Position numbers and translations under genes: made by a program. Shown here piece by piece: positions 1-64,000 of a stretch of 64,000 nt of DNA (position 1 is its first letter; each line of letters begins with the position of its first letter). The notes below the pieces were generated by a model. It had not been told where the DNA came from. It searched no databases and saw only the letters and a list, made by a program, of their open reading frames with translations. The stretch is from Paenibacillus durus ATCC 35681 (GTDB lineage Bacteria; Bacillota; Bacilli; Paenibacillales; Paenibacillaceae), in contig NZ_CP011114.1 in the NCBI RefSeq assembly GCF_000993825.1, forward strand, positions 2,418,001-2,482,000. Reading direction: 5' to 3'.

Positions 1-1
1 T

Positions 2-610
2 CCCGGGTTCACGCTTGAAGAGTGCCGCCGAATCAAAGATGGCTACGGACCGCTGCTGCGGCTCTGGCATGAGCAGTACTTCCGGCATGTTGAGCCCAAG
101 ATGCTTCCTCTGCTTATAGAAGATGCTTCCGAGAAAAAGCTGCTGCAGAGCAAGATGGAACCCGGAGCGCTGATCGAGTATGCCTCGGGCGGAATTGTGA
201 TCGAGGATATCCCCGAGCTGGAGACGATCGTGCTTCTGCCGACGGTGCATCACCGGCCGATCAACACGTACTGTTTTTATAAAAAGCTAATGCTTGTACA
301 GTATCCCGTTGACGTCCCGGTAGACAATGAAGATGAGCCGCCCACCCTGCTCCTGCGGATGACCAAAGCGTTGTCTGATCCGGTGCGGCTTCGCCTGCTC
401 CGCTATCTCGCCAACGAGCCGAAGTCGCTATGGGAAATGCAATCCGACCTCGGCCAGTCGGGCGATATTCTGATGCATCATCTGATGATGCTGCGGGTGG
501 CCGGACTTCTGCGCGTCCATCTGCGGGAGGAGCAGAACGAACGGTTCAGCATCCGTCTCGACGGCGCGTCGGAACTTCAGATGTTCCTTGAATCGTATAT
601 TCGAGTATAA
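2..610 (+). CDS. ArsR-family winged-helix regulator, 5' truncated by window edge
   Basis: The reading frame is open from the window edge, so the N-terminus is missing. About 203 residues are visible. The last ~80 residues form an ArsR-like winged helix: a segment reading TKALSDPVRLRLLRYLA, then a helix-turn-helix and LMMLRVAGLLRVHLREE, the usual recognition helix and wing. The part before it has no DNA-binding motif and may be a sensor or dimerisation region, as in larger ArsR-like proteins. There is no cysteine cluster suggesting a metal-sensing site in the visible part. Effector and targets are unknown. It ends 84 bases before the next gene's start. Confidence 0.75.
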   Translation, partial: PGFTLEECRRIKDGYGPLLRLWHEQYFRHVEPKMLPLLIEDASEKKLLQSKMEPGALIEYASGGIVIEDIPELETIVLLPTVHHRPINTYCFYKKLMLVQYPVDVPVDNEDEPPTLLLRMTKALSDPVRLRLLRYLANEPKSLWEMQSDLGQSGDILMHHLMMLRVAGLLRVHLREEQNERFSIRLDGASELQMFLESYIRV

Positions 611-694
611 TACTTTTACAATCATACAGAACTGGCTTGAATCGGGCTTTTTTAGGCCTGGGAACCGTTTAAGCCGAACAAAGGAGTGAGAGAC

Positions 695-1453
695 ATGAAA
701 TATTTGACTCAACAGGTAATCTTCGACCTGGACGATACTTTGGTCCACTGCAACAAATATTTTGACCTCATTCTGGGGCAGTATTTCGAGATGATGAGTG
801 ACTGGTTCGGGGATGAAGGGGTTACAATCGAAGAGCTCCGCCGCAAGCAGGTGGAGATTGACGTCGAGACGGTCAATATGAAAGGACTCGCAAGTGATAA
901 CTTTCCGAAGTCGCTGATCGCCACCTACCGCTATTTTTGCGCAAAATATAACCGGCCGGCCGATCGTTTCCAGGAAGAACAGCTGATGAAGCTCGGTCTC
1001 AGCGTATACGACCAGGAGATCGAAGCCTATCCCGGCATGGTTGAAACACTCGACAACCTGAAGCATGACGGCCATCAATTGCACTTGTATACGGGAGGAG
1101 ACCATTCGGTACAACGGCGCAAGATCGAACAGATGAAGCTGGACCTCTACTTTGAAGACCGCATTTATATCCGTCAGCATAAAAATGTGGAATCGCTGGA
1201 AACAATTTTGCGCAGCCGTCCCTTTAACCGGAAACGTACCTGGATGATTGGCAATTCTCTTCGCACCGATGTGCTCCCGGCGATTACCGCCGGTGTCAAG
1301 AGCGTCTATCTGAAGCAGCAGAACGAATGGCTGTACAATATGATCGAGCTGCAGCATGAGATGCAGCAGTCGCTAATTACGATTTCTTCCATCCATGAAG
1401 TGGTGCCTGTCATCCGCGGAGCCGCTGTACGCCGGAACACAAGCCACGGCTGA
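695..1453 (+). CDS. HAD-superfamily hydrolase (phosphatase-like)
   Basis: A haloacid dehalogenase-type hydrolase of 252 residues. Motif I is FDLDDTLV near residue 8, with the nucleophile and acid/base aspartates. Motif II is the LYTGG segment, and the C-terminal motif is MIGNSLRTDV with its acidic residue. A helical cap lies between motifs I and II. The AAGGAG ribosome binding site at 681-686 overlaps an in-frame GTG at 686, so the ATG at 695 is the better start. Substrate cannot be predicted. It is downstream of the ArsR-like gene on the same strand and could be co-transcribed with it. Confidence 0.85.
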   Translation: MKYLTQQVIFDLDDTLVHCNKYFDLILGQYFEMMSDWFGDEGVTIEELRRKQVEIDVETVNMKGLASDNFPKSLIATYRYFCAKYNRPADRFQEEQLMKLGLSVYDQEIEAYPGMVETLDNLKHDGHQLHLYTGGDHSVQRRKIEQMKLDLYFEDRIYIRQHKNVESLETILRSRPFNRKRTWMIGNSLRTDVLPAITAGVKSVYLKQQNEWLYNMIELQHEMQQSLITISSIHEVVPVIRGAAVRRNTSHG

Positions 1454-1553
1454 TCGCCCGCATGGACTAAGCTGTTACAAATAGCATATAAAACCCTACG
1501 TCGAAATGATTATACTATTTTAGTAAATTTCAGCATTCGGCGGGAGGATATGC

Positions 1554-2291
1554 ATGCAGAACAGCCAGAATAAGAAGAAAAAGTCAGGGAACCTTTATGC
1601 GCTGCCCATGGTGCTGGCAGGACTGGTCGTTATCCTTGCGGTCGCGCTCGGACTCGTTCTGACCAGAGGAAAAGCAGGAGAAGCTGCGGATTTGAGCAAT
1701 CTGCCCAACTACACGGATGTGAAAGGGACGATCGTGGTTAACGGTCTCAAATACGAGAAGCAGCCCCGGCTCGGAAATCCGGACGCCAAGGTTAAGGTGA
1801 TTGAGTTTGCCGATTTTAAATGTCCCGCCTGCAAGAAGTGGACGCAAACCTACATGGAGCGGTTCATCAAGGATTATGTGGATTCCGGCAAGGTCGAATA
1901 CTACTTCATGAACTTTGCCTTTATCGACCGCGACTCCTATCTGGCCGCCAGCGCCGGCGAAGCGATCTATCATCAGAGCAACGAGAAGTTCTGGGAATAT
2001 GTGACCAAGCTGTACGATCATCAGGGGGACGAGAGCAAGATTTGGGCAACCGAGAAGTTCATCCTGAAATTCGTGAAGGACAATATTGGCGGCATCGATT
2101 ACGCCCAGTTCGAGAAAGATCTCAAGAACCAGACCTATATGCTGGATGTAAAAGAGGACTTCAAAATCGCCGGCTCCTACGGCGTGAACGGCACTCCCAA
2201 GTTTATGGTGAACGGTGCGCTTCTGAAGGATTCCTCCTATGACAGTTTGAAGGCCGCCATCGATAAGCAGCTGGCGGAGAACAGCAACTAA
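1554..2291 (+). CDS. Membrane-anchored DsbA/BdbD-like thiol-disulfide oxidoreductase
   Basis: Thioredoxin-fold protein of 245 residues acting on the outer face of the membrane. Residues 1-15 are Lys/Asn-rich, followed by one hydrophobic segment (about 18-38) that anchors the protein. The catalytic motif is CPAC within FADFKCPACKKW, and the cis-proline loop is GTPKFMVNG near the C-terminus. The all-helical insertion between them is typical of DsbA/BdbD. The start is set by GGGAGG at 1542-1547, six bases before the ATG. It probably forms or isomerises disulfides in secreted proteins. No BdbC/DsbB partner lies next to it, so its electron acceptor is not evident here. Confidence 0.88.
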   Translation: MQNSQNKKKKSGNLYALPMVLAGLVVILAVALGLVLTRGKAGEAADLSNLPNYTDVKGTIVVNGLKYEKQPRLGNPDAKVKVIEFADFKCPACKKWTQTYMERFIKDYVDSGKVEYYFMNFAFIDRDSYLAASAGEAIYHQSNEKFWEYVTKLYDHQGDESKIWATEKFILKFVKDNIGGIDYAQFEKDLKNQTYMLDVKEDFKIAGSYGVNGTPKFMVNGALLKDSSYDSLKAAIDKQLAENSN

Positions 2292-2301
2292 CCGCAAGTA
2301 A

Positions 2302-2344
2302 AAACGGCAGGCAGCGTGTGAACACCATACGCTGCCTGCCGTTT
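2302..2344. terminator. Bidirectional rho-independent terminator between dsbA-like gene and topB
   Basis: A perfect 16-bp inverted repeat (2302-2317 with 2329-2344, arms starting AAACGGCAGG and ending CCTGCCGTTT) lies between two convergent genes. A-rich sequence on the left and T-rich on the right give a U-tract in both directions. Confidence 0.9.
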
Positions 2345-2346
2345 GT

Positions 2347-4779
2347 TTATACGATTTCCACTGTCAGTTCGCCCGTCTCCGGGCTTCTGAGCACCAGCTT
2401 GCCTTCCACTGCCGAACCGTCCGACAGCACCAGCTTCAGCTTGGCGGTGCGGCCTTTTTCGATCAGCGCCTTAATCTGGATGTCGGTAAGCTGTCTGCCG
2501 TAGCTTTCCTTCCAGATGACAAAACCGCAGCCTTCCTTGTAATGAGAGCAGCCATACCCCTTGCGTCCCATAAAGATTTGGCCTCCGCAGCCGGGACGCG
2601 GGCAGGCTCCGATGAACTTGGGCGCGGCAGGCCGGGCAGCAGCCGCTTCCTTGGCATCGGAACCGGACTTCGCGCTCCGCCGTCCTGGAGAAGCGTTGTC
2701 GCGCGGGGTATCGCCGCCCGTCTTCGTGCCGCGTGGCGCCGGAGAAGCGGCAGCTGTTGCGGCGGACCGGCCAGCAGCCCCGCCTTTGTCGAGTCCGCCA
2801 GCCTCGCCTCCCGCTTTCCCGGAAGCGTCGCTCTGCCGATTGCCGCCACCGGAGCCGTCCCTCCCGCCGCCTGAACGCCGGGTGCCGCTCTTTCCTTTCC
2901 CTCTTGTGCCGGAAGATGGGTCGGCGATTTCAAAGGACATTTTGTCCGCCCGGGATTGCGCCCGCACCTTATCCACGATCATCGCCGCGAACTTTTTTAC
3001 ATTCTCCATAAATTGCAGATCCGACGCCGCTCCGCGCGAGATTTCATTCAGGCGGCGCTCCCATTGGCCCGTCATTTCCGGAGAAGTCAGCAGCTCGACG
3101 CCTGCCCCGCGGATCAATTCAATCGCCGTCCGTCCCTTTTGCGTAATCCCAATCTTTTTTCCCTGCATCTCAATGTAGCCGACCTTTTTCAGCCGCTCGA
3201 TCGTGGCCGCTCTCGTTGCCGGGGTTCCCAGCCCCGAATCCTTCATGGCGTCGCGCAGCTCCCCGTCCTCGATCTGCTTGCCCGCGCTTTCCATGGCTTT
3301 TAACAAAGTGCCTTCCGTAAAAGCCTTCGGCGGTTGGGTTTCCTTCTCCTTTACGATAGCGTCACTACAATGCACACCTTCGCTGGGAACAACGGAGAAC
3401 GGCTCGCTGACCTCCGTCTCTTCTTCCTCTTCTTCTTCCTTGCCCTTTGCTTTGCTTCCCTTCGGCTTGTCCTTCTTCTGATCGCTGTAAATGACCTTCC
3501 AGCCGAGGCTCAGAAGCTCTTTGACCGTCGTCTTGAATTTTTCCGCTTCCACTTCAGTGATGACAGTGTGCATCTTGTATTCGGCTGCGGGATAGAACTG
3601 CGAGAGAAAGCGCCGGACAATAAGATCGTACAGCTTCTGCTCGTCGGGACCGAGCCCCGCCGCTTTGCGCCCCGTCGGCAGAATGGCATGGTGATCCTCA
3701 ACCTTCGCCGGATTGCAGACAAACTTATTGCCTTTGTGCACGAGGCTCCGGTTCGCACCTTGGACCCATTCATCGTAAGCCGTTCCCGTAAGCGAGGACA
3801 GCGTCTTGTGCATCTCGGGGATATTCTGCTCGGTGACGTAGTTGGAATTCGTCCGTGGATACGAAATCACCTTATGCTTCTCGTACAGCGCTTGGGCGGT
3901 GTCGAGCGTTTTTTTGGCCGAAAAACCGAATTTGCCGTTCGCTTCACGCTGCAATAGCGTCAGATCATATAGTCTGTTCGGATATTCTTTCGTATCCTTG
4001 ACCTCGTATGAGGCAATGCGCCCCGGCTTTCCTTTGACCTTGGCCGCGAGCGCCTCCGCTTTGTCCTTTTCGGTCAGGCGGTCGCCCTGCCACAAGCCCT
4101 TGTAAGACGTATCTCCCTGAGAAAAGTGGCCCTCCACCTGATAAAATTTCAGCGACGAAAAAGCTTCGATCGTCTTCTGCCGTTCATAAATCAGGGCAAG
4201 AACCGGCGTCTGCACCCGGCCAACCGATAGAAGCACATTATGCCTTGTGGTGAAGGCCCGCGAGCCGTTCATTCCGATCAGCCAGTCGGCTTCGCTGCGG
4301 GCTTTGGCTGCTTTGGTCAAGTTGTCATACTCCGCCCCGTCCTTCAGCTCCTGGAAGCCTTTGCGGATCGTCTCGGGTGTAAGGTCGGAAATCCACAGCC
4401 GCTTGACCGGCTGCTTCAGCTTCAAATGCCGCTGGATCAGTGAAAAAATATGCTGCCCCTCCCGCCCGGCGTCGCAGGAGTTAATCAGCAAGCTGCTGCG
4501 CTTCGCCAGTTCCCCGATCACTTTAAGCTGATCAATGGTCTTCCGGTTCGGCACGAGCTTGAACTGCTCGGGAATGATCGGCAGGTCGCCAATATTCCAC
4601 CGCTTATATTTCGGATCGTATGCCTCGGGCTCCGCCAGTTCGATCAGATGCCCGATGGCCCAGGTAATAATATACTGCTCCCCTTCGAGGTAGGAACGGT
4701 GATTTTTGGCTTTCGGGTCAATTGCGGCGGCGATGTTCCGTCCCATATCCGGTTTTTCCGCAATGATCAGTGTCTTCAA
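2347..4779 (-). CDS. topB: DNA topoisomerase III
   Basis: Type IA topoisomerase of 810 residues that decatenates and relaxes DNA. The N-terminal Toprim domain begins KTLIIAEKPDMGR, and the catalytic tyrosine lies in VISYPRTNSNY. The C-terminus carries a low-complexity Gly/Ser/Arg/Ala-rich linker of roughly 100 residues, then a single four-Cys zinc-ribbon-like segment (CPRPGCGG ... CSHYKEGCGF) and a short tail. The TTG at 4777-4779 is preferred because GGGGAG lies eight bases upstream; longer starts would contain this site. The gene is longer than Bacillus TopB because of the linker. Transcription ends at the shared hairpin just downstream. Confidence 0.93.
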   Translation of the reverse strand: MKTLIIAEKPDMGRNIAAAIDPKAKNHRSYLEGEQYIITWAIGHLIELAEPEAYDPKYKRWNIGDLPIIPEQFKLVPNRKTIDQLKVIGELAKRSSLLINSCDAGREGQHIFSLIQRHLKLKQPVKRLWISDLTPETIRKGFQELKDGAEYDNLTKAAKARSEADWLIGMNGSRAFTTRHNVLLSVGRVQTPVLALIYERQKTIEAFSSLKFYQVEGHFSQGDTSYKGLWQGDRLTEKDKAEALAAKVKGKPGRIASYEVKDTKEYPNRLYDLTLLQREANGKFGFSAKKTLDTAQALYEKHKVISYPRTNSNYVTEQNIPEMHKTLSSLTGTAYDEWVQGANRSLVHKGNKFVCNPAKVEDHHAILPTGRKAAGLGPDEQKLYDLIVRRFLSQFYPAAEYKMHTVITEVEAEKFKTTVKELLSLGWKVIYSDQKKDKPKGSKAKGKEEEEEEETEVSEPFSVVPSEGVHCSDAIVKEKETQPPKAFTEGTLLKAMESAGKQIEDGELRDAMKDSGLGTPATRAATIERLKKVGYIEMQGKKIGITQKGRTAIELIRGAGVELLTSPEMTGQWERRLNEISRGAASDLQFMENVKKFAAMIVDKVRAQSRADKMSFEIADPSSGTRGKGKSGTRRSGGGRDGSGGGNRQSDASGKAGGEAGGLDKGGAAGRSAATAAASPAPRGTKTGGDTPRDNASPGRRSAKSGSDAKEAAAARPAAPKFIGACPRPGCGGQIFMGRKGYGCSHYKEGCGFVIWKESYGRQLTDIQIKALIEKGRTAKLKLVLSDGSAVEGKLVLRSPETGELTVEIV

Positions 4780-4865
4780 AAACAATCGCTCCCCGTCTAT
4801 CAATCTCTGCTGTATAAACTGAACTTAAGATTTTCCCATTTGGGTATAGTTCGTAACTACGGAAT

Positions 4866-4972
4866 GTTTGGACTTTCGGCCGCTGTTGTCTCCAGATTTC
4901 TTGATGCATATCGCTCTTCGCGGTTGAAATCCGGAGACAAAGGCGAACGCTATCGCTCCTACAGTTCCAAAC
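4866..4972. repeat. Long nested inverted repeat between topB and the AEP operon
   Basis: Two nested arms face each other: GTTTGGA (4866-4872) with TCCAAAC (4966-4972), and a 15-base arm at 4886-4900 (TTGTCTCCAGATTTC) with 4926-4940, one mismatch. The right half includes GGAGACAAAGGCGAACGC. There is no U-tract in the expected place, so it is not an obvious terminator. It may be an intergenic repeat of the genome or a structured RNA; no second copy was noticed in this window. The rest of 4780-5120 shows no gene. Confidence 0.5.
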
Positions 4973-5121
4973 CTCCCTTCGTTACTTCTTACCCTGAGGA
5001 TATTTTTCAAGTTCATTTTATATAGTAAAAAGGTCCAGTAGTCTATTATACATCAAATCCGATTGTTTTTAACGCAACTTTTGCAGCCCTATTTTTGTTG
5101 ATGAAAATTTTACAATTGCCC

Positions 5122-5150
5122 TTGCAACACCGGATACCTAAACATATACA
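5122..5150 (+). promoter_or_regulatory. Candidate sigma-A-like promoter of the AEP operon
   Basis: TTGCAA (5122-5127) and TATACA (5145-5150) are separated by 17 bases, about 22 bases before the preferred start codon at 5173. Both hexamers match consensus at only four of six positions. A sporulation sigma factor is an alternative because CATATACAT resembles a sigma-E/K -10 element, but no clear matching -35 was seen. Confidence 0.3.
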
Positions 5151-5172
5151 TGAAAAAACGGAAGAAAGCGTG

Positions 5173-5925
5173 ATGCAATTGTCCCTGTACAAAGTAAAAG
5201 GAAAGATGATTAAGCACCAGATCCTGCTAAACCAACCGGAAATTCGTCCCTATTTGCCCGAAACCCATTGGTTCTCGGCAGACAGAGCCGTGCAAATGTT
5301 GAAGAAGTACCCGACCATCTTTATCAAACCCAACGGCGGCAGCGGCGGGGCAGGTATTATCCGTGTCCGGAAAACCGTTAACGGGTATGAAACGGCTCAC
5401 GACCGAAGCCGCCAAAGGCTCGGCTCCCCTTCATTGCACAGGACTCTCCGCTCTTACGAGCGGTCGCCGAAACAATACATTGTGCAGAGGGGCCTTGACC
5501 TCGCCTCCTATAAGGGCAAGTTGTTCGATCTCCGCATCTATCTGCAGAAGCCGGCAGGCCAGTGGATGGTTTCCGGCACTGTGGCTAGGGTCGCTGCTCC
5601 GCACCGCTTTGTGACAAATCACACAAGAGGAGGTCATGCCGCATCGCTTCCCAGGGTTCTTTTGCCCATCTACGGAAACAATCGAAGTAAAGTGCGCCAT
5701 AGCATGAATACGATCAAGAAGCTTTCTCTTATCATAGCCAAGACGCTGAATAAGTCGTTCTCGGACCTTCGCGAATTGGGGATTGATTTTGGAATCGACA
5801 AAAAAGGCCGAATCTGGTTTATCGAAGCCAACTCCCGACCTGCCCACCATTTATTTACCCAGCTCCCCGACAAGACCATGCTGCGGCGGATTCGCAGAAA
5901 CAAACGCCTGATTTTTGTCGAATAA
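5173..5925 (+). CDS. YheC/YheD-family ATP-grasp protein (first of two in the AEP operon)
   Basis: ATP-grasp fold protein of 250 residues, related to Bacillus spore-coat-associated YheC/YheD. The ATP-binding lysine and Gly-rich loop are at 52-62 (FIKPNGGSGGAG). FDLRIYLQ (118-125) provides the conserved Asp/Arg, and the metal site is GIDFGIDKKGRIWFIEANSRP (Asp205, Glu218, Asn220), so the active site looks intact. ATP-grasp enzymes join a carboxylate to an amine through an acyl phosphate. An in-frame ATG occurs at 5098, but 5173 aligns with the paralogue at 9171. It is the first gene of the operon, 66 bases before aepX, suggesting a role in using AEP. The substrate is not known. Confidence 0.8.
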   Translation: MQLSLYKVKGKMIKHQILLNQPEIRPYLPETHWFSADRAVQMLKKYPTIFIKPNGGSGGAGIIRVRKTVNGYETAHDRSRQRLGSPSLHRTLRSYERSPKQYIVQRGLDLASYKGKLFDLRIYLQKPAGQWMVSGTVARVAAPHRFVTNHTRGGHAASLPRVLLPIYGNNRSKVRHSMNTIKKLSLIIAKTLNKSFSDLRELGIDFGIDKKGRIWFIEANSRPAHHLFTQLPDKTMLRRIRRNKRLIFVE

Positions 5926-5991
5926 GAAGAACGTTTCCCTAGCAAGTCCTCTTATATCGTCTTCATCAGGTCTAAAGAAAGGAAGCGTGCA

Positions 5992-6891
5992 ATGAACAAA
6001 TCCACCCGATTGAAGCAGTTGATCAATTCACCAAAAACGGAGTACTTAATGGAAGCCCATAACGGTTTGTCGGCAAAGATTGTGGAAGAAGCCGGCTTTC
6101 AAGGAATCTGGGCGAGCGGCCTCACCATCTCAGCGGCCATGGGTGTCCGTGACAACAACGAAGCTTCCTGGACGCAGGTGCTGGATGTGCTGGAATTTAT
6201 GAGCGACGCGACGTCCATTCCCATCCTGCTCGATGGAGACACAGGCTACGGAAACTTCAATAATGCCCGGCGTCTTGTTAAAAAATTGGAGCAGCGCCAG
6301 ATCGCGGGCGTATGCATCGAAGATAAGCTGTTTCCGAAAACGAACTCTTTTATCAACAGCGAGACTCAGCCGCTTGCAGACATCGACGAGTTTTGCGGCA
6401 AGATCAAAGCCATGAAGGATACGCAGCAGGATGAGGATTTTACGGTGGTCGCGAGAGTGGAAGCCTTCATCGCCGGCTGGGGTCTGAAGGAAGCCCTGAA
6501 ACGGGCCGAAGCATACCGGCAAGCAGGCGCCGACGCCATCCTGATGCACAGCAAAAAGGCGGATATCTCGGAGATCGAGGCTTTCATGAAAGCCTGGAAC
6601 GGCAGACATCCGGTGGTCGTGGTGCCCACTAAGTATTATGCCACGCCAACGGAACGCTTTCAGGAGCTTGGGATCAGCACCGTCATCTGGGCCAACCACA
6701 ACTTGCGCGCCTCGGTTGAGGCCATGCAGGGAATCACGCATAAGATCTTCCGCGAAGAAAGCATCATGGATGTGGAAAACCGCGTAGCAGGCGTTAACGA
6801 GATTTTCCGGCTGCAGCGAGCCGATGAGCTTCAGGCGGCCGAAGGCAAATACCTCCCTTCCCCGGGCAAGCCGGAGGGTGATCGGCCATGA
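5992..6891 (+). CDS. aepX: Phosphoenolpyruvate phosphomutase
   Basis: Isomerises phosphoenolpyruvate to phosphonopyruvate, forming the C-P bond that starts most phosphonate pathways. The 299-residue protein has the mutase signature [10 protein letters not shown] (110-119), which separates true mutases from isocitrate-lyase-like relatives. The metal-binding [10 protein letters not shown] is at 81-90 and GVRDNNEAS at 51-59. [13 protein letters not shown] and VVVPTKYY are also typical. The start is supported by GGAAG upstream. Its end overlaps the aepY start by four bases (ATGA), implying translational coupling. The equilibrium favours PEP, so the adjacent decarboxylase is needed to drive flux. 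Confidence 0.96.
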
Positions 6892-8018
6892 TCCCTACCG
6901 GACAATTCGGAGCGGAATTGCACCGGCTTGGATTTCACTTTTATACCGGGGTGCCGTGTTCCTACTTGAAGAATTTGATCAACTATGCCATCAACGACTG
7001 CGAATATATCGGGGCGGCCAATGAGGGAGACGCGGTGGCCATTGCGGCCGGCGCTTACCTGGGCGGGAAAAAGCCCGTTGTCCTCATGCAAAACTCGGGG
7101 CTCGGCAACGCCGTTTCGCCTTTGACGTCCCTCCTGTACCCGTTTCGCATCCCCCTCCTCGGTTTTGTCAGCCTGCGGGGCGAACCCGGCGTTCCCGACG
7201 AACCCCAGCATGAGCTGATGGGACAGATTACGCCGCAGATGCTGGAGCTGATGCAGGTGGAATGGCAATACCTGTCTTCAGAGATGGCTGAAGCCAAGCA
7301 ACAACTGCTGCAAGCTGTTCGGGTCACGGAACAGAACCGGCCTTTTTTCTTTGTCGTTCGCAAGGGAACGTTTGAACCGGAAGAGCTGCGCAGCCAGACT
7401 CCGCTCCTGGCGGCGAATCAAACCGTTCGAGTCAAGCACAAGAGAGACCAGCTTCCCACCCGGTACGAAGCGCTGTCTCTCCTCCATGCCCAAAGAGACA
7501 GCCATACTGTCTATCTTGCCACAACCGGCAAGACGGGCAGAGAGCTGTACGATATCGCGGACCATGCCGGCAATTTTTACATGGTAGGCTCCATGGGATG
7601 CATCAGTTCGTTCGGGCTCGGGTTGGCCTTGACCCAAACCAAGAAAGACATTGTCGCCATCGACGGAGACGGCTCCTTGCTCATGCGCATGGGCGCTCTG
7701 TCAACAATCGGCTGCTACGGTCCTTCCAATTTGCTGCACATTCTGCTGGACAACAACGCTCATGATTCAACCGGAGGTCAGAAAACCGTTTCGCATAATC
7801 TTGATTTCGTGAAAATCGCAGCCGCCAGCGGCTATGCCCACTCCATTTATGTCCACCAGTTGAGCGAGCTGGAGGCCGTTTTGAGCGAATGGAAGGAAGC
7901 GAAAAAGCTGACCTTCCTCCATATGAGAATCGCCGCCGGCTCCAAGGAGCCGCTCGGCCGGCCCCACATCCGGCCCTTTGAAGTGAAAGAGCGGTTAGTG
8001 GAATTTCTAGGAAAATAG
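6888..8018 (+). CDS. aepY: Phosphonopyruvate decarboxylase
   Basis: Thiamine-diphosphate-dependent enzyme that irreversibly converts phosphonopyruvate to phosphonoacetaldehyde, pulling the aepX reaction forward. The protein has 376 residues. The cofactor-activating glutamate is in ANEGDAVA (Glu46). The ThDP/Mg motif runs from GDGS (260-263) to NNAHDSTGG (289-297). [11 protein letters not shown] at the N-terminus is typical of the family. A GGAGGG site in the end of aepX precedes the start by about ten bases, and the start overlaps the aepX stop. Sulfopyruvate decarboxylase is a relative, but the aepX/phnW context settles the call. Confidence 0.95.
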
Positions 8019-8040
8019 CGAAAAAAAGGAGGGTCATGTT

Positions 8041-9168
8041 ATGGGGACCGTAAAAAGAACGATTTTGCTCAACCCCGGTCCTGCAACGACGACAGACACC
8101 GTGAAATATGCCCAGATCGTACCGGATATTTGTCCCCGTGAGCAAGAATTTGGAAGATTGATGGAAGACATTTCTGTGGAGTTGACCCGCCTGGTTGCCG
8201 ATGACGCCCGTTACGCCACCGTTCTGTTTGGCGGTTCGGGAACTGCCGCGGTGGAATCGATCCTGTCTTCCGTCGCCTCGGACGATGCGGTGGTCATCAT
8301 CAATAACGGCGCTTACGGCAGGCGGATGTGCGAGATCTCGGCTGCTTACGGATTGAATTACCTGGAATTCAAAAGCTCTCCCGAGCAAGCGGTCGATGTG
8401 CCTGCGCTTGAAGCTGCGATCCGCAATTCCCGGCAGCCCGTATCTCACGTCGCCGTCGTTCACAATGAAACGACAACCGGCCTGTTAACCGACATCGAGG
8501 CGATAGGAAAGCTATGCGCGAAATACCGGCTGGACCTGATCGTGGACGCGATGAGTTCCTTCGGAGCCATCCCCATCCAAATGGAATCGATGAATATCCG
8601 TTATTTGGCGGCCAGCTCCAACAAAAATCTTCAGGGTATGCCGGGAATCTCTTTTGTCGTGGCGGATAAAAGCAAGCTGGAATCCCTGAAATCCGCGAAG
8701 CCGCGGAACTATTACCTGAATTTGCCTGCGCAATACGAGCATTTTGTGAAAACCCGGCAAATGCGATTTACCCCGCCGGTGCAAACCCTGTACGCCCTCA
8801 AACAGGCCATCGAAGAATTGAAGGGGGAAGGTTTGGCCGAAAGGTACGCAAGGTACGCAAAATCCTGGGAAACGCTGATTCATGGCATGTCCCTGCGGGG
8901 ACTGAAACATCTGGTTGCGGAAAAGGATCATTCCCGAACCGTGACTTCCTTCCTTGAGCCGGACTGCGAAGGCTTTGATTTTCAAGCGATGCATGATTTT
9001 TTTTACGCCCGGGGCTTTACCATCTATCCCGGCAAAATCGAGGATTTACGCACTTTTCGCATCGCGAATATCGGAGACATCAGCTTCAAGGATATCGAAG
9101 CCTTTTTGACGCTGCTGGATGAGTACCTGTTAAGCATCGGTTATTCTATGCGAAAGGCAGTTGACTAA
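8041..9168 (+). CDS. phnW: 2-aminoethylphosphonate:pyruvate aminotransferase
   Basis: PLP-dependent class V aminotransferase of 375 residues interconverting phosphonoacetaldehyde and 2-aminoethylphosphonate. PLP lysine is Lys195 in ASSNKNLQGMPG, and the cofactor Asp is in LIVDAMSSFG (Asp169). The N-terminus LLNPGPATTTDTVK and HNETTTG (141-147) are characteristic. In degradation operons phnW sits with phnX; here there is no phnX and it follows aepX-aepY, so the direction is most likely synthesis. AAAGGAGGG lies eight bases upstream of the ATG. It ends two bases before the next gene. Confidence 0.95.
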   Translation: MGTVKRTILLNPGPATTTDTVKYAQIVPDICPREQEFGRLMEDISVELTRLVADDARYATVLFGGSGTAAVESILSSVASDDAVVIINNGAYGRRMCEISAAYGLNYLEFKSSPEQAVDVPALEAAIRNSRQPVSHVAVVHNETTTGLLTDIEAIGKLCAKYRLDLIVDAMSSFGAIPIQMESMNIRYLAASSNKNLQGMPGISFVVADKSKLESLKSAKPRNYYLNLPAQYEHFVKTRQMRFTPPVQTLYALKQAIEELKGEGLAERYARYAKSWETLIHGMSLRGLKHLVAEKDHSRTVTSFLEPDCEGFDFQAMHDFFYARGFTIYPGKIEDLRTFRIANIGDISFKDIEAFLTLLDEYLLSIGYSMRKAVD

Positions 9169-9170
9169 TC

Positions 9171-9914
9171 ATGCCATTACCGAACAGCAAGAACAAGTTT
9201 CTGAAATACCGGTTTATGAATAGCTCCCCGTATTTACGGCCTTATATGCCGGAGACGAGATGGATGACGGCTTTATCGTTTCAGCAGATGTTAACCAAAT
9301 ACAAGAAAGTGATTGTGAAACCCGTAGGCGGCAGCCGGGGACAGGGGGTCTTCCAGGTTTCGGCGCTTGGAAACCATCTGTACGAAGTACACATCGAGAA
9401 CAGAAAATACAAAGTGCGAGGAAAGCGGCAAGCTTTTGCATTGATAAAAAGGCAGGTCGGAGCCCGCGGCTATATGGTTCAACGCTGCATCTCCCGAGCG
9501 GACATCAACGGGCGTCCATTTGATATGCGGGTTATCGTTCAGCGCAAAACAAATTCCCCGGATTGGGTCGTTACCGCGAAAGTGGCAAAAGTGGCAGGCA
9601 GCGGTTATATCGTCTCCAATATCGAGCGAAGCAAGGGGACGATTCTGCCGGTCGGAACCGCCCTCCGGCATTCTTCCTTGAAAGGGCACTCCCCACACCT
9701 CCTGCAAAAGAATCTGGACCGGGTTGCCCTGCGGTCTACCTTCAAGTTAAAGGAATTATTCCCGGAGCATCGGATATACGGCTTTGATCTGGCGCTGGAT
9801 CGCCATGGCCGCGTCTGGATCATTGAAGGGAACCTCTTCCCGTCAAGGTCCCATTTCCGGAAGCTGGAGGATAAAACGATGCTTCGCCGGATCAATGCGT
9901 ATAAATTGGGATAG
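9171..9914 (+). CDS. YheC/YheD-family ATP-grasp protein (second of two in the AEP operon)
   Basis: A 247-residue paralogue of the ATP-grasp protein that opens the operon. Shared features are an N-terminal YLRPYMPETRW motif, Lys50 with a Gly-rich loop (IVKPVGGSRGQG), FDMRVIVQ (117-124), and the metal site YGFDLALDRHGRVWIIEGN with Asp206, Glu219 and Asn221. All catalytic positions appear present. The two copies are clearly diverged, so they probably act on different substrates or in successive steps. Its ATG is only two bases after the phnW stop, making translational coupling likely. A coat-associated role is the family precedent; ligation of AEP is inferred from context only. Confidence 0.8.
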   Translation: MPLPNSKNKFLKYRFMNSSPYLRPYMPETRWMTALSFQQMLTKYKKVIVKPVGGSRGQGVFQVSALGNHLYEVHIENRKYKVRGKRQAFALIKRQVGARGYMVQRCISRADINGRPFDMRVIVQRKTNSPDWVVTAKVAKVAGSGYIVSNIERSKGTILPVGTALRHSSLKGHSPHLLQKNLDRVALRSTFKLKELFPEHRIYGFDLALDRHGRVWIIEGNLFPSRSHFRKLEDKTMLRRINAYKLG

Positions 9915-9925
9915 AGAGATTGAAA

Positions 9926-9966
9926 AAGCCGCCGTTTGGATCGCGAATCGTGACCAAAGGCGGCTT
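9926..9966. terminator. Terminator between AEP operon and proS (probably bidirectional)
   Basis: AAGCCGCC plus TTTGG on the left pairs with CCAAAGGCGGCTT on the right, with one bulged base. The T-run is strongest on the minus strand (AAAAA at 9923-9927 on the plus strand), serving proS. GAATTTT follows on the plus strand, so it may also end the AEP operon. Confidence 0.75.
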
Positions 9967-10026
9967 GAATTTTGAGCAGTTCAGAATGTCTAAACCAAGC
10001 ACCCAGATTGGAGTTACGATAATTTT

Positions 10027-11808
10027 TTAGTCTGCGAAAGTTGAGGTTTTAACATGTTCCGTGATTCGTAAAACGGCCTCTTCGAACCCGAGTGTCTCTT
10101 TAACTCCGCTTACACGGTTCTCATACTCCACTCTCTCAATCGCCGCCTCCCTGCCGATGACCACAACCTGCGGCGTGCCGATCAGGCCGGAGTCTTTAAA
10201 TTTAACGCCTGGGCGCTCATCCCGGTCATCCAGCAGCACCTCAAGACCAAGCTTTTTCAGCGTGCCATACAGCTTCTCCGCCAGCGCGGCCTGCGCTTCG
10301 TCCTTGATCGAGACGATAATGACCTGCACCTCAAAAGGCGCCAGCGCATCAGGCCAGGCAATTCCCCCTTCTCCGGCGTTCTGCTCGGCAACCGCCGCCA
10401 GCAGCCGGGATATGCCTACACCGTAGCAGCCCATGATCATGCTCCGTTCCCTGCCGGAAGCATCCAGAAACGCGGCCGAAAGCTTATCGCTGTACCGGGT
10501 TCCCAGCTTGAACACATGACCGATTTCGATTCCCCGGTGCAGCGTCAAATGCCCTTCACGGCAGCGCGGACACTGGTCCCCCTCTGCGGCATTGCGAAAA
10601 TCGCCGATATGAGCAAGCGGAAAATCGCGGCCGGGCCGGACTCCCCGGAGATGATAGTCCCGTTCCCCGGCGCCAGTGGTGCCCTCCGTCATTGCCGCAA
10701 CGGCATAATCGGCAAGCACCGGCAGCTTAAGTCCGGCCGGGCCGACATAACCGCTGATCACGCCCGCCGCCGCAGCTACCGTACTGTCATCCGCAAGCGC
10801 GATGTCCTCCGCTCCCAAATATTTGCCCAACTTGATTTCATTGACCTCATGATCCCCCCGCACAAGCACCGCAACGATATCGCCGCCCGCCTTGTAAATC
10901 AGCGTCTTGATGATTTGCTCCGGCTTCAAGCCGAATGCCGCTGTAAGCTGGTCAATGGTGCGGATGTCCGGCGTATGAAATTTTTCCAGCGGTGGTATGT
11001 CATCATTAGCAGCCCCGTCTTGATCCGCCTGTGGCGTGTCCAAACCGATCTCTTTAGCGCCGGAACCGATACTTTCTCCGTTCCGGGCAGCCGTCTCAGC
11101 CTGTTCCAAATTTGCCGCGTAATCGCAATGCCCGCAGACGGCGACCGTGTCCTCGCCAATTGAAGAAAGGGCAATAAACTCGTGACTGCCGCCGTCTCCG
11201 CCGATCGTTCCCGCATCCGCCTCCACCGCCCGAAAGCGAAGCCCGCAGCGGGCGAAGATCCGGTTGTACGCCCCGAACATAGTCCGGTAGGACAAGTCCA
11301 GCCCCTCCTCGGAGATGTCGAAAGAGTAGGCGTCCTTCATAATGAATTCGCGCCCCCGCAGAAGCCCGAAGCGCGGCCGCTTCTCGTCGCGGAATTTGGT
11401 TCCGATCTGGTAGACCTTCACCGGCAGCTTCCGGTAGGAACTCACTTCGTTCTTCATCAGGGAAGTGACGGCCTCTTCATGCGTCGGTCCAAGAATAAAT
11501 TCCCGTCCGTGACGGTCGTTTACCGTCATCAGATTGTTGCCGTACGTTCCGTAGCGCCCCGATTCCATCCACAGCTCCGCCGGCTGCATCGAGGGCAGCA
11601 TCACCTCCTGGACGCCGGCGCGTTCCATTTCCTCCCGGACAATCCCCTCAATTTTGCACAGAACGCGGCGGCCCAGGGGAAGATAGCTGTAAATGCCGGC
11701 GGCAAGCTGCCGGATGTAGCCACCGCGCAGCAGCAGCCCGTGTCCTTCCGTGTCCGCTTCCGAAGGCCGCTCCCGTAAAGTGTTGAGTAATAACTGACTT
11801 TGTCGCAT
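10027..11808 (-). CDS. proS: Prolyl-tRNA synthetase (bacterial type with editing domain)
   Basis: Class II aminoacyl-tRNA synthetase of 593 residues charging tRNA-Pro. Motif 1 is in IVREEMERAGVQEVMLPSMQP. Motif 2 is FRDEKRPRFGLLRGREFIMKDAYSFD, and motif 3 is GCYGVGISRLLAA. The YbaK-like editing insert (about 270-400) contains VLVRGDHEVNEIKL. The anticodon-binding domain ends the protein. The ATG at 11808 with AAGGGGG upstream is the start; upstream in-frame codons lie in the T-box leader and are not translated. Expression should follow uncharged tRNA-Pro levels through the leader. Confidence 0.97.
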   Translation of the reverse strand: MRQSQLLLNTLRERPSEADTEGHGLLLRGGYIRQLAAGIYSYLPLGRRVLCKIEGIVREEMERAGVQEVMLPSMQPAELWMESGRYGTYGNNLMTVNDRHGREFILGPTHEEAVTSLMKNEVSSYRKLPVKVYQIGTKFRDEKRPRFGLLRGREFIMKDAYSFDISEEGLDLSYRTMFGAYNRIFARCGLRFRAVEADAGTIGGDGGSHEFIALSSIGEDTVAVCGHCDYAANLEQAETAARNGESIGSGAKEIGLDTPQADQDGAANDDIPPLEKFHTPDIRTIDQLTAAFGLKPEQIIKTLIYKAGGDIVAVLVRGDHEVNEIKLGKYLGAEDIALADDSTVAAAAGVISGYVGPAGLKLPVLADYAVAAMTEGTTGAGERDYHLRGVRPGRDFPLAHIGDFRNAAEGDQCPRCREGHLTLHRGIEIGHVFKLGTRYSDKLSAAFLDASGRERSMIMGCYGVGISRLLAAVAEQNAGEGGIAWPDALAPFEVQVIIVSIKDEAQAALAEKLYGTLKKLGLEVLLDDRDERPGVKFKDSGLIGTPQVVVIGREAAIERVEYENRVSGVKETLGFEEAVLRITEHVKTSTFAD

Positions 11809-11824
11809 CCTTAATTCCCCCTTG

Positions 11825-12180
11825 AAAAAAATAAAGACACATCCGTCAGGGACGAATGTGTCGTGATACCACCCTAATTCAATCGCTGCGCCGGTATGGC
11901 GAACGATCCTCAAAGCGGATAACGGCCGCAGACCGGCAGCGTTTCACGCCTAATGCGCTCAATCTGGATTCGGCAGGTACTGCCGTCTATCCGCATGAGA
12001 ACTTTTTGGCCTATGTTCCATACCCCGCAGGGATGAATCCATATGGTCTCGGGGGCGCTTCTTCGCTGCAGCTACCGGGCGGGGGGCAGGCTGACGTTTC
12101 GGGGAACCTCTCAGCCGGTGAGTTCCCTTTCTGTACCAACGGGGGTAATGCAACTGCCTTCCTCGGTCATTGCTGCTGAA
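11825..12180 (-). promoter_or_regulatory. T-box leader of proS (tRNA-Pro responsive)
   Basis: Reading the minus strand, the leader contains a T-box sequence AGGGTGGTATCACGA (11861-11875). It is followed by a terminator hairpin GACACATTCGTCC/GACGGATGTGTC (11836-11862) and a long U-rich run. Further upstream is a Stem I-like hairpin GGAAC...GGCTGAGAGGTTCC. A C-rich stretch at 12078-12090 holds proline codons in the position where the specifier is expected, but the exact codon was not proven. Uncharged tRNA binding would stabilise the antiterminator. Confidence 0.88.
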
Positions 12181-12239
12181 TGATCAATTGTAATTTCAAT
12201 TAACTTACATAATTTCGGCAGCTTAGTCAAGAGGCAAGC

Positions 12240-13727
12240 TTACGGTAGAATGCTCGAGCCCATCAAATATTGATCCACCTCGCGGGCGGCAGCGCGCCCT
12301 TCGTTGATCGCCCACACAACCAGGCTTTGTCCGCGGCGCATGTCTCCGGCGGCAAATACTTTTTCAACATTGGTGTTAAATTTACCGTAGGCCGCTTTTA
12401 CGTTCGTGCGACGGTCGGTATCCAGCTGCAGCTCCTGAATCAATCCCTGCTCCGGTCCGTCGAAACCGATGGCAATCAGCGCCAGCTGCGCCGGATAGAC
12501 CGCTTCGGTACCGGGGATTGGCTGATAAATTTTACGGCCTGTCTCATCAACCGTCCGGTGAATGTTCACCGTATGCAGTTCTTTAAGGTTGCCGTTCTCG
12601 TCGCCGACGAATTTCGTCGTCATAATCGAGAATTCACGCGGGTCATCGCCGAATACCGCCTTCGCTTCCTGCTGGGCGTAGTCCAGCGTATATACATTCG
12701 GGAACTGCGGCCAAGGGTTCGCAATCGGATCGCGCTCGAGCGGCGCCTTGTCATGCGTACCGAACTGAGTAATGCTCTTGCAGCCGTGACGGAGCGCCGT
12801 AGCTACACAGTCGGAGCCGGTATCGCCGCCGCCAAGCACGATAACATCTTTGCCTTCCGCAGACAGGAAGTTGCCGTCCGTAAGCCCCGAATTCAGGTAG
12901 CTCTTGATCGTGCCGTTCAAGTAATCCATAGCGTACATCACGCCGTTCAGATCACTGCCTTCCGCAGTGAACTTACGCGCCTGGGTCGCACCGCCGCACA
13001 GTACGACAGCATCGTACTCGTCAACAAGCTGCTGTGCCGGAATGTCCTTGCCGATCTCCGTGTTCACGACAAAAGTGACGCCTTCAGCTGCCAGCAGGTC
13101 AACCCGCCGCTGCACGACACGCTTATCGAGCTTCATCGTCGGGATGCCGTAGGTCAGGAGTCCGCCGACCCGGTCGCTGCGCTCGTAGACGGTAACCAAA
13201 TGGCCCGCTTTGTTAAGCTGCGCCGCCGCCGCGAGCCCGGCAGGTCCGGAGCCGACAATCGCGACTTTTTTGCCCGTGCGCTTCTCCGGAGGCTCCGGAA
13301 CGACCCAGCCCTCTTCAAAACCTTTATCGATAATGGCCAGCTCGATCGTCTTGATCGTGACCGGCTGTCCGATCAGGCCGACCGTACAAGAGCCCTCGCA
13401 TGGAGCCGGACAGATGCTGCCGGTAAATTCAGGGAAATTGTTGGTCTTGTGCAGACGCTCCAGTGCTTCCTTCCACAATCCTCGGTATACAAGGTTGTTC
13501 CATTCGGGTATAAGATTATGCACCGGACAGCCCGAAGTGCCTCCGGCCATGTCGATTCCGGTATGGCAGTACGGCGTTCCGCAGTCCATGCAGCGTGCCC
13601 CCTGCGTCTTAAGCTCATCTTCGGACAGATGGTCGTGGAACTCTTCCCAGTCCTTAACCCGCTGTTCGGGATCGCGGTCGCCCGGAAGCTGTCTTTTATA
13701 TTCCATAAATCCAGTTGGTGTAGACAT
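12240..13727 (-). CDS. gltD: Glutamate synthase (NADPH) small subunit
   Basis: FAD- and Fe-S-containing subunit of 495 residues that passes electrons from NADPH to the large GOGAT subunit. N-terminal cysteines [12 protein letters not shown] and [11 protein letters not shown], then CPAPCEGSC, ligate the iron-sulfur clusters. FAD-binding [14 protein letters not shown] and NADPH-binding [12 protein letters not shown] follow. [20 protein letters not shown] near the end is the second FAD motif. The start is placed at 13727 with GGGGGA nine bases upstream. The large subunit gene is not adjacent, which is unusual; it may lie elsewhere, or this may serve as a stand-alone GltD-like reductase. Confidence 0.93.
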
Positions 13728-13988
13728 ATTTTCGATTCCCCCATCCGTTCTATTCTTGTTGGTTGCAGTACACTTGAACATATTGCGGCATTCAGGTGGG
13801 ATTCACTTTAGCGCACAGAGGTTCTTGTACAATAATTAATGGGCCTAAAACTTCTAATTTTAATTATATTAGCATCCTTAACTTTCGCACGTTAATGGAC
13901 TAATTTGCTGATTGTTTGTACTTTTTTCACATGTTATGTCAGATAAGCAGGCTGCTAAGCCTCCGAGTGAAGAGATTAGGACCGCCGA

Positions 13989-14480
13989 TTATTCCGAACG
14001 TTCGTACACGACAAACCGGTAATCATACGGATTCTTCTCATCACGGATTCCCTGCGTATGGGATACTTCCCGCCACTTGCTCCAGTCCGTTTCAGGAAAA
14101 AACGTGTCTCCTTCAAAAGACTCGTCAATCCGGGTAACGATCAGCTTGTCGGCAAAAGGCAGCGTCATCCGGTATACTTCCGCTCCGCCGATCACCATCA
14201 GCTCATCCTGCCCGCGGCCAAGCTCAAGCGCCTCTTCCAAGCTGTGAACCGTTTCCGCCCCTTCGGGAGCGAAGCTTTCGTCCCGGGTCAGGATAACGCT
14301 TGTTCTTCCCGGAAGCGCTTTTCCTCCCAAGGAATCCCAGGTTTTTCGGCCCATCAGCATCGTCTTGCCCATCGTCTGCGCCTTGAAGAACGCAAAATCC
14401 CGGGGAAGGTGCCATGGCATGGCGCCATCTTTTCCTATGACTCCATCCTCGCCCATAGCCCAAATTAAGCTAATGCTCAT
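13989..14480 (-). CDS. folA: Dihydrofolate reductase
   Basis: Reduces dihydrofolate to tetrahydrofolate with NADPH. The 163-residue length is normal. ISLIWAMGEDGVIGKDGAMPWHLPRDFAFFK contains the catalytic acidic/Trp region and Met20-type loop. TMLMGRKTWDSLG binds the cofactor, and VIGGAEVYRMTLP is the late Gly-Gly motif. The start is supported by GGAGGG ten bases upstream. It follows thyA by 53 bases, the usual pairing that regenerates the folate oxidised by thymidylate synthase. Confidence 0.95.
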   Translation of the reverse strand: MSISLIWAMGEDGVIGKDGAMPWHLPRDFAFFKAQTMGKTMLMGRKTWDSLGGKALPGRTSVILTRDESFAPEGAETVHSLEEALELGRGQDELMVIGGAEVYRMTLPFADKLIVTRIDESFEGDTFFPETDWSKWREVSHTQGIRDEKNPYDYRFVVYERSE

Positions 14481-14533
14481 CTTTATGCTTCCCTCCTCGC
14501 ATGCAGTAATGAGAACTGATCGTGGTATGTCTG

Positions 14534-15328
14534 CTATACGGCGATAGGCGCTTTGATGCCCGGATGGTAGCGGTATCCTTCAAACTCAAAATCCTCGAAA
14601 GTATAGTCGAAGATGCTATCCGGTTTTCGGCGGATAACAAGCTTGGGCAGCTCGTAAGGCTCCCTCGACAGCTGAGTCGCCACCTGCTCCAGATGATTTG
14701 TATAAATGTGCACATCCCCGCCGGACCAAATAAACTCTCCCGGCTCTAGCCCTGTCTGCTGGGCAACCATATGCGTCAGCAAAGCGTAGCTGGCAATATT
14801 GAACGGCAGTCCGAGAAATGTATCCACCGACCGCATCGTCAGCATGCAGGACAGCTTGCCGTCCGCTACATAAAACTGAAAGACGAAGTGGCAGGGCGGC
14901 AGCTTCATTTGGTCAATCTCGCCCACATTCCAGGCGCTTACGATATGCCTGCGTGAATCCGGGTTGTTCTTGATCGATTCGATCACGCTTGAAATCTGGT
15001 CGATCTGGCGTCCATCCGCGCTTTCCCATGCACGCCACTGTGAGCCGTATACCGGTCCCAGTTCTCCGTTCTCATCCGCCCATTCGTCCCATATGGTAAC
15101 GCCATTTTCTTTCAAATAAGCGATATTCGTTTCGCCTTTCAGAAACCAAAGAAGCTCGTGCACCACCGATTTCAGATGAATCCGTTTGGTTGTCATCAGC
15201 GGAAATCCTTCCGATAGATCGAACCGCAACTGACGGCCGAATACGGATATCGTCCCCGTTCCCGTACGGTCGCTCTTGCGGGTGCCATGATCCAATACAT
15301 CCTGCAGCAGATCTAAATATTTACGCAA
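14534..15328 (-). CDS. thyA: Thymidylate synthase
   Basis: Methylates dUMP to dTMP using methylenetetrahydrofolate. With the TTG start at 15326-15328 the protein has 264 residues, the same as E. coli ThyA; GGAGGAG lies about ten bases upstream of that TTG. The catalytic cysteine is in [14 protein letters not shown], the phosphate-binding region is in the [11 protein letters not shown] segment, and the C-terminus [10 protein letters not shown] is complete. Upstream in-frame sequence lacks a better ribosome binding site. It is likely co-transcribed with folA. Confidence 0.96.
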
Positions 15329-15509
15329 GCCTTCAACGCTCCTCCATTCATATTCTCTTCTAATTCTACCATGACTTACGTCCCCATGTAACATACCAAA
15401 CTATAGAAAAGGACATCATCCGCCGTGTATAAGCGGCAACAGCTTCTCCATTCTTCCAGAGCGGCGACCGTTTCACGCAGAAATAGAAAGCAGACAGCAG
15501 GCGCTATTC

Positions 15510-15608
15510 AGAAAAAACGCCTGACGTCGTCTTTTTAAGACGCGGGTACGTTTCTCGTAAAAATATAAGACCAAACGATAGGTGCGCAGCTTATAAAGTC
15601 TTATATTT
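15510..15608. repeat. Intergenic structured repeat, copy A
   Basis: Contains TTTCTCGTAAAAATATAAG, also found in inverted orientation at 49538-49556. A perfect 11-bp inverted repeat follows (15561-15571 AAATATAAGAC with 15598-15608 GTCTTATATTT). An outer imperfect hairpin rich in GACG/CGTC lies to its left. An open frame of 65 codons across it has no ribosome binding site and is not believed. The stretch 15329-15509 shows no gene. Confidence 0.55.
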
Positions 15609-15611
15609 CTA

Positions 15612-15646
15612 GAAAAAAGGACGAAAACGCTTATGCGTCTTCGCCC
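15612..15646 (-). terminator. Terminator of the pdhABCD operon
   Basis: On the minus strand, GGGCGAAGACGC ATAA GCGTTTTCGTCC is followed by TTTTTT. A second short hairpin AAGCTTGC/GCAAGCTT lies between it and the pdhD stop codon. Confidence 0.92.
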
Positions 15647-15688
15647 TGTTCTGCAAGCTTGCTTATGCAAGCTTTCTCGTTCGTATAA

Positions 15689-17104
15689 TTAGCGGGTCAG
15701 CACGTGAATCGGGTGTCCTTCGACCAGTTCCGCCGCTTCCATTACGACTTCGCCCAGTGTCGGGTGGCCGTGAATGGTCAGCGAGATATCTTCAAGCGTA
15801 GCGCCCATTTCGATAGCCAGACCAAGCTCGGCGATCAGGTTGGAAGCTTCGATGCCGACGATTTGCGCGCCCAGCACGATGTTGTTCTCTTCGTTGGCGA
15901 CAATCTTGATGAAGCCGTCCGGATTGTTCAGGGACAGGGCGCGGCCGTTGCCCGCAAACGGGAATTTGCCGGATTTGACTTTGAAGCCTTTGTCCTTCGC
16001 TTCTTTCTCCGTCAGGCCGACGCTGGAGCATTCCGGATCGGTGAACACGACGGCCGGAATCACTTTGTAGTCGACAGCGGATTTATGTCCCGCAATCGCT
16101 TCAGCGGCAATTTTGCCCTCGTAGGAAGCTTTGTGGGCCAGTGCAAGTCCAGGAACGACATCGCCGATGGCGAAGATGTTCGGAATGTTGGTGCGGCCCT
16201 GATGGTCAACCTTGATCAGCCCGCGCTCATCCAGCTCGACGCCGATCAGGTCAAGTCCCAGCTCTCCATCCGTGTTCGGACGGCGGCCTACGGTTACGAG
16301 CAGGTATTCAGCCGTTACTTCCTTGGACTCGCCGCCAACGGAGTATTTCACGGTAACGTCCTTGTCAGTCTGCACCGCGCTTTCCGCTTTGGCATTCGTC
16401 ACGATCTCAATGCCGGTCTTCGCCATGCTCTTGGCTACAAGACGGGTCATGTCTTTATCGAAGCCAGGCAGTACGGTATCCATACCTTCGATAATCGTAA
16501 CTTTGGTGCCGAACTTGGAGTACATTTGACCGAGCTCCGCGCCGATGTAGCCGCCGCCGATGACGATCAGGCTCTTCGGAATTTCCGGCAGCTCCAGCGC
16601 CTCGGTGGAGGACAGAATGCGTCCGCCGAACGGGAAAGGCTTAAGCTCGATCGGACGGGAGCCGGTCGCGATAATGCAGTTCTTGAAGCGGTAGCGCGGG
16701 GATTCATGGTCGTTGAATACGCGCGCTTCCGTTGTGCTGATGAACATGCATTCACCGTTGAAGATTTCAACCTTGTTGCCCTTCAGCAGACTGGCGACGC
16801 CGCCGGTCAGCTTCTTGACGACGCTGGTCTTAAACTCCTGCGTCTTGGTGAAATCCACCTTCACGTTCTCGGCGCTAATGCCGAACGCTTCGCCGTGCTT
16901 GGCGGATTCATACTGGTGAGCCGCCGAAATCAGTGCTTTGGACGGGATACACCCACGATTCAGACATACGCCGCCGACTTCGGATTTATCCACGATGAGA
17001 ACTTTTTGTCCAAGCTGGGCAGCCCGGATGGCTGCCACATATCCGCCCGGACCTGCACCAATAACCAATGTATCAATATCGAGTGAAGCGTCTCCCACTA
17101 CCAT
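15689..17104 (-). CDS. pdhD: Dihydrolipoamide dehydrogenase (E3)
   Basis: FAD flavoprotein of 471 residues that reoxidises the dihydrolipoyl groups of E2 and passes electrons to NAD+. The FAD motif is TLVIGAGPGGYVAAIRAA, the redox-active disulfide is GGVCLNRGCIPSK, and the NAD motif is VIGGGYIGAELG. The catalytic His-Glu pair is in IHGHPTLGEVVMEAAE. It starts three bases after the E2 stop, as the last gene of the pyruvate dehydrogenase operon. It may also serve other 2-oxoacid complexes. Confidence 0.97.
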   Translation of the reverse strand: MVVGDASLDIDTLVIGAGPGGYVAAIRAAQLGQKVLIVDKSEVGGVCLNRGCIPSKALISAAHQYESAKHGEAFGISAENVKVDFTKTQEFKTSVVKKLTGGVASLLKGNKVEIFNGECMFISTTEARVFNDHESPRYRFKNCIIATGSRPIELKPFPFGGRILSSTEALELPEIPKSLIVIGGGYIGAELGQMYSKFGTKVTIIEGMDTVLPGFDKDMTRLVAKSMAKTGIEIVTNAKAESAVQTDKDVTVKYSVGGESKEVTAEYLLVTVGRRPNTDGELGLDLIGVELDERGLIKVDHQGRTNIPNIFAIGDVVPGLALAHKASYEGKIAAEAIAGHKSAVDYKVIPAVVFTDPECSSVGLTEKEAKDKGFKVKSGKFPFAGNGRALSLNNPDGFIKIVANEENNIVLGAQIVGIEASNLIAELGLAIEMGATLEDISLTIHGHPTLGEVVMEAAELVEGHPIHVLTR

Positions 17105-17107
17105 ATA

Positions 17108-18442
17108 TTACACCTCCATAACCAGCAGCTCCGGATTTGCGAGCAGCGATTTAATGTAGTTCATAAAGTTCTGCGCGGTTGCGCCGTCGATAATGCGATG
17201 GTCGAAGCTTAAGGACAGAGCCATAACCGGAGCGGCTACGATCTCTCCGTTCTTCACCACCGGCTTCTCGCTGATGCGGCCCGTTCCGAGAATAGCCACT
17301 TCAGGGAAGTTGATGATCGGCGTAAAGAACATACCGCCGGCGGAGCCGATGTTCGTGATGGAAATCGTGCTGCCCTTCATTTCGTTCGGGCTCAGCTTGC
17401 CTTCACGGCCGCGTGCAGCCAGGTCGCTGATCGCCGAGGCGATCATCCAGATGCTCTTGCGGTCGGCATCCTTGATGACCGGAACGATCAGGCCGTTCTC
17501 CGTATCGGTTGCAATACCAATGTTGTAGTATTTCTTGTACACAATTTCATTCGCTTCTTCGTCAATGGTGGCATTAAGCGCCGGGAACTGACGGGAAGCC
17601 GCTACAAGCGCTTTGACGATGAACGGAAGGTAGGTTACCTTCACACCCTTCTTCTCGGCGAGAGGCTTCATGCGTGTGCGGAAAGCAACCAGCTCGGTTA
17701 CATCCACTTCGTCCATAATCGTTACGTGCGGAGCGGTATAAGCCGATTTAACCATGGCGTTCGCAATCGCTTTGCGGATACCCTTGAACGGTACGCGCTC
17801 TTCCTCAAGGCTCACATTGCCGGCAGCTGCTGCCGCCGGAGCCGCCGCCTTCTCTGCTGGCGCCGCTTCGGAGGCCGCTTCCACTGCTGCCGGAGCTGCT
17901 GCTTGACCGCCGCTCAGGAACGCTTCGACGTCCTCGCGGGTGATTTTACCGTTTTTGCCGCTGCCATTCACTTTAGAAATGTCCACGCTGTTGTCACGGG
18001 CGAATTTGCGCACGCTCGGCGTAGCCAGAACGTCGCGGTCCGGCGCCGGAACGGCTTCCGCGCCGCCGGCTTCGCCTGCTTTTGCGTCCGCTGGACTGGC
18101 TGCAGCCGGAGACGAAGCGGTGTCCGCACTGCCTTTGGCCGAATCGGCTTCCTGCGCGCTCTGCTCCTCGGCATGTCCGCCTTCCTGCTCCGGAATGTCG
18201 CCTTCGGCGTCGATAACGGCAACAGTCTGGCCTACGCGGAACACGTCGCCGTCCTTGGCCAACACTTCCAGAACGGTTCCGTTAACGGGACACGGAACTT
18301 CGACGACCGCCTTGTCGTTCTGCACTTCCATAATAATGTCTTCGTCGGTTACTTTATCCCCGGCCTTGATGTGCATCTTGATGATTTCGCCTTCGTGCAG
18401 GCCTTCGCCCAGCTCGGGGAACGGGTAATTGAATTTTGTCAC
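17108..18442 (-). CDS. pdhC: Pyruvate dehydrogenase E2, dihydrolipoamide acetyltransferase
   Basis: Core of the pyruvate dehydrogenase complex, 444 residues. One lipoyl domain carries the target lysine in VQNDKAVVEV (about residue 44). Ala/Glu/Pro-rich linkers flank a peripheral subunit-binding domain (TPSVRKFARDNSVDISKVNGSG). The acetyltransferase domain carries catalytic HRIIDGATA near the C-terminus. Transfers acetyl groups from E1 to coenzyme A. It lies 31 bases after pdhB. Confidence 0.97.
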   Translation of the reverse strand: MTKFNYPFPELGEGLHEGEIIKMHIKAGDKVTDEDIIMEVQNDKAVVEVPCPVNGTVLEVLAKDGDVFRVGQTVAVIDAEGDIPEQEGGHAEEQSAQEADSAKGSADTASSPAAASPADAKAGEAGGAEAVPAPDRDVLATPSVRKFARDNSVDISKVNGSGKNGKITREDVEAFLSGGQAAAPAAVEAASEAAPAEKAAAPAAAAAGNVSLEEERVPFKGIRKAIANAMVKSAYTAPHVTIMDEVDVTELVAFRTRMKPLAEKKGVKVTYLPFIVKALVAASRQFPALNATIDEEANEIVYKKYYNIGIATDTENGLIVPVIKDADRKSIWMIASAISDLAARGREGKLSPNEMKGSTISITNIGSAGGMFFTPIINFPEVAILGTGRISEKPVVKNGEIVAAPVMALSLSFDHRIIDGATAQNFMNYIKSLLANPELLVMEV

Positions 18443-18473
18443 GATCGAAAACCTCCTCTATGAGAAATAACGA

Positions 18474-19451
18474 TTAAAATTCCAGAACTTTCTTCACGCC
18501 GGCAATGATGCGGGCGGGATTTGGCAGCCAGGTGTCTTCGATTTGGGCGAACGGATATACCGTGTCCGGTCCTGCGATCCGCAGAACGGGGGCTTCGAGA
18601 TGGAGAATCGCCTTTTCGTTGATCTGCGCAATGACTTCGGCGGCGACACCGGCGCTCTTTTGCGCTTCCTGCACCACAATGGCGCGGTTCGTCTTCTTCA
18701 CGGATTCCACAATCGTATCGATGTCGATCGGGCTGACGGTGCGCAGGTCAATGATTTCAGCTTTGATGCCGCTCTTCTCAAGTTCATCTGCAGCCTTGGT
18801 GGCCGTATGTACCATCAAGCCGTAAGCGATAATCGTAACATCGGAGCCTTCGCGGACGACGTTGGCCTTGCCGATTTCAACCGTATAGTCGCCTTCCGGA
18901 ACCTCTGTGCGGAAAGCATGGTACAGGTTCAAATGCTCCATGAAAAATACCGGGTCATTGTCGCGGATAGCCGCGATCAGCAGTCCCTTCGCGTCATAAG
19001 GGTTGGAAGGAACGACAACCTTGATGCCGGGGCTCTGAGCGATCAGGCCTTCCAGGGAGTCGGTGTGCAGCTCAGCCGCCTTGACGCCGCCGCCAAACGG
19101 GGTGCGGAAGACGATTGGAGCGTTGTATTTGCCGCCGGTGCGGTAGCGCAGACGGGCCGCCTGTATAACCATTTGGTCCAGCGCTTCAAAAATAAAGCCG
19201 ACGAACTGGATCTCGGCAATCGGCCGGAAACCTTGTACGCCAAGGCCCACAGCAAGACCGCCGATAGCGGATTCAGCCAGCGGCGTATCGAATACGCGCT
19301 CCTCGCCGAACTCGCCCTGCAATCCTTCTGTCGCCCGGAATACGCCGCCTACATGGCCGACGTCTTCGCCGAAGATCAGGACGTTCGGATCACGTTTTAA
19401 TTCGACGCGCATCGCGTCGCGAATCGCTTCTTTCATATTCATTTGTGCCAT
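18474..19451 (-). CDS. pdhB: Pyruvate dehydrogenase E1 component, beta subunit
   Basis: The 325-residue transketolase-like subunit pairs with pdh[30 protein letters not shown] and [28 protein letters not shown] are family hallmarks; the glutamate of GEDVG/TPLAESA contacts thiamine diphosphate. [22 protein letters not shown] is the conserved C-terminal domain. It follows pdhA by 14 bases with a good GGAGG site. Confidence 0.97.
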
Positions 19452-19465
19452 AGCCAGTATCCTCC

Positions 19466-20533
19466 TTATTCAAAATCGGCTTTTTGCTCTTCAAGATCTT
19501 TCGGCGTCGTTTCGAACATACTGTCGATCAGGCCGGAGATCGTCATTTTTTCGGTTTTTTCCGCAAGCTTGATTTCTTCGTTCACTTTCGCCTTCGCTTC
19601 GTCCTTCACGCGCTGCGTATCTTCGTCGCTCCACAGGCCTTTGGACTCCAAATATTTAACCACACGGGCGATCGGGTCTTTCTCGTTCCACTCGCCTTCT
19701 TCTTCTTTGGTGCGATATTTGCTCGCGTCGTCGGACAGGGAGTGCGGACGGAAACGGTACGTAACGGCTTCGATCAGGGTAGGCCCTTCTCCATTCCGGG
19801 CGCGTTCGGCGGCTTCTCTAACCGCTTGAATGACCGCAAAAATATCCATTCCGTCCACTTTCACGCCGGTAATGCCGGCAGCAACCGCTTTATGGGCGAT
19901 CGACTTGGAAGCGGTTTGCTTGGCGAACGGCGTTGTGATGGCGTAGCCGTTATTTTGCACAAAGAAAATGACCGGCAGCTTGAAGCGTCCCGCAAAGTTA
20001 AGACCTTCGTAGAAATCGCCTTCAGAGGAGCCTCCGTCCCCGGTGTAGGTAATAGCGACATTCTTCTGATTCTTCAATTTAAAGCCCATGGCAATGCCTG
20101 TGGCATGCAGAATTTGAGCGCCAATGATGATCTGCGGAGGCAGCACGCTGACATCCTCAGGGATTTCACCGCCGTGCTGATGGCCGCGGGAGTACAGGAA
20201 CGCCTGATGAAGAGGCAGACCATGCCAGACAAGCTGCGGAATATCGCGGTAGCCCGGGCAGATGAAGTCCTCCTTCTCAAGAGCGAATTCACTGCCGACC
20301 ATTGTCGCTTCCTGTCCGGAAGTCGGGGCGTAGAAGCCGAGGCGGCCTTGGCGGCCCAGGTTAACGGCACGATCATCCCAAGTACGGGTGAAAATCATGC
20401 GGTAAGCTATTTCTTTTAATTGATCATCGGTAAGAGCGGGCATTTTATCTTTATTGATCACTTCTCCAGCCGGAGAAAGGACCGTAAGAGCCTCTACGTC
20501 CTCTGTATATACCTCGTAAGGAACTTTACTCAT
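19466..20533 (-). CDS. pdhA: Pyruvate dehydrogenase E1 component, alpha subunit
   Basis: Thiamine-diphosphate-binding subunit of 355 residues that decarboxylates pyruvate. The cofactor motif is [38 protein letters not shown]. The phosphorylation-loop region [15 protein letters not shown] is present. ATG at 20533 is chosen over the upstream GTG because GAGGTG is the ribosome binding site and overlaps that GTG. First gene of pdhABCD, 66 bases after the -10 element. Confidence 0.97.
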
Positions 20534-20598
20534 TATCTTCACCTCAGCAAAAAAATTTGAATAACAATTTGAATATTATCTGCCTCTGTTATAGAATT

Positions 20599-20628
20599 AT
20601 TATACACCTGTTTCGTTAATTTCGTCAA
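20599..20628 (-). promoter_or_regulatory. Sigma-A promoter of pdhABCD
   Basis: On the minus strand TTGACG (20623-20628) and TATAAT (20599-20604) are separated by 18 bases. It is the only good sigma-A match in the gap between pdhA and the divergent esterase gene. Confidence 0.82.
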
Positions 20629-20801
20629 AGAATTACGCATAAAATTTATACTCACGTAAACTTTGTATGTATAACAGGACTGTATTTTTAATATAACAGA
20701 AATGCAGTTTTTCAATGTGTAAATGATTTTTGCCACAAAGTTGATATTAACTCATTACCGCAAGCATTGCAAAATCCGACAGGAAAGGTGCCTGATGAAA
20801 C

Positions 20802-21533
20802 ATGGATGATTCTGTTTTTCTGAAACGTACAATTGTAAAACATACCCTTTGGAGTGAAAGCCTGCAAGAGGAACGCAAGCTGCGCATATATCTTCCTCCA
20901 GGCTATAACGAGCTGCTCAGCTATCCCGTAGTCTACTGCCAGGACGGGGAGGAGTTTTTTAACTTCGGCCGAATCGCCACCATAGCGGGCAAGCTGATTC
21001 TCGAAGAAGGCGCAGAGCCTTTCATCATTGTCGGGGTCGAAGTGAACGTTGCCGTCAGAACCCAGGAATATGCGCCTTTTGGCACCCGGTTCGACCAGTA
21101 CCTTGCCTGCTTTGCCGAAGAAATTATCCCCTATGTTGAGCAAAATTATCCGGTCCGCCGCTCGCCGAACGAACGGATCGTTGCCGGAGACTCGCTTGGG
21201 GGAAGCGTCTCGCTCCACCTCGCCCTCCGTTACCCTGAGCTGTTCACCCGCATTCTCAGCCTTTCAGGCGCGTTCTATCCTCTCACACTGGAATGGATTG
21301 AGGACGAAACCGATCTTTCGTGGCTTGAGATCAACATGGTCGTGGGCCTCCAGGAAAGAGATTATGAGACCGACACGGGCGTCTATGATTTTGTGCAGCT
21401 CAACCGGGATGCGAAGAAGCTGCTTGAAGAACGCGGCGCCAAGGTGGATTACCGGGAGAAGGACGGACGCCATTTGTGGGGCTTTTGGCAGAAGGAGCTG
21501 CCGGAATCGCTATTGTATTTTTTAACCATCTGA
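20802..21533 (+). CDS. Esterase-family alpha/beta hydrolase
   Basis: A 243-residue Pfam-Esterase (PF00756)-type protein. The nucleophile elbow is GDSLGG (residues 129-134), and the catalytic His is in GRHLWGFW near the C-terminus. LRIYLPPGYNELLSYPVVYCQDGEEFF is the usual N-terminal strand region, as in YbbA/Fes-like and acetylxylan-esterase-like enzymes. No signal peptide, so likely cytoplasmic. AAGGTG precedes the ATG by 11 bases. Substrate is unknown; no siderophore or xylan gene is adjacent. Confidence 0.82.
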   Translation: MDDSVFLKRTIVKHTLWSESLQEERKLRIYLPPGYNELLSYPVVYCQDGEEFFNFGRIATIAGKLILEEGAEPFIIVGVEVNVAVRTQEYAPFGTRFDQYLACFAEEIIPYVEQNYPVRRSPNERIVAGDSLGGSVSLHLALRYPELFTRILSLSGAFYPLTLEWIEDETDLSWLEINMVVGLQERDYETDTGVYDFVQLNRDAKKLLEERGAKVDYREKDGRHLWGFWQKELPESLLYFLTI

Positions 21534-21608
21534 ACAGGACTTGAATGCCCAAAATAGTGAACAAATTCTAACAATTTATTCTACCGGCCCGATGATTGCG
21601 CTTTCATA

Positions 21609-21639
21609 AGAGGGCAAAGGAAGAGAACCATAGCCCTCT
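21609..21639. terminator. Bidirectional terminator between esterase and LMW phosphatase genes
   Basis: AGAGGGC (21609-21615) pairs with GCCCTCT (21633-21639) between convergent genes. TCTCTACTTT follows on the plus strand; the minus-strand tract is weaker. Confidence 0.65.
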
Positions 21640-21642
21640 TCT

Positions 21643-22113
21643 CTACTTTAATGACAGATCTTGTTTCAGCTTGTCCAGCAAAACCCCGCAGCCCGCATCG
21701 ACCAGTTCATACACCTCTTCAAAGTTGCCTGTAAAATAGGGGTCCGGCACTTCCTTATGCTCATTGTCCGGCAGTAATTCCATAAAGTACATGAGCTTCG
21801 CATCCTGTCCTCCGGGCAGTTTGCGAACGTTGGCCCCGTTCGAGTTGTCCATGCAGATGATATAGTCGAATTTGCCGAAGTCTTCGCTGCTCACTCTTCT
21901 CGCGGCCATTCCTTCATAGCTGATGCCATTCAGGTCCAGCATCCGTCTTGTCCCCTCATGCGGCGGTTTTCCGATATGCCAGTCGCCGGTACCGGCGGAA
22001 TCCACGGATATCTTTTGCCCCAAGCCTTCCTTCACGATCTTGTTCCTTAGAACTGCTTCCGCCATTGGAGAACGGCAAATATTCCCCAGGCAGACAAACA
22101 GCACATGCAGCAT
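21643..22113 (-). CDS. Low-molecular-weight protein tyrosine phosphatase
   Basis: A 156-residue phosphatase with the P-loop VCLGNICRSPMAEAV (C-x4-C-R-S variant of CX5R) and the acid-loop DPYF in EVPDPYFTGNFEEV. Closest by pattern to Bacillus YfkJ. It removes phosphate from protein tyrosine (or arginine in the YwlE subgroup). The start at 22113 follows AGGGGG; in-frame codons further upstream lack a binding site. No kinase is adjacent. Confidence 0.9.
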   Translation of the reverse strand: MLHVLFVCLGNICRSPMAEAVLRNKIVKEGLGQKISVDSAGTGDWHIGKPPHEGTRRMLDLNGISYEGMAARRVSSEDFGKFDYIICMDNSNGANVRKLPGGQDAKLMYFMELLPDNEHKEVPDPYFTGNFEEVYELVDAGCGVLLDKLKQDLSLK

Positions 22114-22293
22114 CGTTCCTACCCCCTGATTATTACAGCTTTTTCGGGCCTCTTTCGTAACCTTCACCTGTTGAACCTAAAGAGGTACCTTACCCATTTT
22201 ATCTTCGCCACCGGCAATTGTACAACCGTTCATTGTGCTTTATACTAGGTCAGGATTACAAAAATTTTGCATCAAAGCGGAAGGAGGTTTGTG

Positions 22294-22935
22294 ATGCCAG
22301 CGCGCAGAACCGTTATTTTTGCCGGCGGAGAGCTGTCCGAGCAGTTTTTGCGGGAACTGGACAAAGAAGATTTCATTATCGGCGCTGATCGCGGTGCGCT
22401 CTTTCTTGTCAGTCACGGCGTTATTCCCGATATTGCCGTAGGCGATTTCGACTCCATCACTCTGGAAGAGTTCAAGCGGATTGAAGAACAAGTCCCAAGA
22501 GTGATTGCCTGCGACCCCGTTGATAAAGATTTAACCGACAGCGAGCTTGCCCTGGATCTTGCTCTTGAACAGCAGCCGGAGGACATTTTGCTCTTCGGTG
22601 TTACCGGCACACGGCTTGACCATACCCTGGCCAGCATCCAGATGATGACTCGGGTGCTTCAGCGCCAAATCCGCTGCTCGGCCATGGATCTCAACAATTA
22701 TGTCACCATTACCGGCTCCCAGGCCACTATACAGGATCGGGGCTATACTTATGTTTCCCTGCTGCCCGTGACTCCAGAAGTCACCGGGATTACACTGGAG
22801 GGCTTTCAGTATCCATTAACCGACGCTACGCTTAAGCTTGGCCAATCTCTGGGGATAAGCAACCGGCTGGTCTCACCCACAGGGACCGTTACGATCCTGA
22901 GCGGACTTCTGCTTATTATTCAGAGTAACGACTAA
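22294..22935 (+). CDS. thiN: Thiamine pyrophosphokinase
   Basis: Transfers pyrophosphate from ATP to thiamine to make the cofactor used by enzymes such as pdhA and aepY. The 213-residue protein has GADRGALFLVSHGVIPDIAVGDFDSI, the conserved Asp-rich substrate region, and LFGVTGTRLDHTLAS. The C-terminal beta-sandwich contains LEGFQYPLTDATLKLGQSLGISN. AAGGAGG at 22281-22287 sets the ATG at 22294. Followed by a terminator, so probably monocistronic. Confidence 0.93.
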   Translation: MPARRTVIFAGGELSEQFLRELDKEDFIIGADRGALFLVSHGVIPDIAVGDFDSITLEEFKRIEEQVPRVIACDPVDKDLTDSELALDLALEQQPEDILLFGVTGTRLDHTLASIQMMTRVLQRQIRCSAMDLNNYVTITGSQATIQDRGYTYVSLLPVTPEVTGITLEGFQYPLTDATLKLGQSLGISNRLVSPTGTVTILSGLLLIIQSND

Positions 22936-22990
22936 GTTGAAGTATGTAAAATTTAAGTCATTTTTGTAACTTTAATCTTCATTCTCGAAT

Positions 22991-23030
22991 GGCGGATTCC
23001 CTTTATCCACAAGGGTTTATCCGCCTTTTT
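22991..23030 (+). terminator. Terminator of thiN
   Basis: GGCGGATtCCCTT pairs with AAGGGtttATCCGCC and is followed by TTTTTC. Confidence 0.85.
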
Positions 23031-23216
23031 CTATGGATAGGAATTTGTAAAGATTAATTTTCTGTAACTTTTAATGCAATTTTAATATAACGCTTACACT
23101 TTCGGCCCTCTATGACTTTGAGACCATCCATCCAAATTTTAGGCGGTTTCAAAGCTGTTATACTACGAACTAGCCAAGACATCAACTTGGACAAACATCT
23201 TTGGAGGTACGATTAC

Positions 23217-23720
23217 ATGAATAAAGCAACACTTATACAAAAAGCACTAGTTGTCGGGGTATGTACAGCCATCGGATTTGGCGGAGTCATGGCTAGCGGA
23301 GAAGCAACACCGACCGCGCAAGCCGCATCGGTGTCGGCAAAAGGTGATCAAATTGTCAACTTAGGCAAACAATATATGGGAACCCCTTATAAATTCGGTG
23401 TTACCACAAAGACGACCAAATACTTCGACTGCTCGTCCTTTACCAAATATATTTTCGGCAAATACGGCATCGACCTGCCCCGCACTTCGGTAAAACAATC
23501 CAAAGTGGGCCGAGCCGTCTCCAAATCCGATCTCCGCGTAGGCGATCTCGTGTTCTTCTCCAGCGGCAGCCGTGCTAACGGCAGTAACGTTACTCACGTA
23601 GCGGTTTACGCTGGGGGCGGAAAAATTCTGCACACCTACGGCTCACCGGGTGTCACGATTTCCGACCTGAACTCCGGCAACTGGAAAAGAACGTATCTGA
23701 AAGCACGCCGCGTTCTGTAA
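23217..23720 (+). CDS. Secreted NlpC/P60 cell-wall hydrolase
   Basis: A 167-residue secreted endopeptidase of the NlpC/P60 family, cleaving peptide stems of peptidoglycan. A signal peptide (positive MNKATLIQKA, hydrophobic core, cleavage near AQAA) occupies about 1-37. The catalytic domain has Cys in YFDCSSFTKYIF, His in NVTHVAVYAG and a third polar residue in HTYGSPG. There is no binding domain (LysM/SH3), so it is a minimal single-domain enzyme. GGAGG at 23203-23207 fixes the ATG at 23217; upstream in-frame codons are not translated. The preceding 190-base AT-rich gap is its probable promoter region, with no clear hexamers. Confidence 0.92.
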   Translation: MNKATLIQKALVVGVCTAIGFGGVMASGEATPTAQAASVSAKGDQIVNLGKQYMGTPYKFGVTTKTTKYFDCSSFTKYIFGKYGIDLPRTSVKQSKVGRAVSKSDLRVGDLVFFSSGSRANGSNVTHVAVYAGGGKILHTYGSPGVTISDLNSGNWKRTYLKARRVL

Positions 23721-23752
23721 TTGATCGCTACCTGCTATCTAACCGTATAAGC

Positions 23753-24496
23753 TTACGTATATGGCGCCATTTCCGGCGCCTTTACTACATAACCGGCGCC
23801 GCGCACCGTATGAATCAGCTTCTGGCGGTAGCCCTTGTCCACCTTTAACCTGAGATGGCGGATATATACGTCCGTCACATTGGTGTCGGTGTGAAAATGG
23901 TATCCCCATACGTGGCGCAAAATATTTTCCCGGGAGCAAATCTCGCCGCTGTTGGCGACCAGGTAATAGAGGAGCGCGAATTCTTTGGCGGTCAGCTTCA
24001 AATCCTTGCCGTCGCGGACGGCCCGCCGCCGGGACGGCTCAAGCGTCAGACCGTCAAGTTTAAGCGTGCCGCTCGCTCGCCTCCTGCTCGTCAGCGTCAA
24101 TAGATTCTCGATTCGGCACCGAAGCTCGCCCGGATGCAGCGGATAAGCCATATAATCGTTGGCTCCCGACTTGAATGCGGCTTCGGCGGCATCTCCGCCC
24201 TGCTGGCCGGAAATGACCAGTACAGGGAGATATTTGCCGTTCTCCCGGAGGCTTGCTACCGTATTCCAGCCTTCCCATCGCCCGGCATCCCGGATTTCCG
24301 CTATGAGCAACGCGGCGTCCTGCTGCCCAAGGCGGTCTTTAAGGCTCTCCGCATCCGAAGTTTCCACTACGGTTAGTCCCGTATCATGGAGCGCGCGTTC
24401 GATTACCACCCGTTCGCTAACCCGTTCCTGCGTTGTGTCTAGAAAATTGCTTCCCTCCTTCCCTACAGGGAAGAACCAAATCATCATCTCATCCAC
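23753..24496 (-). CDS. OmpR/PhoB-type response regulator with degenerate receiver domain
   Basis: A 247-residue protein with a normal C-terminal winged helix (LKLTAKEFALLYYLVANSGE to HTVRGAGYVV). The N-terminal receiver lacks key residues. There is no acidic pair after strand 1, the phospho-acceptor position appears to be Glu67 (ALLIAEIRD), and the conserved Lys is Tyr118 (DYMAYPL); Ser96 remains. It therefore probably does not respond to phosphotransfer in the usual way. No histidine kinase is adjacent. GGGGGA five bases upstream supports the GTG start, though an internal ATG is possible. Target genes unknown. Confidence 0.85.
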   Translation of the reverse strand: MDEMMIWFFPVGKEGSNFLDTTQERVSERVVIERALHDTGLTVVETSDAESLKDRLGQQDAALLIAEIRDAGRWEGWNTVASLRENGKYLPVLVISGQQGGDAAEAAFKSGANDYMAYPLHPGELRCRIENLLTLTSRRRASGTLKLDGLTLEPSRRRAVRDGKDLKLTAKEFALLYYLVANSGEICSRENILRHVWGYHFHTDTNVTDVYIRHLRLKVDKGYRQKLIHTVRGAGYVVKAPEMAPYT

Positions 24497-24575
24497 GGAA
24501 ATCCCCCATATCCGCCGGCGGCTATGCCTGCACAGAAATCCGGCGCTGCATAGGTCTAGATTTCCCTAAAATAAA

Positions 24576-24601
24576 ACGGCCATTCCTTAGCGGATGGCCG
24601 T
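24576..24601 (-). terminator. Terminator of the MoeB/ThiF-like gene
   Basis: ACGGCCAT (24576-24583) pairs with ATGGCCGT (24594-24601). On the minus strand it is followed by TTTATTTT. Confidence 0.8.
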
Positions 24602-24610
24602 GTTTGCTTA

Positions 24611-25681
24611 TTATCCAAAGTACCGGTGATAGACGCTCCTCGCCGCCGATATATCATTCGTTCCGTGAACAAGCGCTCTCCCGTCTCCAAATACGACGAC
24701 CCGGTAATCTCCGTCATTGAAGGAGACGAGATACGGATTGATGTCCACCTTGCCCAGTCCCAGCCTGGACAATCTGTTCGCGGTGTCGGGAAGCGAGATC
24801 GAGCTTCGGACCGCAGGACGAATCTGCACCGTATTCCGCCCGCAGAGCACGTCGCTGCGCTCCGTATTCGCCGCAGACAGATACGGATATACCGGATCTT
24901 TGCCGCATGAAGGGCAATGCTCCTTGCGGGCCGCTCCGACGCCGATTTCCTGGTACTCATTTCGCCAGATGTCAAATGTCATCAGCTTCCGGCGGAGCTG
25001 CTCCTTGCGCCCGCCCAGCAGCTTAAGCGCCTCGGCGGTCGCGTTCGACGTAACCATCTGTACGGCCTGCGGCAGAATACCCGCCGTATCGCAGGTGTCT
25101 CCGCCAAGCGGAACGGTGCCAAGCAGGCAGTTAAGGCAGGGTGTCTCGCCGGGAATAAAGGTATAAGTAACGCCGTAGCTAGCCACACATGCGCCGTAAA
25201 TCCATGGAATGCCATGCTTCTGCGCTATGTCGTTGAGAATGAGCCGGGTATCGAAATTATCCGTACCGTCCATAATGAGATCGATTCCCGGTACGAGAGC
25301 CTCCAGCTCCTCCGCGCGAACGTCCATAATATGACTCTCCACCGTCACTTCGGAGTTAATCGCCGACAGCCTTGCTTTGGCCGCCGCCGCTTTCGGTATA
25401 TGGCGCTCGGCGTCTTCTTCCGTGTACAATTGCTGGCGCTGCAGATTGCTCCATTCCACATAATCCCGGTCGGCAATGACAACTCGTCCGACTCCGCAGC
25501 GGACCAGCGTCTCGGCAATGCCCGTTCCGAGCGCTCCCGCTCCAACGACGAGCACGCTCGATTCCGCCAGCTTCCGCTGGCCTTCCGCGCCGAACGGCGC
25601 AAACCGCACCTGGCGGGAGTATCGCCCTTCTCTGCCGGCGGCTGAGGAAGCCGTATTTTCTTTATCTTGATCTTTCTCCAT
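24611..25681 (-). CDS. MoeB/ThiF/HesA-family E1-like adenylyltransferase
   Basis: A 356-residue E1-like enzyme that adenylates the C-terminus of a ubiquitin-like sulfur carrier (ThiS or MoaD type). The ATP motif is VLVVGAGALGTGIAETLVRCGVG, followed by IADRDYVEWSNLQRQQLY and DGTDNFDTRLILND. Zinc cysteines are CLNCL and CPSCG. A C-terminal extension of about 70 residues (from CGRNTVQIRP on) is seen in some Bacillus family members. The start is ATG 25681 with AGGAAGGGG upstream. No carrier, thiG or moaE is adjacent, so MoeB versus ThiF cannot be decided here. Confidence 0.88.
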   Translation of the reverse strand: MEKDQDKENTASSAAGREGRYSRQVRFAPFGAEGQRKLAESSVLVVGAGALGTGIAETLVRCGVGRVVIADRDYVEWSNLQRQQLYTEEDAERHIPKAAAAKARLSAINSEVTVESHIMDVRAEELEALVPGIDLIMDGTDNFDTRLILNDIAQKHGIPWIYGACVASYGVTYTFIPGETPCLNCLLGTVPLGGDTCDTAGILPQAVQMVTSNATAEALKLLGGRKEQLRRKLMTFDIWRNEYQEIGVGAARKEHCPSCGKDPVYPYLSAANTERSDVLCGRNTVQIRPAVRSSISLPDTANRLSRLGLGKVDINPYLVSFNDGDYRVVVFGDGRALVHGTNDISAARSVYHRYFG

Positions 25682-25708
25682 CCCGGTATGTCCCCTTCCT
25701 ATATTCAA

Positions 25709-25750
25709 AAGTCCGGGAAACACGGCGCCCTGTCGCCGTCTCCCGGACTT
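25709..25750 (-). terminator. Terminator of the ABC-F gene
   Basis: AAGTCCGGGA (25709-25718) pairs with TCCCGGACTT (25741-25750), with an internal GGCG/CGCC stem. On the minus strand it is followed by TTG and AT-rich sequence, giving a weak U-tract. Confidence 0.7.
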
Positions 25751-25785
25751 AAAGTTTAAATTCTGGGCAAAAGCTTTAGCGAGTG

Positions 25786-27339
25786 CTAGACGGATTGTGT
25801 GGACCACTGCTCCACGTTCCACGTCTTGGTTACCCAATCTTCGTAGAAATCGGGTTCGTGGGAAACGAGCAGAACGGTGCCTTTATACTCCTTGAGCGCC
25901 CGCTTCAGCTCATCCTTCGCCACAACGTCCAGGTGATTCGTCGGTTCGTCGAACAGAACCCAGTTGCTCTCGCGCATCAGCAGTTTGCACAGCCGGACCT
26001 TTGCCTGCTCTCCGCCGCTCAGCATGTTCAGCGGACGGGTAATATGCTCGTTCTTCAGGCCGCAGCGCGCCAGATGCGCCCGTACTTCATGCTGATTCAG
26101 ACTCGAGAACTCATTCCAGACATCGTCGATCGGCGTAATGTTGCCAGCCTTAACCTCCTGCTGGAAATAAGCGGGATGCAGGAAGTCGCCCCGGTAGGTC
26201 TTCCCGCTCAGCGGCGGAATAACGCCCAAAATCGTCTTCAGCAGCGTCGATTTGCCGACTCCGTTGCAGCCGACGATAGCGATCTTGTCGCCGCGTTCAA
26301 TCGTCATGTTCAGCTTGGGCAGCAGCGGGCGGTCATAACCGATTTCGAAGTCGATGCCTTCAAATACCGTCTTGCCGCTTGCCCGGCTTTCCTTGAACTG
26401 GAACGTAGGCTTGACGGCTTCTTCCGGCTTGTCGATCCGCTCCAGACGATCAAGCTGCTTCTCCCGGCTCTTCGCCCGTCCCGACGTCGAGTACCGCGCC
26501 TTGTTCCGTTGGATGAAATCCTCTTGCTTTTTGATAAATTCCTGCTGCTTCTCATACGCTTCGATGTGCTGCGTCTTATTGATGTACGCCATATCCAGGA
26601 ACTTCTCATAATTGGCCGTATAGCGGGTCAGCTTCGCAAATTCCAGATGATAGACGACATCGACAACCTTGCTCATGAACTCCGTATCATGTGAAATCAG
26701 CATGAATGCATACGGATATTGCTTCAAATAATTGGTCAGCCATTCGATATGCTCCACGTCGAGATAGTTGGTCGGCTCGTCAAGCAGCAGCACGTTCGGC
26801 TTCTCCAGCAGCAGCTTGGCCAGCAGCACTTTCGTCCGTTGTCCGCCGCTAAGGCTCGCCACGTCCCGATCCAGTCCGATCGCGGACAGTCCGAGACCGT
26901 TGCCCATCTCCTCCACCTTAACGTCGATCAAGTAGAAATCGCCAATATCAAGCTGCTCCTGAATTTCGCCCATCTGCTCAAGCAAGAGCTCCAGCTCTTC
27001 AGGCGAGGCGTCAGCCATTTTCTCGGTAATGCCCATCATTTCCTGTTCCAATTCAAGCAGCGGCAGGAACGCGTCCTTCAGCACATCGCGGATCGTCTTG
27101 CCCGGCGTCAGAACGGTGTGCTGATCAAGGTAGCCATAGCGGACCTTCGGGGTCCATTCCACCTTGCCGCTGTCCTTCAGCAGCTTGCCCGTCAATATAT
27201 TCATCAGCGTCGATTTGCCGACGCCATTCGCTCCAACTAGACCGACATGCTCTCCTGCGAGCAGCCGGAACGATACATTCTTGAACAGCTGACGGTCCCC
27301 AAAATTGTGGGCAACGTCTTCTACAGTAAGTAAACTCAT
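25786..27339 (-). CDS. ABC-F family ATPase (translation factor type)
   Basis: A 517-residue soluble protein with two ABC cassettes and no membrane segments. Walker A motifs are GANGVGKST and GCNGVGKST, signatures are LSGGQRTKV and LSGGEQAKV, and Walker B ends in LLLDEPTNYLDV and VLFDEPTNHLDV. The linker between cassettes is charged and helical (TQHIEAYEKQQEFIKKQEDF...). Family members act on the ribosome, relieving stalling or giving antibiotic resistance. Resemblance is to housekeeping ABC-F proteins such as YkpA/YbiT rather than the Vga/Lsa type. The start at 27339 is the first well-placed ATG. Confidence 0.92.
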   Translation of the reverse strand: MSLLTVEDVAHNFGDRQLFKNVSFRLLAGEHVGLVGANGVGKSTLMNILTGKLLKDSGKVEWTPKVRYGYLDQHTVLTPGKTIRDVLKDAFLPLLELEQEMMGITEKMADASPEELELLLEQMGEIQEQLDIGDFYLIDVKVEEMGNGLGLSAIGLDRDVASLSGGQRTKVLLAKLLLEKPNVLLLDEPTNYLDVEHIEWLTNYLKQYPYAFMLISHDTEFMSKVVDVVYHLEFAKLTRYTANYEKFLDMAYINKTQHIEAYEKQQEFIKKQEDFIQRNKARYSTSGRAKSREKQLDRLERIDKPEEAVKPTFQFKESRASGKTVFEGIDFEIGYDRPLLPKLNMTIERGDKIAIVGCNGVGKSTLLKTILGVIPPLSGKTYRGDFLHPAYFQQEVKAGNITPIDDVWNEFSSLNQHEVRAHLARCGLKNEHITRPLNMLSGGEQAKVRLCKLLMRESNWVLFDEPTNHLDVVAKDELKRALKEYKGTVLLVSHEPDFYEDWVTKTWNVEQWSTQSV

Positions 27340-27454
27340 AAATTCACGCAAGCTCCTATCTATATTTAAAATCATGAATATTCCGCAGGGCATACAACGA
27401 TTAATTTTAGCATAAAAATCCCGTTTTCCGAAATATAAATGTTTACATTTCTTT

Positions 27455-28951
27455 TCATTTGCGCTGAAAAAAGCGCCCTTTTTTCCATCCTCCACCTTTT
27501 TCCAATAGGCCGGCGAGCAGCTTCCGAAGCTCGGCTTCCATGCTTCCGCCGCTTGCAAGGGGATCGGGCTGAAATGGCAGCGCGTACACTTCCCGGACCC
27601 CCAGCGTCCGCTTTAGCAGTTCGGCGGCATGGACTTCCGCCAGCGGAAGACCGATCTTCCAGCGGCTATCCTGCCGCCAGCCGCTGCGGCGGAGCCAATG
27701 CAGCGTCTCCTCCATTCGCCAATCCGCCCCCGAAGCAAGCAGCAGGGGAATGTCGCCGCTGGCGAATTCAGCTTCCGCTCCCTCATACCCCCCGCTGCCC
27801 ATATCAAGGACAACGTATCGGTAGCGGGCTGCAAGCTCTTTCAGCCTGCCATCCTCCGGACGTCGCCAGCAATGAATGCCGTTTACCTCTAGAGGGCCTT
27901 GCTTCTCTTCGGATGGGATAGACCTGCCGGAAGCTGCGGCTAATGACCTTATCCGCCCGTAGACAGGCGAATCGGGAGCATAATCGACCCAAGCTGCCGG
28001 ACCGCAACGGCTCAGTAGACGTGCAGCCGCCAGCGACGTGTGTGTGACGCCGATGCCGGAAGCCGTTCCCATCAGCGTTACGATATGCGCCTTGCTCTTG
28101 GCAGGCAGCGTTGTTCGCGTCAACACTTGCTGCCGCAACCCGGCGGATAAGCCCGCTTTGACATCTTCAAGCACCCGAAGCACCTCTTCCGCGCTGCCAT
28201 AGCGATCCTCCGGCCTTGGCCGGAGCAGCCGCCGCAGCACGGGGATCAGAATTTCCGGTGCGCGGCCGTCAAGCCTGCGTTCCATTCCAGCGGCCCACTC
28301 GCTGTATTTGCCTCCGGTAGCCAAGTACAGCAGCAGCGCCCCCAATCCGTACAGATCGGAGCGGTGATCGCTCTGGCCACTCCCGTACTGCTCCGGCGCG
28401 GCAAAACCGACCGTGCCTAGCTTAACCGTATCTTCTCCCACTCCGCCCCTGTGCCTGCGGGCGATCCCGAAATCGATCAGCATCAGCCCTTTCTCCGGAG
28501 CCAGCATAATGTTCGATGGCTTCAGGTCGCGGTAGACGATAGGCGGACGATGCTCATGAAGGTATTGCAGCACCTCCAGCAGCTGCTTGGCGAACAGGAG
28601 CAAAGTCTCCCTCGGAATAGTTCCGCCCAAGGAATCCATATAACGGTTCAGCGTCACGCCTTCGATGTAGTCCATTACAAGATAAGCGTATCCGTCTTCA
28701 TCCGGCGGAAAAAAATCGACGACTCTGGGAAGTCTTCTATGATCCAGGCTGATCAGCAGCTCCGCTTCGGCTTGTACATTTCCATAATCTTGATTTTCCG
28801 CTACACATTCTTTAACCGCCCAGCGCTTGCCGGGCAGACGCAAATCCTCGCTCAAATGCACATGGCTGCTTCCTCCCGAGCCGATGATACCCGCAATCAC
28901 GTATCGGCCGCCCAAGATCTGCCCAGGCTTCAGCTTTGATTTATAGCGCAT
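27455..28951 (-). CDS. Ser/Thr protein kinase fused to a MinD-like domain without the P-loop lysine
   Basis: A 498-residue two-part protein. Residues 14-270 form a Hanks-type kinase: catalytic Lys47 (RWAVKEC), YRDLKPSN (140-147), DFG (160-162) and APEQYGSGQ. From about 287 a second domain begins, VTLMGTASGIGVTHTSLAAARLL, placed like the deviant Walker A of MinD/ParA proteins but with Val-Thr where Gly-Lys-Thr is expected. WVDYAPDS and YVVLDMGSGG mimic the later ATPase motifs. No transmembrane segment or PASTA repeat. GGAGGG seven bases upstream sets the start. No phosphatase partner is adjacent. Substrates are unknown. Confidence 0.87.
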   Translation of the reverse strand: MRYKSKLKPGQILGGRYVIAGIIGSGGSSHVHLSEDLRLPGKRWAVKECVAENQDYGNVQAEAELLISLDHRRLPRVVDFFPPDEDGYAYLVMDYIEGVTLNRYMDSLGGTIPRETLLLFAKQLLEVLQYLHEHRPPIVYRDLKPSNIMLAPEKGLMLIDFGIARRHRGGVGEDTVKLGTVGFAAPEQYGSGQSDHRSDLYGLGALLLYLATGGKYSEWAAGMERRLDGRAPEILIPVLRRLLRPRPEDRYGSAEEVLRVLEDVKAGLSAGLRQQVLTRTTLPAKSKAHIVTLMGTASGIGVTHTSLAAARLLSRCGPAAWVDYAPDSPVYGRIRSLAAASGRSIPSEEKQGPLEVNGIHCWRRPEDGRLKELAARYRYVVLDMGSGGYEGAEAEFASGDIPLLLASGADWRMEETLHWLRRSGWRQDSRWKIGLPLAEVHAAELLKRTLGVREVYALPFQPDPLASGGSMEAELRKLLAGLLEKGGGWKKGRFFQRK

Positions 28952-28985
28952 TTTCTTTCCCTCCAACTTCATATTTAGTAAAAAA

Positions 28986-29033
28986 CATCCCGCTGCTGTA
29001 AGCCGCATTTTAGCGGTTCACTTCAGCGGGATG
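28986..29033 (-). terminator. Terminator of the RlmM-like methyltransferase gene
   Basis: CATCCCGCTG (28986-28995) pairs with CAGCGGGATG (29024-29033), and an inner AACCGCT/AGCGGTT-like stem lies between. The minus strand continues with TTTTTTA. Confidence 0.85.
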
Positions 29034-29063
29034 CTTTCCCGGAAAAATCTATAGGTCATGCCA

Positions 29064-30131
29064 TTAATATTTAATCATATAAAGCGTTATTTCGTCCCGG
29101 TTATGGAACAGCTGCTTGGCCCGCTGAATCTGCATTCGCTCGGCTTCAAACATGGCCATAATCTCTTTGATCAGCGCCAGCGGCTTCTTATACATCAGCT
29201 TCACGGTGACGACTGCGGTTCCTCCGGGCGCCAGGCTGTACAGCAGTCCCGTTACAAGCTTGGCCATCAGCTTCGGACTCCAGCTCATATCGCAGACGAG
29301 CAGATCGAATTCATTTTCCTTGAATTTGACCTCCCCGGCGTTTTTGCGCAGCACCTTAAGGGCAGGATGATCTTGTAGCGATTCATGCATTCTCGCCGGA
29401 TCAACCGCTGTCACCTGAAGGCCCCGTTCTAGCAGAAACGACGTCCAGCCGCCGGGCGCCGCCCCGATATCGAGCGCTCGCCGGAAACTGCTGAACGGAA
29501 TGCCGAATTCCTTCTCCGCTTCCATCAGCTTGAACTTTGCCCGCGAAATTTGGCCGTCCTCGCGGCGGAAGCGGATCGCTCCGCCGTTCCAATCGCTTAA
29601 ATTGTCCTCGGGACGGGAAACCCCGGCGTACAGCGCGTTCGAGGCCGCATAGACCGAGACGATCCAAGCCGGGCTCTGCACGGTAAATTCGGCTGCGGCG
29701 CCTTCAAGCTTGGCCTGAAGCCATTCCCGCAGTTCTCCCGGGCTGTCGCTCCAGAACGAATCCTCAGTCTTGCGCACCTGAACGGCGATCCGCTCCCCTT
29801 GAAGCTCGCTCCGGCGGCTTAAATAGACCGCCAGCCGCTCCAGCGCTTCGCTTCCGCCTTCATCCTGCAGCTGAACCGGCTGAATATGGCGCAGAAATAT
29901 CGGCGGGTTCTCCGATAGTCGCCGCGCGACCTCTTCCGGCTCCGCGTGAAGCGTAGCCAAGAAGACTTCTCCCGGCAGCAGCAGTGTACTCCTGACCGAG
30001 CCGAACTGGCGCCGCAGTTCCTCCTGGGCATAGGGGGCAAAGCCGTGATTGGCGGTACAAATGTATCTTGAAACCGTCTCGCTTACCGAAGGAGACGGAT
30101 TTTGTTCTAAGCTGGGCTTAAGCTCGTTCAA
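29064..30131 (-). CDS. RlmM-like/FtsJ-type SAM-dependent rRNA methyltransferase
   Basis: A 355-residue protein with an N-terminal RNA-binding, THUMP-like half and a C-terminal FtsJ/RrmJ methyltransferase. The SAM motif is ALDIGAAPGGWTSFLLERG, and catalytic residues of the K-D-K-E type are suggested by RAKFKL, LLVCDMSW and VVTVKLMYK. It probably 2'-O-methylates 23S rRNA, as RlmM does at C2498. The only in-frame start at the 5' end is a TTG without a convincing ribosome binding site, about 50 bases from the likely end of the IS607-like element. The native promoter or the true N-terminus may have been affected by the insertion. Confidence 0.82.
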   Translation of the reverse strand: MNELKPSLEQNPSPSVSETVSRYICTANHGFAPYAQEELRRQFGSVRSTLLLPGEVFLATLHAEPEEVARRLSENPPIFLRHIQPVQLQDEGGSEALERLAVYLSRRSELQGERIAVQVRKTEDSFWSDSPGELREWLQAKLEGAAAEFTVQSPAWIVSVYAASNALYAGVSRPEDNLSDWNGGAIRFRREDGQISRAKFKLMEAEKEFGIPFSSFRRALDIGAAPGGWTSFLLERGLQVTAVDPARMHESLQDHPALKVLRKNAGEVKFKENEFDLLVCDMSWSPKLMAKLVTGLLYSLAPGGTAVVTVKLMYKKPLALIKEIMAMFEAERMQIQRAKQLFHNRDEITLYMIKY

Positions 30132-30134
30132 ATG

Positions 30135-30325
30135 GATGAACCGTTGCCAAGAGATTGTACAAGTCTACACAACTCTTGTTTGCTTCCTGCTTCAACGTGC
30201 CCGCTTTTGCCGAAGCTACTTACGTTTGGTATAACACTCTACAGGCGTAAATTCGGATGCAACGAATCCTACACATTGGCGTAAGCTTTAAGATGCTACA
30301 CGGCCAATTGGGCTAGGTTGATTGC
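30135..30325 (-). ncRNA. Candidate omega-RNA (reRNA) of the TnpB element, with right end and guide
   Basis: In TnpB elements the guide RNA spans the 3' end of tnpB and the element's right end. Reading the minus strand past the tnpB stop, the sequence is GC-rich and foldable and ends with GCACGTTGAAGCAGGAAGC (30182-30200). This resembles the conserved 3' scaffold end seen next to many TnpB genes. The next ~20 bases of flanking DNA (about 30160-30181) would be the guide. This is by analogy; ends are approximate. Confidence 0.4.
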
Positions 30326-31408
30326 CGCGTTCAAGTCACGATCAATCTTTAATCCGCAATCACATTCATAGATGCGGTCAGATAACTTTAAATGGGTCTT
30401 GACCTGTCCGCAACCTGAACAACATTTTGACGACGGGAACCATCGATCCGCTTGCATAAACGTTGCACCCCTCTTTTCGCACTTATATTTCATTTGGCGA
30501 ATGAACTCATTTAGCTTTTGGTTAGCAATCGCTTGACTCAAGTGACGGTTCTTCATCATCCCGCTTACATTCAAAGTTTCCATCACTACGGCGCGTGGCT
30601 TGGTTTTCGCGACTGCACTTGTAGCTTGGTGAATGTGATTGGTACGGATATTCGTTAATCTCCGATGAAGCAAACGAATGGACTTTTCGACTTTTACAAT
30701 GTTGCTTGTCTTGACAAAACGGCTTCCCTCCTTGTTCATCTCATATTTGCGGGAAACTTTACGTTGCAACCTACGCAAACGTTTCTCCGTCTTTCTTACG
30801 GCAGCAGACTTGTTGATGTTCTTAAACACCATACCGTTACTACACACTGCCAATTCTTTTACACCTACATCAATGCCTACGACTTCGTCTGTTAATTTTT
30901 GTTGCACCTGTTCCTGGTTGATCCCGACAGACAGGTACCAGTACTTACCATCAAAAGTAACACGTGGGTTGCTATAAGAAACACCTATCGGAAGTTGCTC
31001 CACTGTTTTCATCCAGCCCACTTTTTCTAACAGGACAACTTGATCTTTAACCTTAAGTTTAGCTGTGTCATTGTAAAAAGATGGCCTTGATTTCTTTCTG
31101 GACTTGAACTTTGGTTTCTTTGCAAGTCCCTTAAACATCTTCTTATACGCATCACAGGCATCTTTCACGGCTTGCTTTGCTACGTTATTAGAAACATTGC
31201 ACAGCCAAGCATACTCTTCGGTATGTTTTAGCTGAGTTAGCTCTTTCCGAAGGTCTCCATCCGACAAGAACTTGCCACCATGCTTGTGGTTTTCTTCTTG
31301 TCTGGATAGTGTCCAGTTGTATACCCATCTTGCAGTACCTACAGAACGCCATAATTGCTGTTCTTGCTCAAGTGCCGGTCTGATTCTGACTTTCTTCGTT
31401 AGAATCAT
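30296..31408 (-). CDS. tnpB: TnpB, RNA-guided RuvC nuclease of the IS200/IS605-IS607 group
   Basis: A 370-residue TnpB, ancestor-type relative of Cas12 effectors. RuvC residues are Asp180 (VVGIDVGVKEL), Glu277 (VVMETLNVSGM) and Asp356/Asp358 (KIDRDLNAAINL). A zinc finger is formed by SKCCSGCG and ECDCG. The N-terminus KKVRIRPALEQEQQL and the Arg/Lys-rich FKSRKKSRPSF region are typical. The reading frame is intact and full length, so the nuclease may be active. Its ATG overlaps the TGA of the upstream HTH gene, giving translational coupling. Confidence 0.93.
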   Translation of the reverse strand: MILTKKVRIRPALEQEQQLWRSVGTARWVYNWTLSRQEENHKHGGKFLSDGDLRKELTQLKHTEEYAWLCNVSNNVAKQAVKDACDAYKKMFKGLAKKPKFKSRKKSRPSFYNDTAKLKVKDQVVLLEKVGWMKTVEQLPIGVSYSNPRVTFDGKYWYLSVGINQEQVQQKLTDEVVGIDVGVKELAVCSNGMVFKNINKSAAVRKTEKRLRRLQRKVSRKYEMNKEGSRFVKTSNIVKVEKSIRLLHRRLTNIRTNHIHQATSAVAKTKPRAVVMETLNVSGMMKNRHLSQAIANQKLNEFIRQMKYKCEKRGATFMQADRWFPSSKCCSGCGQVKTHLKLSDRIYECDCGLKIDRDLNAAINLAQLAV

Positions 31409-31569
31409 TTTCGACCAAATCCTTTATTTCCTTGTTCCTGCGTGTAGTATCTATACCCGCTGTCACTGATAGAGTACGGTACTAATTTTCCTGTTTTGTT
31501 CCACTCTCTCAGCGTTTTTGGAGTTACTCTTATCATCTTGGATACTTTTCCTATAGGAAGAAGTTTCAT
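31405..31569 (-). pseudogene. tnpA: Truncated IS607-type TnpA: MerR-like HTH domain only
   Basis: A 54-residue frame starting MKLLPIGKVSKMIRVTPKT and running through LREWNKTGKL and GYRYYTQEQ, then ending GNKGFGRK. This is the MerR-like DNA-binding N-terminus of IS607 serine recombinases. In full-length relatives a further ~150 residues carry the catalytic serine domain; here the frame stops right after the HTH and overlaps tnpB. GAGGTG lies seven bases upstream of the ATG, so it is probably translated. It may be an internal deletion derivative or a retained DNA-binding regulator. Confidence 0.8.
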
Positions 31570-31630
31570 TATATCACCTCATAAACATGATAACGCAATG
31601 TTTGAGATGTATAAAGAAGTTAAACATCGT

Positions 31631-32416
31631 TTAGGCAGATATCTCACCTCCACGTTTTATTTTTATCCAGGGACGCTCTTCCTCCCATTCGATCTCCACG
31701 GGAAGCTCATAGGCGGCAAGCATCATCTCACCGGTCAGCACTTCTTTCTTCGGTCCCGCCCCGGCCAGTCTGCCTTCACGGGTCAGCGCAACATGGGTAA
31801 ACAAGGGCACAATCTCCTCCACATGATGCGTGACATACACGACGGTTACCTCCCGGCGGTTCAGCTTGTCCACCTCGGCCAGCATTTTCTCCCGCTCATA
31901 AAGATCCAGTCCCGCGCAGGGCTCATCCATAATGAGCAGCTTCGGGTCCACCATCAGGCAGCGTGCCAGCATCGCCTTCTTGCGTTCTCCCTGCGACAGC
32001 GTGCCGAAGGTATGATAAGCCAGACGCCCCATATTCATGTCTTCCAGCAGCGCAATCGCCTTGGCCTTAATTTCACCGGGAATCTGCTGATAAAAGCGTA
32101 AGTAAGCGTATGCTCCGGTGGCCACCACCTCCCAGACGGGATCGCGAAGCGTCAATTTCTCCATAAGCGACGGCCCGATGTAGCCGATCTCCTTGCGCAC
32201 TTCGCGCAAATCAACCTGGCCGTAGGTATGGCCGAGCACCTTGACCGTGCCGCTGCTTGGGAACAGATAGCCGGTCATCATTTCCAATAAAGTCGTCTTG
32301 CCCGATCCGTTGCGGCCGAGGATCACCCAATTCTCGCCTTCTTTAATATCCAGCGATACATCATCCAGGATCAGGTTCTCCTCCCTGCGCAGGGTAATAT
32401 GCTGTAAAGAAATCAT
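31631..32416 (-). CDS. Orphan ABC transporter ATPase, YlmA-like
   Basis: A 261-residue single-cassette ATPase. Walker A is GRNGSGKTT, signature is LSQGERKKA, Walker B is LLIMDEPCAGLD, and the switch His is in VYVTHHVEEI. No permease gene is adjacent, as is also true for Bacillus ylmA. The C-terminal ~40 residues are acidic and variable. Its ATG overlaps the thioredoxin stop (TAATG), so it is the last gene of an overlapping run. The IS607-like element begins just downstream. Whether it energises transport is unclear. Confidence 0.88.
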   Translation of the reverse strand: MISLQHITLRREENLILDDVSLDIKEGENWVILGRNGSGKTTLLEMMTGYLFPSSGTVKVLGHTYGQVDLREVRKEIGYIGPSLMEKLTLRDPVWEVVATGAYAYLRFYQQIPGEIKAKAIALLEDMNMGRLAYHTFGTLSQGERKKAMLARCLMVDPKLLIMDEPCAGLDLYEREKMLAEVDKLNRREVTVVYVTHHVEEIVPLFTHVALTREGRLAGAGPKKEVLTGEMMLAAYELPVEIEWEEERPWIKIKRGGEISA

Positions 32417-32739
32417 TATAAATTCACGCTCCTTATGTACTCCAGCACACGCTCCACCGAATCTAACGCATAATGGACGCGCGGCGGACGGTCACGGTCT
32501 GCGTCAAATATAAGCAGCGCCGGAACACTGGCAATACGGTACTGCCTTACGATGCTTGGGAGAAGATTAACGTTGCCCGATACCAGCGCATAATCCCGGG
32601 GAAGCAGATGTTCAGCGACATCCATCATTCGGCGGGCCACTTTGCATGTACCGCACAGCGGTGTCTCCAGAAACACGGCAAGGCAAGCCCCGCTGCGGCC
32701 AATCGCCTCCAGCAGTTCGTGTTCTTTCATTTCCTTCAT
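32416..32739 (-). CDS. Thioredoxin-family protein
   Basis: A 107-residue thioredoxin fold with active site CGTC in ETPLCGTCKVARRMMDV and the cis-proline VPALLIF. The family resemblance is to YtpP-like thioredoxins rather than TrxA, which has CGPC. Cytoplasmic: no signal peptide. Its start overlaps the upstream gene by four bases (ATGA). Probably keeps cysteine proteins reduced; partner unknown. Confidence 0.88.
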   Translation of the reverse strand: MKEMKEHELLEAIGRSGACLAVFLETPLCGTCKVARRMMDVAEHLLPRDYALVSGNVNLLPSIVRQYRIASVPALLIFDADRDRPPRVHYALDSVERVLEYIRSVNL

Positions 32740-33080
32740 GATCCAGAGGCCCCCGAAGCGATCTCGCGCAGCTTCTCCTCCGGCATCGGCCCGTTATGGA
32801 CTGCCGTTTCTTCCGGCCTTGCCGGATACAGCAGCTCGAACATTTCTTTTCTGCCCGGCGCACTCGAGGTATGCAGATAAACCTCCCTCGGGAACAGCGC
32901 TTCAAGAACGATGGTTTTGGCTACGTATCCCCCGGTTTCGTCGTCGGGCCCCATATCATAGTCGAGAGAGAGGACGCCGACCTCGCATTCGCGAAGCAGC
33001 AGCAGACATTCCTCCGTCGTCCGGGCAAGCGTAAAGCCTGGGGGAACCCGCCTGTAATCGTCCATATATACATGGATCAT
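32736..33080 (-). CDS. Cyclic-phosphate-processing receiver-like domain protein (cPPRD type)
   Basis: A 114-residue stand-alone domain. Motifs fit the cPPRD family: acidic pair in VYMDDYRRVPPGF (Asp7-Asp8, Arg10), SLDYDMG (Asp40, Asp42) and LHTSSAPGRKEM (His70 to Met80). The family is an atypical receiver fold predicted to bind or process cyclic phosphates in nucleic-acid repair. It lies between nfo (19 bases upstream) and the thioredoxin gene. Start ATG 33080 with AAGGGG about ten bases upstream. Function is inferred only from family and context. Confidence 0.7.
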   Translation of the reverse strand: MIHVYMDDYRRVPPGFTLARTTEECLLLLRECEVGVLSLDYDMGPDDETGGYVAKTIVLEALFPREVYLHTSSAPGRKEMFELLYPARPEETAVHNGPMPEEKLREIASGASGS

Positions 33081-33099
33081 TCGTTCATCGCCCCTTTTT

Positions 33100-33951
33100 T
33101 TACGCTTCAAACCATGACAGCACCGCCGCAATTTCATCTCTGTGCGTGCCGTCCGCTCCTTTTTCAGTCTCCAAAATGGCCGGTTTGCCAAGCAGCGGCT
33201 CCGATGTAAGCAGCTCCTTCAGTCCTTTTTCACCAATTAGGCCCTTGCCCACCCCGGCATGCCTGTCCCGCTTGGAGGAGTAAGGATACCGGGAATCGTT
33301 GAGATGAATGGCAGCCAGATGCGGCCAGTAATCCAGCCTTAAGCCCGACTCCAGCAGCTCGCCGCTGCGCTCCGGATTCCATATGCCTGCCGCAAAAGCG
33401 TGGCATGTATCGAAACAAAAACCGATTTTTTCAGGATAGCGGCTCAGTTCACGAATCTTGACCAGTTCCTCCAGTGTCGTTCCCTCGAAACCGCCGTTTC
33501 CCGCCTGGTTCTCAATCAGCAGCTTGGCCGTCCCTGTCCAGGACTGAAGCGTTTCATTTATACATTGTATAATATTTTGATAGCCTTGTAACGGCGGCAG
33601 CTTCTGAAAATGCCCGAAATGCGCAATGACCCCCAGCGATCCGCACGCTTCGGCGATCTCCAAATCGTTAAGCAGCGACCGAACCATCACTTCCCTGGTT
33701 GGCGAGTCCGTCTCGCCTGCGGCGAGATTTGTGGGATAGGGCGTATGGGCGACGGACAGCAGTCCTTTTTCCCGGCAATAAGACGCGCAAGCTCCCGCAT
33801 CTCTTGTATCCACGGCCTTAAGCTGCAAGCTCCGGGGATTTTTCGGAAAATATTGAAATGAGCCCGCGCCGCTCTTCCATGCCGCTCTTGCAGCCTGAGC
33901 ATAGCCGCCACGGATGCTGACATGCGCACCGATCCTCGGCTTAGCGCTCAT
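33100..33951 (-). CDS. nfo: Deoxyribonuclease IV (endonuclease IV)
   Basis: AP endonuclease of 283 residues, close to E. coli Nfo length. IGAHVSIRGGY opens the TIM barrel. VAHTPYPTNLA, AHFGHF, LIENQAGNG, GFCFDTCHAFAAG, HLNDS and HAGVGKGLIG provide the three-zinc ligands. Cleaves 5' of abasic sites in base-excision repair. The ATG at 33951 lies within the end of mutM (11-base overlap), so translational coupling is likely; the binding site is weak. It works directly after the MutM glycosylase. Confidence 0.95.
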   Translation of the reverse strand: MSAKPRIGAHVSIRGGYAQAARAAWKSGAGSFQYFPKNPRSLQLKAVDTRDAGACASYCREKGLLSVAHTPYPTNLAAGETDSPTREVMVRSLLNDLEIAEACGSLGVIAHFGHFQKLPPLQGYQNIIQCINETLQSWTGTAKLLIENQAGNGGFEGTTLEELVKIRELSRYPEKIGFCFDTCHAFAAGIWNPERSGELLESGLRLDYWPHLAAIHLNDSRYPYSSKRDRHAGVGKGLIGEKGLKELLTSEPLLGKPAILETEKGADGTHRDEIAAVLSWFEA

Positions 33952-34756
33952 TCTGGCAATCCGGGCAGTAGAACACCTTGCGGCTCGATAATTCCGACTT
34001 GACGATCGTTCCTCCGCAGCGTTCACAGGTTTCGTCTTCGCGGTCATATACCTTGCATCTGTCATTATAGCTTCCCGTGACCGTATCTCCTGTCATAAAA
34101 GGCAGCTCCATGTAGCCCCCGATGTCTGCCGCCTCGCTCAGCACCTTACGGACTGCGGCGTACAAGCGGGTTATCGAATCGGGCGTTAGCCCCTGAACGG
34201 GAGCGGACGGCAGCAGCGCCGCTTCATAGGCGATTTCGTCGGCATAGCAGTTGCCGATTCCGGCAAACACCTGCTGGTTCACCAGGAGGCTTTTGAGCGC
34301 ACCGCGCCTGCCCTTCAGCAGATCAGCGAACCGCTCTTCGTTCATCCGCCGGTCCAGCAGCTCGGGACCCAGCTTGGCGAGGGCCGCCTCAGTCTCCTTA
34401 ACGGATAACAGATGCAGATAGCCAAGGCGAAGCCCCATAAAATACAATATCCGGTCGCCGAAGGCGATCTCCACCTGCGTGCTATGGTCAGGACGTTCTT
34501 CCTCCGTTCCGTAGAACAGCAGCCCTCCAAGCATCAGATGCAGCAGCAGCCGGCGGCCGTCATGCAGATGGAACACCAGATGCTTTCCTCTCCGTTCCAC
34601 AAAAACGATGCGTGCGCCGACAAGTCTCTCCACAAATACTTCCGGCTCCACATTTATCGATTTCTCCCTGTTAACCGTCACCCCAGTGATCGGTAAATTA
34701 ACGATATGCTTCGAAAGCAGTCTGCGGTAGTTCTCCATTTCCGGAAATTCCGGCAT
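33941..34756 (-). CDS. mutM: Formamidopyrimidine-DNA glycosylase (Fpg/MutM family)
   Basis: A 271-residue bifunctional glycosylase removing oxidised purines. The N-terminus MPEFPEMENYRR keeps catalytic Pro2 and Glu3; RRGKHLVFHL provides the conserved lysine. NCYADEI is the DNA-contact motif, and the C-terminal zinc finger is CERCGGTI...CPDC. The MPEFPEME start differs from the common MPELPEVE, and a second mutM usually sits with polA, so this may be a paralogue with altered specificity. Next to nfo, it would feed abasic sites to that enzyme. Confidence 0.93.
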   Translation of the reverse strand: MPEFPEMENYRRLLSKHIVNLPITGVTVNREKSINVEPEVFVERLVGARIVFVERRGKHLVFHLHDGRRLLLHLMLGGLLFYGTEEERPDHSTQVEIAFGDRILYFMGLRLGYLHLLSVKETEAALAKLGPELLDRRMNEERFADLLKGRRGALKSLLVNQQVFAGIGNCYADEIAYEAALLPSAPVQGLTPDSITRLYAAVRKVLSEAADIGGYMELPFMTGDTVTGSYNDRCKVYDREDETCERCGGTIVKSELSSRKVFYCPDCQNER

Positions 34757-34796
34757 GATTCATCGTCCTCTCCTATTGTGAAATGCAGCTCTGCCA

Positions 34797-35588
34797 TTAT
34801 ACCCCAAGCAGGGCGCGCAGTTCAGCTAGATTACTGCAAATAAAATCCGGAGATACCCCGATCCATTCCTTGGACTGCTCCAGATTGTCTTTCGTCGTCA
34901 CACCGGTCAGTGTAAGCACCGTCCGGCAGCCCGCATTCGCTCCGGCAGCTATGTCCGTTCTCATGTTGTCGCCGACTACGATGGCGTCTTTGAGATCAAT
35001 ACCCAGCCGCGATGTGGCGTAATTCATTAGATGGCGGTGCGGCTTGCCGATGATCACCGGCTTTACACCGCTGGCAGCTTCGATCGCCGCCCCCAGTGTG
35101 CCCGCCCCAGGCATCATGCCGTCGTCGGAGGGCAGCATCAGGTCCGGATTGGTTAGCACAAAGGCCGCTCCCCCTGTGATCCAGCGCGCCGCGCGGGTCA
35201 GCGAATCATATGTAAAAGAACGGTCAATGCCTTGGACGACGTACTGCGGCGAATCGGTTACGATTTGAAGCCCCTCTTCCTCGCAAGCGCGGTGCAGCCC
35301 TTCTTCCCCAAGTATCGCCACGGCCGCCCCGGGAGATTCTTCAGCGATATATCTTGCCGCCGCCAGCGAAGAAGTGCAGACTTCATGCTCATGGGCTTCA
35401 ATCCCCATCGCGGTGAGATGAGCGGCGACATTTGCCGGCGTGCGTGACGAGTTGTTGGTTACGAACAGAAACGGGATTCCTTTCGATCTAAGTCCGGCAA
35501 TCAGTTTATCCGCTCCCGGAATCATGATGCCCCCATGAAACAGTGTACCATCCAGATCCAGAAGCAGGCCTTGTATATTATCGATCAT
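34797..35588 (-). CDS. HAD-type sugar/nucleotide phosphatase, NagD/YutF-like
   Basis: A 263-residue HAD phosphatase of the TIGR01457/NagD type. Motif I is LLLDLDGTLFHGG, motif II is FVTNNSSRT, the lysine motif is IGKPHRHLMNYA, and motif IV is VVGDNMRTDIAAG. The cap is the C2-type alpha/beta insertion. It is 40 bases upstream of mutM on the same strand and may head the repair-related run of genes. Natural substrate unknown; YutF relatives hydrolyse several phosphoesters. Confidence 0.9.
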   Translation of the reverse strand: MIDNIQGLLLDLDGTLFHGGIMIPGADKLIAGLRSKGIPFLFVTNNSSRTPANVAAHLTAMGIEAHEHEVCTSSLAAARYIAEESPGAAVAILGEEGLHRACEEEGLQIVTDSPQYVVQGIDRSFTYDSLTRAARWITGGAAFVLTNPDLMLPSDDGMMPGAGTLGAAIEAASGVKPVIIGKPHRHLMNYATSRLGIDLKDAIVVGDNMRTDIAAGANAGCRTVLTLTGVTTKDNLEQSKEWIGVSPDFICSNLAELRALLGV

Positions 35589-35760
35589 TTCTCCTCATTT
35601 CCTCCCCGCCTTATCCTTGATAATACATCAAATTTGAGACATTATTCTCCATGCTTTTCTCGCTGTGAAACAACTAAAAGTCGAACGGCATCGAACTAGC
35701 GGCGGCTTCAGCACTTAATGGCGGTTCTGTGTCGCTTCCTGCGCTTTCCCGGAAAATAAT

Positions 35761-36696
35761 TTAATTTCCCTTCTTTCGCTCCACCGGAAACAGCCGAAAT
35801 TCCTCAGCAAGCTGCGTGTCCGGAAAAATAGCGCGCGCCTCTTCCAGCAGTGGTCCAAGCTCTTCGGGTGAGCTGTATCTTGAGCTGAAATGCGTAAGAA
35901 TCAGTTTACGGGCGTTTGCCTCCTTCGCGATTTCAGCCGCCTGAACCGTCGTGCTGTGATGGTATTCCCGGGCCATCTTGGCCAGCTCATGGGCAAAGGT
36001 TGCCTCATGAATCAGCACATCGGCTTCTCTCGCGAGCGGAATGGAATTTCCGCAGGGCCTCGTATCTCCGAGAACGGTGACGATTCGGCCGCGTTTGGGT
36101 TCGCTGAGGACGTCAGCGGCGGCAATCGTGATTCCCTGTTCCGTGGTCACATCCCGGCCGCTCTTCAGCACACCGTATAATGGCCCCGGCTTAAGACCGT
36201 AGCCTTTGAGAAGCTCGATGTTGAGACTGCCGGGAAGGTCCTTTTCCGTGACACGGTAGCCGTAGCTGTCAATCCTGTGCTCCAGCAGAGCCGACTCCAC
36301 CTTGAAATGCTCATCCTCAAAAAGAAGCCCCCCATCATGCTCGGCCACTTCAAGCTTGTAGGGAATCCGGGATTGGCTGACGGACAGCGAAATATCCAGA
36401 AAAGCCTTGAGCCCCGGCGGACCGTATACAGTCAGCGGGGCGGTTCCTCCCTGATAGCCCCGGCTGCTCAGCAGCCCGGGGAGTCCAAAGAGATGATCGC
36501 CATGAAGATGGGTAATGAACAACTTCTCCAGCTTGCCTAGCCGCAGCGGCGAACGGAGAATCTGATGCTGTGTTCCCTCGCCGCAGTCGAACATCCAGAA
36601 GCTTCGGCGCTCCTCAAGCAGCCGCAGAACAACTGAGGTTACATTTCGCTGAACGGTGGGAATGCCCGCGTTCGTACCCAAGAAATAAATCTCCAT
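35761..36696 (-). CDS. rnz: Ribonuclease Z
   Basis: tRNA 3' endonuclease of 311 residues that matures tRNA precursors. The metallo-beta-lactamase zinc motif is THLHGDHLFGLPGLL, and further ligands lie in VTVLGDTRPC, EATFAHE and LTHFSSRY. FLGTNAGIPTVQRN is the usual N-terminus. GGAGG immediately upstream sets the ATG at 36696. Confidence 0.95.
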   Translation of the reverse strand: MEIYFLGTNAGIPTVQRNVTSVVLRLLEERRSFWMFDCGEGTQHQILRSPLRLGKLEKLFITHLHGDHLFGLPGLLSSRGYQGGTAPLTVYGPPGLKAFLDISLSVSQSRIPYKLEVAEHDGGLLFEDEHFKVESALLEHRIDSYGYRVTEKDLPGSLNIELLKGYGLKPGPLYGVLKSGRDVTTEQGITIAAADVLSEPKRGRIVTVLGDTRPCGNSIPLAREADVLIHEATFAHELAKMAREYHHSTTVQAAEIAKEANARKLILTHFSSRYSSPEELGPLLEEARAIFPDTQLAEEFRLFPVERKKGN

Positions 36697-36760
36697 CTCT
36701 CTCCTCCTTCCCTCTATATAATCTTGTTCTTCCAAATGAGCCCTGGCGGTCTTCCAGCAA

Positions 36761-36784
36761 AAAGCCTCCCGTAACCGGGAGGCT
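36761..36784 (-). terminator. Terminator of metH
   Basis: AGCCTCCC (36763-36770) and GGGAGGCT (36777-36784) pair around a six-base loop. The minus strand continues TTTTTGC. Confidence 0.92.
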
Positions 36785-36827
36785 GGTATAACGGGAAGTT
36801 CCCTTAACTGCTATTCTGTCCAAAAGC

Positions 36828-39800
36828 TCAGGCTTTCTCAACATTAAAATACTGCGCTTCAGGATGGGCGAAGACCATCGCGGACACGGACGCCTCAGGC
36901 TCCATCATAAAACCATCCGTCAAGTGGACTCCAATATCCTCGGGCGACATCAGCTTAAACAGCGGCCCTTGATCCTCCAAATCCGGGCAGGCCGGATAGC
37001 CAAAGGAGACGCGGATGCCCTGATAGCGGGCGCCATGTCTTTGCTTCATCGTCATATCCGCCGGGTCCGGGAAGCCCCAGGTATCCCGCATCATGTGATG
37101 GACACGTTCGGCCAACCCTTCCGCAACCTCAAGCGCCAACGCCTGCAGCGCATGGGAGCGAAGATAGTCGCCCTTATTCTTCAGTTCCTCGGACTGTTCA
37201 CGAATTCCTTGTCCGGCTGTGACGACCAGGAAACCGACATAATCCATAATTCCGCTGTCTACGGACTTCAAGAAGTCAGCCAGGCAGAGATAAGGCTCAA
37301 CCTGCTGGCGCGGGAAGGTAAAGGTGTGAAGTACCTTTCCCGTGTCCTCCGGATCGTAGATCAGGATATCGTTCCCTCTGGATTGGGCCGGGAAGAACCG
37401 GTACATCGCATGCGGCCGCATCGTTCCGTTAACCGTCGCTTCAAGCAGCAGCCCGTCCACCGTCTCCTTCAATTCGACTGCCCGGGGCTCGCCTGCGGCC
37501 AGCTGTGCTTCGACCGATCCTCTAAGCCCCAAATGATGCCCAAGCAGCATCTGCATGTTCACATAAGGGATGATGTGTCCGAGCGGGTAATTGCGCAGGA
37601 CATGCCGCTCCAGGTCCGGCGGAATGTAGACCGGTGCATCCTGCGAAATTTTCGAGCGTAACGCTCTCGTAAGCTGGGGAAGCTCCGGTTTCTGAGGAGC
37701 GGCCGCTCCGGCCTCGTTCTCCTCACGCATCTCCTCGGCCAGCTTGGCCCGTTCCTGCGGATTCATCAGCTTGTTGGCAAGATCAAGGCCATCCATGGCA
37801 TCCTTGGCGTACAGCACAAGTCCGTCGTATTCCGGACGGATGCGTGTCTTGGTGAATTTGCGGGTCAGAGCCGCGCCGCCGACCATAATCGGCACGTCGA
37901 TTCCCGCCGTTCGTAAATCCTGCGCCGTCAGGACCATCTGCTGCGCCGATTTAACGAGCAGCCCGGACAGGCCGATGGCATCGGCTTTTTCCCGGCGGTA
38001 CGCTTCGATGATCGTCTCCGGCGGTACTTTTATACCCAGGTTGATAATTTGGTAGCCGTTGTTTGAAAGGATGATCTCGACCAGATTTTTGCCGATATCA
38101 TGCACATCACCCTTGACGGTGGCGAGCAAAATCTTGCCCTTGACCGAGGTTTCATTCTTCTCCATGAACTGCTCCAGATGGGCCACCGATGCCTTCATTA
38201 CTTCAGCGCTTTGCAGCACCTCCGCCACGATGAGCTCATTATTGTTGAACAGCCGTCCGACCTCGGACATTCCGGCCATGAGCGGTCCGTTAATAATCTC
38301 TAGCGATCCGTATTTTTTCAGCGCCTCGTCAAGATCGGGAATTAGCCCTTCTTTACTGCCCTCGACCACATAGGAAGCAAGGCGCTCTTCCAGCGTCAGA
38401 TTGGAAATCTTCTCTTTCTTCTCGACCTTCTTGCCCCGGAAAGCGGCGACAAAGTCGGCAAGCGTCTCATCGTTGGTGTTGTAAATCAGTTCTTCGGCCA
38501 AGCGGCGCTCTTCCTCAGGAATCGAGGCGTAACGCTCCACCTTCTCCGTATTGACGATCGCGTAATCCAGCCCAGCTTTCGTGCATTCGTAGAGGAAGAC
38601 CGAATTCAGCACCTCCCGGCCCGCTTCCGGCAGACCGAACGACACGTTGCTGATTCCAAGCACGGTATGAACGCCTGGCAGTGCTTCCTTGATCAAGCGG
38701 ATACCATCAATCGTCTCCTTGGCGGAGCCGATATACTGTTCGTCCCCGGTTCCGACAGGAAATACCAGCGTATCGAATATCAAATCCTCCGGCGCCAAGC
38801 CGTATTTGTTTACAAGAAGATCGTAGGAGCGTCTGGCAACGGCGAGCTTGTCCTCCGCCTTGATCGCCTGGCCGCTCTCGTCAATGGTTCCGACGACGAC
38901 CGCCGCGCCGTACTTGTGAATCAGCGGCGTGACATGCTCGAATTTTTCTTCACCATCTTCAAGATTAATGGAGTTAATAATCGCTTTTCCCTGACAGTAC
39001 TGCAGAGCCAGATCAATAACCTTTGGATCAGTCGTATCGATCATCAACGGCACCTTGACCTTTTTCACGACCAGCTCCAGGAATTGTTTCATATCTTCCG
39101 CTTCATCACGGTCGGGGTCCTGTACGCAAACATCGACGACCTGCGCTCCGCTCTTCACCTGGGCGCGCGCAATCTCCGAGGCCTCCTCATACTTGCCTTC
39201 GACGATAAGCCGCTTGAATTTACGTGAGCCAAGCACGTTGGTCCGCTCGCCAATCATATACGGCCGGTTATCCTGCTCAATGTACACCGGCTCGATGCCC
39301 GACAATGCCGGGGAATGGCTTCCGCGCAGAGGACGCGGCTGGTATTCCGCCAGCGAATCAGCCATCGCGCGGATATGCTCCGGCGTTGTGCCGCAGCAGC
39401 CTCCGGCAATATTGAGCCAGCCTTTCTCGGCGAAAGCTGCAACCTTGCGGGCCAGCGACTCCGGCGACTCATGATAGTTGCCGTTCTCATCCGGCAGACC
39501 GGCATTCGGATAGCAGCTGACCGCCGCCTTGGCCATCTCGGATAACGAACGGATATGGTCGCGCATGAATTCCGGCCCGGTCGCGCAGTTAAGTCCGACG
39601 GAGATCGGCTTCAAATGCTCCAATGAAATATAAAAGGCCTCAATATTCTGACCGGCCAGCGTCGTGCCCATCGGCTCAATCGTGCCTGATATCATAATTG
39701 GAAGTGTGACTCCGGTCTTCTCAAAAGCATTTCGGATACCGATGCTGCCGGCCTTTACATTCAAGGTATCCTGCGAAGTCTCGAGCAGCAGGGCATCCAC

Positions 39801-40265
39801 GCCGCCTTCGATCAGCGCAACCGCTTGTTCCTCATAGCTTTCCGTCAGTTCGCTGAATGTCAATCCGCCGGTAACGGACAGCGTCTTGGTAGTTGGCCCC
39901 ATTGCGCCCACAACATAACGCGGACGGTCCGGGGAATCGTACTTATCGACAGCTTCCCTGGCGATCGCCGCTGCGGCGAGGTTGATTTCGCGCGCTCTTT
40001 GCGGAATATCGTACTCCGCAAGGACAACCGAGGTTGCCCCGAACGTGTTCGTCTCAATCAGATCGGCGCCGGCTTCCAGGTAAGTTTCATGAATATTTCG
40101 AATAACCTCGGGTCTGGTCAGCACGAGCATCTCGTTGCAGCCATCCAGCTCGTCTCCGCCAAAATCCTCCCCGGTCAGCGGAACCTGTTGTATCATGGTG
40201 CCCATGGCACCGTCTAAAATCAGAATACGCTGCTCCAGCGCTTCTGCAAGTGTAGGTTTAGCCAC
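36828..40265 (-). CDS. metH: Cobalamin-dependent methionine synthase
   Basis: A 1145-residue modular enzyme methylating homocysteine from 5-methyltetrahydrofolate. Modules in order: homocysteine-binding domain with zinc cysteines (LNCATGPEF, GGCCGTTPEH) to ~310; pterin-binding domain (MIGERTNVLGSRKF) to ~600; B12 cap and B12-binding domain with DVHDIGKN, whose His replaces the lower B12 ligand (~630-860); and the SerAdoMet reactivation domain at the C-terminus. GTG at 40265 is chosen because TGGAGGG is eight bases upstream. No B12 or SAM riboswitch was recognised before it. All modules look intact. Confidence 0.97.
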   Translation of the reverse strand: MAKPTLAEALEQRILILDGAMGTMIQQVPLTGEDFGGDELDGCNEMLVLTRPEVIRNIHETYLEAGADLIETNTFGATSVVLAEYDIPQRAREINLAAAAIAREAVDKYDSPDRPRYVVGAMGPTTKTLSVTGGLTFSELTESYEEQAVALIEGGVDALLLETSQDTLNVKAGSIGIRNAFEKTGVTLPIMISGTIEPMGTTLAGQNIEAFYISLEHLKPISVGLNCATGPEFMRDHIRSLSEMAKAAVSCYPNAGLPDENGNYHESPESLARKVAAFAEKGWLNIAGGCCGTTPEHIRAMADSLAEYQPRPLRGSHSPALSGIEPVYIEQDNRPYMIGERTNVLGSRKFKRLIVEGKYEEASEIARAQVKSGAQVVDVCVQDPDRDEAEDMKQFLELVVKKVKVPLMIDTTDPKVIDLALQYCQGKAIINSINLEDGEEKFEHVTPLIHKYGAAVVVGTIDESGQAIKAEDKLAVARRSYDLLVNKYGLAPEDLIFDTLVFPVGTGDEQYIGSAKETIDGIRLIKEALPGVHTVLGISNVSFGLPEAGREVLNSVFLYECTKAGLDYAIVNTEKVERYASIPEEERRLAEELIYNTNDETLADFVAAFRGKKVEKKEKISNLTLEERLASYVVEGSKEGLIPDLDEALKKYGSLEIINGPLMAGMSEVGRLFNNNELIVAEVLQSAEVMKASVAHLEQFMEKNETSVKGKILLATVKGDVHDIGKNLVEIILSNNGYQIINLGIKVPPETIIEAYRREKADAIGLSGLLVKSAQQMVLTAQDLRTAGIDVPIMVGGAALTRKFTKTRIRPEYDGLVLYAKDAMDGLDLANKLMNPQERAKLAEEMREENEAGAAAPQKPELPQLTRALRSKISQDAPVYIPPDLERHVLRNYPLGHIIPYVNMQMLLGHHLGLRGSVEAQLAAGEPRAVELKETVDGLLLEATVNGTMRPHAMYRFFPAQSRGNDILIYDPEDTGKVLHTFTFPRQQVEPYLCLADFLKSVDSGIMDYVGFLVVTAGQGIREQSEELKNKGDYLRSHALQALALEVAEGLAERVHHMMRDTWGFPDPADMTMKQRHGARYQGIRVSFGYPACPDLEDQGPLFKLMSPEDIGVHLTDGFMMEPEASVSAMVFAHPEAQYFNVEKA

Positions 40266-40339
40266 TTTCCAATCCCTCCAGTAAAACATTAGAGTAAGTT
40301 TAGCAGAATAAAGGGAATTCGGAAAGTCTCCCCCATCGA

Positions 40340-40765
40340 TTATCGCTTAACGGTCAAGGATTTGACCGGCATGGAATGCTGCGTTCGGGCAGTTACATGC
40401 GAGGTCACGCTGTAACTGCCCGCCTCTATCAGCATTCCTTCAGCCGTATAATACCCTTCGCCTACTGACTTACCGGCCAGCTAAAGCTTTTTTGACTCAT
40501 CAGCGGTATTTATAATTTCAAACCGTACTTCCTTGGCATCATCCACTGGCCCACCGCCTTGAGTCACTCTTGCTTCAAAGGTGATTTCTTGATTAACCGC
40601 CACCTCTGGCGGACTCCAGGAGAGCTCGACCTTGACCGGCTCCATTGACATCTCGGACATATTCATGCCGGAATGATTATTTCTCCCGGATGAACAGCCT
40701 GCGAGTGCTCCCGCAATCACCAGGAACATTAGAACCCATTTTGCCAATGGTCTTAGCATATGCAT
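40340..40765 (-). pseudogene. YtkA-like lipoprotein gene interrupted by an in-frame amber codon
   Basis: The first 94 codons encode a lipoprotein signal (lipobox LAGC near residue 23), a Met/Ser-rich stretch and the start of a YtkA-type domain (VNQEITFEARVTQGGGPVDDAKEVRFEI). TAG stops it at 40481-40483. In the same frame without any shift, 46 more sense codons follow, including GEGYYTAEGMLIEAGSYSV and HVTARTQHSMPVKSLTVKR, the expected rest of the domain, to a TAA at 40340. So one base change (for example from CAG or AAG) would restore a 141-residue protein. It could be a true nonsense mutation, a sequencing error or readthrough. Confidence 0.78.
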
Positions 40766-40949
40766 CCTTATCCCTCCCGAATAGCCTCTGTATCGTACGG
40801 GATGTCGATTACATCTTGCGTTATGCTTACGTTAAGTCTGCCTCTCTCATTATACATGGATTGACCGTCTTTGGTAGACAATGACTTGCTGTTTTCTCAT
40901 AGAAATGAGATATTTGTCACACATCCGGTTTTGCACTCCATATAAAAGA

Positions 40950-40976
40950 CCGATACCCTGTCATGCAGGATACCGG
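40950..40976 (-). terminator. Terminator of the HAD phosphatase gene at 41.0 kb
   Basis: CCGATACCCTG pairs with CAGGATACCGG across a short TCATG loop with one G-T pair. The minus strand continues TCTTTTATAT. Confidence 0.75.
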
Positions 40977-41006
40977 CCACGAAAAGAACGAGATTACGAT
41001 TAAAGG

Positions 41007-41792
41007 TTAGAGACTTTGAGCTAAAGGAAGCAGTTCCGATAAATGCTTGATCTCATAATGAGGGATAATTTCCGGGTCGGATGGTTTGCCGGTGCGATTG
41101 ATCCATACCGTTGTAAGTCCTGCAGCCAAACCGCCGCGAATGTCAGTCGTAAGCTTGTCCCCGACCATAATTCCCTGCTCCGGTGCGATATCCAGCAGCT
41201 TCAGCGCATGCTCGAAAATGGCCACGTCCGGCTTCCCCTTCCCAAATGTTCCGGAAATGACAATATGATCAAAGAAAGGAATCAGTTCGGGTACGCCATC
41301 CAGCTTCTCCTGCTGAAGAGCCGGGCAGCCGTTGGTCAGCAGCAGCAGCTTTACTTTCCCGCGAAGCGCAGCCAGAATCTCCAAGGTCTCTTCATACATG
41401 TAGGGACGGCTCCGGCGTTCCGCAGCAAAACGCGCAGCAAGTGTCTCCGCCAGGCTCTCATCGTCTATTCCCACGGCCGCAAGTCCGCGGCGCCAGGATT
41501 CCTTCCGGTAATTTGGAGCAAGCTGCTCCAGCTTCCGGAACTGCTCCTGTTCTCCGGCTGTAAAATTCGCCCACAGCGCTTCAAATGGATTAATCCCGAT
41601 CATCTGCGTAAAAGGAAAGGTCTCATAAGACTCGTAAAGACTTCTCGCTTCCCGTCTAACCGCGGCTTCCAGTTCCTTCGGGTCAACGGCTGTGCCCGCC
41701 GCTTTGCAGGCGTATTCAAAAGCTTCCTCAATACTTCGCTCATCCCATAAAAGAGTATCATCCAAATCAAACAGTACGGCCGCAATCGGCAT
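41007..41792 (-). CDS. HAD-superfamily hydrolase, YjjG/YfnB-like
   Basis: A 261-residue HAD phosphatase with VLFDLDDTLLWDE (motif I), LLLTNG (motif II), GKPDVAIFEHAL (Lys) and MVGDKLTTDIRGG (motif IV). The helical C1 cap lies at about 20-110. Family members include nucleotidase YjjG, which cleans up non-canonical nucleotides. It stands alone between hypothetical genes, so the substrate stays open. Confidence 0.88.
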   Translation of the reverse strand: MPIAAVLFDLDDTLLWDERSIEEAFEYACKAAGTAVDPKELEAAVRREARSLYESYETFPFTQMIGINPFEALWANFTAGEQEQFRKLEQLAPNYRKESWRRGLAAVGIDDESLAETLAARFAAERRSRPYMYEETLEILAALRGKVKLLLLTNGCPALQQEKLDGVPELIPFFDHIVISGTFGKGKPDVAIFEHALKLLDIAPEQGIMVGDKLTTDIRGGLAAGLTTVWINRTGKPSDPEIIPHYEIKHLSELLPLAQSL

Positions 41793-41838
41793 TCCACTAC
41801 TCCCTCTCTATAATAAACTTTGCAATTGTTGCTCTATA

Positions 41839-42363
41839 CTATTTGTGCTCTACAGGAATATGGTTTAGCTGACCAAAACGCTCCATCCGCTCGCCCATGA
41901 CAGCCGTGTCATAACGGTTGATCAACCGCGAGAAAATCCATTGCCCCCGTTTGGCTTTGGGCTTAATGTTAACGGAGCCGCGGGATATGATGATTTTCTC
42001 GATGTCAGCTGCCTCAAGGAACCTTTGGCGGTTAAATTTGAAAGTAGAGACCCGTGCCCGTTCAACTTTCAAATAAGGGCGCCGAAAGAAAATCATTGCA
42101 GCCAGTGCAAAATAGAGCACGACGCCGATCCAATTCATTACCAGGCTGTTTTGGTTGGCTGAAGACGTATCGAACTGGCCTATGGTCCAGTACAAAGCCC
42201 CCAGTGCCGCAAGCAGTACAGGAAAAACAATATTGCGTCCCTTGTATACGTCGGTTGGACCGGCCTTGGATGAAGAATTGATGGAATCCTTACCCTCTTT
42301 TTTTCTTCTCTTGTTAACCTGATGCGTGTTGCGTTGAACCATTCTTTCCCAAGAACGGGCCAT
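41839..42363 (-). CDS. Conserved membrane protein of unknown function
   Basis: A 174-residue protein I do not recognise. The first 45 residues are strongly basic (RRKKEGKD) with no signal peptide. Two hydrophobic segments (about 46-62 and 76-92) span the membrane as a hairpin, and a basic cytoplasmic C-terminal domain follows (RRPYLKVERARVS...IEKIIISRGSVNIKPKAKRGQW). Codon use is like its neighbours. It precedes ynzC by 54 bases in the opposite order of transcription, ynzC being upstream. No domain assignment is offered. Confidence 0.75.
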   Translation of the reverse strand: MARSWERMVQRNTHQVNKRRKKEGKDSINSSSKAGPTDVYKGRNIVFPVLLAALGALYWTIGQFDTSSANQNSLVMNWIGVVLYFALAAMIFFRRPYLKVERARVSTFKFNRQRFLEAADIEKIIISRGSVNIKPKAKRGQWIFSRLINRYDTAVMGERMERFGQLNHIPVEHK

Positions 42364-42417
42364 TTCATTTCCCCCTAGTCTTCCTGAAATATCTATGATA
42401 AGGCGGCTTCGGCTTGA

Positions 42418-42627
42418 TTAATGAAGGTTTCTTCCACCGTCTCGTTCATTTCCATTGTCATCCACAATTTCAATCGACTCCAATTGAGCACGGAAATTGC
42501 GGCGGACATTGCCAAGGTATATCTCCCGAAGCTTGGCGCGTTCAGCCAATTCCTCTTCGTTAAGTCCGACGCTCTTATGTTTGCGTGCCAGCTCATTAAT
42601 GCGATTAACCAGTTCATCTATATTCAA
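42418..42627 (-). CDS. ynzC: DUF896 protein, YnzC-like
   Basis: A 69-residue small cytoplasmic protein matching DUF896: IDELVNRINELARKHKSVGLNEEELAERAKLREIYL, two antiparallel helices. In Bacillus subtilis ynzC is part of the lexA-regulated yneA-yneB-ynzC group. Here it lies downstream of the yneA-like gene on the same strand with about 230 bases between, so read-through from the LexA-controlled promoter is possible. yneB is missing. Molecular function is unknown. Confidence 0.87.
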   Translation of the reverse strand: MNIDELVNRINELARKHKSVGLNEEELAERAKLREIYLGNVRRNFRAQLESIEIVDDNGNERDGGRNLH

Positions 42628-42857
42628 AATGTTCCCTCCTAATTAATGCATGATCGTTCATACCAGCGTCACTGTAATTTGATGAAACCGGTAGAACAGC
42701 TTTAAATTCATTCTAACTTTGCCATGAGAAAAAGAGCTTGTCAAGGCGGCTCCCCTGAAAGCTCAGTTGTACTGCAATAGACCTAATATCCTTCTGCCTG
42801 TTATTTCAGTACTTTGCAAAATTTGCTCTAAGGCGCTAAACGGAATTATGCCAATGC

Positions 42858-43274
42858 TCATTTGTATACGGGAATGGACAATATATCTCCAGCCTGAATA
42901 TCGGAACCGCTCAAATGATTATGTCGTTTAATAGCATCAATATATACGACAGTTCTCATATCGGAAGATTTATTCTTAAGAGCGATACTCCAGAGTGTAT
43001 CGCCGGGCTCCACTACAATCCGCTTCTCCTGCTGCGGCGAAGATGCCGAACTGGCAAATACCTGGCTTACCACGGTAAATCCCGAAATAATTAGAAGAAG
43101 CACAATCATCAGCTTAAAAACATCCTGCTGTTTCAATACGATACGGGCTTTCTTGATGATCGCTTTAATGTTCTTTACGGATGGGTTTGTATGGTCAGAA
43201 ACCGAGCTCCGGCGCGTTGAGACGGCCTCCGGTGTCTCATTATAAATGCTGCGGTATGTACTATATTTCAACAT
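42858..43274 (-). CDS. yneA: LysM membrane protein, YneA-like SOS cell-division inhibitor
   Basis: A 138-residue protein with a cytoplasmic N-terminus, one membrane segment (VFKLMIVLLLIISGFTVVS, about 52-70) and an external LysM domain (VVEPGDTLWSIALKNKS...IQAGDILSIPVY). This is the architecture of YneA, which delays division during SOS. Divergent transcription from lexA and a LexA box in its promoter spacer strongly support the call. The N-terminal extension of ~50 residues is longer than in B. subtilis YneA. Confidence 0.85.
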   Translation of the reverse strand: MLKYSTYRSIYNETPEAVSTRRSSVSDHTNPSVKNIKAIIKKARIVLKQQDVFKLMIVLLLIISGFTVVSQVFASSASSPQQEKRIVVEPGDTLWSIALKNKSSDMRTVVYIDAIKRHNHLSGSDIQAGDILSIPVYK

Positions 43275-43315
43275 CTATCATCAGCCTCCAAACACTTGTT
43301 CTTACTCGCAAAATT

Positions 43316-43344
43316 AATATAGCACGAACATGTGTTTCGATCAA
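43316..43344 (-). promoter_or_regulatory. Promoter of yneA with overlapping LexA box
   Basis: On the minus strand TTGATC (43339-43344) and TATATT (43316-43321) are 17 bases apart. A LexA-type site CGAACATGTGTTTCG (43325-43339) fills the spacer, so repression would block polymerase directly. Confidence 0.75.
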
Positions 43345-43353
43345 GAGGTTTTT

Positions 43354-43367
43354 CGAACGATTGTTCC
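43354..43367. promoter_or_regulatory. LexA box, central
   Basis: CGAACGATTGTTCC contains the perfect GAAC-N4-GTTC core. It lies upstream of both divergent promoters and could strengthen repression of both. A further partial match, GAACTTATGTTT, begins at 43382. Confidence 0.75.
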
Positions 43368-43391
43368 CTTTTATTTTCTTAGAACTTATGT

Positions 43392-43420
43392 TTGTGCGAA
43401 CGGAAGTTCTATGTTATAAT
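43392..43420 (+). promoter_or_regulatory. Promoter of lexA with autoregulatory LexA box
   Basis: TTGTGC (43392-43397) and TATAAT (43415-43420) are 17 bases apart. A perfect GAACGGAAGTTC site (43398-43409) fills the spacer, consistent with autorepression. Confidence 0.82.
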
Positions 43421-43453
43421 TTTCCCAAACATTACTAGATGGGGTGTATTCCG

Positions 43454-44080
43454 ATGTCAAAGATTTCGAGTCGCCAGCTGGCGATCCTGGAATTTATACG
43501 TAACGAAGTTCGCAGCAAAGGGTATCCGCCTTCCGTCCGGGAAATTGGAGAAGCGGTCGGCCTGGCATCCAGTTCTACCGTACACGGGCACCTTGACCGG
43601 TTGGAGAAGAAAGGACTTATCCGCCGCGATCCCACGAAACCGCGCGCCATTGAGCTGCTGGGTCAGGAAGACTCTGAAAATGTCCATCAATTCGTGCAGA
43701 CCGTTGCCCGAGTTCCGGTTGTCGGCAAGGTGACTGCGGGTGTGCCTATTACAGCAACAGAGAATATTGAAGATTATTTCCCCCTTCCCACCCATTACGT
43801 TGGAGATAACAAGGTCTTTATGCTATCCGTTATGGGAGACAGCATGATCGAAGCCGGTATTATGAACGGAGATTATGTCATCGTCCGCCAGCAGCAGACC
43901 GCCGATAACGGCGATATTGTGGTCGCTATGACCGAAGATGACGAAGCTACCGTCAAGACCTTCTATAAGGAACGCGATCATATTCGCCTGCAGCCTGAGA
44001 ATCCGGACTATGAGCCGCTCCGGCTTAACCGGGTGAGTATTTTGGGTAAGGTGATTGGATTGTTCAGAGATATCCAGTAG
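43454..44080 (+). CDS. lexA: LexA repressor
   Basis: SOS master repressor of 208 residues. The N-terminal winged helix includes [31 protein letters not shown]. The self-cleavage site is Ala95-Gly96 (GKVTAGVP), with the Ser130/Lys168 catalytic dyad (MGDSMIE; EATVKTF). The start is ATG 43454 with GGGGTG eight bases upstream; the ATG at 43439 is part of the leader. LexA-type sites in its own promoter imply autoregulation. Confidence 0.97.
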
Positions 44081-44095
44081 CTGTACACATTTGAA

Positions 44096-44121
44096 AGGCG
44101 GCCAGTTAAATGAGGCCGCCT
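44096..44121 (+). terminator. Terminator of lexA
   Basis: AGGCGGCC (44096-44103) pairs with GGCCGCCT (44114-44121), followed by ATTTT. Confidence 0.85.
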
Positions 44122-44237
44122 ATTTTCGTATATATTTTTTACGGCTAAGCTTATTTCGCCGCACTACGCTATTCAAGGAAATTCGAACGGCATATGCACT
44201 CCCTGCATATTTTGTATCGTAAAGGAGTGCTAATCAT

Positions 44238-44576
44238 ATGCCAAATTATCGGATCATTGTCGATTTATCCGAGCGCACGCTGTATCTTCTGGATAACGAT
44301 ACAGTCATTCGTGGCTTCCCTGTAGGAATCGGCAAAATGCTGACCCAGACACCCCAGGGAGAATATACTATCGTTAATAAGCAAGCCAATCCAGGCGGAC
44401 CGTTCGGCGCATTCTGGATGGGGCTTTCCAAGCCCCATTACGGCATTCACGGAACCAATAATCCCGCGTCTATCGGCCATGAAGTCTCACACGGTTGTAT
44501 CCGAATGTACAACGCCGACGTTCTTGAGCTGGCCCGGATGGTTCCGCTGGGTACAAGGGTTACGATTCGCCAATAG
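44238..44576 (+). CDS. L,D-transpeptidase (YkuD domain), short form
   Basis: A 112-residue protein consisting of little more than the YkuD catalytic domain: [16 protein letters not shown] at the start, and [24 protein letters not shown] with catalytic Cys and His near the end. No LysM domain and no signal peptide, unlike secreted cell-wall L,D-transpeptidases. A similar short form occurs in spore formers. AAAGGAG is ten bases upstream of the ATG. It may act on peptidoglycan in a spore-related compartment or be exported by another route; this is not shown by the sequence. Confidence 0.87.
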
Positions 44577-44577
44577 T

Positions 44578-44636
44578 GAGGATTCTTATAGTTTCCTGCG
44601 TTATAGTCTGACCTACCCAATAACTATAAAGTCCTC
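44578..44636. repeat. Inverted repeat after the L,D-transpeptidase gene
   Basis: GAGGA..TTATAGTT (44578-44593) faces AACTATAA..TCCTC (44622-44636), giving about 13 pairs around a loop of about 28 bases. It lacks a good U-tract. The remainder of 44640-44850 shows no gene or motif that I can support. Confidence 0.35.
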
Positions 44637-44854
44637 TTCTGGGGCATTTTCTATAAAAATGGCTCGACAGACATGAGGATACAGCCGATTAACTCCACTG
44701 TCCATGTCTCCGCTCGCGAACTTCAAGCTTGCTATATTCAATCTGACCGTCCAGTATATGACACTCTCAACCATAAGCGTAAGCCATGTGAAGTTCATCG
44801 TCTATCAACCTTTGGAGTTTCCACCACATTGCATATCTTTCCTCCAAAAATAGA

Positions 44855-44887
44855 GAACCCCTCGGCGCTCACAGCACCGAGGGGTTC
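44855..44887 (-). terminator. Terminator of glnA
   Basis: GAACCCCTCGG (44855-44865) pairs perfectly with CCGAGGGGTTC (44877-44887). The minus strand continues TCTATTTTTG. Confidence 0.88.
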
Positions 44888-44892
44888 GTCTT

Positions 44893-46221
44893 TTAATAAA
44901 GCGTAAGGTATTGGTTTCTTTCCCAATCGTGTACTTGGGTACGGTAGATATCCCATTCTATTTCCTTTAGCTCATAGAAGTGCGCCAGGGCATGCTCGCC
45001 AAGAGCGTCGGTGACTACGGAGTTACGGATCAGTTCACCCAGTGCTTCCTTAAGATCCGCCGGCAGACTCGGGATGCCCTCCTCGATCCGCTCTTCTTCG
45101 GACATAATGTAGATGTTGCGGTCAATAGGAGCAGGAAGATCAAGCTGCCGCTTAATGCCGTCCAGACCCGCCTTCAGCATAACCGCCAACGCGAGGTAAG
45201 GGTTGGCCGCCGGGTCCGGGTTCCGGACTTCAATGCGTGTGCTGAGTCCTCTGGAAGCCGGGATACGGATCATCGGGCTGCGGTTGCTTGCTGACCAGGC
45301 AACATAGCAAGGGGCTTCATATCCGGGAACCAGGCGCTTGTACGAGTTCACCGTAGGGTTCGTGATTGCCGCAAGCGCCCGCGCATGCTTCAGCAAGCCT
45401 GCCATGTAGCTGCGCGCAGTATCGCTGAGACCAAGCTCATCTTTTTCATCATAGAAGGTATTCTCGCTGCCTTTGAACAGCGATTGGTGGCAGTGCATAC
45501 CCGAGCCGTTCATACCGAACATAGGCTTAGGCATAAATGTGGCATGCAGCCCATGCTGGCGGGCAACCGTCTTCACTACCAGCTTGAACGTCTGGATTTG
45601 GTCGGCCGCCTTGATCGCATCGGCATACTTAAAGTCGATCTCATGCTGTCCATACGCGACCTCATGGTGTGAAGCTTCGATTTCGAAGCCCATTTCTTCC
45701 AGCGTCAATACGATTTCGCGGCGGCAGTTCTCTCCGAGGTCCATTGGGGCAAGGTCGAAATAGCCGCCTTGATCGTTGAGCTCTGTCGTCGGATTGCCCT
45801 TTTCATCGGTCTGGAACAGGAAAAATTCCGGTTCCGGTCCAACGTTCATGGAAGTAAAGCCCATTTCTTTCGCTTCTTTAAGGCAGCGTTTCAAAATACC
45901 GCGGGGATCTCCGGCAAACGGAGTTCCGTCCGGCATATAGACATCACAAATAAGACGGGCAACGCGGTCTTCGGCCACCCATGGAAAGATTACCCAAGTG
46001 TCGAGATCAGGATATAAATACATATCGGATTCTTCGATGCGGACATAGCCTTCGATGGAAGAGCCATCAAACATCATTTTGTTGTCCAACGCCTTCTCCA
46101 ATTGGCTGACGGGAATTTCCACATTCTTAACCGTACCAAGCAAATCGGTAAACTGGAGACGAATGAACCGGACATTCTCTTCCTTGGCAATGCGCAAAAT
46201 ATCTTCTTTAGTAAAGCTCAC
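44893..46221 (-). CDS. glnA: Glutamine synthetase, type I
   Basis: ATP-dependent ammonia assimilation enzyme of 442 residues. [22 protein letters not shown], then [36 protein letters not shown] and [17 protein letters not shown] form the active site. The length and the absence of an adenylylation-loop tyrosine fit the GSI-alpha type of Firmicutes, which is controlled by feedback and GlnR rather than adenylylation. The C-terminal NQYLTLY is conserved. It is the second gene of the glnRA operon, 32 bases after glnR. Confidence 0.97.
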
Positions 46222-46253
46222 TATACCCTCTCCCTTTCGCGCTTCTGTATGTG

Positions 46254-46664
46254 TTATTTATTGAAAAACCGGGATAACTCACCTTGAATGAGAGATACTT
46301 GTCCCGGTCTTTTCCCGGAAACCAACTCCTGCTTAAGCAGCCGGTGGAGTTGGGAATCGGACAGCTCGCGCCGCCGGACTTCCGTGTCGGGGGTAATGAC
46401 GGTAGCTTCTTCGGATTCCTTCGATACCGGGTTCATCACCTGCTTGATACCGGCAATATTAACTCCTTTTTCAATCAAAGCCTTAATTTCCAACAAACGC
46501 TCTACATCGTTAAAAGAGAATAATCGCTGGTTGCCCGAGGTGCGCGCCGGAACAATCAAACTATGCTGTTCATAATAGCGGATTTGCCGTGCGGACAAAT
46601 CGGTAAGTTTCATTACAATTCCAATAGGAAATAACGCCATATTTCTGCGGATTTCATCACCCAT
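46254..46664 (-). CDS. glnR: MerR-family nitrogen regulator GlnR
   Basis: A 136-residue repressor. [32 protein letters not shown] aligns with B. subtilis GlnR; the winged helix is at 12-80. The C-terminal tail (about 100-136) would sense feedback-inhibited glutamine synthetase. A GlnR operator upstream implies autoregulation of glnRA. Start at 46664 agrees with relatives. Confidence 0.95.
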
Positions 46665-46701
46665 GACTCATCCAACCTTCCAATGATCTTTTTCTCATCT
46701 C

Positions 46702-46730
46702 ATTGTACATTTTCGGCTATGACGTGTCAA
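46702..46730 (-). promoter_or_regulatory. Sigma-A promoter of glnRA
   Basis: On the minus strand TTGACA (46725-46730, perfect) and TACAAT (46702-46707) are 17 bases apart. Confidence 0.85.
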
Positions 46731-46735
46731 TGACA

Positions 46736-46752
46736 TGTGAGATATACTCACA
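46736..46752. promoter_or_regulatory. GlnR operator
   Basis: TGTGAGATATACTCACA is a perfect match to the GlnR/TnrA box TGTNA-N7-TNACA. It lies just upstream of the -35 of glnRA. Because it is between glnR and the end of ynbB, it concerns glnRA. Confidence 0.87.
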
Positions 46753-46769
46753 ACATTTTTGGCTTCTTC

Positions 46770-48023
46770 TTACAGTAAATTGCGATCCCGCATACTCTGC
46801 AGCGCCATCAGCACACCATATTTGACATGCGAATAGGTCAATCCTCCCTGCATGTATCCGATGTATGGAGCCCGAATTGGAGCGTCTGCAGACAACTCCA
46901 GGCTGCCTCCCTGAATAAAAGTTCCCGCCGCCATAATGACCGGATGCTCGTAGCCAGGCATGTCCCAAGGCTCAGGAACAGCATGGCTGTCTACGGCAGC
47001 GGCCCGCTGAATTCCCTGGACGAAGGCGATCAAATGCTCGGGTCCGTCAAAAGAAATAGCCTGTATAAGATCGGTCCGCTGCTCCTGCCATGCAGGCTTG
47101 GTGCGAAACCCGCAGCGTTCAAACACGGCGGCAGCGAAAATGCTTCCTTTTAAGGCTTGTCCGACCGTATGAGGAGCCATGAACAGCCCCTGATAAAGCC
47201 CCCGTGTCGTCCCCAGCATCGCCCCGACTTCCCCGCCGATGCCCGGCGCCGTAAGCCGGTAAGCCGCCAGTTCCACCAGATCTCTTCTGCCGCATATATA
47301 CCCTCCGGTCTCGGCGATCCCGCCTCCGGGGTTTTTGATTAGGGAGCCTGCCATCAGATCGACGCCGACCTGGGATGGCTCCATTTCCTCGGTAAATTCC
47401 CCGTAGCAGTTATCAACGAAGACGACAGCGCCCGGCGCCATTTCTTTAACCTTGGCCGTCATCTCCCCGATCTGTTGCACCGTAAAAGAAGAGCGCCAGT
47501 CATAGCCACGGGACCGCTGGATCCCGATTACCTTCGTCGCGGGCGTCAAAGCACGTTCAACCTCCGCCCAGTCAACTTCTCCCTCTTCGGTGAGCGCCGC
47601 TTCCCGGTAGGTTATGCCGAAATCCGCCAAAGAGCCTGTCCCGTCGCCCGGCTTGCCGATCACCTTATGCAAAGTATCGTAAGGCCGCCCGGTAATGTAC
47701 AGCAGTTCGTCCCCCGGCCGGAGCACGCCGAACAGCGCTGTGGAGATCGTATGCGTTCCCGAAGCGAAATGAGGCCGCACAAGCGCCGCTTCCGCACCGA
47801 ATACATCCGCATATACCAGATCCAGCACCTCCCGGCCTCTGTCATTATAGGCGTAGCCCGTTGAGCCGGCAAAGTGGAAGTCGCTGACTTGGTGCCTTTG
47901 AAAAGCTTCGATTACTTTCCACTGGTTAAGATCCACAATCCGGTCAAGAGTTCTGACCGCTTCCTGAATCTCTGCTTCCGCTGCTTCCGCCGCTTGTAAA
48001 ATATCTTCTGCAAATACTGCCAT
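46770..48023 (-). CDS. ynbB: PLP-dependent methionine gamma-lyase-like protein, YnbB family
   Basis: A 417-residue fold type I PLP enzyme of the Met_gamma_lyase family (once called aluminium-resistance protein). The PLP lysine is in AGSLIKNPGGG, and the cofactor Asp in VVFVDNCYGEF. FAGSTGYAYNDRGREVLDLVYADVFGAE is a family hallmark. The start is ATG 48023, with AAGGAG about 11 bases upstream. Gene order hflX-ynbB-glnR-glnA matches B. subtilis. Biological substrate not established. Confidence 0.92.
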   Translation of the reverse strand: MAVFAEDILQAAEAAEAEIQEAVRTLDRIVDLNQWKVIEAFQRHQVSDFHFAGSTGYAYNDRGREVLDLVYADVFGAEAALVRPHFASGTHTISTALFGVLRPGDELLYITGRPYDTLHKVIGKPGDGTGSLADFGITYREAALTEEGEVDWAEVERALTPATKVIGIQRSRGYDWRSSFTVQQIGEMTAKVKEMAPGAVVFVDNCYGEFTEEMEPSQVGVDLMAGSLIKNPGGGIAETGGYICGRRDLVELAAYRLTAPGIGGEVGAMLGTTRGLYQGLFMAPHTVGQALKGSIFAAAVFERCGFRTKPAWQEQRTDLIQAISFDGPEHLIAFVQGIQRAAAVDSHAVPEPWDMPGYEHPVIMAAGTFIQGGSLELSADAPIRAPYIGYMQGGLTYSHVKYGVLMALQSMRDRNLL

Positions 48024-48178
48024 TTGCGTCTGTCTCTCCTTACATACACTTCCCATAATCATAACAGTAAACGGCAGAAGGCTGTCGCTTATATCTGTAA
48101 AATAGGATGCCATTTTGAATTAAATAATAATATCCCTGGAGATTTACTGAGTTATAGCGCTGTTCAAATTTGCTGCTA

Positions 48179-49477
48179 TTAATCTCGGCCTGCCTGATCC
48201 ACGAAATCGGTCAGCAAATATCCCCATTTTTCATAATCGTCCTTGTTCACCCGCACGCAGTATAGGATATCGTTCTCCTCGAAAGACTGATCCAACACAT
48301 CCCCCACTCTATACAGGAGGGAAGTCAAATCGCCCCGGCTGGACGGAATCCGGAAACTGAGCGTATCTCCGGCCAGCTCATTCTGAATGGTGTCTGCAAT
48401 CCGGGCTAGATCCTCCGGATTAAAGGCACTGACCTTCATAAAGCCCGGGCCTCCTGGCAGCATCTCAAGTTGTTCGGGCCGACAAAGATCGCTCTTGTTG
48501 AACAGAACAATCTTCGGCTTCTCAGCCGCTCCAAGGTCCTCCAAAATGGACTCCACAACCTCCATCTGATCTTCCCGCATCGGGGAAGAGGCATCGACTA
48601 CGTGCAGCACCAAATTGGCCTCGTTAACCTCTTCAAGCGTCGCCCGGAACGAGGCAACGAGATCATGCGGAAGATTCTGGATAAAACCAACAGTGTCTGT
48701 CAGCACGACACTCTTGCCGCCAGGAAGTTCAAGCAGCCTGGATGTCGGGTCCAGCGTAGCGAACAGCTGGTTCTCGATGTAAACGTCCGCATCGGTCAGC
48801 TGCTTAAGCAGTGTGGACTTGCCGGCATTCGTATAGCCAACAAGAGCCACCTGCACCACTCCGCTCTTGCGCCGCCGCTCGCGGTGAAGACTCCGCGTCT
48901 TCACCACTTCATCAAGCTGGCGCTTAAGCTCGCCGATCCGGTCCCGGATATGCCGGCGGTCCGTCTCCAGCTTGCTCTCCCCGGGTCCTCTTGTGCCGAT
49001 GCCGCCGCCCAGCCGGGACAGATTCTTGCCATGCCCCGACAGGCGCGGCAGCAGGTAAGACAGCTGGGCCAGTTCCACTTGGATAATCCCCTCCCGGGTC
49101 TTCGCCCGGCCGGCAAAGATGTCCAGAATGAGCTGCGTGCGGTCAATGATCTTCAGGTCTAGAGCTTCCTCCAAATTACGTACCTGAGCGCCCGACAGCT
49201 CCTGATCGAAAATCGCCGTATTGGCGCCTAGCCCATCCGCAGCCATCCGAAGCTCCTCGACCTTGCCTTTGCCGATGAACCATTTTGAATCCGGCGTTTC
49301 CTTATTCTGGCGCAGCACTTCAAGCACTTCAACCCCGGCGGTTTCCGCCAGCTGAACCAGCTCCTGAAGTGAATATTCGGGATCAATTCCGGTCCGTTTG
49401 ACCTCATCGGTCACAAGGCTTACCAGAATCGCCCGGTCCTGTATTTCTGTATTTGTCTCATGCGTCATAATCGCCAT
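48179..49477 (-). CDS. hflX: Ribosome-associated GTPase HflX
   Basis: A 432-residue GTPase that splits or rescues stalled 70S ribosomes. The N-terminal ATP-binding region holds GLGANTAIFDQELSGAQVRNLE. The glycine-rich linker GHGKNLSRLGGGIGTRGPGESKLETDRR precedes the G domain: G1 GYTNAGKST, G3 DTVGF, G4 NKSD. The start at 49477 is six bases after AAAGGAG; a closer ATG overlaps that site. Confidence 0.95.
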   Translation of the reverse strand: MAIMTHETNTEIQDRAILVSLVTDEVKRTGIDPEYSLQELVQLAETAGVEVLEVLRQNKETPDSKWFIGKGKVEELRMAADGLGANTAIFDQELSGAQVRNLEEALDLKIIDRTQLILDIFAGRAKTREGIIQVELAQLSYLLPRLSGHGKNLSRLGGGIGTRGPGESKLETDRRHIRDRIGELKRQLDEVVKTRSLHRERRRKSGVVQVALVGYTNAGKSTLLKQLTDADVYIENQLFATLDPTSRLLELPGGKSVVLTDTVGFIQNLPHDLVASFRATLEEVNEANLVLHVVDASSPMREDQMEVVESILEDLGAAEKPKIVLFNKSDLCRPEQLEMLPGGPGFMKVSAFNPEDLARIADTIQNELAGDTLSFRIPSSRGDLTSLLYRVGDVLDQSFEENDILYCVRVNKDDYEKWGYLLTDFVDQAGRD

Positions 49478-49494
49478 ATGCATCTCCTTTTGCG

Positions 49495-49633
49495 GAATAT
49501 AAGAACTTATGTGCCTAAGCGTATCTCTACCAAAGTCCTTATATTTTTACGAGAAACGGCTGCCCTTATAACGATACTAGTATCGCGCACTTAGAAAGCG
49601 CACAATTCCCTTTTAGGACGGCGCAGCCGTTTC
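49495..49633. repeat. Intergenic structured repeat, copy B
   Basis: Shares TTTCTCGTAAAAATATAAG (here on the minus strand, 49538-49556) with copy A at 15551-15569. It also has AATATAAG/CTTATATT arms spaced similarly (49496 and 49538 region, one mismatch). An outer 11-bp perfect inverted repeat GAAACGGCTGC (49553-49563) / GCAGCCGTTTC (49623-49633) flanks a small palindrome CGATACTAGTATCG. It lies between spoVK and hflX; no U-tract marks it as an ordinary terminator. Confidence 0.55.
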
Positions 49634-49664
49634 TTCTTAGCTGATTCGTTTCCTACGGCCCGAT

Positions 49665-50630
49665 TTACAGTTTGAAATCCTCGGTTCGCAGGGTCATCAG
49701 CTCCTGCTTGCCCGGACTATTATGTTCATACTGATTGAGCAGCCTTACGGCCTGACTGCGTACCGCTTTTTCGATCGCGTTGCGCACATAGCGCGCATTG
49801 CTGAAGGCATGCGGGCTATCCTCTTTCTCCACCATCAAATGCTGCTTTAACTTGAGTATCGCCTGCGGCATCAAAATGTAATCACGCTCCTTCGCCATCA
49901 GCTCGGCGATTTGCAGAAGCTGGTCGATCGTATAATCCGGGAACTCGACCTGGATCGGAAAGCGCGAAGGCAGCCCCGGATTGCTCATGAGAAAATAATC
50001 GATCTCGCTGGAATATCCCGCCAGAATAAGCACGAACTGACTGCGGTGATCTTCCATCGATTTGACAAGCGTATCGATCGCTTCCTTGCCGAAATCCTTG
50101 TCGCCGCCGCGAGCCAGGCTGTACGCCTCGTCGATGAACAGAATGCCGCCAAGCGCTTTTTTGACGAGATCCCGGGTCTTCTGCGCGGTATGCCCGATAT
50201 ACTCGCCTACAAGATCGGCCCGCTCCACCTCGATAAGATGTCCTTTGGTCAACACACCCATACGCTGAAACAATTTCGCGACTATACGCGCCACCGTCGT
50301 CTTGCCGGTACCCGGGTTCCCTTTAAACACCATGTGATAAGCCTGGCCGCCGCTTGCCAGACCCACTTCACTGCGCATTTGCGCAACCTGAAGCAGTGCG
50401 TATATCTCGAATACAAGCTCCTTAATATTGTCCAGACCTACCAGCGCGTCCAATTCTCCCCCGATCTCCTGGAAAAGACCGATTTGGGCATTGCTTTTGG
50501 GAGACGCCGATTCGCTGATCGCCGATGTTCCGCTCACAGCCGGTGTTTCGTGATTACGCAATACGATGTTGATTTGCCGCGATGGTCTGCCTTCATCCCG
50601 CCCGCTTGAAGCAGCGCTGCGTATGTTCAT
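49665..50630 (-). CDS. spoVK: Stage V sporulation protein K, AAA+ ATPase
   Basis: A 321-residue CbbX/SpoVK-type AAA+ protein expressed in the mother cell in Bacillus. An N-terminal variable ~55 residues precede a core with Walker A FKGNPGTGKTT, Walker B GILFIDEAYSLARGGDKDFGKEAIDTL and arginine-finger region GLPSRFPIQVEF. The C-terminal lid ends NQYEHNSPGKQEL. Its presence supports an endospore-forming host. It retains the miaA-hfq-spoVK order except that three genes now separate hfq from it. Confidence 0.95.
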   Translation of the reverse strand: MNIRSAASSGRDEGRPSRQINIVLRNHETPAVSGTSAISESASPKSNAQIGLFQEIGGELDALVGLDNIKELVFEIYALLQVAQMRSEVGLASGGQAYHMVFKGNPGTGKTTVARIVAKLFQRMGVLTKGHLIEVERADLVGEYIGHTAQKTRDLVKKALGGILFIDEAYSLARGGDKDFGKEAIDTLVKSMEDHRSQFVLILAGYSSEIDYFLMSNPGLPSRFPIQVEFPDYTIDQLLQIAELMAKERDYILMPQAILKLKQHLMVEKEDSPHAFSNARYVRNAIEKAVRSQAVRLLNQYEHNSPGKQELMTLRTEDFKL

Positions 50631-50726
50631 GGGTTCACCTCATTACTTAGGGCTGAGTGTTCTACTCAAGTCTATTCCCAAGGTTCAGGCGTTATTAGCA
50701 GATTCGGCATTTTCCCTTAAACAAGC

Positions 50727-51377
50727 TCAAAACATCTGTAGAAGCTTCCATTTCGTGTAGGCCAATATCTCCCTCGTCTTATACTTAGCCATCGACATCG
50801 TCTCCGAATCGGTAAGTCCGAGCTCAGGCCTCAAATACCCAAGCGATTCTGCAACCTCAAGCGCTCTGCGGCCATGAAAGGTATGGGTGATAACCACTGC
50901 CGTTGACCAATTCTCCCGCTGCATGATTTCCTGGCTGAACAGGAGGTTCTCGTAGGTTGACGTCGCTTTGTTCTCCACGGCAATCGCGCTGTCCGGTACG
51001 CCCCCGGCAATCAAATAATTGCGCATTCCCTGGCCTTCCGTATATCGATATCCTGGTTTATCAAGCCCGCCGCTAACAATAAAACGAGAAAAAAAGCCCT
51101 GTCTATACAGCTTCAACCCGTAGTCAAGCCGCTCCTTAAGCCCGGGACTGGGCTCATCGCCCCACATTGCCATACCGAGAATAATGCCAACATCCGCCTT
51201 CTTCATTGGGGAGGTCGTCTCCGCCTGATTGATGATGATCAACACATAAGTACTCCATAATATACCGGCGATCAGCAGAACGGCAGCTGTAAACACCATG
51301 ATCCGCTTAAATCGCCATTTCCGTCCGCCCGCCGCACTGCTGCGAATCGGCAACGAGTCTAGAGCATACCTTTGCAT
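50727..51377 (-). CDS. YdcF-like (DUF218) membrane-anchored protein
   Basis: A 216-residue protein with one N-terminal membrane segment (about 25-48) and an external DUF218 domain: VGIILGMAMWGDEPSPGLKERLDYGLKLYRQGF, FIVSGG, ENKATSTYENLLFS and VITHTFHGRRALEVAESLGY. Family members include SanA and YdcF, linked to envelope integrity and lipid carrier handling. It lies two bases from the DUF402 gene and may be co-transcribed. Confidence 0.87.
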   Translation of the reverse strand: MQRYALDSLPIRSSAAGGRKWRFKRIMVFTAAVLLIAGILWSTYVLIIINQAETTSPMKKADVGIILGMAMWGDEPSPGLKERLDYGLKLYRQGFFSRFIVSGGLDKPGYRYTEGQGMRNYLIAGGVPDSAIAVENKATSTYENLLFSQEIMQRENWSTAVVITHTFHGRRALEVAESLGYLRPELGLTDSETMSMAKYKTREILAYTKWKLLQMF

Positions 51378-51935
51378 CTAAAATTTCCTCCTGAATTCCC
51401 CATGATGAAACAATTCGGAGCGATGCTTTAGAGACAGAGTGAAAAAAGGAAAGGCGTGCGCGTCAATACTTTTCAGTATCCTTCTGGCGGTATTCCAGGC
51501 TAAATTGTAATCGCTGTCTGAAATATCTCCCCGTTCAAGCGCCTCTTCAAGCTCATCCTCATCGAGCAAGAACACTTCTCCGTTCCACAGCACCACTACA
51601 TCCAGGTACAGATCGTCAAACCAGGGCACCCCCTGATCCGTTACCCCCTGAACCTTGCAGGTGTCTATATACCACTGGATAATATTTTGCCTTTCATCGA
51701 ACATCGCCGTAACAATATAATGACTGTCTTTTGGAAAATACTGCAGCCACGAATAGCCCTTGTCCGCAATGCGGTATGTATGCCGGCCATAGCTTTTCCA
51801 GAGCGGCTCCTTCAATCCGTAAATCGTGTAAAGGGTGATGTATCCGCTGAATTCCCGGCTTTCCACATAGCGGCAGGCAAACCCGCGGCGCGTAATCCGG
51901 CGCCAGTTGGCCCGGTCTCCGAATTTACGTTTCAT
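51378..51935 (-). CDS. DUF402 protein, YgaC/NtdP-like nucleotide phosphatase
   Basis: A 185-residue cytoplasmic protein. The DUF402 domain shows KDSHYIVTAMFDERQNIIQWYIDTCKVQGVTDQGVPWFDDLYLDVVVL with its acidic metal-binding residues, and LLDEDELEEALERGDISDSDYNLAW. Homologues (Bacillus YgaC, Staphylococcus NtdP) hydrolyse nucleoside di- and triphosphates. Start at 51935 in KRKFGDRANWRRI is conserved. It directly abuts the ydcF-like gene. Confidence 0.88.
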   Translation of the reverse strand: MKRKFGDRANWRRITRRGFACRYVESREFSGYITLYTIYGLKEPLWKSYGRHTYRIADKGYSWLQYFPKDSHYIVTAMFDERQNIIQWYIDTCKVQGVTDQGVPWFDDLYLDVVVLWNGEVFLLDEDELEEALERGDISDSDYNLAWNTARRILKSIDAHAFPFFTLSLKHRSELFHHGEFRRKF

Positions 51936-52017
51936 ATAATAACCCTCTCCATTATGGTGTCTTCAGCTTACCACATTTAGGAGTCGCACTCAAAACCTTA
52001 GGCTGTAAAAAAGAAAA

Positions 52018-52070
52018 GCTCAGACAGACCGGACCAACCGTCACTAACAGAGGGTCCAGACTGCCTGAGC
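52018..52070 (-). terminator. Terminator of the PBP1A gene
   Basis: GCTCAGaCAG (from 52018) pairs with CTGcCTGAGC (to 52070), with inner GGACC/GGTCC pairing. The minus strand continues TTTTCTTTTTT. Confidence 0.9.
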
Positions 52071-52094
52071 GGCGTTATTAAAGCAAAATCCCTG

Positions 52095-54707
52095 CTATTG
52101 CGCCGGAACTCCTTGGTTCACCGATCCGTCTACTGGGCCCGCAGCCGGATCGCTGCCATCTCCAGGTACGGCTGCGTCCGCAGGACTTGCAGGCGGAGCA
52201 AGAGATGGTGACGGCGAAGGGCTCGGCTGCACCGGAGCGTCCGAGTTACCGCCGTTATTGCCATTCCCGTTGCCATTTCCATTTCCGTTACCATTACCGT
52301 TGCCGTTTCCGTTACCATTGCCATTCCCGCCAGTTCCGTTATCCGGACTCGGTTCGGCCGGACTGGCGCCGGTACCGTTGTCGCCGCCACCCTCAGGCGT
52401 AGCCGTTGGCAGCTCAGGAATAACCGATGGCGACGGTTCGACCGACGGTGATGGTTCAGCCCCCTCTATTAGCACCGATGCGATATTGGAAGGACCGCTC
52501 TCTACTCCCTGATCCGGATAATATACCCTCACATAGTACTCATAGGTAAGACCGGCCATGGCGCTTAGATCAGCAGCATTAGGCGTCAGCGTATTGATCA
52601 GTGGACTGAAATCTGCTTCCGAAGTCTCTTTACGGTAGACACGGTATTGCGCACCCGGAGTATCGACAGGCGTCCATGCCAGATTGACGGTTCCCGTCGA
52701 GGAATCATATTGGGCGGTTAACCCGCTGGCCGGTCCATTTTGAACCACCGGCGCTTCTGAAGGTTTGGGAATATCGACATTATCCGGTTTCGGGAATGAT
52801 TTTTCCGGATAATTCTTCACGACCTCCTGCATTACCTTGCCCCAGAATGCGGCGGCCAGCGGACTGCTGTTCTTAAGCAGATGCTGACGGTCGGGATTGT
52901 CATATCCCATCCAGACCGCTGCCGTAAGCTCCGGTGTGTAGCCGACGAACCAGACGTCGCGGTTGGAACTGACGCCTCTGTAACCGCTCTGGCTCGTTCC
53001 GGTTTTGCCCGCGACCGGACGGTCGATTCTCGCTTTTCTACCGGTACCGCTCTGAACAACCTCCTGCATCATCTCGGTCATCTGATAAGCGGTGCTCTCC
53101 TTCATGACGCGCTCGGCGTTCGTGTTCGCCTTATAGACGGTTTCTCCTGTGCTGTCCTTAATGGATTTGATCGCATAGGCCTGCCTCAATTCACCGCCGT
53201 TGGCGAACGCGGTATAGGCCTGGGCCATCTCCAGCGTATTTGTGCCTTTGGACATGCCGCCCAGCGCGAGCGACAGGTTTTTGTCGTCATCTTGCAGGCC
53301 GATGCCCATTTTTTTGGCAAAATTGAAGCCGGTTTTCACCCCGATCTCGTTAAGCAGCCATACGGCGGGGATATTCTCCGATTTCGTCAGCGCTTCGGTC
53401 ATGCTGATGGATGACGAATAACCATGCAGATTGGTCGGACAATAATCGCCAAAGCACTGCTTTGCGTTGCTGATCTGCGAGTTCATCGAGAATTGGCCCG
53501 ATTCGATCGCCGGAGCATAAGATACGATCGGCTTAATCGAAGAGCCCGGAGACCGCCGGCTGTTTGTAATGCGGCTGTACCCCTTTTTCTCGTAATTGCG
53601 TCCCCCGAGAAGAGCGACAATACTGCCGTTCTCCTGGTTGATAATGACCATTGAGCCTTGGACCGGCTCGCTGTCGACGCTTTTTTCAAAATTATCGCCG
53701 TCGGCAAAAGCATTCTCGACCGTCTGCTGCGCATCTTTGTCCATGGTCGTGTAGATTTTGTAACCGCCAATATTGAGATCGTCTTCGGAAAGACCAAATT
53801 TGTCCTGAGCCTCGTCGATCGCATAATCGATAAAAGCCTGATATTTCTGCTGCTTCGCCGGCGGTTTATAGTTGTAATTAATATCCTTCGCCTGGTTCAT
53901 TTCCTCTTGGGTAATATACCCCTGTTCATTCATCAGTTGAAGCACTACCGCTCTGCGTTCCTTGGAAAGCTCAGGGTTGCGAAGAGGGTTGTAGCGGGAA
54001 GGACCCTTCGGCATCGCCGCCAGCGTCGCGATCTGCCACAGCTTCAGCTTGCTCAGGTCGCTTTGCCCGAAATAGTGCTCGGACGCAGCCTTGATGCCGT
54101 AGATGGTGCCGCCGAAGTTGATCCGGTTCAGATACATCGTAATGATATCATCCTTTGACCTATGACGCTCCAGTGCCATCGCGATGGACATCTCCGTTGC
54201 TTTGCGGAAGAACGTTTTGTCCCGGGTCAAAAAGATGTTCTTGGCCAGCTGCTGCGTAATCGTACTACCGCCTTCCACCATGCTGCGGGCCACAACGTCC
54301 TTAACGGCCGCCCGTCCGATCGACCACAGATCGACCCCGCTGTGCTCATAAAACCGTCTGTCCTCCGTCGCGACAAATGCTTCCTTGATAATCTTTGGAA
54401 TTTGGTCACTATTGACGGGTTCGCTCTTTTCCAATGACAGTTCACCCATCAGATTCGCGTTCCGGTCGTAAATCTTGGTTGTTGGATTGACCGTCAGCTT
54501 GCCCTGGTTCTCATTAAGCAGCTTCTCTCCGTTGATCGTGATGAACAGATAACCGCCAAGCGCGCAAAAGATGGCTAAAGCCGTTGTAAAAAACAGAGTC
54601 CAAAAGACTCGCTTACGGGACAGCCTTTTCTTCTTTTTCGGCTTGGGCGGTTGTCCGCCTCCCCCTTTTCTGTGACGGTTCGATCGAAGTATTTCGTCGT
54701 TCGACAT
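52095..54707 (-). CDS. ponA: Bifunctional penicillin-binding protein 1A
   Basis: Class A PBP of 870 residues that polymerises and crosslinks peptidoglycan. A basic cytoplasmic tail and one membrane segment (about 36-58) precede the glycosyltransferase domain (EDRRFYEHSGVD, GGSTITQQLAKN). The transpeptidase has SSIK (in SRRSPGSSIKP), SEN (KSENIPAVW) and KTG (AGKTGTSQS). A fibronectin type III module follows, then a Pro/Ser/Glu-rich tail with a Gly-Asn run of about a dozen units. AGGAGG sets the start at 54707. It is an insertion relative to the Bacillus hfq-spoVK order. Confidence 0.95.
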   Translation of the reverse strand: MSNDEILRSNRHRKGGGGQPPKPKKKKRLSRKRVFWTLFFTTALAIFCALGGYLFITINGEKLLNENQGKLTVNPTTKIYDRNANLMGELSLEKSEPVNSDQIPKIIKEAFVATEDRRFYEHSGVDLWSIGRAAVKDVVARSMVEGGSTITQQLAKNIFLTRDKTFFRKATEMSIAMALERHRSKDDIITMYLNRINFGGTIYGIKAASEHYFGQSDLSKLKLWQIATLAAMPKGPSRYNPLRNPELSKERRAVVLQLMNEQGYITQEEMNQAKDINYNYKPPAKQQKYQAFIDYAIDEAQDKFGLSEDDLNIGGYKIYTTMDKDAQQTVENAFADGDNFEKSVDSEPVQGSMVIINQENGSIVALLGGRNYEKKGYSRITNSRRSPGSSIKPIVSYAPAIESGQFSMNSQISNAKQCFGDYCPTNLHGYSSSISMTEALTKSENIPAVWLLNEIGVKTGFNFAKKMGIGLQDDDKNLSLALGGMSKGTNTLEMAQAYTAFANGGELRQAYAIKSIKDSTGETVYKANTNAERVMKESTAYQMTEMMQEVVQSGTGRKARIDRPVAGKTGTSQSGYRGVSSNRDVWFVGYTPELTAAVWMGYDNPDRQHLLKNSSPLAAAFWGKVMQEVVKNYPEKSFPKPDNVDIPKPSEAPVVQNGPASGLTAQYDSSTGTVNLAWTPVDTPGAQYRVYRKETSEADFSPLINTLTPNAADLSAMAGLTYEYYVRVYYPDQGVESGPSNIASVLIEGAEPSPSVEPSPSVIPELPTATPEGGGDNGTGASPAEPSPDNGTGGNGNGNGNGNGNGNGNGNGNGNGNNGGNSDAPVQPSPSPSPSLAPPASPADAAVPGDGSDPAAGPVDGSVNQGVPAQ
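52252..52340 (-). repeat. Hexanucleotide tandem repeat encoding the Gly-Asn tail
   Basis: About a dozen imperfect copies of GGNAAY on the minus strand within the PBP1A gene encode alternating Gly and Asn. Third-base differences show it is not freshly duplicated, but the unit is in frame and could change in copy number without a frameshift. Confidence 0.8.
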
Positions 54708-54766
54708 GTTGCCTCCTACTCCCCTAAAAAAGGTCATAAGTTTTATTTGTCTCGGAATGAAAAGAA

Positions 54767-54783
54767 CAACCTTATTCAGGTTG
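54767..54783 (-). terminator. Terminator of hfq
   Basis: CAACCT (54767-54772) pairs with AGGTTG (54778-54783) on a five-base loop; the minus strand continues TTCTTTTC. Confidence 0.75.
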
Positions 54784-54875
54784 CTCTCTCACCCTCTATT
54801 CAAACGAATCATAAGCAAAAAGGTTTCGCTTCGAACACATTCTGGCGTATTGGCATAAGCCCTCGGCTGCGGAAA

Positions 54876-55115
54876 TTATTCTTCGGTAGCGTTGTCCTGC
54901 ATCAAGGATACGCTTCGCTGCGGAGTAAATGTTGAGATCGCATGCTTGTACACCATTTGCTGGCGTCCGTCGCTGTCGATCACGATCGTGAAATTGTCAA
55001 AGGCTTTAATGATTCCCCGGATTTGAAAGCCGTTGGTTAAATATACTGTAGCAGGGATATTTTCTTTGCGAAGTTGGTTCAAGAACGTATCTTGGATGTT
55101 AATGGACTTGTTCAT
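54876..55115 (-). CDS. hfq: RNA chaperone Hfq
   Basis: A 79-residue Sm-like protein forming a hexameric ring that binds small RNAs. Sm1 is [27 protein letters not shown] and Sm2 is MVYKHAIST; the distal-face residues are present. Start at 55115 follows GGGGG; upstream in-frame codons belong to the end of miaA. It sits 19 bases after the miaA stop, as in Bacillus. Confidence 0.96.
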
Positions 55116-55134
55116 ATGCCGTACCCCCAATGGC

Positions 55135-56115
55135 TCAATTAGATTGTTCAGAAGTATATTCAAGACCTGAAAGAAACTTTCCTGCTATTATAGCATGTAT
55201 TTTCGAGAAATTCTCAGAAAAGTTTCCGCTGCTCGTAACATCGATCCACTGAATATCCTTCATATGGCGAAACCATGACAGTTGTCTTTTGGCGAAACGG
55301 CGCGTATCCCGCTTAAGAAGCACCACCGATTCTTCCAGTGTCATCTCTCCCTCAAGATAAGCGGCGATCTCCTTGTAGCCGAGCCCTTGCATGGAAATGA
55401 GGTTCCTGCCGCAGCCCCGACCCATCAGACCCCTAACCTCTTCGACCAGCCCTTCCGCCAGCATTTCGTCGATTCGCTCTTCAATACGTTTATATAGTAT
55501 TTGCCTGTCCATTGTCAAACCGATGAGGCAAAGGTCATACGGTGACTCCGGTTTCTTGGCCGCCGAAGACTCGGATAGAGGCGTATCGGTCTGCCGGTAA
55601 ATCTCGAGCGCGCGGATAATTCTCCGCCGGTCATTCGGATGCAGCCGGGCGGCGCTGGCCGGGTCCACTTCGGCTAATTTCGCGTGGAGGGCCAGCGCGC
55701 CATGCTCCTCCGCAAACCAGTCCATTTCCGCGCGGAAGACCTCGTCAGCGACCGCCTCAGAGAAGCGAAAGCCGTAGCAGAGAGATTCAATATAAAGGCC
55801 CGTGCCCCCCACAATGAACGGCAGCTTGCCCTTGGCGGAAATCTCGCGGATCAGCCTGCGGCCCTCATTCTGAAATTCAGCGACCGAGTAAGGCTCGAGC
55901 GGATCGTGAATATCGATCAGATGATGGGGAATGCCCTCCATTTCAGACGACTTGATCTTGGCCGTTCCGATATCCATGCTGCGGTATACCTGCATCGAAT
56001 CGCCGGATATAATTTCCGCGTTGAATGCTTTGGCGATCGTAAGGCTGAGTCGTGTCTTGCCGACAGCGGTGGGTCCAAGCAGCACCAGCACCTTCGGTTT
56101 AGCTTCTTTGGTCAA
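55135..56115 (-). CDS. miaA: tRNA dimethylallyltransferase
   Basis: A 326-residue enzyme adding dimethylallyl to A37 of tRNAs that read UNN codons. The P-loop is [15 protein letters not shown], then [26 protein letters not shown] and [10 protein letters not shown]. The start overlaps the end of the upstream methyltransferase gene by 17 bases. Confidence 0.97.
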
Positions 56116-56884
56116 TTCGGATCACCCCGTACGATGTTTTGGCCCCCGGGCGAAGCAATTCTTCGAACCCGAGCCGGCTGAACTCGCCGCTGCCTCTTTT
56201 CTCTTTCAGCACCACGGCTTTGCGTGCGACCCGAACCGCTGCAAGCACGCTTTCCCGGGACAGCGAAGCGCTGTTGGCGTATGCGCGAAGCGGAGAAATT
56301 GCCGCCGAATCCTCAAGAGGCTCACGGAACATCGGATCGAAATAGACGATGTCCACGCTGCCGTCCGGGAGGCTCGCCAGGTAGCTCTGATGGTCGCTGT
56401 GAACAACATTGATCCGGCGCAGCGCAGCGTCCACTTCCTCTATTCCGGAAGTGTAATTAGCCATCCCTTCCGCCAGCAGAGCGTAGAGCGGCAGGGAACT
56501 CTCCAGCGCGGTAACGCGAGACCGTTCTCCTCCGCGCACCGCGAACAGCAGAGCGTCGGAGCCCAGTCCCGCCGTGCAGTCCAGCACACTGTCGCCCGGA
56601 GCCATTCCCGCCGATTCCAGCATCGGGTCGCCTTCACCCTTCAATACCCGCTTGGCGCGTACAAATCCCATGCTGGGATGAAACTGAAGCTGCGGACGGT
56701 CCGGCCGCAGCAGTCTTACTCCCTCCAGCAGCACAACGAGAACCTCGTCTCCGCCATAATGCGAGAAAAGTTTATTCATGGATAGGCTGCCGCGCTGTAC
56801 ATAGGGAACACCGAGGCGTTCCGCCAGCCTCTCGGCACGCGCGGCAACCTCGGTTAGCGGGCGATCGCCCGTAGTTATAATCAT
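56099..56884 (-). CDS. Class I SAM-dependent methyltransferase, RsmJ-like
   Basis: A 261-residue protein with an RsmJ/YpiP-like layout. The N-terminus ITTGDRPLTEVAARAERLAERLGVPYVQR is a conserved prelude. The SAM motif is VLDCTAGLGSDALLFAVRG, and the catalytic motif is YFDPMFRE. E. coli RsmJ methylates G1516 of 16S rRNA; that activity is only a family guess here. It lies between mutL and miaA and overlaps miaA, so it is likely in the same transcript. Confidence 0.88.
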   Translation of the reverse strand: MIITTGDRPLTEVAARAERLAERLGVPYVQRGSLSMNKLFSHYGGDEVLVVLLEGVRLLRPDRPQLQFHPSMGFVRAKRVLKGEGDPMLESAGMAPGDSVLDCTAGLGSDALLFAVRGGERSRVTALESSLPLYALLAEGMANYTSGIEEVDAALRRINVVHSDHQSYLASLPDGSVDIVYFDPMFREPLEDSAAISPLRAYANSASLSRESVLAAVRVARKAVVLKEKRGSGEFSRLGFEELLRPGAKTSYGVIRIDQRS

Positions 56885-56938
56885 GGTGCCTCCGTATACT
56901 TAATCTTCGTAATAATATTTAATGTCATTCACTATTTA

Positions 56939-59020
56939 TCACATTACTCTTTTGAAAAGCTTCTCCAGATCATATGCCGAAAAAGAAATAACAATCGGTC
57001 TTCCATGCGGGCAGGTATAAGGCTGCCGGCAGGCCGACAATCGGGAAAGCAGGCTCTCCACTTCCTGCTCCGTCAGCTTCTGATTCGCCTTGATCGATGC
57101 TTTGCAGGAGCATAGAATGGATGATGCTTCCCGCAGCTTGGCGAGGTCGATGCTCTTTTCGCCCAGCACCCATTCCGCCATTTCCTCAATAATCTCTTTC
57201 TCATCCCCTTTCGGGAACCAGTAGGGATGCGAACGCACCAGAAACGTCTGGCCGCCGAAAGGCTCCAAGTAGACGCCGGCCTGCTCGAACCACTGCAGGC
57301 GCTCGGCAAGCAGCTTGCTCTCCGCCGGAGTAAACTCCAGCGTAATCGGCAGCAGCAGCTCCTGTGAAGCTTCCGCCGGGCGGCCGAACTTCTCGTAATA
57401 GAATTCGTAATTGATGCGCTCGTGAGCCGCGTGCTGGTCGATCAAATACAGCCCTTCATCGTTCTGGGCGATAATGTAAGTGCCGTGATGCTGACCGATA
57501 TAAGTCAGCTCGGGAAATGGCGGCAGGCCTGTATTCCCGCTCCCGGCAGGAGCCCACAGCTCTTCGGTTCCAGGCAAAGCCTGAGCCGGGCGTGAAGCTG
57601 TCCTGGAATCGGAGCGGTATCCTCCACCGTATGGGGCTCCGTCGCGCAGCTGGGACGGGGAAGCCGGACGGTCCGGATAAACGGCATCCCGGGCTCCCCC
57701 GCGCGTCATGGAGGAAGCGTCAGCTTCATAGGGAGCAGACGGGAAGGAGGCCGCATCAGCCGCGCCTGCCGAAAGGCCGGAATTTGGACTTTGGCCGCGC
57801 GAGGCGCCCCCTTGTCCCTGACCGCTTTCAGGAACCATCTGGCCTTCCCGGATACCCGGTGTTTCGCCCGCTCCCGATTTTGCTGTAAACCCAAGTTGTT
57901 CCGGGCTTGTCTTCGGCACTCCGCCCGCAGCCGCTGAATTCGGCGCAGCCTTCGGAAAGGCAAATTGCCCCTGAATGAATGAAGTGCTGCCCTTAGGTCC
58001 AATTGGTTCTCTGCCGGGGCGCGGAATTAAATTCTCACCGAGCAGAACCTTGCGGATTTCCTGCTCCACGAACTGATACAGCTCGGTCTCCTTGCTGAAC
58101 CGCACCTCCAATTTCGCCGGGTGCACGTTAACGTCCACCAGCGAAGGATGCATATCCAGCTTTAGTACAAGCAGCGGATAGCGGTTAATCGGCAGCAGCG
58201 TGTGATACGCGCGCATAATGGCCGCATTCAGGCCGCTACTGCGAATATAACGGCCGCCCACAATCGTTGTGACCGCGTTACGGTTGGACCGCGTCCATTC
58301 CGGGCGGCTGACAAGCCCTGAAATCCGGTAGTCCGGATCTTCCGCCTGTACGGGCAGCATGGCTTTCGCTGCCGAAGTGCCGTAAACGGCGGCAATGACT
58401 TGAAGCAGATCGCCGTTCCCCAGCGTATGCAGCAGTTGGTTGCCGTTATGATGCAGTGTAAATGAAATCCCTGGATGGGCGAGCGCCATCCTGTACATGG
58501 CGTCGGAGATGTGGCCCAGTTCGGTCTGGATGCTCTTCATGTATTTCAGCCTTGCCGGGGTGTTGTAGAATAGCTCCCTGACATTCATCTCTGTCCCCCG
58601 GCTGCGGGCGGCATCTTCATTCACCGTCAGTTTGCCGCCCTCGATCTCAAGCAGCCGCCCCCTGCCGTCGTCAGAGCTCGCAGTCAGCAAGGAAACTTTA
58701 GCCACGGCGGCGATACTGGGCAGCGCCTCGCCCCGGAAACCGAGACTGGTAATCTGAAACAAATCCCGGCCGTTCGCAATTTTGCTCGTTGCATGGCGGT
58801 AAAAGGCGGTCTCGCAATCCTCCGCTTCAATACCCGATCCGTTATCCTTGACCCGGATGCTCTGCAGCCCGCCTTCCTCCACAGCGACTTCGATCCGGGT
58901 GCTGCCCGCGTCAATGGCGTTCTCCACAAGCTCTTTCACCACTGAAGCCGGCCGCTCCACGACCTCCCCGGCGGCAATCTGGTTGGCGATATGCTCGTCC
59001 AGCACATGGATTTTGGCCAT
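56939..59020 (-). CDS. mutL: DNA mismatch repair protein MutL
   Basis: A 693-residue GHKL ATPase and nicking endonuclease. The N-terminus has IAAGEVVERPASVVKELVENAIDAG, KDNGSGI and GFRGEALPSI. A long Ser/Gly/Pro-rich linker (about 345-490) separates it from the C-terminal endonuclease domain with DQHAAHERINYE, ACKASIKAN-like and CPHGRPI motifs. As in other bacteria without MutH, MutL supplies the nick. It follows mutS by 28 bases. Confidence 0.97.
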   Translation of the reverse strand: MAKIHVLDEHIANQIAAGEVVERPASVVKELVENAIDAGSTRIEVAVEEGGLQSIRVKDNGSGIEAEDCETAFYRHATSKIANGRDLFQITSLGFRGEALPSIAAVAKVSLLTASSDDGRGRLLEIEGGKLTVNEDAARSRGTEMNVRELFYNTPARLKYMKSIQTELGHISDAMYRMALAHPGISFTLHHNGNQLLHTLGNGDLLQVIAAVYGTSAAKAMLPVQAEDPDYRISGLVSRPEWTRSNRNAVTTIVGGRYIRSSGLNAAIMRAYHTLLPINRYPLLVLKLDMHPSLVDVNVHPAKLEVRFSKETELYQFVEQEIRKVLLGENLIPRPGREPIGPKGSTSFIQGQFAFPKAAPNSAAAGGVPKTSPEQLGFTAKSGAGETPGIREGQMVPESGQGQGGASRGQSPNSGLSAGAADAASFPSAPYEADASSMTRGGARDAVYPDRPASPSQLRDGAPYGGGYRSDSRTASRPAQALPGTEELWAPAGSGNTGLPPFPELTYIGQHHGTYIIAQNDEGLYLIDQHAAHERINYEFYYEKFGRPAEASQELLLPITLEFTPAESKLLAERLQWFEQAGVYLEPFGGQTFLVRSHPYWFPKGDEKEIIEEMAEWVLGEKSIDLAKLREASSILCSCKASIKANQKLTEQEVESLLSRLSACRQPYTCPHGRPIVISFSAYDLEKLFKRVM

Positions 59021-59048
59021 TTACGTTCACCTCCGATTCGGTTTCCCT

Positions 59049-61907
59049 CTATTTCTTTTTGAGCTTCATTTTCAAATCGTTCAGCAATTGCATGGCCTGG
59101 AGTGGCGTCATATTCATCAGATCCGCTCCGCTGACCGCAGCTATAATATCGTCGGCTACCAAATGGCCTTGCTGGCTTGCTGCCGCCTTGGGGCCGCGCC
59201 GAGGCTCGTCATCGCCGAAGATGGAGAGCTGCACTACGCCGCCTTCTTCTTCCACGCGGTCCGCTAAATGCACCGCCGTCTCCCGGCGGGCGGCCTCGGA
59301 AGCGCCCAGGCTTCCTTCCGCATGGGATGAAATGTTAGTAGCGGAGCCGGCTGCGGGGTATGTACTGGATTCGGCAGCCGTTTCAAGGACGGTCTCAAGT
59401 GCAGCTTCGGCCGTACTAACATTTTTGCTGTTGCCTGTGAGATTGGAACCCGCAGATGCCAGACCGCCGCCGTGATCCCCGGACAGTGATACAGATTCCG
59501 CAGGAGCATTAGCTGAAGAAGAATGCTCGATATGCTGCAGCAGTCCGTAAGCGCGGTCGATGATGCTGCCGGGCAGCCCGGCAAGACGCGCGCAGTAGAT
59601 GCCGTAGCTGCTGTCCGCAGCGCCAGCAATCAGCTTGCGCAGGAAAGTCACTTTATCTCCGCTCTCCTGCACCGCCATGGAATAATTGCGAAGACCGTTC
59701 AGGCTGTCCTCCAGATGCGCCAGCTCGTGAAAATGCGTCGATACCAGCGCCTTGCAGCCGATATGGTGATGCACATATTCGATAACCGCCTGGGCTATGG
59801 CCATTCCCTCGCTTGTCGAGGTCCCCCGGCCCAGCTCATCAATAATAATCAGGCTGCGCGGCGTCGCTTTGTCGGTCATGAGCTGGATATCAGCCATCTC
59901 GACCATAAAGGTGCTTTGACCGCCAATGAGATCATCGGCCGCTCCAATTCGTGTGAAAATCCGGTCGATGACCGGGATTTCCGCCCTATCTGCCGGAACG
60001 AAGCATCCCACCTGCGCCATAATGCAGATCAGAGCCACCTGGCGCATATAGGTGCTTTTTCCCGCCATATTCGGACCCGTAATCAGCAAAATTCTGCCCT
60101 CGTCCTGCGTGAGACTGCTGCCGTTGGCGATAAAAGAAGCATCCTTCAGCACCGCTTCAACGACAGGATGGCGGCCGCCTTCAATCTTCAAATCATAACC
60201 TTCGGTCAGCGTCGGCTTGACGAAACGCTGCTCCGCGCTGACCGCTGCAAGACCTTGGTACACGTCGATTTCGGCCACTTTCTCCGCCAAACTTTGCAGT
60301 CTGGGAATCTGCGAGCTTAACCGTTCGCGCAGTTCGCTGAATAAGCTGTACTCAAGATCGGTCATTTTGTCCTGCGCTTCCAGAATCAGGGCTTCCTTCT
60401 CTTTCAATTCGGGAGTTACGAAGCGCTCCGCATTGGCGAGCGTCTGCTTGCGCTCATACCGTCCCTCCGGCAGGGACGCCAGATTGGAACGGGTAATTTC
60501 TATATAATAGCCGAACACCTTGTTGAATCCGATCTTCAGCGACTTGATTCCCGTTGCCAGGCGCTCCTTCGCCTCAAGCTCGGCTATCCAGCGCTTGCCG
60601 CTGCTGCTTGCCTCTCTAAGCTCGTCCAGCCGGGCATGGTAGCCGGGCCGAATCAGCCCGCCGTCGCGTACGGATACCGGTGGATCGTCGACTATAGCCC
60701 GTGCAATGTCCTCGCGAAGATCGGCGCACTCGTCAATCCCTTCACCGATTTCCCGCAGCGTGGACGAGCCCGAAGCGAGGCATAGCTCCTTAAGCTCGGG
60801 AATCTGCGCCAGCGACAGCTTCAGGGCGTTCAGATCACGGCCGTTGGCGCTGCCGTACGCGACCCGTCCGGTAAGACGCTCCAGATCGTAAATTTCTTTT
60901 AGGGCCAGGCGAAAATCCTCGCGGACAATGTACTGGTTGTACAAATAGTCGACAGCCTCCAGACGCCGCTCGACCTTGGAGCGCTGCAGCAGCGGCTTGT
61001 CGATCCGCCGCCGCAGCAGCCGGGCGCCCATAGAGGTCTCTGTACGGTCGAGCAGCCAGAGCAGAGAGCCTTTCTTGGAGCGTTCCCGCACGGTCTCGGT
61101 CAGCTCCAGATTACGCCGCGTGAAGGGGTCCAAAATCATATAATTCCCCGGCTCATAGGAGGAAATCTGGCTTAGCTGTCCCAAGGATCGCCGCTGCGTC
61201 TCGCTGAGATAAGAAATCAGCAGCGCGAGGCACTCCGCCCGCTCGGACTCCAGCCGCGCCCAGGCCGCCTCACCGAACTGGTTCCGCGCCAGCTCTTCAT
61301 TCTTCTTCTCCCAGGGTGTATAGACAACCGGCTTGTCTCCCGGAATCGTACCTGCCCGGACACTGTCCAGCAGCGTCTCGTCCCCGATAATTTCCGCCGG
61401 CTCATACAGGCCGATCTCACCGCGCAGCGTGTCCGCCCCCGCAGGCGAAGAGGTTACATACAGCTCTCCTGTCGTCAGATCGCAGGCGGCCAGCGCCGTC
61501 ATTCCTGCGCACTCGGTGACGCAGACCAAATAATTGTTGCTCTTATCGGCGAGCACTTTACCTTCCATAACCGTACCAGGGGTGACAACCCGTACAATAT
61601 CCCGGCGGACCATTCCCTTGGTTGTCGCGGGGTCGTCAAGCTGCTCGCAGATCGCGACTTTGTATCCTTTTTCAATAAGACGCTGAATATAGCCCTCTGC
61701 GGAATGGTAGGGAACCCCGCACATCGGAATGCGCTCATCGCCCCCGCCTTCCCGGCCGGTCAGCGTAATATCCAGTTCCTTGGAAGCCAGCAGGGCATCG
61801 TCAAAAAACATTTCGTAAAAATCGCCCAGCCGGAAAAAAAGGAAGGCATCCTTTGCCCCTTCCTTCACTTTCAAATACTGCTCGATCATCGGTGTATATT
61901 TTGCCAT
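59049..61907 (-). CDS. mutS: DNA mismatch recognition protein MutS
   Basis: A 952-residue MutS. The mismatch-wedge region is FFRLGDFYEMFFDDA, and the ATPase has ITGPNMAGKSTYMRQ, DELGRGTSTSEG and STHFHELA. Between the ATPase and the last ~35 residues is a low-complexity stretch of about 90 residues rich in Ala, Ser and Glu, making it longer than typical MutS (~860). The beta-clamp-like QLSIF motif lies near the end. CTGGAGG precedes the ATG. Confidence 0.97.
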   Translation of the reverse strand: MAKYTPMIEQYLKVKEGAKDAFLFFRLGDFYEMFFDDALLASKELDITLTGREGGGDERIPMCGVPYHSAEGYIQRLIEKGYKVAICEQLDDPATTKGMVRRDIVRVVTPGTVMEGKVLADKSNNYLVCVTECAGMTALAACDLTTGELYVTSSPAGADTLRGEIGLYEPAEIIGDETLLDSVRAGTIPGDKPVVYTPWEKKNEELARNQFGEAAWARLESERAECLALLISYLSETQRRSLGQLSQISSYEPGNYMILDPFTRRNLELTETVRERSKKGSLLWLLDRTETSMGARLLRRRIDKPLLQRSKVERRLEAVDYLYNQYIVREDFRLALKEIYDLERLTGRVAYGSANGRDLNALKLSLAQIPELKELCLASGSSTLREIGEGIDECADLREDIARAIVDDPPVSVRDGGLIRPGYHARLDELREASSSGKRWIAELEAKERLATGIKSLKIGFNKVFGYYIEITRSNLASLPEGRYERKQTLANAERFVTPELKEKEALILEAQDKMTDLEYSLFSELRERLSSQIPRLQSLAEKVAEIDVYQGLAAVSAEQRFVKPTLTEGYDLKIEGGRHPVVEAVLKDASFIANGSSLTQDEGRILLITGPNMAGKSTYMRQVALICIMAQVGCFVPADRAEIPVIDRIFTRIGAADDLIGGQSTFMVEMADIQLMTDKATPRSLIIIDELGRGTSTSEGMAIAQAVIEYVHHHIGCKALVSTHFHELAHLEDSLNGLRNYSMAVQESGDKVTFLRKLIAGAADSSYGIYCARLAGLPGSIIDRAYGLLQHIEHSSSANAPAESVSLSGDHGGGLASAGSNLTGNSKNVSTAEAALETVLETAAESSTYPAAGSATNISSHAEGSLGASEAARRETAVHLADRVEEEGGVVQLSIFGDDEPRRGPKAAASQQGHLVADDIIAAVSGADLMNMTPLQAMQLLNDLKMKLKKK

Positions 61908-61941
61908 CGTAAACCTCCAGGCCTTATCATGCTTATCCTCT

Positions 61942-61950
61942 ATTATACCA
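61942..61950 (-). promoter_or_regulatory. Extended -10 promoter element of mutS
   Basis: TGGTATAAT on the minus strand is an extended -10 (TGnTATAAT) about 35 bases before the mutS start. No good -35 is present, as is usual for this class. Confidence 0.6.
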
Positions 61951-61974
61951 GAAACCGTTCCGCCAAGCGTAAGC

Positions 61975-62250
61975 GGGTAGACAGTCTGAGCGGGGTGTAA
62001 CGGTAGTCAGTTCTTACAGTTTTAGTCATGCCGCCTACCGAAGCGAAATTTCGGCGTGCAAAGTATCTTATCATAATCCCAAGCGTTCGCCTAGAGGTTG
62101 ATACACCGCATATCCGGACTCCACAGCCGCTTAATGGCATAGAAACATGGTTATTGGAAGCAGTGGGAGAACAACTTCTATGACGGGGTATCTTCCCCAA
62201 CAAAAAAAGCCCTCGATCTCCCAGCTGCCGCCATCTTAAAACACCCATGT
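61975..62250. other. Unassigned 275-base intergenic segment upstream of mutS
   Basis: Neither strand has a convincing gene: the frames present lack ribosome binding sites and resemble no family I know. It contains CCGAAgcgaaaTTTCGG-type and other short hairpins. It could be a remnant of a mobile element's end or a leader RNA; nothing decisive is visible. Confidence 0.3.
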
Positions 62251-62278
62251 AAAAAGGCCAACCGGAAGTTTCCGGCTG
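62251..62278 (-). terminator. Terminator of the amidoligase gene
   Basis: AACCGGAA and TTCCGGCT pair around two bases (62260-62277). The minus strand continues GGCCTTTTT. Confidence 0.8.
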
Positions 62279-62305
62279 TCCCTAATCATACGAACAAGCG
62301 CCTTC

Positions 62306-63685
62306 TCAGGGCGCTTGTTCTCCGCACCATAACCTGCGGACATTGCGGGTTTCGTCCCAGCTTCGGCCGGCGTCGATGTGGCGCAGCAGCGGCTCGACGG
62401 CATCCGCCGCCGCAGCGTAGCCGGCCAGTGCCCGGAGCTGCGCCGTCAGCGGCGCGAACGCGGCGCGCAGCGGCGGCTTGTCGCCGCTGTAATACGCAGC
62501 GTGAAGGTCCTCGCGGTCAAGCGGGCGCAGCGGCAGTTCCTCGTAATGGCTCACGATTAGGTGAGCCAGCGTGACCGCGCCCCGGGCGACGACCGGGGAT
62601 ACGAGGAAGCTCGGCAGGGTCCGGTACTCGAAGCCGCCATGCGGCTGGAGCCGGAAATCGCCGAGCACGCCGTAGCGGGGGCGCCGGCCTCCGGCCCGGG
62701 CGTCCTCCAGCAGTGCGATGGGCAGCGCGAGATAGTTGTCGAGCGCGCGCAGCAGCGGCGCCGTCAGCGTGACGCCGCTGAAGTGCAAATGCCCGCCGAG
62801 GGCCCAGCCCCTCAGCGGCATGCCGCCCGCCCGCCAGCTTATGCTGCGGTCGGCAATGAGCCGGTCCGCCTCCATCGCGGCGGACCTCAGCTGCGCCAGC
62901 AGCGCGCGCGGCTCCCCGCGCGGCCGGGGGCGCAGCTCCGCCACCGGGAACGCGCCGCGCGTTCCCGGCGGTCCGGCGTCGCAGCCGGCGACGCCGTCCG
63001 TAGGCAGGTACCGCGACGCGGGCACGACGCGGCCGGTGGACTCCCGGAGCAGGAGGAACTCCGGGTCCATGCCCATGACGAGGTCAGGCCGCCCGGGCCG
63101 TTCCCTCTGTAGTGCCCGCTGCAGCGCGGCAGCCGCCGAGCGGTAAGGCTCGGGCATCACGCCGCCGGCAGAAAGCGCCAGCGGTGTGATGCCCTCTACC
63201 GTATACCGCCGCTCTCCCTGGGCCGCAAGCAGCACTTCTCCGCTGTCAAGCCCCAGACAGTACAGCGTTTTGGCCGCAAGGCTGCCCAGCCGCTTCGGCA
63301 GGCTTCCGCGCTCTAGAAAGGGAAGCGCGGCGTATCCAGCCGGGTCTTCTGCACGCACGCGGCCTGCAGAGGAGCGCCGGCGCGGCCGGGCCGTAAGCGC
63401 CGCCGCCGCGGGCTTCATTCCCAGCCCCGCGCCCAAAGGCGTGATTTCCAGCGGGGTCAGATTGTAGACCTTGACCCGGTAGCGCTGGCGGTAATGCTCC
63501 TTCGCAGAAGCCCCCGCCCTGCCGAAGCCCCGATCCCTGCCGCCTGTCTCCGCAGACTGGCTGCCGGCTTCGGGCGACCGGGTTCCGCCTCCGATGACAA
63601 GGGAAGCTGAAATCCCGCTGCGCCGAAGCCGCCGCTCTCTGCCTTCGGGCGTCAAAGCATGATATATCTCGGACCCGTCCTTCAT
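62306..63685 (-). CDS. PhiEco32-type COOH-NH2 ligase (putative amidoligase)
   Basis: A 459-residue protein. Residues ~205-400 match the phage phiEco32-like COOH-NH2 ligase type 2 family, a glutamine-synthetase-like fold: VMGMDPEFLLL, DGVAGCDAG, VAELRPRP, GWALGGHLHFSGV, YLALPIALLED and PHGGFEYRTLPSFLVSP, with Glu/His metal residues. The N-terminal ~200 residues are variable, Arg/Gly-rich and unassigned. ATG at 63685 is preferred because GGGAGG lies eight bases upstream; a longer start near 63720 is possible. GC content is visibly higher than its neighbours. Family members are thought to form peptide-like bonds; substrate unknown. Confidence 0.78.
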   Translation of the reverse strand: MKDGSEIYHALTPEGRERRLRRSGISASLVIGGGTRSPEAGSQSAETGGRDRGFGRAGASAKEHYRQRYRVKVYNLTPLEITPLGAGLGMKPAAAALTARPRRRSSAGRVRAEDPAGYAALPFLERGSLPKRLGSLAAKTLYCLGLDSGEVLLAAQGERRYTVEGITPLALSAGGVMPEPYRSAAAALQRALQRERPGRPDLVMGMDPEFLLLRESTGRVVPASRYLPTDGVAGCDAGPPGTRGAFPVAELRPRPRGEPRALLAQLRSAAMEADRLIADRSISWRAGGMPLRGWALGGHLHFSGVTLTAPLLRALDNYLALPIALLEDARAGGRRPRYGVLGDFRLQPHGGFEYRTLPSFLVSPVVARGAVTLAHLIVSHYEELPLRPLDREDLHAAYYSGDKPPLRAAFAPLTAQLRALAGYAAAADAVEPLLRHIDAGRSWDETRNVRRLWCGEQAP

Positions 63686-63785
63686 AGTTAAGCCCTCCCG
63701 AAGCGCAAGGTTCATATCCATCACTTTCCGGCGGGCTGCGGCAGACCATACGGAAGGCGCCTCCTCTACCTGCCTAAAAAAAAGC

Positions 63786-63810
63786 AAAAAAAGGAGGGCA
63801 TCCGCCCTCT
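63786..63810 (-). terminator. Terminator of the partial gene at the window end
   Basis: GAGGGC and GCCCTC pair around a four-base loop (63794-63809). The minus strand continues CTTTTTTT. Confidence 0.88.
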
Positions 63811-63920
63811 ACGCCGCCGCCCCCGGTACATATAATGGAACATATCCGCTTTTGGTTGTGGCCCGCCGTTCTCGCGGTCCGGTGAAGCCACCTTTATACC
63901 CTGACGGCGGCGTACCGTCC

Positions 63921-64000
63921 TTACAGTTCATCATCCAGCGAGTCGGGATCGAGGTCTTCGTAATCGAAGCCCTCGGTTTCGAAGTCGTAATCCTTGTCTT
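63921..64000 (-). CDS. C-terminal end of an acidic protein, truncated by the window edge (possibly CotE)
   Basis: Only the last 26 codons are seen, ending ...FDYEDLDPDSLDDEL. The tail is strongly acidic and aromatic. In Bacillus the gene upstream of mutS is cotE, whose protein ends in an acidic tail, so CotE is a candidate by position. The sequence itself is too short to prove it. Confidence 0.4.
   Translation of the reverse strand, partial: DKDYDFETEGFDYEDLDPDSLDDEL

What the first reader, a model, noticed from the sequence alone, without database searches (positions are those of the whole stretch)
5173..9914. AEP biosynthesis operon bracketed by two distinct ATP-grasp ligase-like proteins
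The sequence shows ATP-grasp / aepX / aepY / phnW / ATP-grasp in one orientation, with a 66-base gap, a 4-base overlap, a 22-base gap and a 2-base gap. aepX has the EDK-x5-NS signature, aepY the ThDP motif and phnW its PLP lysine, so 2-aminoethylphosphonate can be made. phnX, C-P lyase, a CMP-AEP cytidylyltransferase, glycosyltransferases and an exporter are all absent between the terminators. Both ATP-grasp proteins keep the Lys, Asp, Glu and Asn of an active site and belong to the YheC/YheD group linked to spore coats. Inference: one or both ligate AEP to a carboxylate, giving a phosphonate-modified peptide or spore-surface component. This would be a phosphonate pathway without a cytidylyl step.
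Basis: partly seen in the sequence, partly recalled or inferred. Interest (0 to 1): 0.87.

Follow-up and report, generated by a model that had tools for sequence, protein, structure and literature searches.

The report
Phosphonate operon with dedicated amide ligases
A five-gene bacterial operon makes the unusual phosphorus compound 2-aminoethylphosphonate and carries two enzymes of its own that probably link it by an amide bond to an amino acid, peptide or protein, a fate for this compound that does without the usual nucleotide-activation step.

Summary
In detail: ATP-grasp (AG1), aepX, aepY, phnW, ATP-grasp (AG2), with the stated gaps. The association is real and reaches far beyond the strain. 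The exact order is in 18 of 80 named aepX loci (17 Paenibacillaceae, 1 Thermoactinomycetaceae). YheCD ATP-grasp genes lie near 45 of 49 named aepX loci without a nucleotidyltransferase. In a class-wide sample not chosen by aepX (398 genomes), all 20 genomes with a strong AG2 match have aepY, 17 of them at one phnW length from it; 12 of 13 genomes with an AG1-like match have aepY, 8 of them unlinked. Sister clusters add other amide-ligase folds and a KamA radical SAM enzyme. Both ATP-grasps keep their catalytic residues and model confidently like RimK, ArgX and TTLL6. No PntC-like enzyme, phosphonatase or PhnJ was recognised in this genome. Best reading: AG1 and AG2 make amides, with AEP as the amine, so AEP caps a peptide or protein. 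The acceptor is unknown. The spore-surface part stays open: the promoter scan was inconclusive, and in related strains the aepX gene is transcribed during growth.

The parts
5173..5925 (+). AG1, YheCD-type ATP-grasp protein (250 aa), predicted carboxylate-amine ligase
5992..6891 (+). aepX, phosphoenolpyruvate mutase
   Evidence: TIGR02320 over cut-off; EDK-x5-NS; only PEP mutase match in the genome
6888..8018 (+). aepY, phosphonopyruvate decarboxylase
   Evidence: TIGR03297 over cut-off; ThDP motif
8041..9168 (+). phnW, 2-aminoethylphosphonate aminotransferase
   Evidence: TIGR03301 over cut-off; PLP lysine in SNK
9171..9914 (+). AG2, YheCD-type ATP-grasp protein (247 aa), predicted carboxylate-amine ligase, the most constant partner of aepXY-phnW
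9926..9966 (+). Inverted repeat after the operon, possible terminator
   Evidence: Read from the sequence; not listed by the scan, whose loop limit is 8 bases

Best explanation
The operon makes 2-aminoethylphosphonate (phosphoenolpyruvate to phosphonopyruvate to phosphonoacetaldehyde to AEP) and joins it by amide bonds. AG1 and AG2 are carboxylate-amine ligases of the ATP-grasp fold: ATP turns a carboxylate into an acyl phosphate and an amine attacks it. AEP has no carboxylate, so where it is a substrate it can only be the amine, which makes it the end cap of an amino acid, a peptide or a protein carboxylate. Most likely one enzyme, AG2 as the most constant partner, adds AEP, and the other prepares or extends the acceptor, as two ATP-grasp ligases share the work in phosphonoalamide synthesis. 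Shown: genes, intact catalytic residues, predicted fold, co-inheritance. Inferred: the amide chemistry, which ligase takes AEP, the acceptor and where the product goes.
For: Gene order kept in 18 of 80 named loci and in 8 of 36 family regions with an AG1-like gene upstream (two more, L059 and L071, have a long YheCD there). Class sample: 20 of 20 genomes with AG2 matches of 340 bits or more have aepY, against 31 of 398 overall. AG1-like: 12 of 13 genomes at 1e-75 have aepY, 8 of the 12 unlinked, which speaks for function rather than chance neighbourhood. 45 of 49 named aepX loci without a nucleotidyltransferase have a YheCD within about 6 kb. Other amide-ligase folds recur: COOH-NH2 ligase fused to YheCD and Mur ligase. 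Confident models like RimK, ArgX, TTLL6 and DcsG. No phosphonatase over cut-off, no PhnJ, no clear PntC in this genome.
Against: No substrate, product or activity is known. Ten hybrid clusters have both nucleotidyltransferase domains and a YheCD, so a YheCD does not always replace the nucleotidyl route. Two aepX-aepY-phnW clusters in the family sample have neither within the fetched 20 kb (L065, L072), and of 31 aepY genomes in the class sample 11 have no AG2 match of 340 bits. None of 42 other sampled genomes of the same genus has aepY over the cut-off. ATP-grasp folds also include kinases and other chemistry. The 340-bit threshold was set after seeing the list, kinship was not corrected, and some profile rows come from genomes in the samples.
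Confidence: 0.66

Rival explanations
1. AEP goes onto a surface glycan or lipid by enzymes encoded elsewhere; AG1 and AG2 modify that surface or a coat protein without using AEP.
For: Most bacterial AEP capacity is said to go to cell surfaces through nucleotidyl activation (PMC6697681, abstract passage and Discussion). Hybrid clusters hold nucleotidyltransferase and YheCD together. YheC and YheD are sporulation genes in B. subtilis (PMC517825 passages).
Against: No clear PntC-like enzyme in this genome, though weak NTP_transf_3 relatives exist. AG2 tracks aepY.
Confidence: 0.2
2. AEP is attached to carboxylates of a protein (a protein modification), not to a small peptide.
For: Closest solved folds include enzymes that act on protein carboxylates: RimK, ArgX with LysW, TTLL6, TTL. 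No conserved small precursor gene was seen in the five-gene unit.
Against: D-Ala-D-Ala ligase and D-cycloserine synthetase match about as well; shared fold shows no substrate.
Confidence: 0.25
3. The operon breaks down phosphonates, with PhnW working backwards.
For: PhnW is catabolic in many bacteria (established knowledge); in P. polymyxa, ppd and pepM were described as degradation genes (PMC4209062 passages).
Against: PEP mutase and decarboxylase are the synthetic pair; no phosphonatase over cut-off and no PhnJ in the genome. Other routes were not searched.
Confidence: 0.03

Closest known systems
[quoted passage not shown]
   Same: Phosphonate cluster with two ATP-grasp ligases; one makes dipeptides, one joins the phosphonate
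   Different: There the phosphonate is phosphonoalanine, which has a carboxylate; here it is AEP, which has none. The ligases here are YheCD-type. Product unknown
PntC nucleotidyl-activation pathways for AEP (PMC6697681, passages and Discussion seen)
   Same: Same AEP-making enzymes
   Different: No nucleotidyltransferase in the operon and no clear one in the genome; ATP-grasp genes instead
YheC/YheD spore proteins of Bacillus subtilis (PMC517825 and PMC7911427, passages seen)
   Same: Pfam family PF14398
   Different: AG1 and AG2 are short, single-domain and apart from this genome's other nine YheCDs in the tree; YheD's function is stated as unknown
RimK, ArgX/LysX, TTL/TTLL and Ddl ATP-grasp ligases
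   Different: Identity about 10-25% in these alignments; substrates here unknown

Membership tests
AEP biosynthesis (PepM, Ppd, PhnW) | All three enzymes over equivalog cut-offs, with catalytic motifs | tested here: met
AEP biosynthesis (PepM, Ppd, PhnW) | AEP present in the cell | not testable with these tools
   needs 31P NMR
PntC-type nucleotidyl activation | Nucleotidyltransferase fused to or near aepX | tested here: not met
   none in the operon; genome matches only weakly alike
YheCD ATP-grasp family (PF14398) | Score over the curated cut-off | tested here: met
   206.3 and 169.2 bits, cut-off 26.8
YheC/YheD spore-coat proteins | Sporulation (sigmaE or sigmaK) promoter | tested here: inconclusive
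   28 type A/B operons: sigmaE mean z 0.01, sigmaK mean z 0.57 with 6 of 28 over 1.5; window best matches 11 of 15 and 8 of 10, not compared with shuffles (motifs recalled)
YheC/YheD spore-coat proteins | Location on the spore | not testable with these tools
   needs experiment
Phosphonopeptide pathways with ATP-grasp ligases | Two ATP-grasp ligases coded with the phosphonate genes, catalytic residues kept | tested here: met
Phosphonopeptide pathways with ATP-grasp ligases | Amide-bond formation with the phosphonate | not testable with these tools
   needs enzyme assay
Phosphonate catabolism | phnX or phnJ in the genome | tested here: not met
   best TIGR01422 53 bits of 220; no PhnJ

The most novel reading that the evidence does not exclude
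A widespread, unrecognised class of AEP conjugates in Bacillota: YheCD ligases, together with beta-amino acids from KamA-type enzymes or dioxygenase-modified amino acids in some lineages and with Mur or COOH-NH2 ligases in others, build AEP-capped peptides, polymers or proteins for the cell or spore surface. This would give the YheCD family its first chemistry and explain many AEP clusters that lack nucleotidyltransferases.
Probability: 0.35. Interest if true: 0.9.

Novelty: new variant of a known kind. Interest (0 to 1): 0.77.

Why it matters
[quoted passage not shown] This operon ties the two questions together: two short enzymes of the YheCD family stand beside the genes for their likely substrate, so both questions become testable with two purified proteins and AEP. 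If true, it adds an amide-linked fate for AEP in Bacillota.

Tried and rejected
Rejected or left open. Catabolic operon: no phosphonatase over cut-off, no PhnJ. Hidden PntC: 10 NTP_transf_3 places compared. KamA partner in this genome: three TIGR00238 matches, one over the cut-off, and that one is 30% identical to the cluster KamA and sits among NRPS-type genes. A conserved sixth gene: among 47 loci without nucleotidyltransferase by gene calls, no non-core family reached more than 4 genera and those look general, apart from a Mur-ligase family in 3 genera. Phosphonate pocket: in 24 AG2 rows H228 and R153 are invariant; H228 is not found in the other six groups compared, but basic residues at R153 are common elsewhere, so no conclusion. 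Sporulation promoters: inconclusive for this type; seven of nine hybrid operons scored over 1.5 z for sigmaK, on related sequences. Papers: searches on this question were made; none of the listings shown linked YheCD to AEP (lists were capped in several). The 2009 amidoligase survey by Iyer and co-workers (recalled) is not held and may mention such neighbourhoods; the 2013 pepM survey and the Bacillus velezensis phosphonopeptide paper are not held either. Three protein-database searches and one structure search were left unused.

Full report
Check. aepX, aepY and phnW pass NCBIfam equivalog cut-offs and carry their motifs. Both flanking proteins are PF14398 YheCD ATP-grasps. The genome (5.58 Mb, one contig) has 11 YheCD matches: these two, five in tandem and four singles.

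Conservation in the family. Of 295 sampled genomes of the same family, 32 have aepY over the cut-off; of the 42 others in the same genus none has. I fetched 36 regions: 33 places over the cut-off outside this genome and three weaker ones. A YheCD lies within 8 kb of aepY in 25 of 36. The full order with an AG1-like gene upstream is in 8; L059 and L071 have a long KamA-linked YheCD in that place. The 11 without a YheCD are six clusters with nucleotidyltransferase-type fusions (L043, L061, L064, L069, L070, L073), L041, two distant clusters (L074, L076), and two free aepX-aepY-phnW clusters that speak against my reading (L065, L072).

Conservation by name. A scan of named genomes with an aepX alignment kept the best 80 of 562 confirmed stretches, themselves a capped list. 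The full order is in 18 of 80: 17 Paenibacillaceae (Paenibacillus, Gorillibacterium) and one Thermoactinomycetaceae (Thermoflavimicrobium); in one of them, L091, aepY is broken. Twelve more have aepX-aepY-phnW-AG2. Of 49 loci without a nucleotidyltransferase domain 45 have a YheCD within about 6 kb; of 31 with one, 10 do, and these are the hybrid clusters below (Fisher p 2.7e-8, but related species count separately, P. tyrfis three times). The four exceptions are L099 (a short YheCD-like piece by gene calling), L136, L152 and L154; the last lies near a contig end.

Test not chosen by aepX. I searched a class-wide sample of 398 genomes with the AG2 profile and with the aepY family. All 20 genomes with an AG2 match of 340 bits or more have aepY, against 31 of 398 (29 over the family cut-off; G490's aepY is partial); the hypergeometric figure is 3e-26, ignoring kinship and with the threshold set after seeing the list. 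In 17 the gap between aepY and AG2 is 1168-1209 bp, one phnW length; G332 has 1357 bp, G347 36 bp, and in G555 two AG2 genes lie on another contig. The next matches (320 bits and below) are mostly in genomes without aepY. Eleven aepY genomes have no such AG2 match. In the family sample 20 AG2 matches of 347 bits or more lie in 18 genomes: 17 have aepY over the cut-off and G019 a partial one; in G031 only an aepX remnant was found. Three lone AG2-like genes of 286-310 bits lie in genomes without aepY over the cut-off and without AEP genes in the 16 kb around them. The AG1 profile finds 13 genomes at 1e-75, 12 with aepY (not G586); in 8 of the 12 the gene is far from aepY or on another contig, and the weaker ones may be a sister clade. 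G008 keeps a second AG1-AG2 pair apart from its AEP cluster. Some profile rows come from genomes in the samples, so their scores are high by construction; the informative part is that no genome without aepY scored as high.

Tree. In an 85-row tree of YheCD domains (76 rows from AEP loci, 9 from elsewhere in this genome) the AG2 clade (25 rows, support 99) and the AG1 clade (9 rows, support 99) hold none of the nine (quick method, SH-aLRT only).

Sister clusters. In 9 of 80 named loci a KamA-family radical SAM gene lies within reach; two KamA proteins run against NCBIfam pass TIGR00238 but no specific aminomutase equivalog. These clusters also hold a long YheCD, with Ser/Arg/Asn/Gly-rich tails in four examples read (L059, L063, L066, L071), and up to three further YheCDs. 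In ten loci a Mur ligase stands between a YheCD gene and aepX; in L133, the one run against Pfam, the order is COOH-NH2 ligase fused to YheCD, Mur ligase, aepX with extra domain, aepY, NTP_transf_3-phnW, Nudix, and five others have a YheCD protein of like size, 864-908 aa. A Mur ligase also lies near aepX in L094, L105, L125, L136 and L144. In four loci a TauD-family gene adjoins an AG1-like gene; three were run against Pfam. Recurrent amide-ligase folds beside AEP genes are what an amide product predicts.

Mechanism. AEP has an amine and a phosphonate but no carboxylate. If an amide ligase of this fold uses it, AEP must be the attacking amine and ends the chain. That follows from the chemistry of the fold (established knowledge) and is not shown here. 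The phosphonoalamide pathway, with one dipeptide ligase and one that adds the phosphonate (PMC11867202, abstract and passages), is the nearest worked example.

Spore link. In B. subtilis yheC and yheD are in the sigmaE regulon and raised by SpoIIID (PMC517825 passages). For 28 type A/B operons sigmaE shows no excess and sigmaK little (mean z 0.57, 6 of 28 over 1.5); seven of nine hybrid operons are over 1.5 for sigmaK, on related sequences. In Paenibacillus cave strains the PEP mutase gene was transcribed in all phases tested, as were all clusters tested (PMC7829367 section 18), and its primers fit the aepX of this cluster type. I leave the destination open.

Novelty. ATP-grasp ligases in phosphonate pathways are known, so this is a variant of a known kind. 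The AEP-YheCD link did not appear in the listings of the searches named under Tried and rejected, but one likely source, the 2009 amidoligase survey, could not be read.

Noticed in passing
window 62306-63787 (-): The genome's single PF14395 COOH-NH2 ligase gene (493 aa), beside mutS- and mutL-like genes; the same fold is fused to a YheCD in the hybrid AEP cluster of L133.
   Followed up: partly
L157 6708-13063 (-): Five YheCD genes in tandem elsewhere in the window's genome, 370-455 aa.
   Followed up: partly
L160 8423-9286 (-): A YheCD gene between two DNA gyrase-like genes near the replication origin; a 2014 paper title cited in PMC13164025 and PMC5627462 describes a YheCD-like sequence there (paper itself not seen).
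   Followed up: no
L193, L194, L195, L199 beside AG1-like genes: TauD-family dioxygenase genes adjoin AG1-like YheCD genes in four genomes that also have aepY, away from the aepXY genes.
   Followed up: partly
L059 2918-4387, L071 6876-8477, L063 7939-9264, L066 8119-9459: Long KamA-linked YheCD proteins end in Ser/Arg/Asn/Gly-rich repeats, purpose unexplained.
   Followed up: no
L067, L075, L091: Decayed copies: an aepX remnant of 42 aa, a truncated aepX with partial aepY, and an aepY found in three pieces.
   Followed up: no
L186 386-11171 (-): NRPS-type cluster with a KamA-like protein in the window's genome (other names judged by eye).
   Followed up: no
upstream of hybrid operons L100, L101, L133, L135, L137, L141, L128: sigmaK-like matches over 1.5 z in seven of nine hybrid operons, which hints at late sporulation expression for that variant.
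   Followed up: no
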